A DNA stretch of 19,902 nt, taken from positions 1-19,902 of the forward strand of contig JAQGJF010000883.1 of the NCBI GenBank assembly GCA_028290765.1, written 5' to 3'. Below, in pieces: positions 1 to 19,902 of this stretch (its first letter is position 1; the number at the start of each line of letters is the position of its first letter). The notes under the pieces are model-generated. The model had not been told where the DNA came from and made no database searches. It saw nothing but the letters and a program-made list of their open reading frames with translations. This DNA comes from Tardiphaga sp. (GTDB taxonomy: Bacteria > Pseudomonadota > Alphaproteobacteria > Rhizobiales > Xanthobacteraceae). The translations under genes were made by a program, and so were the position numbers.

Positions 1-275
1 TGGCCGGGCTTGTCGATCATGGGGATGACCTTAAGCGGCGGGCGCTGAACCCAGCCTGAAGCGCAACGATGGGCTTCGTTCATCTGGATGACATCTTCGT
101 CATGTTGGGAAGCTTGCCGGCCGGACCTGCCGCGGCGACCGAATCGCGCGGGCGCCGCCACGATCACGCCTATTCCGCGGAAATATGATCGGGCGCCGGA
201 ATGTTCCGCCCGGCCGGGTGTTCCCATCAAAGGCGTTTCATGTCAGATTAACCACTTGAGAAACAGGAGCGATGC
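1..275. other. Left edge and upstream region of the TPR gene; no convincing gene
   Basis: No complete gene is visible here. The first 48-59 bases could be the 3' end of a gene that starts outside the window. Frame 1 runs to a TGA at 46-48 with strongly GC-rich third positions, and frame 3 runs to a TGA at 57-59. Neither tail is long enough to identify. A 63-codon frame at 88-279 has an arginine- and proline-rich translation with no recognisable family and is probably not coding. The rest, about 60-264, should hold the promoter of the TPR gene, but I cannot point to clear -35 and -10 boxes. Confidence 0.4.
265..269 (+). promoter_or_regulatory. Ribosome binding site of the TPR gene
   Basis: AGGAG lies six bases before the ATG at 276. 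It supports that start over the out-of-frame ATG at 272. Confidence 0.7.
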
Positions 276-845
276 ATGAGCAACTTCGTAACTAGGCTGA
301 CGGTTTTGGCGACGTTTTCGATGGCGCTGATGATCGCGCCCTCGCTCACGCCCTCGTTCACTGCGGCCTTCGCCGCGGGCGGCGACAACCCCTCACCGCC
401 GGCATCCGACGGCAAGGCCACCAAAGAGAAGAAAAAGAAGACTAGCGAGAAGAGTTCGAGCGCCGAGGATCCGGCCTTCATCAATGGCTACCGCGCGGCC
501 TATGCCACGATCTATGACCGCAGCGACTATGCCGCCGCCATCGAGCAGTTGAAGGCGCTCGGCCATGACGATCGCGCCGACGTCGCCAATCTGATCGGCT
601 ACTCCTACCGCAAGCTCGGCAACTACCAGGTCTCCCAGGCCTGGTATGAGCGCGCCCTGCAGGCCGATCCGAACCATGTGCGGACCTGGCAGTATTACGG
701 ATTGTGGCAGATCGAACAGGGCAACCGCGATCAGGCGCAATATCACCTGAACCGGATTGGCGCGATTTGCGGCAAGGATTGCGCGGAATACAAGTCGCTG
801 GCGTCGGCCCTGGAAAAGCCCCCGGGCACCGGCCTCGTCTATTGA
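276..845 (+). CDS. Secreted tetratricopeptide (TPR) repeat protein
   Basis: A 189-residue protein. Residues 1 to about 34 look like a Sec signal peptide: a short basic start, a hydrophobic stretch and an Ala-rich cleavage region ending near AFAA. A lysine- and serine-rich linker follows (about 47-63). Residues about 69-168 hold roughly three TPR helices pairs; the clearest has a GYSYRKLGNY type first helix and an ERALQADPNH type second helix. Two cysteines at 165 and 169 could form a disulfide if the protein is periplasmic. TPRs bind other proteins, so a periplasmic scaffold or assembly role is likely, but no specific partner can be named. An AGGAG precedes the ATG and a strong terminator follows the gene, so it is probably a single-gene unit. 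It is a common hypothetical type in Bradyrhizobium relatives. Confidence 0.85.
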   Translation: MSNFVTRLTVLATFSMALMIAPSLTPSFTAAFAAGGDNPSPPASDGKATKEKKKKTSEKSSSAEDPAFINGYRAAYATIYDRSDYAAAIEQLKALGHDDRADVANLIGYSYRKLGNYQVSQAWYERALQADPNHVRTWQYYGLWQIEQGNRDQAQYHLNRIGAICGKDCAEYKSLASALEKPPGTGLVY

Positions 846-882
846 AGTCCGCCCCCTCGCGCTGAACCAGCGAGGTCAATTC

Positions 883-917
883 ACCGGCGCCGTCTTCGGG
901 GGGCGCCGGTTTGTTTT
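883..917 (+). terminator. Rho-independent terminator of the TPR gene
   Basis: ACCGGCGCC (883-891) pairs perfectly with GGCGCCGGT (902-910) around a 10-base loop. A T-rich tail, TTGTTTT, follows at 911-917. It lies 38 bases after the TPR stop codon and separates that gene from nadK. Confidence 0.85.
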
Positions 918-1072
918 GCCCGGTAACCATTGAACATCGTGCTGCTCGACACGTCGCGGGGAAACGCGGTTAACTGCCGCCTCGACAAGCGCGACCAAGG
1001 TCTATAGACGACCTCCGCGCCCGCGATCTTCCTTCGCGCCCCGCAAAGGCCCCGCGATCCCATGACGACCAG
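918..1072 (+). promoter_or_regulatory. Upstream region of nadK with a four-codon mini-ORF
   Basis: This region lies between the TPR terminator and nadK and must hold the nadK promoter, although I see no clear boxes. An ATG at 1062 opens a four-codon frame (Met-Thr-Thr-Arg) whose TGA at 1074-1076 overlaps the nadK ATG as ATGA. No good Shine-Dalgarno sequence precedes nadK itself. An AAAGG at 1045-1049 sits better placed for the mini-ORF. Translational coupling is possible but unproven. Confidence 0.3.
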
Positions 1073-1852
1073 ATGACCACCTCCAAGCGATATGACCGGA
1101 TCGCCTTTGTCGCGAGCCCTGGCGCGGAAGCCCAGGCGGCGCTGGTTCAACTGGTGCAGACCTATGGCAACCATGATCCGGACGCGGCCGACGTCATCGT
1201 CGCACTCGGCGGCGACGGATTGATGCTGCAGACGCTGCATCAGCACATGCGCTCGGGCAAGCCGATCTACGGCATGCATCGCGGCACAGTCGGCTTCCTG
1301 ATGAACGAGTTCAGCGCGCAGGACCTGCATGCCCGGCTCAGTGCCGCGCGCGACAACGTCATCCACCCGTTGCTGATGCGCGCCATCGACGTGCACGGCA
1401 CGGTGCATATTCATCACGCCATCAACGAAGTCTCGCTGTTTCGCCAGACCCATCAGGCGGCGCGGCTGCGCATCCTGATCGACGAGCGCGAACGCATGGC
1501 GGAACTGATCGCCGACGGCATCATGGTGGCGACCCCGGCCGGATCGACCGCGTATAATCTTTCGGCGCAAGGGCCGATTTTGCCGATCAACGCCGCACTG
1601 CTGGCGCTGACCCCGATCAGCGCGTTCCGGCCGCGCCGCTGGCGCGGCGCCCTGCTCCCCAACACCGCCTTCGTCGTCATCGAGGTGCTGGAAGGCGAAA
1701 AGCGTCCGGTCGCGGCGGTGGCCGATCACGACGAGGCCCGCGACGTCCGCCGCGTCGAGGTAATTTCGGACAAGACCATTTCGATGCGGATGCTGTTCGA
1801 TCCCGGCCACAGCCTGGAGGAGCGGATCCTGAGCGAGCAGTTCGGGTATTGA
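1073..1852 (+). CDS. nadK: NAD kinase
   Basis: A 259-residue cytosolic enzyme that phosphorylates NAD to NADP using ATP or polyphosphate. The two family signatures are present: the GGDG nucleotide-binding motif at residues 46-49 in [10 protein letters not shown], and the glycine-rich [15 protein letters not shown] segment in the second half, with the NEVS motif between them. The length matches the short alphaproteobacterial form (about 255-260). The ATG at 1073 is preferred because the reading starts a few residues before the first beta strand (RIAFVAS). The ribosome binding site is weak and a four-codon frame overlaps this start. The gene converges on the idonate-dehydrogenase-like gene, with only 38 bases between the two stop codons and no good terminator there. 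It is a housekeeping gene with no obvious link to the catabolic island. Confidence 0.95.
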
Positions 1853-1890
1853 GCCTTTTCGCCCGCCAGATTTAAAAATCTCATGCAGTT

Positions 1891-2922
1891 TCAGAAGCTT
1901 AGCTGAACCTTCATGGATCGACTGCGATCTCCCGCGATCTCGAAGGCGTGCATGGCCTCGTCCAGTCCAAAGATACCCGTCAGCAGCGGCGTCAGATCCA
2001 CTCGCCTCTGGCCGATGAGATCGACGGCCAGGCCGAACTCCTCGTGGAAACGAAAGGTCCCGCGCATTTCAATCTCCTTGGCGACAACCATGTTCTGCGG
2101 GATCGAGACATCGCCGCCGAGGCCGAGCTGAACCAGGATGCCACGCGGCCTGAGCACCTCGAGTCCCGAGCGAACCGCCCGCTCGTTGCCGGATGCTTCG
2201 AAATGAACATCGAAATAGCCCTTGTTGGCTGAATAGGCGCCGAGCTGATCGGGTTCATCCGCGACGTTGATGGTTCGATCGGCGCCGATCCGCAGTGCCT
2301 TCTCGAGAACCGCGGCCATGACATCGGTCGCGATAATTTCCCGGGCACCATGCAGACGCGCAGCCATGATCGTCAACGCGCCGATCGGACCGCATCCCGT
2401 CACCAGAACCCGTTTGCCCAGCAGGGATCCGGCACGGCTGACGGCATGCAGGACGACCGCGAAGGGCTCCGCAAAGGCGGCTTCGTTGATGGAGACGCCG
2501 TCGGCGACCTTGTGGCATTGCCAGGCTTCGGCGACGAGACGCTGGCGAAACGCGCCCTGGATGTGCGGCATCGGCATCGCGCTGCCGTAAAAGCGCATGT
2601 TCAGGCACTGGTTCTGCTGGCCTTTGAGGCAGTATTCGCAGGCATTGCAAGGCCGGCTCGGCGAAACCGCGACGCGGTCGCCGATGGCGAGCCCGGATAC
2701 GGCCGTACCAAGCGCCTGGATGGTTCCAGCGACTTCGTGACCGAGGATCATGGGCTCGCGCACCCGCACCGTGCCGAAGCCGCCATGGTTGAAATAGTGC
2801 AGATCGGATCCGCAGATGCCGCCGGCCTCGATCGCGACCTCGACCTGGCCCGCGCCGGGCATCTCGGCTTCGCGCTCCTCGACCCGAAGATCGCGGGCAG
2901 CATGAATGACGATAGCTTTCAT
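1891..2922 (-). CDS. Zinc-dependent alcohol dehydrogenase, L-idonate 5-dehydrogenase-like
   Basis: A 343-residue medium-chain dehydrogenase. Catalytic zinc ligands are Cys37 in GGICGSD and the GHE at 61-63. Structural zinc cysteines are at 92, 95, 98 and 106. The NAD(P)-binding GCGPIG lies at 176-181. The family oxidises secondary alcohols of polyols and sugar acids, and the closest resemblance I see is L-idonate 5-dehydrogenase (L-idonate to 5-ketogluconate). The true substrate may differ. The start at 2922 is chosen over an ATG ten codons upstream because GGAG sits eight bases before it and the conserved N-terminus begins there. It is the last gene of the hyu-led operon, about 60 bases after the gluconate-dehydrogenase-like SDR. 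No kinase or permease of the Escherichia coli idn pathway is nearby, so the idonate label is tentative. Confidence 0.88.
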   Translation of the reverse strand: MKAIVIHAARDLRVEEREAEMPGAGQVEVAIEAGGICGSDLHYFNHGGFGTVRVREPMILGHEVAGTIQALGTAVSGLAIGDRVAVSPSRPCNACEYCLKGQQNQCLNMRFYGSAMPMPHIQGAFRQRLVAEAWQCHKVADGVSINEAAFAEPFAVVLHAVSRAGSLLGKRVLVTGCGPIGALTIMAARLHGAREIIATDVMAAVLEKALRIGADRTINVADEPDQLGAYSANKGYFDVHFEASGNERAVRSGLEVLRPRGILVQLGLGGDVSIPQNMVVAKEIEMRGTFRFHEEFGLAVDLIGQRRVDLTPLLTGIFGLDEAMHAFEIAGDRSRSMKVQLSF

Positions 2923-2982
2923 GGTTGCACTCCGGCGCTTCATTTCATGCAATTCGACCGAGCAGCTTGCAGCGGCACGAAC

Positions 2983-3750
2983 TCAGAGACAGGTGGTGAT
3001 CCCGCCATCGACATAGAGCGTATGGCCGTTGACGAAGGACGAGGCCTTGCCGGAGAGGAACACCGCCGCCCCGACCAGCTCCTCGACATTACCCCAGCGG
3101 GCGGCCGGTGTCCGCTTTTCGAGCCAGCTCGAAAATTGCGGATCATCGACCAGGGCCTGGTTCAGCGGGGTCTTGAAGTAGCCCGGGGCGATGGCGTTGA
3201 TCTGGAGGCCGTGTTTGGCCCAATCGGCGCACATGCCGCGGGTCAGGTTCTTCACCGCACCCTTGGTGGCCGTGTAGGGGGCGATGCCCGGGCGGGCGAG
3301 CTCGCTCTGCACCGACGCGATGTTGATGATCTTGCCCCGCCGGCGCGGGATCATGTGGCGCGCGACGGCCTGGCCGACATAGAACGTGCTTGAAATATTG
3401 GTGGCGAGCAGTTGCTCCCATTTCTCGATCGGAAAATCCTCGAGCGGCGCGCGGAACTGCATGCCGGCATTGTTGATCAGGATATCGATCGCACCGACGT
3501 TTCGCTCGATCGCCGCCACGCCTTCGCTGGCAGCTTGCGCGACGGTGACGTCGAAGCCGGCCACCGATACCTTGTGCCCGGCCGCCACCAATTTGGCCGC
3601 GGCCACATCAAGCTTGCCGGCGTCGCGCCCGTTGAGGACGACCTCGGCGCCGTGCTCGGCCAGGCCCTGTGCGAGCGCGAACCCGATGCCTTGCGAAGAG
3701 CCGGTGACCAGCGCCCTCTTGCCGGTCAGTTCGAACAGTTCAAATGCCAT
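2983..3750 (-). CDS. SDR oxidoreductase, gluconate 5-dehydrogenase-like
   Basis: A 255-residue classical short-chain dehydrogenase. It shows the Rossmann motif TGSSQGIG (16-23), NNAG (93-96), the catalytic Ser146, Tyr159 and Lys163 (YTATK), and the usual C-terminal NGHTLYVDGG. The RTPAARWG and ELVGAAVFL segments are typical of the gluconate 5-dehydrogenase branch, which interconverts D-gluconate and 5-ketogluconate with NAD(P)H. Together with the idonate-dehydrogenase-like gene just downstream it forms an IdnD/IdnO-like pair that could epimerise a hydroxyl through a keto intermediate. The start at 3750 is 34 bases after the aldolase stop codon and matches the family N-terminus; an ATG 33 codons earlier would lie inside the aldolase gene. 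The exact substrate is unknown. Confidence 0.88.
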   Translation of the reverse strand: MAFELFELTGKRALVTGSSQGIGFALAQGLAEHGAEVVLNGRDAGKLDVAAAKLVAAGHKVSVAGFDVTVAQAASEGVAAIERNVGAIDILINNAGMQFRAPLEDFPIEKWEQLLATNISSTFYVGQAVARHMIPRRRGKIINIASVQSELARPGIAPYTATKGAVKNLTRGMCADWAKHGLQINAIAPGYFKTPLNQALVDDPQFSSWLEKRTPAARWGNVEELVGAAVFLSGKASSFVNGHTLYVDGGITTCL

Positions 3751-3784
3751 GCAACGATCCCGTGATGCTTCGAGCCGCAAAGGC

Positions 3785-4486
3785 TCATCGCCCCAGCGAC
3801 TTCTTGATACCGTCCAATCCGAGGCGGAGGAAGGGGTCGGAATGGACATAGAAGAATTGCACGCCCTTTTCGAGCCAATACGGCAACTCGTTGGCCGTCA
3901 CCAGCGTCCCGGCGACCTTGCCCGCGGCGCGAATCTTGTCGACGATAAAGCCGACCTTGTCGATGACGGCTTGCGGCCGAGGCTGGCCGAATGGCGGTGC
4001 CGGCGGATATCCCATATTTTGCGACAAGTCGCCGGGCCCGATGAAAAACACGTCGATCCCCTCAACCGCGAGCAGTTCGTCGATATCGTCGATGGCCTCC
4101 AGCGTCTCGATCATGGAGACGATCAGCCGCTTTTCGTGATCGGCCGGACAGGCGTAGCGAACCGCGTCGACAATGGCACGCGCCTCATCGGCGGTATCGA
4201 CCATCGGCACCATCAACCCATCCGCGCCGGCATTTAGATAGCGGATCAGCAGCGAACGCTGGTGCGAATCCGGCCGAACAATCGCGGCTCCGCCGGCCCC
4301 GCGAATGAGCTGCGCGGTGATACGCACGTCCTCGAAACTCCACGAGCCGTGCTCGCAATCGACGAAAATCGAGTCCGCCCCAAGTTCCACCAGCCGAACC
4401 GAGAGGCCGGGTGACACGTGGTGGGGATTGAACATGGTGATCGCTTCGCCCTTCGACAGGCGCTCGCGCAGCTTCGCTCCATTCAT
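3785..4486 (-). CDS. HpcH/HpaI family class II aldolase
   Basis: A 233-residue aldolase of the family that includes 4-hydroxy-2-oxoheptanedioate aldolase, 2-keto-3-deoxy-L-rhamnonate aldolase and 2-dehydro-3-deoxyglucarate aldolase. These enzymes split 2-keto-4-hydroxy acids into pyruvate and an aldehyde with a divalent metal. Visible signatures are DCEHG with the catalytic His46, Arg71 for the keto-acid, and metal ligands Glu127 (MIETLEA) and Asp153 (GPGDLS). It is slightly shorter than the usual 250-267 residues. The start at 4486 has a GGAAGGA seven bases upstream and lies 16 bases after the stop of the preceding SDR. In this operon it is the likely carbon-carbon cleaving step. No sugar-acid dehydratase, which normally makes its substrate, is encoded in the window. 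Confidence 0.9.
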   Translation of the reverse strand: MNGAKLRERLSKGEAITMFNPHHVSPGLSVRLVELGADSIFVDCEHGSWSFEDVRITAQLIRGAGGAAIVRPDSHQRSLLIRYLNAGADGLMVPMVDTADEARAIVDAVRYACPADHEKRLIVSMIETLEAIDDIDELLAVEGIDVFFIGPGDLSQNMGYPPAPPFGQPRPQAVIDKVGFIVDKIRAAGKVAGTLVTANELPYWLEKGVQFFYVHSDPFLRLGLDGIKKSLGR

Positions 4487-4502
4487 GGCCGTTCCTTCCG
4501 GT

Positions 4503-5309
4503 CTATTTCTTTGACTTGTCGGGGGTATCGTCCGGCGCGCCCACCCAGCGAGCAGTCTCGATATCGGCCGACGTATCACGCATGAAAGTCGGGCAAATCT
4601 GCAGCTCGGGAATCATCGCACCCTTTTGCAGGCTGGCGCAGAGCAGCACCGCCCGGGCCACATCATGCGGATCGAGCATGACCGCGCGTTCGCTTTCCAG
4701 CGGCTGGCGGGCACGATTGTCCATGATCGGCGTGTTGGTCTCGCCGGGCAGGATCGTCGTCGCGCGGATGCCCTGGTTGCGGTACGTATTGTGCAGGAAG
4801 GTCATGAAGTTCTTCACCCCCGCCTTCGCCGCGCCATAGGCGGCGCCGCCCAGCAGATTCGGATTAAGCGCCGCCAGCGACGAGACGGTAATGATCGTGC
4901 CCTCGCCCTTGGCGATCATGCCGGGCAGGACTGTCTGGGTGAGGTTGAATACAGCGGTGAGATTGACGTTCACCGTGGCGTTCCATTCCTCCTCGCCGAT
5001 GAAACGGGCGTTCAAGACCTTGCTGGCGCTGCCGGCATTGTTCAGCAGAATGTCGATCACGCCGACATTGGTGCCGACCCAGGCAACCGCATCGCGGATC
5101 GCTGCGCGAGACTCGATGTCGAGGGATCGGCTGACCGCCTTGCCGCCTTGTTTTTTGATCTCCGCCGCGACGTCTTCGAGCGGTTCGATGCGGCGGCCGG
5201 TGAGAACGACAGTCGCTCCTTCCCGCGCCAGCAGGATGGCAGATTCCCGACCGATGCCGGTTCCTGCGCCGGTGACGAGTGCTACTTTCCCATCGATCAG
5301 ACCCATCAT
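4503..5309 (-). CDS. SDR family NAD(P)-dependent oxidoreductase
   Basis: A 268-residue short-chain dehydrogenase (267 if the second of two adjacent ATGs is used). Motifs are TGAGTGIG (13-20), NNAG (90-93), Ser143 or Ser144, and the catalytic Tyr158 and Lys162 (YGAAK). The C-terminal part departs from the common sugar-type SDRs and ends in a charged DTPDKSKK tail. The AGGAG ribosome binding site overlaps the stop codon of hyuB, so translation of the two is probably coupled. It is not a close duplicate of the other SDR in this operon: the substrate loops and C-termini differ clearly. It probably oxidises or reduces an intermediate made by the HyuAB enzyme. The substrate cannot be named. Confidence 0.87.
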   Translation of the reverse strand: MMGLIDGKVALVTGAGTGIGRESAILLAREGATVVLTGRRIEPLEDVAAEIKKQGGKAVSRSLDIESRAAIRDAVAWVGTNVGVIDILLNNAGSASKVLNARFIGEEEWNATVNVNLTAVFNLTQTVLPGMIAKGEGTIITVSSLAALNPNLLGGAAYGAAKAGVKNFMTFLHNTYRNQGIRATTILPGETNTPIMDNRARQPLESERAVMLDPHDVARAVLLCASLQKGAMIPELQICPTFMRDTSADIETARWVGAPDDTPDKSKK

Positions 5310-5314
5310 TTCTC

Positions 5315-6991
5315 CTATTCGGCGGCCGCTGGCGTCGAGCGAGTGTAGCGATAAATCTCCTCAGCCGCCTCAGGAGTGATCAGTCCCTCGGCGAGATCGA
5401 GTTCGACCAGTTCGCCACTGCGCTCAGATGTTCTGCCCCACCCGCCGCCGCCGGGTGTCTCGACTTCCAGCCGCTCGCCGGTCTTGAGCACGACCTTGCC
5501 TTTCGGAAATTGCGGCTGGCCATTCTTATGCACTTTGCCGGCGCTGCCGGACCGGCCCTCCACAACGCCAAAGCAGGGATGCCGTACCCGCTCCGAGGCA
5601 AGATAGATGCTCATCGGGCGCTTGCCGAGGTTGCGCAGGATGACGCGCTGACCGAGCCCACCGCGATATTTTCCGGCGCCGCCCGAGTCCGCAATCAGTT
5701 CCTTGCACTCGGTCAGAACGGGTACCGCGATCTCGAACATCTCGATCGCCGTCACCTTGCAGTTGGACGGGAAGCTCAGCGTGTCGAGACCGTCGATCTC
5801 CGAACGCCCGCCCTGCCCGCCATGGAAGTTCTGAACCGAGCCGTACTGCGTGCCATCGTCGCGTTGTCCGACGCAATTGGCCGCCCATATTGGCGCGCCG
5901 CCGCTGTCGCCCATGACCTTTTCGGGAACAACGCCCTCAAGCGCCTTGAAAATGAGCGAGGGAATGACGTGACCGATCAGGTTACGCGAATTGCCCGCCG
6001 TCCACTGGTTCGGATTGAGGATCGAACCCTCCGGCGCCTCGTCGGTGATCGGGGTGATGCAGCCCTCGTTGTTCGGCGTGTCCGGGTCCAGCAGGCATTT
6101 CAGAGCGTAGACCGAATGGGCGTAACGGTAATTGGTCCGGCAATTGATCGAGTGCAGCACCTGGTCCGAAGAGCCGGCATAGTCCACGTGAATGGAATCG
6201 TCCCGCACGATCACCGCCGCCTTCAGCTTCACGTCGGTATCGTAGCCGTCGAGCAGCACTTCGGCGGAATATGTGCCGTTCGGCCATTGGCGGATCGCTT
6301 TGCGGGTCTGCGCTTCCGAGCGCGAATGGATGGCATCGGCAAGCTCATCGATCTCGTCGAGGTCGTATTCATCGAGGAACTTCAGCAGTTCCCGCCCCAT
6401 GACGTTGTTCGCCGCGACCATCGACTCGAGGTCCCCGAGCACTTCGGTCGGCAGGCGCACGGAGGCTGCGATGATGTCGAGTACGTCCTGGTTGGGAACG
6501 CCAGCCTTGTGCAGCTTGACGATCGGGAAGCGAATGCCTTCCTCGAAAATGTCGCTTGCTTCCGAATGGAGAGGCCTTCCGCCGACATCGGGCAGATGGG
6601 CGATCGAGCCGGCGTAGGCGACAACCTTGCCCTTCTTGAAGATCGGCGTGACCATGGTGACATCGGGCAGATGGCCCGTGCCGATTTCGGGGTCGTTGGT
6701 GGCGAGCACATCGCCCTCCGCAAGAGTTTCGGCCGGAAACTTCGGCAGGAAATATTTCTGCGCCGCGACCGGCAGCGAGGTAATGAACACCGGTATCGAC
6801 CACGTGCACTGGGCAAGCGCCCTGCCGCGGCTGTCCAGCAACACGGTCACATAATCGTGGTTCTCGCGCACGATCGGCGAAAAGGCCGTTCGCCCGAGAA
6901 CATTGTCGGCCTGATCGGCGATAAAGATCAGGCGATTCCACATCACCTGGAGATTGATCGGATCATTGAAATCGAGGGCGTTGTTCGGCAT
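5315..6991 (-). CDS. Hydantoinase B/oxoprolinase family protein (HyuB subunit)
   Basis: A 558-residue subunit of the HyuB family, which works with HyuA as an ATP-dependent amidohydrolase or carboxylase: N-methylhydantoinase, 5-oxoprolinase, and the related acetone and acetophenone carboxylases. The N-terminal block with IADQADNVLGRTAFSPIVRE and the C-terminal glycine-rich ETPGGGGWG are hallmarks, and the length fits the family (about 520-600). The gene starts 12 bases after the hyuA stop codon; a GAGGA ribosome binding site overlaps that stop, so the two subunits are probably made together. The reaction here is unknown. No carbamoylase or cyclic hydantoinase is encoded nearby, so a classical hydantoin pathway is not supported. 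Confidence 0.93.
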   Translation of the reverse strand: MPNNALDFNDPINLQVMWNRLIFIADQADNVLGRTAFSPIVRENHDYVTVLLDSRGRALAQCTWSIPVFITSLPVAAQKYFLPKFPAETLAEGDVLATNDPEIGTGHLPDVTMVTPIFKKGKVVAYAGSIAHLPDVGGRPLHSEASDIFEEGIRFPIVKLHKAGVPNQDVLDIIAASVRLPTEVLGDLESMVAANNVMGRELLKFLDEYDLDEIDELADAIHSRSEAQTRKAIRQWPNGTYSAEVLLDGYDTDVKLKAAVIVRDDSIHVDYAGSSDQVLHSINCRTNYRYAHSVYALKCLLDPDTPNNEGCITPITDEAPEGSILNPNQWTAGNSRNLIGHVIPSLIFKALEGVVPEKVMGDSGGAPIWAANCVGQRDDGTQYGSVQNFHGGQGGRSEIDGLDTLSFPSNCKVTAIEMFEIAVPVLTECKELIADSGGAGKYRGGLGQRVILRNLGKRPMSIYLASERVRHPCFGVVEGRSGSAGKVHKNGQPQFPKGKVVLKTGERLEVETPGGGGWGRTSERSGELVELDLAEGLITPEAAEEIYRYTRSTPAAAE

Positions 6992-7003
6992 GGCAAATTG
7001 TCC

Positions 7004-9067
7004 TCAGCGAATGTTGATCACGAGATTGCCGTGCCCGTCGACATGAGCGGTGCCGCTCGGGCCGACGACGGCCGTCGACTCGCGCTGTTCGACGATGGCC
7101 GGGCCCCTCACCGGCTGATCGACCGGCAGCTTGTAATGATCGTAGACCGGCGTTTCCGCGGTGGCGCCCAACTCGCTGAAATAGACAGATCGCCTGCCCT
7201 TGAGGGCGTCGGCGACCTCCGCTTGATGCGGGCGGGTGACCTTGTCCTTGCCGCCGCTGGAGCGCAGCCTCCACGTGATGACCTCGACGGAAGCCGATAC
7301 AGTACGGCCGAACAGCTCGCGGTAGAGCTTGGTGAAATTATCCAGGAGCTGCCGGAGAAATCTGTCCGTCGGGAGACTGCGATCGGGCAACTCGACCGTA
7401 ATCTCGTGGCCCTGCCCGACATAGCGCATGTCGACGGTGTAACGGTTGGTGATCGCCTCCCTGGCGACGCCGGCGGCGCTGACGACCTCGGCCCCTTGGG
7501 TGGCCAGTTCGTCGAGCAGCCGGAGCATCTGGTCGAAATCCCAATTGTCCATGCCCATCGGAAAGCTGGCGGACAGATCCACCGCGACAGGCGCAATAAG
7601 GAGCCCGATCGCCGAGGTGACCCCGGCGCCGGCCGGACAGATGATGCGCTTGATGCCGAGCGTGCGGGCGATCCCGTAGGCGTGGACCGGACCGGCCCCG
7701 CCGAAAGCCACCATCGGCAGGGAACGGGGATCGACGCCAAGATCGGTCGCATGCATGGCCGCAGCCTTGCTCATGGATTCGTTGACGAGGTCGTGGATGC
7801 CCCAGGCGCAGCGTTCGACGCTGACGTTAAGCGAGTTGGCGAGCCTGGACATCGCTTCCTGAGCCGCATCTTTCGAGACCTTGAACGAGCCGCCGACAAA
7901 GGATTCGACCCCCATATAGCCGAGCAGGATGTCGGCGTCGGTGACGGTCGGCTCGGTGCCGCCGCGCTGGTAGGCCGCCGGCCCCGGAAGCGCGCCTGCC
8001 GAGCGCGGGCCGACATCGAGCAGGCCGAGCGGGTTCTTCACCGCGATGGACCCGCCGCCCGCACCAATCTCGATCATCTGGATCGATTGGATCTTGAGCG
8101 GGAAGCCGGAGCCTTTGCGGAAGCGCTGGTAGTGCGCCACTTCGAGATCGGTGCCGACGGTTGGCTCGCCATTCGGGATGAGGCAGAGCTTGGCCGTGGT
8201 GCCCCCCATGTCGAACGACAATACGCTCGCCTCGCCGGCAATCCTGCCGAACTCGGCAGCCGCAACTGCGCCGGCAGCCGGACCCGATTCAATCAGACGG
8301 ACCGGCAGTTCGGCGGCGCGGCGGCTCGGAACGAGGCCACCGGACGACGTCATCCACAGCACCTGCTGGGCAATACCCTTGCCGGCGAATTCGCGCTGCA
8401 GGTGGTCGACATGCCCGGCCATCTGCGGCCGGGTATAGGCATTGACGACGGTCGTCGAGGCGCGATCGAACTCGCGCACTTCCGGACAGACTTCCGAAGA
8501 AAGCGAAACAAAGATGTCGGGGCTCTCTTCCCGCAGCAGTGCGGCAATGCGCTGCTCATGCGCCGGGTATTTGTAAGCATGCAACAAGCAGACGGCGACG
8601 GATTTGATGCCCTTGCTGCGCAGCCGTCCAGCGATCTCGCGGATGGTGTCTTCCTTCAACTCAGCGATCACGGCGCCGTCGGCTGTGATGCGTTCCTCGG
8701 CGCCGAAACTGTTGGCACGCGTGACCAGCGGATCGGGATATCTGAGGTTCAGGTCATAGAGGTCGTAACGGCCCTCGTTGCGGATGCGCAGCATGTCCTG
8801 GAAGCCGGCGGTCGAGATAAAGCCGGTTTCCACGCCCTTGCGTTCGAGAACGGCGTTGGTCACGACGGTCGTGGCGCCAAGCACCTGGAGCTTTGCGAGG
8901 TCGATAGCGCTGCCAAACCGGTCGAGCAGCTCGGTCGCGCCCTGGACCACAGCCTCGGCTGGATTGCTCGGCGTGCTCAATACCTTGTGCAGATGCAATT
9001 CACCGTCGTCATCAAGAAGCGCAAAATCGGTAAAGGTGCCCCCGGTATCGAATGCGAGCTTGGCCAT
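7004..9067 (-). CDS. Hydantoinase/oxoprolinase family protein (HyuA subunit)
   Basis: A 687-residue ATP-binding subunit of the HyuA family. The actin-like ATPase phosphate loops are visible as DTGGTFTD (7-14) and DMGGTTAK (286-293). ESGPAAGA (260-267) and a later GGAGPVHAYG are also conserved. The family phosphorylates an amide or ketone oxygen so that a ring or C-N bond can be opened, or a carboxyl group added, together with HyuB. The start at 9067 has a GAGGAAA five bases upstream and begins directly with the conserved first strand. An in-frame codon 33 residues earlier is rejected because that stretch shows no family similarity. It is the first gene of the downstream operon and is preceded by the shared 41-bp block at 9207-9247. 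Confidence 0.94.
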   Translation of the reverse strand: MAKLAFDTGGTFTDFALLDDDGELHLHKVLSTPSNPAEAVVQGATELLDRFGSAIDLAKLQVLGATTVVTNAVLERKGVETGFISTAGFQDMLRIRNEGRYDLYDLNLRYPDPLVTRANSFGAEERITADGAVIAELKEDTIREIAGRLRSKGIKSVAVCLLHAYKYPAHEQRIAALLREESPDIFVSLSSEVCPEVREFDRASTTVVNAYTRPQMAGHVDHLQREFAGKGIAQQVLWMTSSGGLVPSRRAAELPVRLIESGPAAGAVAAAEFGRIAGEASVLSFDMGGTTAKLCLIPNGEPTVGTDLEVAHYQRFRKGSGFPLKIQSIQMIEIGAGGGSIAVKNPLGLLDVGPRSAGALPGPAAYQRGGTEPTVTDADILLGYMGVESFVGGSFKVSKDAAQEAMSRLANSLNVSVERCAWGIHDLVNESMSKAAAMHATDLGVDPRSLPMVAFGGAGPVHAYGIARTLGIKRIICPAGAGVTSAIGLLIAPVAVDLSASFPMGMDNWDFDQMLRLLDELATQGAEVVSAAGVAREAITNRYTVDMRYVGQGHEITVELPDRSLPTDRFLRQLLDNFTKLYRELFGRTVSASVEVITWRLRSSGGKDKVTRPHQAEVADALKGRRSVYFSELGATAETPVYDHYKLPVDQPVRGPAIVEQRESTAVVGPSGTAHVDGHGNLVINIR

Positions 9068-9301
9068 TGTTTCCTCGAAGCGGGCAGTTTTGCAGACAGC
9101 GCAGGAACGTTCCGGACGAGCCCGACGGGGTCGTTCATAATCGAGTCCGGACGGCCGGAATCCCACGGTATCGTTTGAAGGTTAGGGGATGCAGCCGACA
9201 CCAGCCAACACAAGTGCGGTCTGCCGCTATAGACTTTACTTATGGCGCGGCCGGCTCGGACGCTTCTCGTTCCGGACACCGGCGAGCGCCATCATGGGAA
9301 G
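9068..9301 (-). promoter_or_regulatory. Promoter region of the hyuA-led operon
   Basis: This is 234 bases between the lysR stop and hyuA. It contains block copy A (9207-9247). On the minus strand a TTGTGT at 9212-9207 lies 24-29 bases downstream of the centre of the T-N11-A core. That would suit a -35 box with the regulator centred near -59, as in many LysR-activated promoters. I see no convincing -10 box. I see no terminator for lysR, so some readthrough from the upstream operon is possible. Confidence 0.5.
9207..9247 (-). promoter_or_regulatory. Putative LysR-type operator, copy A (shared 41-bp block)
   Basis: This block is identical at 36 of 41 positions to copy B (16341-16381). Invariant parts on the plus strand are AACACAA, TGC, TCTGCCGCTATAG and TTTACTTATGGCG. 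The core ATA (9229-9231), nine bases, TAT (9241-9243) is a LysR-type T-N11-A box. It ends 139 bases upstream of the hyuA start codon. That the LysR protein encoded next to it binds here is inferred. Confidence 0.65.
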
Positions 9302-10240
9302 CTAGGCTTTCCGAATTCCTTGCGGGTGCTTGCGCATGAGTTTCTCGACAACGTCGAGAAGCACCGATCGGACCGCCAGTGCGGGTTCCGACAATGGAAG
9401 ATGATCCGACGTGCAAAGCGAGACCGTGGCCTCGATCACGGGGCGGGCCAGACGCCTGATATCGGCTCCGGCAAAACTCGAGGCGCCGGCGGCGACGGAA
9501 GCAGGAAGTATCGTCGAACCAAGGCCGTCCATGACGGCCGCGCCGAGCGACGAAACCGACTCGATTTCGTAGACGACGTTGGGCACGACACGCGCCCGGG
9601 ACAAGGATTCGTCGATCAGACGGCGCAGGAAATGGCCCCTGCTCGGCAAGAGAAGCGGCACATCGGCAAGCGCCGAAAGCGGCAGCGATTCTGTCGATGG
9701 TTTGTCGAATACGGTACCCGGGGGCGACACCAAGAACAGTTCTTCTCGGAACAAGGGTTGCAGCGTAACCCCCTTGATCGGTTCAGAGCCATAGATGATG
9801 GCCATGTCCATCTTGCCCGTCATGATCAGCTCGCTCAACACGTGACCAAAGCTGTCGTTGATATGGACGATGATCTGGGGATGAAGCGCTTTCATCTCCT
9901 TCAGGATCGGCAGCGACAGCGCACTCGACGTCGAATAGGTCGCAAGGCCGATCGAGACGCGTCCGGCCACCGATTTTGAAGATTTATCGATGTCGGTCTT
10001 TGCCTGCTCGATCTGTTTCAGCAGCAACTGGGCGTGTCGATACAGAACGAGGCCGGCCTCGGTTGGCGTAATGCCGTGATTGCTGCGCGTCAGCAGTTTG
10101 TGCTTGAAATGGCTCTCGAGTGCTGCGATCTGCTGGGACAGCGCGGGCTGAGCGGTACGCAGAATGCTGGCGGCGCGCGATACGCTGCCGGCGTCGACGA
10201 TCTTCACGAAACTCTTCAGTTTTCTGAAATCAACGCTCAT
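9302..10240 (-). CDS. LysR family transcriptional regulator
   Basis: A 312-residue LysR-type regulator. Residues about 4-63 form the winged helix-turn-helix (FRKLKSFVKIVDAGSVSRAAS, then a QPALSQQIAALE recognition helix), followed by a linker helix and a periplasmic-binding-protein-like effector domain to the C-terminus. LysR proteins are usually tetrameric activators that respond to a pathway substrate or intermediate. The gene lies at the end of the importer operon and directly before the hyu operon promoter, all in the same direction rather than divergent. It is the only transcription regulator of the island and the natural candidate to read the 41-bp blocks at 9207-9247 and 16341-16381. 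The start at 10240 fits the family N-terminus; its ribosome binding site is weak. An extension of 19 codons upstream is not supported by similarity. Confidence 0.93.
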   Translation of the reverse strand: MSVDFRKLKSFVKIVDAGSVSRAASILRTAQPALSQQIAALESHFKHKLLTRSNHGITPTEAGLVLYRHAQLLLKQIEQAKTDIDKSSKSVAGRVSIGLATYSTSSALSLPILKEMKALHPQIIVHINDSFGHVLSELIMTGKMDMAIIYGSEPIKGVTLQPLFREELFLVSPPGTVFDKPSTESLPLSALADVPLLLPSRGHFLRRLIDESLSRARVVPNVVYEIESVSSLGAAVMDGLGSTILPASVAAGASSFAGADIRRLARPVIEATVSLCTSDHLPLSEPALAVRSVLLDVVEKLMRKHPQGIRKA

Positions 10241-10312
10241 GGTTCGCCGTTTCGCCGAATGATCCGAAAGACTAGGGCGGTCACGGCAAGAGAACAAGGC
10301 GCTCCAGCAATT

Positions 10313-11521
10313 TCAACGCAGATCGGAGCAAGCCTTTTCGATGCGGTCGCACGCCTCCCTGATCGTTTCCATCGATGTTGCGATCGACAGCCGGAAATAA
10401 GGAGAAAGCCCATAGGCCGCCCCATGCACGGAGGCGACCCCGCCCTTGTCCAACAGATAGAGAACGAAGTCGAGATCGCTGTCGATCGTCTTGCCATCCG
10501 GGGTGATCTTGCCGATCGCGCCCGCGCAGTTCGGATAGAGATAGAACGCACCGTCCGGCACGAGGCAGGACAGCTGGGGCACTTTGTTCAGGCGAGCGCA
10601 GGCGTAGTCGCGGCGCTCCCGGTAGACCTTGACGCTTTCCGCGACGAAAGCCTGATCGCTTGCAAGCGCATGCGCTGCAGCGGCCTGGCTGATCGACGAC
10701 GGACAGGAGGACATCTGCGACTGCAGCTTGTTGATGGCCGCGATCAGCCCGGCCGGACCGGCCGCATAGCCGATACGCCAGCCCGTCATGGCGTAGGATT
10801 TCGACACACCATTGGCGAGAAGGATGCGGTCCTTCAACGAAGGTACCACTGCCGCAAGCGTCGTCATCGGCTCGTCGCGAAACCAGATCTGATCGTAGAT
10901 TTCGTCGGACAGCACCATGACATGCGGATGGCGAATCAGCACTTCGCCCAGCTCCTCGAGTTCAGCCTGGGCATAGGCTGCGCCGGTCGGGTTCGAGGGC
11001 GTATTCAGGATCACCCATCGCGTCCGCGGCGTGATGGCGGCCTCCAACGCCGCCGGAGTCAGCTTGAAACCAACATTGTGGGAACACGCGACGATGACGG
11101 GCTTGCCGTCATTGGCGATGACCATATCGGGATAGGACACCCAGTACGGTGCGGGAATGATGACTTCCGCCCCCTCCTCAACGCTTGCCATCAATGCCAG
11201 GAAAAGGATCTGCTTGGCGCCGCCACCGACACCAATTTCGTTATCCGCGTATTCGAGTCCGAGCCGGCGCTTGAAATCCGCGAGGATCGCCTGGCGCAGC
11301 GCCGGCGTTCCGTTGACGGCTGTATACTTCGTTTCGCCTCTGTCGATCGCCGTATGGGCAGCCGCCTTGACGTGGTCAGGAGTGTCGAAATCCGGCTCGC
11401 CGATCGTCATATCGACGATGTCATGGCCGGCGGCCTTCAACTCGCGAACGCGGGCGGCGGCCGCGGTGGTCGGAGAAATCTTGATGCGCGATACGCGCGC
11501 GGCGGGTACGAAGACGGTCAC
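10313..11521 (-). CDS. Class I pyridoxal-phosphate aminotransferase (aspartate aminotransferase-like)
   Basis: A 402-residue fold-type I transaminase. Features are IGEPDFDTP near the N-terminus, NPSNPTG-like NTPSNPTG (173-180), Asp206 and Tyr209 contacting the cofactor, the PLP-binding Lys241 in GVSKSYAMTGWRIGY, and a late arginine in YFRLS for the substrate carboxylate. It moves an amino group between an amino acid and a keto acid in the cytosol. The family covers aspartate, aromatic and other amino acids, so the substrate is open. It starts with GTG at 11521; AAGGA lies about eight bases upstream. It follows the importer genes after a 66-base gap that holds a hairpin. In this setting it probably removes or supplies the amino group of the imported compound rather than serving general metabolism. 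Confidence 0.92.
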   Translation of the reverse strand: MTVFVPAARVSRIKISPTTAAAARVRELKAAGHDIVDMTIGEPDFDTPDHVKAAAHTAIDRGETKYTAVNGTPALRQAILADFKRRLGLEYADNEIGVGGGAKQILFLALMASVEEGAEVIIPAPYWVSYPDMVIANDGKPVIVACSHNVGFKLTPAALEAAITPRTRWVILNTPSNPTGAAYAQAELEELGEVLIRHPHVMVLSDEIYDQIWFRDEPMTTLAAVVPSLKDRILLANGVSKSYAMTGWRIGYAAGPAGLIAAINKLQSQMSSCPSSISQAAAAHALASDQAFVAESVKVYRERRDYACARLNKVPQLSCLVPDGAFYLYPNCAGAIGKITPDGKTIDSDLDFVLYLLDKGGVASVHGAAYGLSPYFRLSIATSMETIREACDRIEKACSDLR

Positions 11522-11558
11522 TTTATATTCCTTTGAACTGCGAAAGGTGTCGTATTCG

Positions 11559-11585
11559 ATCGCCGCGACGCGCGAACGCGGCGAT
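11559..11585. other. Hairpin between livF and the aminotransferase gene
   Basis: ATCGCCGCG (11559-11567) pairs perfectly with CGCGGCGAT (11577-11585) around a nine-base loop, just after the livF stop. No T tract follows on the minus strand, so it is more likely an RNA-stability or partial attenuation element than a full terminator. Confidence 0.45.
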
Positions 11586-11587
11586 GA

Positions 11588-12343
11588 TCAGTGTTCCGCC
11601 TGGGTCTCGCCCCGCATCCGGCCGGTCAGGAAGAGCTCGCCGAGTTCGTCGTGGGTGATGTCCGCGGGCCTGCCGTCCCAGATCACCTTGCCGAGACGCA
11701 GGATCACCGCGCGATGCGCCACCTCCATTGCCTTCTTGGTGTTCTGCTCGACAAGCAGGATGGTTTGACCGCCGGCATTGATGCGCAGAAGCTCGTCGAA
11801 GACGATTCCGATCGCCGCGGGAGACAGGCCGACCGAGGGCTCGTCGACGAGCAGAATCTTCGGCCGCTGCAGGACGGCCATCGCGACTTCGAGCAATTGC
11901 TGCTCGCCGCCGGACATGTTGCCCGCGAGCGTGTTGCGACGCGCCTTCAGGATCGGAAACAGGTCATAGACATAGTCCCGGTCGGCCTTCACCCTGGCAT
12001 CGCGGAGCGTATAGGCGGCCATCTGGAGATTTTCGTCGATCGTCATGACCGGAAAGTTGCAGCGGCCCTGCGGCACGAAGGAGATGCCTTCGGCCAGGAT
12101 AGAACGCGACTTGTAGCCGGCGATATTCCTGCCCTGCCAGTCGATGCTGCCGCCCTTGATCGTCGTCATCCCGTAAAGCGACTTCAGGAGCGTTGACTTG
12201 CCCGCGCCGTTTGGCCCCAACAGGGCGACAAACTGTCCCTGCGGCACCTCGAGATCGACACCGTTCAGGATGTCGAGAGAGCCGTAGCCGGCGCGCAGAC
12301 CTTTGATCGAGAGACTTTTGATCGAAAGATTTGGATCAACCAC
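11588..12343 (-). CDS. livF: ABC transporter ATP-binding protein, LivF type
   Basis: A 251-residue ATPase of the branched-chain-amino-acid-type (HAAT) importer family. It has Walker A GPNGAGKST (43-51), signature MSGGEQQ (143-149) and Walker B ILLVDEP (163-169), with the LivF-like PQGRCNFPVMTIDENL segment between. The GTG at 12343 is chosen as start: GGGAGG lies nine bases upstream and it overlaps the livG stop by eight bases, which indicates translational coupling. A longer ATG-initiated reading would run inside livG and has no family similarity. With LivG it powers the permease pair. The symbol gives the subunit type only; substrates of these importers range from branched-chain amino acids to amides, urea, aromatic acids and other small molecules. 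Confidence 0.9.
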   Translation of the reverse strand: MVDPNLSIKSLSIKGLRAGYGSLDILNGVDLEVPQGQFVALLGPNGAGKSTLLKSLYGMTTIKGGSIDWQGRNIAGYKSRSILAEGISFVPQGRCNFPVMTIDENLQMAAYTLRDARVKADRDYVYDLFPILKARRNTLAGNMSGGEQQLLEVAMAVLQRPKILLVDEPSVGLSPAAIGIVFDELLRINAGGQTILLVEQNTKKAMEVAHRAVILRLGKVIWDGRPADITHDELGELFLTGRMRGETQAEH

Positions 12344-13106
12344 CGAGATAGGCCTCCCGCACCGCCTGGTTATGAACGATTTCGTCGGGTGTCCCTTCGG
12401 CCAGTTTGCGCCCCTGATCGAGCACGACGATGCGCTCGCAGATGTCGGTGACGACATCGATATTGTGCTCGATCACCAGAAAGCTGACGCCGAATTTTTC
12501 GTTGGCGAAGCGGATGCTCTCGACCACGCGCTCGATCAGCTTGGGATTGATGCCGGCCATCGGCTCGTCGAGCAGGATGAGCTTGGGCTCCGGCATCAGC
12601 ATGGACGCGAACTGGATGAGCTTCTGCTGGCCACCCGACAGTTTCCCCGCCGGCTGGTGACGCACATCCCAAAGTCCGGCGATCTTGATCAGCTCGCGCG
12701 CGCGTTCCCTCAACGCCTCGACACGATCCCGCGCCGTGGCTCCGATCCCGAACGTGGACCAGAGGCCTGGAAAGGTGAACATCTGGCCGGCAATGACGAG
12801 GTTCTCCTCGACATCAAGGGCATTGAACACCACGGTCTTCTGGAAGGAGCGCAGCATGCGGCCCTCGCGGGCGATGCGATTGAGCGTCCACCCGGTAATG
12901 TCCTGACCGTCGAGTTTGACCGTGCCGGCGTCCGGCTTGGTCAGGCCGGACGCGCAGTCGAAAAAGGTCGACTTGCCCGATCCATTCGGACCGATGAGCC
13001 CGCAGATCTCGCCGCGATTGACCTGCAGATGGACATTGTCGACCGCGCGGACCGCGCCGTAGGATTTGTTCAACCCGGAAATTTCAAGAATGGGCAGACC
13101 GGTCAT
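12336..13106 (-). CDS. livG: ABC transporter ATP-binding protein, LivG type
   Basis: A 256-residue ATPase with Walker A GPNGSGKST (39-47), signature LSGGQQ (156-161), Walker B LILLDEP (176-182) and the LivG-typical MAGINPKLIERV and IEHNIDVV segments, ending in an EAYLGG tail. The start ATG at 13106 overlaps the livM stop as ATGA, and AAGGAG precedes it. It belongs to the five-gene importer with the binding protein, LivH, LivM and LivF. It acts on the cytosolic face of the inner membrane. Confidence 0.93.
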   Translation of the reverse strand: MTGLPILEISGLNKSYGAVRAVDNVHLQVNRGEICGLIGPNGSGKSTFFDCASGLTKPDAGTVKLDGQDITGWTLNRIAREGRMLRSFQKTVVFNALDVEENLVIAGQMFTFPGLWSTFGIGATARDRVEALRERARELIKIAGLWDVRHQPAGKLSGGQQKLIQFASMLMPEPKLILLDEPMAGINPKLIERVVESIRFANEKFGVSFLVIEHNIDVVTDICERIVVLDQGRKLAEGTPDEIVHNQAVREAYLGG

Positions 13107-14089
13107 TTCCGCTCCTTGAGAAAAGACCAGAAGCGATCGATGAGCGGCGCGAACCCCTTCGGGAACCAGAACACCAGCGCCAGCAGGCAGAGCCCGTACG
13201 CGATCATTCGAACCTCGGGCGCGACGCGAAGAGCCTCGGAGAGCCCGACGAACAGCAAACTGCCGAATACGACACCAGAAATCGTTCCAGCGCCGCCGCC
13301 GAGGACGATGATGAGCATCGTCGTCGAATAATACATCTGGAAAGTGAGCGGGCTGACCACCGTCAGGTAATGCGCATAAACGCTTCCGCCCAGGCCCGCG
13401 AAAGCGGCGCTGATCATGAACACCACCAGCTTGTAGCTCCAGGTCGGAATGCCGACGGATTCGGCCAGCGTCTCGTTCTCACGGATCGCAATCATGTTGC
13501 GCCCGGCCGCCGAGCGCACGATCAGATAGGCCGCGAGCGTGGCAATCGCGGCAATGACGAGCACCAGGTAATAGAAGCTCGTCGTTCCCGAGATTGTGAA
13601 TGATGCCGGCCCCAACGCGAAATACGGCTTGGGAATGCCCGACAGCCCCATGTCGCCTCTGGTGAGGTTGATCCAGTTCTTGGCGATGGCCTGCCCGATG
13701 ATGACGAAGCCAAGCGTGCACATCACGAAGGACGTGGCGCGCAGCCTGAGCGCCGGGATGCCGAGCGGCAGCGCAATCGCGCCGGCGACGACCCCGGCCG
13801 CAACGAGGTTCAGATAAAAGGGCGTGCCGAAATGCACAGCCATCAGTGCGGAAGTGTAGGCGCCAATGCCGAAGAACGCCGCCTGCGCCAGGGACAGCAG
13901 GCCAGTATAGCCGACAAGCAGATTGAGACCGTGGGCCGGCAAGAGAAAGATCAGCGCGATGATGATCGCGTGCAAGGCATAATTGCCGAGGAACAATGGG
14001 GCCAGACAGGCGGCTGCCGCGAGCACGACGCCGAACGGCAGCCGAAGATCGCGTCCGGGCGCCGGGAGTGAGAGATCGTTGGGTGACAT
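13103..14089 (-). CDS. livM: ABC transporter permease, LivM type
   Basis: A 328-residue inner-membrane permease with about ten hydrophobic segments and the family stretch GLNLLVGYTGLLSLAQAAFFGIGAY. The first 20 or so residues are hydrophilic. The ATG at 14089 is chosen because GAGGA precedes it and it lies 17 bases after the livH stop; a 478-codon open frame continues upstream through livH in the wrong frame and is not real. It ends by overlapping livG (ATGA). It forms the membrane channel together with LivH. Confidence 0.92.
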   Translation of the reverse strand: MSPNDLSLPAPGRDLRLPFGVVLAAAACLAPLFLGNYALHAIIIALIFLLPAHGLNLLVGYTGLLSLAQAAFFGIGAYTSALMAVHFGTPFYLNLVAAGVVAGAIALPLGIPALRLRATSFVMCTLGFVIIGQAIAKNWINLTRGDMGLSGIPKPYFALGPASFTISGTTSFYYLVLVIAAIATLAAYLIVRSAAGRNMIAIRENETLAESVGIPTWSYKLVVFMISAAFAGLGGSVYAHYLTVVSPLTFQMYYSTTMLIIVLGGGAGTISGVVFGSLLFVGLSEALRVAPEVRMIAYGLCLLALVFWFPKGFAPLIDRFWSFLKERK

Positions 14090-14106
14090 CGTCTGTCCTC
14101 GATCAA

Positions 14107-14979
14107 TCAGAAGCGGGCTTGCGCAGAGAAAAGGCCGTGGGGGCGCCACATCAATACGAGCATCAATGTCGCGAACCCGACGGTGTCGCGGAACTGCAGG
14201 CCGACATAGGTCGCCACCAGGCTTTCCGCGATGCCGAGGATCATCGCCGCGAAGAACGTGCCGCGGACATTGCCGAGTCCTCCCATGATGATGACCGGCA
14301 AGGTCTTGAAGGTGATGATTTCGCCCATCCCGCCGTAGACACTCACATTCACCGGCGCCGTCAGCACGCCAGACAACGCAGCCAGGCAGGCTCCGAGAAT
14401 GAACGTCCGAAGCGCGACCTGGGGCACGTCGATGCCGACAACCGCGCAACATTCGATGTTCTGCGACACCGCGCGCATGGCCTTGCCCATGCGGCTGTAG
14501 GTGACCATCAATTCCAGCCCGACGAAGACCAGAATGCACACGATGATGATCAAGACGCGCTGCTCTGCCAGCGTGAAGCCGAAGATTGAAACTGGCTCGA
14601 TGTAGCCGCCGGAGAAAAATTTATAGCCGCCGCCGAAGACGAGAATCACGGTGTTCTGCAGGACCAGCGCGATGCCGAGCGTCGCCAGCACTCCGGTTTC
14701 CGGCGGCGCGCCCACGATGCGTTGCATCACGAACCTTCCGACGACGACGGCAATGACCGCGGTTGCCGCCACGCCAATCACGATGGCAACGGGATACGGC
14801 AGTTCCAGATATTCGATCGCAAACCAGGCACCAAAGGTGCCCAGCATGTAGTATTCGCCATGCGCGAAATTGATGGCGCGCAGAACACCGAAGATCATCG
14901 TCATTCCAACGGCGACGATGGCGTAGACGGAGCCGGAAACGATGCCGTTGACGATCTGCTCGAAGATCGCGGACAACAT
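14107..14979 (-). CDS. livH: ABC transporter permease, LivH type
   Basis: A 290-residue hydrophobic permease of the HAAT family. The N-terminal NGIVSGSVYAIVAVGMTMIFGVLRAINFAHGE block is the LivH hallmark (shown here in short form: GMTMIFGVLRAINFAHGE). It has about eight membrane segments. The ATG at 14979 follows the binding-protein stop by 22 bases; a GAGAGGGG stretch serves as ribosome binding site. It pairs with LivM. It is the second gene of the importer operon. Confidence 0.92.
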   Translation of the reverse strand: MLSAIFEQIVNGIVSGSVYAIVAVGMTMIFGVLRAINFAHGEYYMLGTFGAWFAIEYLELPYPVAIVIGVAATAVIAVVVGRFVMQRIVGAPPETGVLATLGIALVLQNTVILVFGGGYKFFSGGYIEPVSIFGFTLAEQRVLIIIVCILVFVGLELMVTYSRMGKAMRAVSQNIECCAVVGIDVPQVALRTFILGACLAALSGVLTAPVNVSVYGGMGEIITFKTLPVIIMGGLGNVRGTFFAAMILGIAESLVATYVGLQFRDTVGFATLMLVLMWRPHGLFSAQARF

Positions 14980-15001
14980 TTCGGTTACCCCTCTCTCGCG
15001 T

Positions 15002-16183
15002 TCACTTGGCGGGATACTTGATTTCGGCTGAGTAGGCTCCCTTGATGGCCGGCTTGCCGTTCTCGATTTGAAGCAGGATCATTGGCAGGCGGGCCTGATT
15101 GTGATCGTCGAAGGTCACCTCGCCCATGGCGCTGTCATACTTGATCTTGGACAGGGCGTCGCGAACCTTGGCACGGTCGGCGCTGCCGGCGGCCTCGATG
15201 GCCGTGGCCAGAAGATGAACCGTTTCCCAATGCACATAGGCGTGATTGTTGGGAGTCTCGCGATATTTGGCTTTGAACTTCTCCACGAAAGCGAGGCTCT
15301 TCGGAGAGTCCCATGCCGGCAGCCACGCAGCGGCCTCAACGGCTCCTTCGAGCGCCTTCGGCGCCGCCTTGATGGTGGTTTCCGTATTGAATTCCGCATT
15401 TCCGATCAGCGGTATCTTGCCGGCCAGGCCGACCTCGATCATTTGGCGCGCGATGATCGGCGTCGTGTCGGCAAGGCCGTACATGATGATGGCTTGCGCG
15501 CCGGAGTCGCGAATCTTGGCAAGCACGCTGCGAAAATCGACCTCTCCTTCCTTATAGTAGTCCTCCGTCAGGATCTCTCCCTTGAACCCGGGAAGATATT
15601 TCTTCGTGAATTCGATGGCCGCGCGCCCGTAGTCGGTATCGACGGAGAGAACTGCAAACTTCGTAAACCCTCTCTTCTCGGCGGCATATTGGATGACGAC
15701 GAGCGCGCGGTTCTCGTCGGTCGGATAGTTGCGGAAGGTCCATTTGAAACCGCCGACGCCCGCACCATAGGTAATCTTCGGATTGGACGAGGCGGCATTC
15801 AGGAGCAATACGCCGGCATCCTCGGCGACGGGCTGCATGGCGAGTGTCACCGAGCTCGATACGTCGCCAATGATGAAATCGGCTTTGTCCAGATCAATCA
15901 GCCGGCGAGTGGCTGAAACCCCTTCGACCGGCGTACCCTGGCTATCGCCCGAAATGACCGTAATCTTGCGGCCACCGATGCCACCGGCATTGTTGATTTC
16001 CTCGGCGGCCAGTTGGGCGCCGCGCAACGAGAAGGAACCGTATCGGGAATTAGGCCCGCTCATCGGAGCAACGATGCCGAGCCGGATCGCCCCGTCTTCG
16101 GCCCGGACATCGCTCGATGCCGCCCAAAGACCGATCAGGCCCATAGCGATACAGAATGCCCTGCGATCAAGTTTGTGCGTCAT
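15002..16183 (-). CDS. ABC transporter substrate-binding protein (Leu/Ile/Val-binding type)
   Basis: A 393-residue periplasmic binding protein of the Peripla_BP_6 type. Residues 1-28 form a signal peptide ending in DVRA; it carries a DRRAF sequence, so export by the Tat route is possible as well as Sec. The mature part starts AIRLGIVAPMSGP and includes RGAQLAAEEINNAGGIGG, typical of this family. The start at 16183 has GGAG eight bases upstream; open frame further upstream shows no similarity. It is the first gene of the importer operon and fixes the substrate specificity of the whole system. The ligand cannot be deduced from sequence alone; family ligands include branched-chain amino acids, amides, urea and aromatic acids. 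It is preceded by the shared block at 16341-16381. Confidence 0.93.
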   Translation of the reverse strand: MTHKLDRRAFCIAMGLIGLWAASSDVRAEDGAIRLGIVAPMSGPNSRYGSFSLRGAQLAAEEINNAGGIGGRKITVISGDSQGTPVEGVSATRRLIDLDKADFIIGDVSSSVTLAMQPVAEDAGVLLLNAASSNPKITYGAGVGGFKWTFRNYPTDENRALVVIQYAAEKRGFTKFAVLSVDTDYGRAAIEFTKKYLPGFKGEILTEDYYKEGEVDFRSVLAKIRDSGAQAIIMYGLADTTPIIARQMIEVGLAGKIPLIGNAEFNTETTIKAAPKALEGAVEAAAWLPAWDSPKSLAFVEKFKAKYRETPNNHAYVHWETVHLLATAIEAAGSADRAKVRDALSKIKYDSAMGEVTFDDHNQARLPMILLQIENGKPAIKGAYSAEIKYPAK

Positions 16184-16340
16184 GACCCAATCTCCATTTT
16201 CCGACTCCGGCCGCAGCCACACCGTCGCCGGCCGCTTTGGCGAGCGCGCGTATCGGGCGTTTTCCTGGCGTTCGTCTCGGCCAGATGAATTTTCTTCGGC
16301 TAATGACGATAAGAGTACGTTCCCGTGCCAAGCCGGGGGA

Positions 16341-16381
16341 AACACAACTGCAATCTGCCGCTATAGCGTTTACTTATGGCG
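16341..16381 (-). promoter_or_regulatory. Putative LysR-type operator, copy B (shared 41-bp block)
   Basis: This is the second copy of the 41-bp block. It differs from copy A (9207-9247) at only five positions, grouped in three places. The T-N11-A core is ATA (16363-16365), nine bases, TAT (16375-16377). It lies upstream of the importer operon in the same orientation as copy A and at a similar distance from the first start codon (157 against 139 bases). Confidence 0.65.
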
Positions 16382-16513
16382 AACGCGCAAAGCGGCGCCG
16401 GCCTCAAGACCAACCGGACCGCTCTGCCGGCCACGGGAACCGGGTTTTACTGGTTGAGGTCGTCGCGGGAGAGGCTGGCCACGATCGCAACCCTTCGTTA
16501 ACGACGCCGGTCT

Positions 16514-16521
16514 ATGGTTAA
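16514..16521 (-). promoter_or_regulatory. CtrA-like half-site upstream of the response regulator
   Basis: ATGGTTAA here is the exact reverse complement of the alphaproteobacterial CtrA half-site TTAACCAT. A second TTAA lies at 16498-16501, but the spacing of 16 bases is not that of a full TTAA-N7-TTAA site. It is about 46 bases before the response regulator start. An eight-base match can occur by chance. Confidence 0.35.
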
Positions 16522-16567
16522 CGCCGGGTATACCCCCTCCGTCGGTACGCGCGCTCAGAGCTGAACC

Positions 16568-17113
16568 ATGTATCGCATCGATTTCAACAAGCTGCGATTT
16601 CTCGTCTGCGACGACAATCCGCACATGCGCCGGATTTTGCGCACCCTGCTGCATTCGTTCGGCGCCCGCGAAGTCTATGAGAGCGAAGACGGCGCCACCG
16701 CGCTCGAAATGTACAGCCACTACGTGCCCGATATCGTCATCACCGACTGGTCGATGCCGATCTTCGACGGCCTCGAACTGGCCCAGATGATCCGGCAGCC
16801 GGACGCCAAGGGCAATCCCTACGCGCCGATCATCATGCTGACCGGCCATTCCGAAAAACGCCGGGTCACGCTCGCCCGCGACGCCGGCGTCACCGAATTC
16901 CTGGCCAAGCCGATTTCCGCCAAGGGGCTTTATCAGCGGGTCCTGAACGTGGTTGCCAGCCCGCGGCCGTTCATCAAGACCAAGAACTATTTCGGACCGG
17001 ACCGCCGCCGCAACAATACCACGACCTATATCGGCGAAGAGCGGCGCCTCGGCGGCGAAGTCGAAGTCATGCAGCAGCCTTCGCTGCTCGACAAGGCCCG
17101 CGTCGCCGGATAG
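16568..17113 (+). CDS. Single-domain CheY-like response regulator with PDRRR tail
   Basis: A 181-residue protein. Residues about 10-130 form one receiver domain with the acidic pair Asp15-Asp16, phospho-acceptor Asp60 (ITDWSMP), the switch Thr92 (LTGH) and Lys114 (AKP), so all residues needed for phosphorylation are present. There is no DNA-binding output domain. The C-terminal 50 residues carry FGPDRRR and EERR motifs and look disordered; similar tails occur in alphaproteobacterial receiver proteins, with unknown role. The ATG is the first possible start because a TGA lies in frame two codons upstream. The Hpt protein gene follows after 24 bases, so the pair probably forms a phosphorelay module. 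The kinase must be encoded elsewhere. Confidence 0.92.
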   Translation: MYRIDFNKLRFLVCDDNPHMRRILRTLLHSFGAREVYESEDGATALEMYSHYVPDIVITDWSMPIFDGLELAQMIRQPDAKGNPYAPIIMLTGHSEKRRVTLARDAGVTEFLAKPISAKGLYQRVLNVVASPRPFIKTKNYFGPDRRRNNTTTYIGEERRLGGEVEVMQQPSLLDKARVAG

Positions 17114-17137
17114 CGCGCGAGGCTCGGGAGAACGATC

Positions 17138-17719
17138 ATGGCGAAACGAGAAAAGCCCCCGGCGCTGCAGGTCAAGACCTTCGCGGACCATCACGTCATC
17201 ACCCAGCCCAACCCGCTGCGCCGGGTGATGCGCTATGTCGAGGAAAAGGACGCCGACGATCCGGTCGCGCGCGCCGAAAAGGCGCTGGCCGGATTGTCCG
17301 GCGAATTCGGAAAATGGATGTCGATCGAATGCGATCGGCTCGCTGCGGCCCACGCCGTCATTCTCAAGAAAGGTTTTAATACCGCCACCCGCGACGAACT
17401 GTTCCATGCCGCCCACGACATCAAGGGCGACGCCGCCACTTTCGGCTATCCCACCGCTGCCGCCGCCGCCGAGAGCCTGTGCCGCATCATCGAGCACGCG
17501 CCGGACCTGAACAAGGTGCCGGGCGACCTGATCGCGCATCACATCAATGCCATCCAGGCGATCGTTCGCGAGCACTCGCACGGCGACAAGATCGATACCG
17601 CCAACGAGCTGAGCCGCCGCCTGCGCGGCGTGGCCGACGAATTCCTGACCATCGTCAATCGCGATCGCCCCGAACATCTCGAAGCCATCCTCGCGCCGAG
17701 CATCGTTCCGGCGGAGTAG
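17138..17719 (+). CDS. Hpt domain protein (histidine phosphotransferase)
   Basis: A 193-residue, largely helical protein. The phosphotransfer motif HDIKGDAATFGYP puts the phospho-accepting histidine at residue 93, with the conserved Lys and Gly positions in place. The Hpt four-helix bundle probably spans about 45-150. The N-terminal 40 residues have no recognised domain. Such proteins shuttle phosphate between receiver domains of hybrid kinases and response regulators. A GGGAG lies seven bases before the ATG. It follows the CheY-like gene in the same direction and is likely its direct partner. A palindromic repeat lies after its stop codon. Confidence 0.9.
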   Translation: MAKREKPPALQVKTFADHHVITQPNPLRRVMRYVEEKDADDPVARAEKALAGLSGEFGKWMSIECDRLAAAHAVILKKGFNTATRDELFHAAHDIKGDAATFGYPTAAAAAESLCRIIEHAPDLNKVPGDLIAHHINAIQAIVREHSHGDKIDTANELSRRLRGVADEFLTIVNRDRPEHLEAILAPSIVPAE

Positions 17720-17740
17720 GTTTCTTCGCGCAATCAGCTT

Positions 17741-17855
17741 GTAGGATGAGTTGAGCGGCTCCGTCCGCCGAAGCTCAACAAGCGAAGCCCGAAGCGATAC
17801 CCATCGCCACACTCCGCGCAGCATGATGGGTATCGCTGCGCTCAATCCATCCTAC
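17741..17855. repeat. Nested palindromic intergenic repeat
   Basis: Outer arms 17741-17757 and 17839-17855 pair at 15 of 17 positions. Inner arms AGCGATACCCATC (17793-17805) and GATGGGTATCGCT (17825-17837) pair perfectly. A third small hairpin, GTTGAGC (17750-17756) with GCTCAAC (17773-17779), lies on the left. I recognise this type as a dispersed Bradyrhizobium-type intergenic repeat. It sits between two convergent genes and could stop transcription from both sides, though there are no T tracts. Confidence 0.75.
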
Positions 17856-17871
17856 GCATTTTCCGATTGGG

Positions 17872-19041
17872 TCACGCCGCGATCAGATCATGCGGCGCGA
17901 CCGCCGCGTCCATCGCCAGTTCGTCGCAGAACACACGGGCTTCCTCGCGTGCCGATTCGGTGGCAAAGCGCCGCAGCAGGATCAGCAGCGGCTCCGACGA
18001 AACCGCGTCGGTCTCACAGATCGTCAGCACGCGTTCGACCATGCGGCGGCGCAGCCGCGTCGCGCCGCCGACCGTGCCCACGAAGCCGATCTGGTTGCGG
18101 GCTTCCAACGCGGCGCGGAACGCCGGGAAGGTTGATTCCGGCAATCCGGCGCGGGTCAGGAGCGCATTCAGGCTGGCACCGCCGCCGTCATAGACCAGCG
18201 CGGACACCCGGCTCAGCGGCAGGCCTGCCAATTCCACCAGCGCGTGGTCGAACAGATCGAGATTGCCCGACAGCAGCGCGCGCAGGATCAGTCCGACCGT
18301 CAACTGGCCTGTGGTGCGCAGATGCTGCACCAGGGCGCACATTTCGTCGCCGCGCGAACGCGCCGCGATGTTCACGGTCGAGCGGGCCATCGCCTCGCCG
18401 GCCACACGCTCGGCGCGCTCGGCGCTGAGCCATTGCCGCGCCACCACGAACTGCGTCAGCGTATCGGTCAGCTTGGCGACCAGCGCGAGCCGCGTGGCGG
18501 CCGGCAGATCCTCCAGCACCAGCATCGATTCGCGGATCGCGGCGAGATGGCCGTGGCGTTCGACAATGCGGTCCCAGGAAAACGGCGCCAGCTCGGCATA
18601 GGGATTTTCGATCAGCTCGAGCGCCGATGCCGGCGAACCGACCTCGGCGATCGCCGCGCACACCGATGCGGGAAGATGGATGCGGCGCGCGATGGCGCAC
18701 TGGATCTCGGTGTTTCCGGTCGCGACCAGGTCGACCAGGTCGGCGTCGATCAGCAGCGGCGAATATTCGAGCACCGGCAGTGCCACCGACGGCTGATCGA
18801 CCGCGAGCGCTTCGATGATGGCGGCCGGCGCCGACGCGCAGCCCGCGAACACTTCGGCCATGGCCTGGCGGACCAGCGGCGACGGATCGTCGAGCAGCAT
18901 CAGGAGCGCGCCTTCGGCGGCGGCCCGATCGTCCTCTGACAAGTCTGAAAATATCCAGGCCCGCGCCAATGAACGCGTTGCCTCTGCACGCTCGCCCGCG
19001 GGAGCGGTTCTTACCCAACTGATGAACTGCCGAACGATCAT
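17872..19041 (-). CDS. DUF2336 domain-containing protein
   Basis: A 389-residue, almost entirely helical, alanine-rich protein. It resembles the alphaproteobacterial DUF2336 family. The N-terminal part has HEAT-like repeats (DDPSPLVRQAMAEVFAG and similar segments), and the middle part holds the ALIENPYAELAP-like stretch common in the family. No catalytic motif is visible. Members are often found near cell-cycle or signalling genes; the function is not established. The start at 19041 is preceded by AGGA. The gene converges on the response regulator/Hpt pair and has a palindromic repeat on each side. A CtrA-like site lies about 75 bases upstream of its start. Confidence 0.82.
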   Translation of the reverse strand: MIVRQFISWVRTAPAGERAEATRSLARAWIFSDLSEDDRAAAEGALLMLLDDPSPLVRQAMAEVFAGCASAPAAIIEALAVDQPSVALPVLEYSPLLIDADLVDLVATGNTEIQCAIARRIHLPASVCAAIAEVGSPASALELIENPYAELAPFSWDRIVERHGHLAAIRESMLVLEDLPAATRLALVAKLTDTLTQFVVARQWLSAERAERVAGEAMARSTVNIAARSRGDEMCALVQHLRTTGQLTVGLILRALLSGNLDLFDHALVELAGLPLSRVSALVYDGGGASLNALLTRAGLPESTFPAFRAALEARNQIGFVGTVGGATRLRRRMVERVLTICETDAVSSEPLLILLRRFATESAREEARVFCDELAMDAAVAPHDLIAA

Positions 19042-19115
19042 GGTCCTGCCGGCTTACGCAACCTGAAACGACACCGTGACGCGATGCCACTGTCATACAA
19101 AATAAACCACGCCGC

Positions 19116-19134
19116 TTAATAAAGGGTTCACCAT
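19116..19134 (-). promoter_or_regulatory. CtrA-like full site upstream of the DUF2336 gene
   Basis: On the plus strand TTAA (19116-19119) is followed by seven bases and TTCACCAT (19127-19134). This differs from the consensus TTAA-N7-TTAACCAT at one position. It is about 75 bases upstream of the start codon, a plausible place for promoter control. Binding is inferred from the match only. Confidence 0.4.
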
Positions 19135-19258
19135 AACTGTTTGGTTTTATTGACGTTTCATTAAGGAAAAACGCAACGCCTCGTTAAGGTTTGGGGCAGA
19201 CAGCGCTCGTCCCAACGATGGGGACAGGCCGATCAGTCGAGGCGAAAACCTCTCTCCG

Positions 19259-19370
19259 CGTCATTGCGAGCGAAGCAATCCTGGAGCCGCAAGCAAGAAC
19301 CGGATTGCTTCCTCCTTCGCTCTTCGAGCTTCGGCGGACGCGGTCGTCGCAAGAGCTCCTCGCAAAGACG
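19259..19370. repeat. Decayed palindromic repeat of the CGTCATTGCGAGCGAAGCAA type
   Basis: The left end at 19259 starts CGTCATTGCGAG and the right end at 19359-19370 reads CTCGCAAAGACG, 11 of 12 pairing. Inner arms GAAGCAATCC (19272-19281) and GGATTGCTTC (19302-19311) pair perfectly. This is a widespread dispersed repeat in Bradyrhizobium-like genomes, often mis-annotated through its VIASEAI translation. The right half contains extra sequence, so this copy seems degraded. Confidence 0.75.
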
Positions 19371-19417
19371 TTGAGAGGATATCGATCGAGCTTAAGTCGC
19401 GCTGTTGCAGGAAAAAT

Positions 19418-19902
19418 TTAGCTCGAGAACGTGCCGGCGCGATCGCTGAACAGATCGAGCGGCTGCGGCGCGCGAACGTCTGGCGTTCGCGACAATGACG
19501 CCGAGGTGAGCGACGAACGATTGCCCCACAATTCCTGAACCGCGGGAGACACCGGCACCGAACGGTCGCCGCCCTGGAACAGCGAGCGGAAGATCGGGGC
19601 GGCCGGCGTCGGCGATGCCGTCGCCGAGGTCGATGTCGCCGTCACCGGCGTGACCGAGCGGACATCGGGAAAGCTCGACAGATAGGCCGCATTGTCGATT
19701 GGTGCAGCGGCCGCGGTCGCCGGCGCCGCGCTGGCCAGCGCCACGGGCACAGCGCTTGCGGGCATGCTGGGCATCACCCCCGCGGAGGCCATCGCCGTGC
19801 GCGTGGTCGATGAATTGGCGGCGCTGGCGTAGCGCGACGTCAGCACCGAATAGACGTCCGAGACACTGCGCGCGCTGCCGCTGCGGTCGTAAAAGATCGA
19901 AC
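19418..19902 (-). CDS. C-terminal part of a low-complexity protein, cut by the window edge
   Basis: The frame is open from the right edge (first whole codon at 19900) to a stop at 19418, about 160 residues. It begins in the middle of the protein: codons upstream of the GTG at 19846 read on without a stop and look coding (IFYDRSGSARSVSDVYSVL), so that GTG is not the true start. The middle is rich in Ala, Ser, Thr and Pro, as in an extended linker. The C-terminus has FRSLFQGGDRSVPVSPAVQELWG and ends in LDLFSDRAGTFSS. I cannot identify it surely. The tail resembles those of lytic transglycosylase-type secreted proteins in Bradyrhizobium relatives, but the catalytic domain would lie outside the window. 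Confidence 0.7.
   Translation of the reverse strand, partial: SIFYDRSGSARSVSDVYSVLTSRYASAANSSTTRTAMASAGVMPSMPASAVPVALASAAPATAAAAPIDNAAYLSSFPDVRSVTPVTATSTSATASPTPAAPIFRSLFQGGDRSVPVSPAVQELWGNRSSLTSASLSRTPDVRAPQPLDLFSDRAGTFSS

Follow-up and report, generated by a model that had tools for sequence, protein, structure and literature searches.

Two nearly identical blocks of 41 bp stand ahead of two groups of genes in the window, that is, the whole 19,902-nucleotide stretch of DNA analysed here, and a gene for a LysR-type regulator (9302-10240, minus strand) is located between them. The question raised by this arrangement is whether both blocks are read by that regulator. On direct comparison, the blocks at 9207-9247 and 16341-16381 share 36 of their 41 bases. 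The mismatches, five in all, make up three spots, at block positions 8, 12-13 and 27-28 in plus-strand numbering, and the likeness ends at the block edges. They form the top ungapped 41-mer pair on the plus strand of the whole window (maxima of 28-30 matches in eight dinucleotide-preserving shuffles), and the same pair is recovered by an independent repeat search (family D5). Both contain ATA-N9-TAT, with 139 bases between 9207-9247 and the hyuA start (ATG at 9067) and 157 bases between 16341-16381 and the start of a binding-protein gene (ATG at 16183). An earlier note had described this pair; its account of the identity, the three spots and the block edges was confirmed by recomputation and the shuffles, and the two distances, the ATA-N9-TAT (T-N11-A) pattern in the window letters and the place of the LysR gene also stood.

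The same note had tied 13 genes to the blocks. All 13 do lie on the minus strand behind them (seven follow the block at 16341, ending with LysR, and six follow the one at 9207), but the conserved core comprises the first eleven only; the second short-chain dehydrogenase and the alcohol dehydrogenase are missing from most relatives' loci as fetched. The genes are as follows.

15002..16183, minus strand, periplasmic binding protein of an amino-acid-type ABC transporter (Pfam Peripla_BP_6)
14107..14979, minus strand, ABC transporter permease 1 (ORF; order kept in 52/52 loci; named by position and the R. johnstonii pRL12 annotation)
13103..14089, minus strand, ABC transporter permease 2 (ORF, start adjusted; pRL12 annotation)
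12336..13106, minus strand, ABC transporter ATP-binding protein 1 (ORF, conserved; pRL12 annotation)
11588..12340 (start approximate), minus strand, ABC transporter ATP-binding protein 2 (ORF, conserved; pRL12 annotation)
10313..11521, minus strand, aspartate-transaminase family aminotransferase, PRK06107 (NCBIfam NF004769, 728.5 bits, cut-off 617)
9302..10240, minus strand, LysR-type regulator, proposed block-binding protein (NCBIfam NF008410, NAC; Pfam HTH_1 and LysR_substrate)
7004..9067, minus strand, hyuA, hydantoinase/oxoprolinase A (Pfam Hydantoinase_A)
5315..6991, minus strand, hyuB, hydantoinase/oxoprolinase B (Pfam Hydantoinase_B)
4503..5309, minus strand, short-chain dehydrogenase 1 (conserved in 52/52 loci)
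3785..4486, minus strand, HpcH/HpaI-family aldolase (conserved in 52/52 loci)
2983..3750, minus strand, short-chain dehydrogenase 2 (match above 50% identity in 10/52 relatives' loci, some partial)
1891..2952 (start codon uncertain), minus strand, zinc alcohol dehydrogenase (79-84% identity in 5/52 relatives' loci)

This cluster, which serves uptake and breakdown, is carried by soil bacteria, among them Bradyrhizobium, Rhizobium, Agrobacterium, Sinorhizobium, Microvirga and Bosea. Its binding protein resembles amino-acid binders, and the solved structures nearest to hyuA are N-methylhydantoinase and 5-oxoprolinase; the NCBIfam caprolactamase models, compared with hyuA and hyuB, both gave scores under cut-off. 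For the zinc alcohol dehydrogenase, the top NCBIfam match is L-idonate 5-dehydrogenase, again under that model's cut-off. The transported substrate is likely to be a nitrogen compound of an amide-ring or amino-acid-like type.

When the blocks are aligned with their counterparts in relatives, each can be divided into two halves, followed downstream by a -10-like element.

16341..16381, minus strand, operator 1 (41 bp), before the binding-protein/transporter/aminotransferase/LysR operon (36/41 against operator 2; 52/52 loci)
16360..16380, minus strand, recognition dyad of operator 1, GCCATA-N9-TATAGC, containing ATA-N9-TAT / T-N11-A (alignment columns 2-22)
16341..16359, minus strand, activation half of operator 1, GGCAGA..AGTTGTG, adjoining the -35 region (columns 23-41)
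16312..16317, minus strand, inferred -10 element TACTCT of the operator 1 promoter (TANNNT at block columns 65-70)
9207..9247, minus strand, operator 2 (41 bp), before the hyuA operon (match to operator 1; 52/52 loci)
9226..9246, minus strand, recognition dyad of operator 2, GCCATA-N9-TATAGC (columns 2-22)
9207..9225, minus strand, activation half of operator 2 (columns 23-41)
9179..9184, minus strand, inferred -10 element TAACCT of the operator 2 promoter (TANNNT at column 65 or 64)

Conservation is concentrated in the two blocks (means of 1.58 and 1.64 bits per column vs 0.12 and 0.14, 60 bases upstream), and the activation half, at 1.53 bits per column, is conserved to the same degree as columns 1-22, at 1.47. 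TANNNT is found at columns 65-70 in 51/53 sites of the operator 1 class and, beginning at column 65 in 32 or at column 64 in 17, in 49/53 of the operator 2 class, which places the T-N11-A dyad of both blocks with its centre at about -65 relative to the inferred start. Published LysR recognition sites are described near -65 in the relevant passages of two papers (PMC12016517, PMC4730206). A search for a -35 hexamer gave no good one, TTG standing at column 40 in only 37/53 and 34/53 sites. The block is more than a LysR box: as predicted from the alignment, it is a complete LysR-type operator whose recognition and activation halves reach the -35 region. The same register bears on a very improbable alternative, that the block acts in RNA as a leader element or riboswitch. 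Such a role would fit a position 139 and 157 bases ahead of start codons, but no Rfam family reaches the gathering score in the window, and the block, lying upstream of the inferred -10, would be untranscribed from that promoter; the RNA element was rejected on these two grounds.

Both blocks are present in 52/52 loci of the same gene order, one before the binding-protein gene and one before hyuA. Exactly two copies were counted in 47/49 cluster genomes, where a backward control pattern had no match, and the sites are restricted to genes neighbouring the regulator. With a 35-base pattern, a sample of 248 genomes from the family to which G001 belongs gave no copy in 246, the remaining two being those with the cluster. 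Among 195 Bradyrhizobium genomes, the 18 with the cluster's LysR gene are the same 18 that have two copies, and among 148 Rhizobium genomes the same holds for 21 (Fisher p about 1e-25 for the association in each genus, a value that ignores descent). The earlier note had named two genomic findings that would count against its proposal. One, a LysR gene kept without the motif, was seen in none of the 52 loci, the 18 Bradyrhizobium or the 21 Rhizobium genomes. The other, a motif common at unrelated genes, was contradicted by the counts of two in 47/49 and none in 246/248. An origin of the block as a dispersed repeat, or as the remnant of a mobile element, is, consequently, hardly credible: two near-identical copies in one window and lone relict copies in some genomes might suggest it, but the same promoter positions recur in 52 loci, four of the lone copies found elsewhere are remains of this very promoter, and the many copies at unrelated places that a repeat should leave were not found in the 49 cluster genomes or the 248 family genomes. 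The backward control pattern matched 5 times in the 248 family genomes, 18 times in the 195 of Bradyrhizobium and 5 times in the 148 of Rhizobium, so lone three-mismatch matches are to be expected. Two extra matches with three mismatches were taken as chance, one in G045 (L082, matrix score 9.5) and one in G479 (L089, before an ORF that is cytochrome-like by eye).

At the level of sequence, then, the predicted operators, their near-fixed register to a -10-like element, the limit of two per genome and the co-occurrence with LysR are features of the cluster. Co-occurrence is no proof of the binder, because genes and sites are inherited together as a whole cluster, and it cannot by itself pick LysR among the cluster's genes. 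The blocks might instead be read by another regulator whose gene lies outside the cluster, such as a general nitrogen regulator, with LysR as a passenger; a second LysR, of 45-48% identity, is indeed carried by 16/21 ortholog-bearing Rhizobium and 2/18 Bradyrhizobium genomes. A general regulator should, however, have more than the two sites counted per genome, and a scan with the dyad alone in 24 genomes gave just two further matches vs three in the backward control, although sites much looser than the patterns used would escape the 35-base and dyad-only scans alike. Moreover, where a 45-54% relative is the sole one present, two sites were found in 0/8 Bradyrhizobium and 0/58 Rhizobium genomes.

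Evidence of another kind comes from more distant LysR relatives, which have similar, often weak, dyads at promoters, and the recognition-helix stretch is almost invariant among the translated LysR proteins. Across 28 loci with relatives of 50-67% identity, the best dyad-half match falls in expected zones in 21, these zones (next to a LysR gene, or upstream of hyuA or of a gene for a binding protein or an aminotransferase) covering 7% of the sequence and having been set after earlier distant-dyad results had been seen; in 7/28 it lies outside them, and 6 of the 21 in-zone matches score no higher than their own locus reversed. In some of these loci (L050, L052, L053, L057) the genes are ordered differently, which indicates that the motif follows promoters. 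That a related dyad also accompanies distant LysR relatives whose gene surroundings differ argues against a regulator encoded elsewhere, which is judged improbable, and favours the earlier prediction that LysR is the block-binding protein.

It is thus considered highly likely that both blocks are operators of the LysR encoded between them, whose tetramer would switch both operons together, and the cluster is very probably controlled as one unit by this regulator. We infer both LysR binding and the operon structure. A LysR tetramer would sit on the GCCATA-N9-TATGGC dyad (near -65) and on the GGCAGA..AGTTGTG half (to the -35 region) at two promoters predicted to be of sigma-70 type. Operator 1 would drive the transporter, the aminotransferase and the LysR gene, and operator 2 would drive hyuAB, the dehydrogenases and the aldolase. 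With its gene last behind operator 1, LysR would be part of a feedback loop acting on its own expression. Control is presumed to be by activation, not repression, and in response to the transported substrate. A more specific proposal, unlikely and offered tentatively, is that of one rigid 41-base operator in which two dyads, ATA-N9-TAT and the imperfect CA-N11-TG, stand in tandem at a spacing of about 20 bases, the activation half being conserved as strictly as the recognition half and the tetramer locked on both, without the usual activation-site shift.

The regulator protein lies above cut-off for Pfam PF00126 (HTH_1) and PF03466 (LysR_substrate) and, as a point of likeness to Klebsiella NAC, passes the NCBIfam NAC model NF008410 (325.9 bits, cut-off 309); among solved structures searched with it, none was close (best E 8e-18). 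Enterobacterial NAC is a nitrogen-status regulator acting without an inducer. Its sites are of ATA-N9-TAT form at a promoter position similar to that of the blocks, it is a global regulator with many sites, and its own gene is under sigma-54/NtrC control. Given the NCBI name, nitrogen control is an alternative to substrate induction, in which LysR would bind the blocks as an inducer-free nitrogen-status regulator and not as a substrate sensor. The model score, the form of the site and cluster genes resembling nitrogen scavenging are consistent with it. On the other hand, a pair of sites per genome, confined to a single cluster, is unlike a global nitrogen regulon, and the LysR gene sits within the operon that it would control. 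This alternative is regarded as a lesser but real possibility, its odds overlapping those of the main explanation. The automatic 'nac' label in these genomes, the analysis suggests, hides a dedicated regulator.

Other known systems resemble this one as well. According to passages of PMC12016517, BhbR1, a LysR-type regulator of Pigmentiphaga kullae H8, protects a region from -22 to -75. Its recognition site is ATA-N9-TAT, as here, and belongs to a type that is usually located around -65, and a putative activation site overlaps the -35 box, likewise as here. It controls different catabolic genes, and the activation half is conserved here across several bacterial families, whereas the BhbR1 passages describe no such conservation (PMC12016517). 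On the Ti plasmid pTiEU6, according to the passages concerned, a LysR gene is located near hyuA/hyuB-like genes, and its authors propose that it may control import and catabolism genes; the setting is opine catabolism, unlike the cluster here, and the likeness rests on gene neighbourhood (PMC6733357). In the literature searched, which covered few subscription journals, a description of the motif or regulon was not found. The control proposed for the cluster is well supported and of a kind ordinary in bacteria, and the block provides a highly specific, searchable operator for a catabolic cluster. Since its activation half is footprinted by conservation, the role of that half is open to test by simple mutations.

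Variation among sites was also compared. At columns 4/20 of the dyad arms, the binding-protein class has 23 CG, 11 CA, 10 TA and 9 TG, and the hyuA class 31 CG, 16 CA, 5 TG and 1 TA; within-site covariation of the arms is not clear from these base-pair counts. The column-20 base is identical between a genome's two sites in 41/53 (Fisher p 0.0003), an agreement that was given no weight because the value ignores descent. Six genomes of the Bradyrhizobium and Rhizobium sets have a single copy, and in four of them it is a promoter relict without the cluster. At least one mismatch to a pattern built from functional sites is present in 4/4 relicts vs 10/78 functional sites of the two genera (Fisher p 0.0006). 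As proof of decay in the absence of LysR this was rejected, because of the origin of that pattern and because 3/4 relicts, scoring 59.9 to 64.0, are inside the functional range of 47.8 to 70.5. For one further genome no explanation of its single copy was found, and in the last of the six a related LysR gene adjoins the copy.

The two blocks of the window, at 9207-9247 (operator 2, before hyuA) and 16341-16381 (operator 1, before the binding-protein gene), are identical at 36 of 41 positions and form the best ungapped 41-base pair on its + strand, where eight dinucleotide shuffles of the window reach 28-30 matches in their best pairs. The sequences flanking the two copies are unrelated. An earlier note had described this 36 of 41 match, the end of similarity outside the block, the distances to the start codons, the shared orientation and the ATA-N9-TAT element, all of which proved correct, and its proposal of a local LysR regulon is well supported by sequence comparison. 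On the - strand, which carries all 13 genes, the blocks have in common CGCCATAAGTAAA..CTATAGCGGCAGA..GCA.TTGTGTT. Nine of these genes were assigned from Pfam and NCBIfam, and the four remaining transporter parts were named by position and from the R. johnstonii pRL12 annotation.

Genes behind the two blocks
16341 block, - strand: binding protein, two permeases, two ATP-binding proteins, aminotransferase, LysR
9207 block, - strand: hyuA, hyuB, short-chain dehydrogenase, HpcH/HpaI aldolase, second short-chain dehydrogenase, zinc alcohol dehydrogenase

An alignment built from the LysR of the window and 27 homologs (28 sequences) served to search genome contigs; of 128 confirmed loci, the best 80 were retained and all scanned for blocks. 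Selection by presence of both blocks gave 52 of these best 80 loci (L001-L049, L054, L056, L080), and the order binding protein, LysR, hyuA, detected from proteins alone, yields the identical 52. Forty-nine of them have the full eleven-gene order that runs from the binding protein to the aldolase; in L016, L026 and L031 only the aminotransferase gene is missing. Throughout the 52 loci and the window, the binding-protein gene and hyuA are each preceded by a block, and these blocks match the best of four reference blocks at 32 to 41 of 41 positions. One of these loci, L080, is titled Frankia sp. RB7; its genome (G049) is drawn within the genus of Bradyrhizobium G001, and the title is probably wrong.

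Binding-protein blocks average 1.58 bits per column (0.12 in the 60 bases upstream, 0.50 in the 80 bases downstream) and hyuA blocks 1.64 (0.14 and 0.45, respectively). In 106 pooled sites, one base reaches 90% or more in columns such as those of ATAA (columns 5-8), CTAT (16-19), GCGGCAGA (21-28) and, for the most part, AGTTGTG (33-39). Among 67 distinct blocks, columns 23-41, the putative activation half, hold 1.53 bits per column versus 1.47 in columns 1-22, which include the dyad GCCATA-N9-TATGGC, and the activation half is therefore no looser than the recognition half. Judged from sequence, this unusually conserved activation half is the most interesting point of the predicted LysR operator. 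CA (columns 25-26) and TG (columns 38-39) are 99-100% fixed, and CA-N11-TG may represent an imperfect second dyad whose centre lies 20 bases away from that of the first. At column 10, 94% of hyuA sites have C; in binding-protein sites G is the commonest base, at 49%. Each class retains its own signature, which marks the two as old, separate operators and not a recent duplication.

Genomes were then searched with the pattern ATAANNANNNNCTATRNCGGCAGANNNNASTYGTG, allowing up to three mismatches and using the backward pattern as control. The motif could have been a dispersed repeat, a check raised with the original proposal; exactly two matches were found in 47 of 49 cluster-holding genomes (three in G045, four in G033, none with the control). 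Of 248 genomes drawn as a sample of the G001 family, 246 had no match and the other two, both cluster holders, had two each (control 5). The motif also follows the regulator, as the same note had asked: the 18 of 195 Bradyrhizobium genomes with a LysR ortholog (at least 83% identity) are the same 18 with two sites, as are the 21 of 148 Rhizobium genomes (at least 72% identity). One match occurs in 2 of 177 Bradyrhizobium and 4 of 127 Rhizobium genomes without the ortholog, the control giving 18 matches in the 195 and 5 in the 148 genomes; family and genus samples overlap partly. Searching 24 cluster genomes for the dyad without the rest of the pattern, at one mismatch or fewer, recovered 42 of 48 cluster sites plus two others, with three for the control.

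Four promoter pieces are read as relicts of lost clusters. In G329, up to 150 bases match the relatives' binding-protein promoter at 76-86% identity; the surrounding 16 kb contain no cluster gene, LysR being represented by just two genes at 27-29% identity. In G529 (L088), both cluster flanks known from relatives adjoin with only the promoter between them; in G503, the piece adjoins the downstream flank; in G509, up to 100 bases are left next to an ORF resembling, by eye, an IS30-type transposase. These four single relicts of the binding-protein promoter, all in genomes without this LysR ortholog, lie at L084:5580, L086:7089, L087:6558 and L088:6914 and are read as probable natural deletion scars.

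More distant relatives were covered by 28 loci whose LysR proteins share 50-67% identity, scanned with the first 28 block columns. The counted zones (adjacent to the LysR gene, or upstream of a LysR, binding-protein, hyuA or aminotransferase gene) were set after matches had been inspected. They cover 7% of the sequence and hold the best match in 21 of 28 loci (binomial p 5e-19, for loci that are not independent and zones set post hoc). The best match lies outside them in L061, L063, L066, L072, L074, L076 and L077, and 6 of the 21 in-zone matches (L057, L068, L070, L073, L078, L079) score no better than their own locus reversed. In L050, L052, L053 and L057, the LysR gene precedes the binding-protein gene, and motif matches, weak in L057 and for the second of L053, stand before binding-protein, hyuA or aminotransferase genes. 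These distant loci speak for LysR as the probable reader of the block. Around AQPALSQ, the recognition-helix stretch hardly differs among the translated LysR proteins compared, a set without L076 and L077.

Of the 53 binding-protein sites, 51 show TANNNT downstream of the block at column 65; of the 53 hyuA sites, 32 show it there and 17 one column earlier, at column 64. If this is the -10 element, the transcription start would fall at about column 77, which would put the centre of the dyad (column 12) near -65. No good -35 hexamer is evident in these sites; TTG occurs at column 40 in 37 of 53 binding-protein and 34 of 53 hyuA sites. In two papers, LysR recognition sites are placed at about -65, with activation sites close to the -35 box or overlapping it (PMC12016517, PMC4730206); in one of them, LysR tetramers occupy a recognition site at that position plus activation sites in the direction of the -35 and -10 boxes, with a proposed shift of the tetramer upon induction (PMC4730206). 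In the simplest reading, both promoters would be under the cluster LysR, acting most probably as an activator, and with them its own gene, the last behind operator 1. The LysR and its two operators belong to an already known type of regulation.

The LysR protein (9302-10240) passes the NCBI NAC model (325.9 bits, cut-off 309), and the R. johnstonii pRL12 annotation (L083) names the regulator nac. This name speaks for nitrogen status as the signal, and the local regulon speaks for the transported compound; the two-site regulon suggests that NAC is misleading as a functional name in these bacteria.

The extra matches in G045 (L082) and G479 (L089) look like chance. In Microvirga G033, one extra match precedes another copy of the pair formed by the second short-chain dehydrogenase and the alcohol dehydrogenase (81% each); the other has a LysR relative (44%) on one side and an aminotransferase gene (48%) on the other. 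These sites may belong to a sister regulon with a related motif.

Extra Microvirga sites
L081:4991, - strand: pattern match
L081:14866, + strand: pattern match

The match in G422 is flanked by a LysR relative, read divergently, and an aminotransferase gene with 56% identity. At L085:3459, in a Bradyrhizobium genome, a weak motif copy separates a LysR relative from a divergent aminotransferase gene, and an ORF that looks RraA-like by eye comes after the latter.
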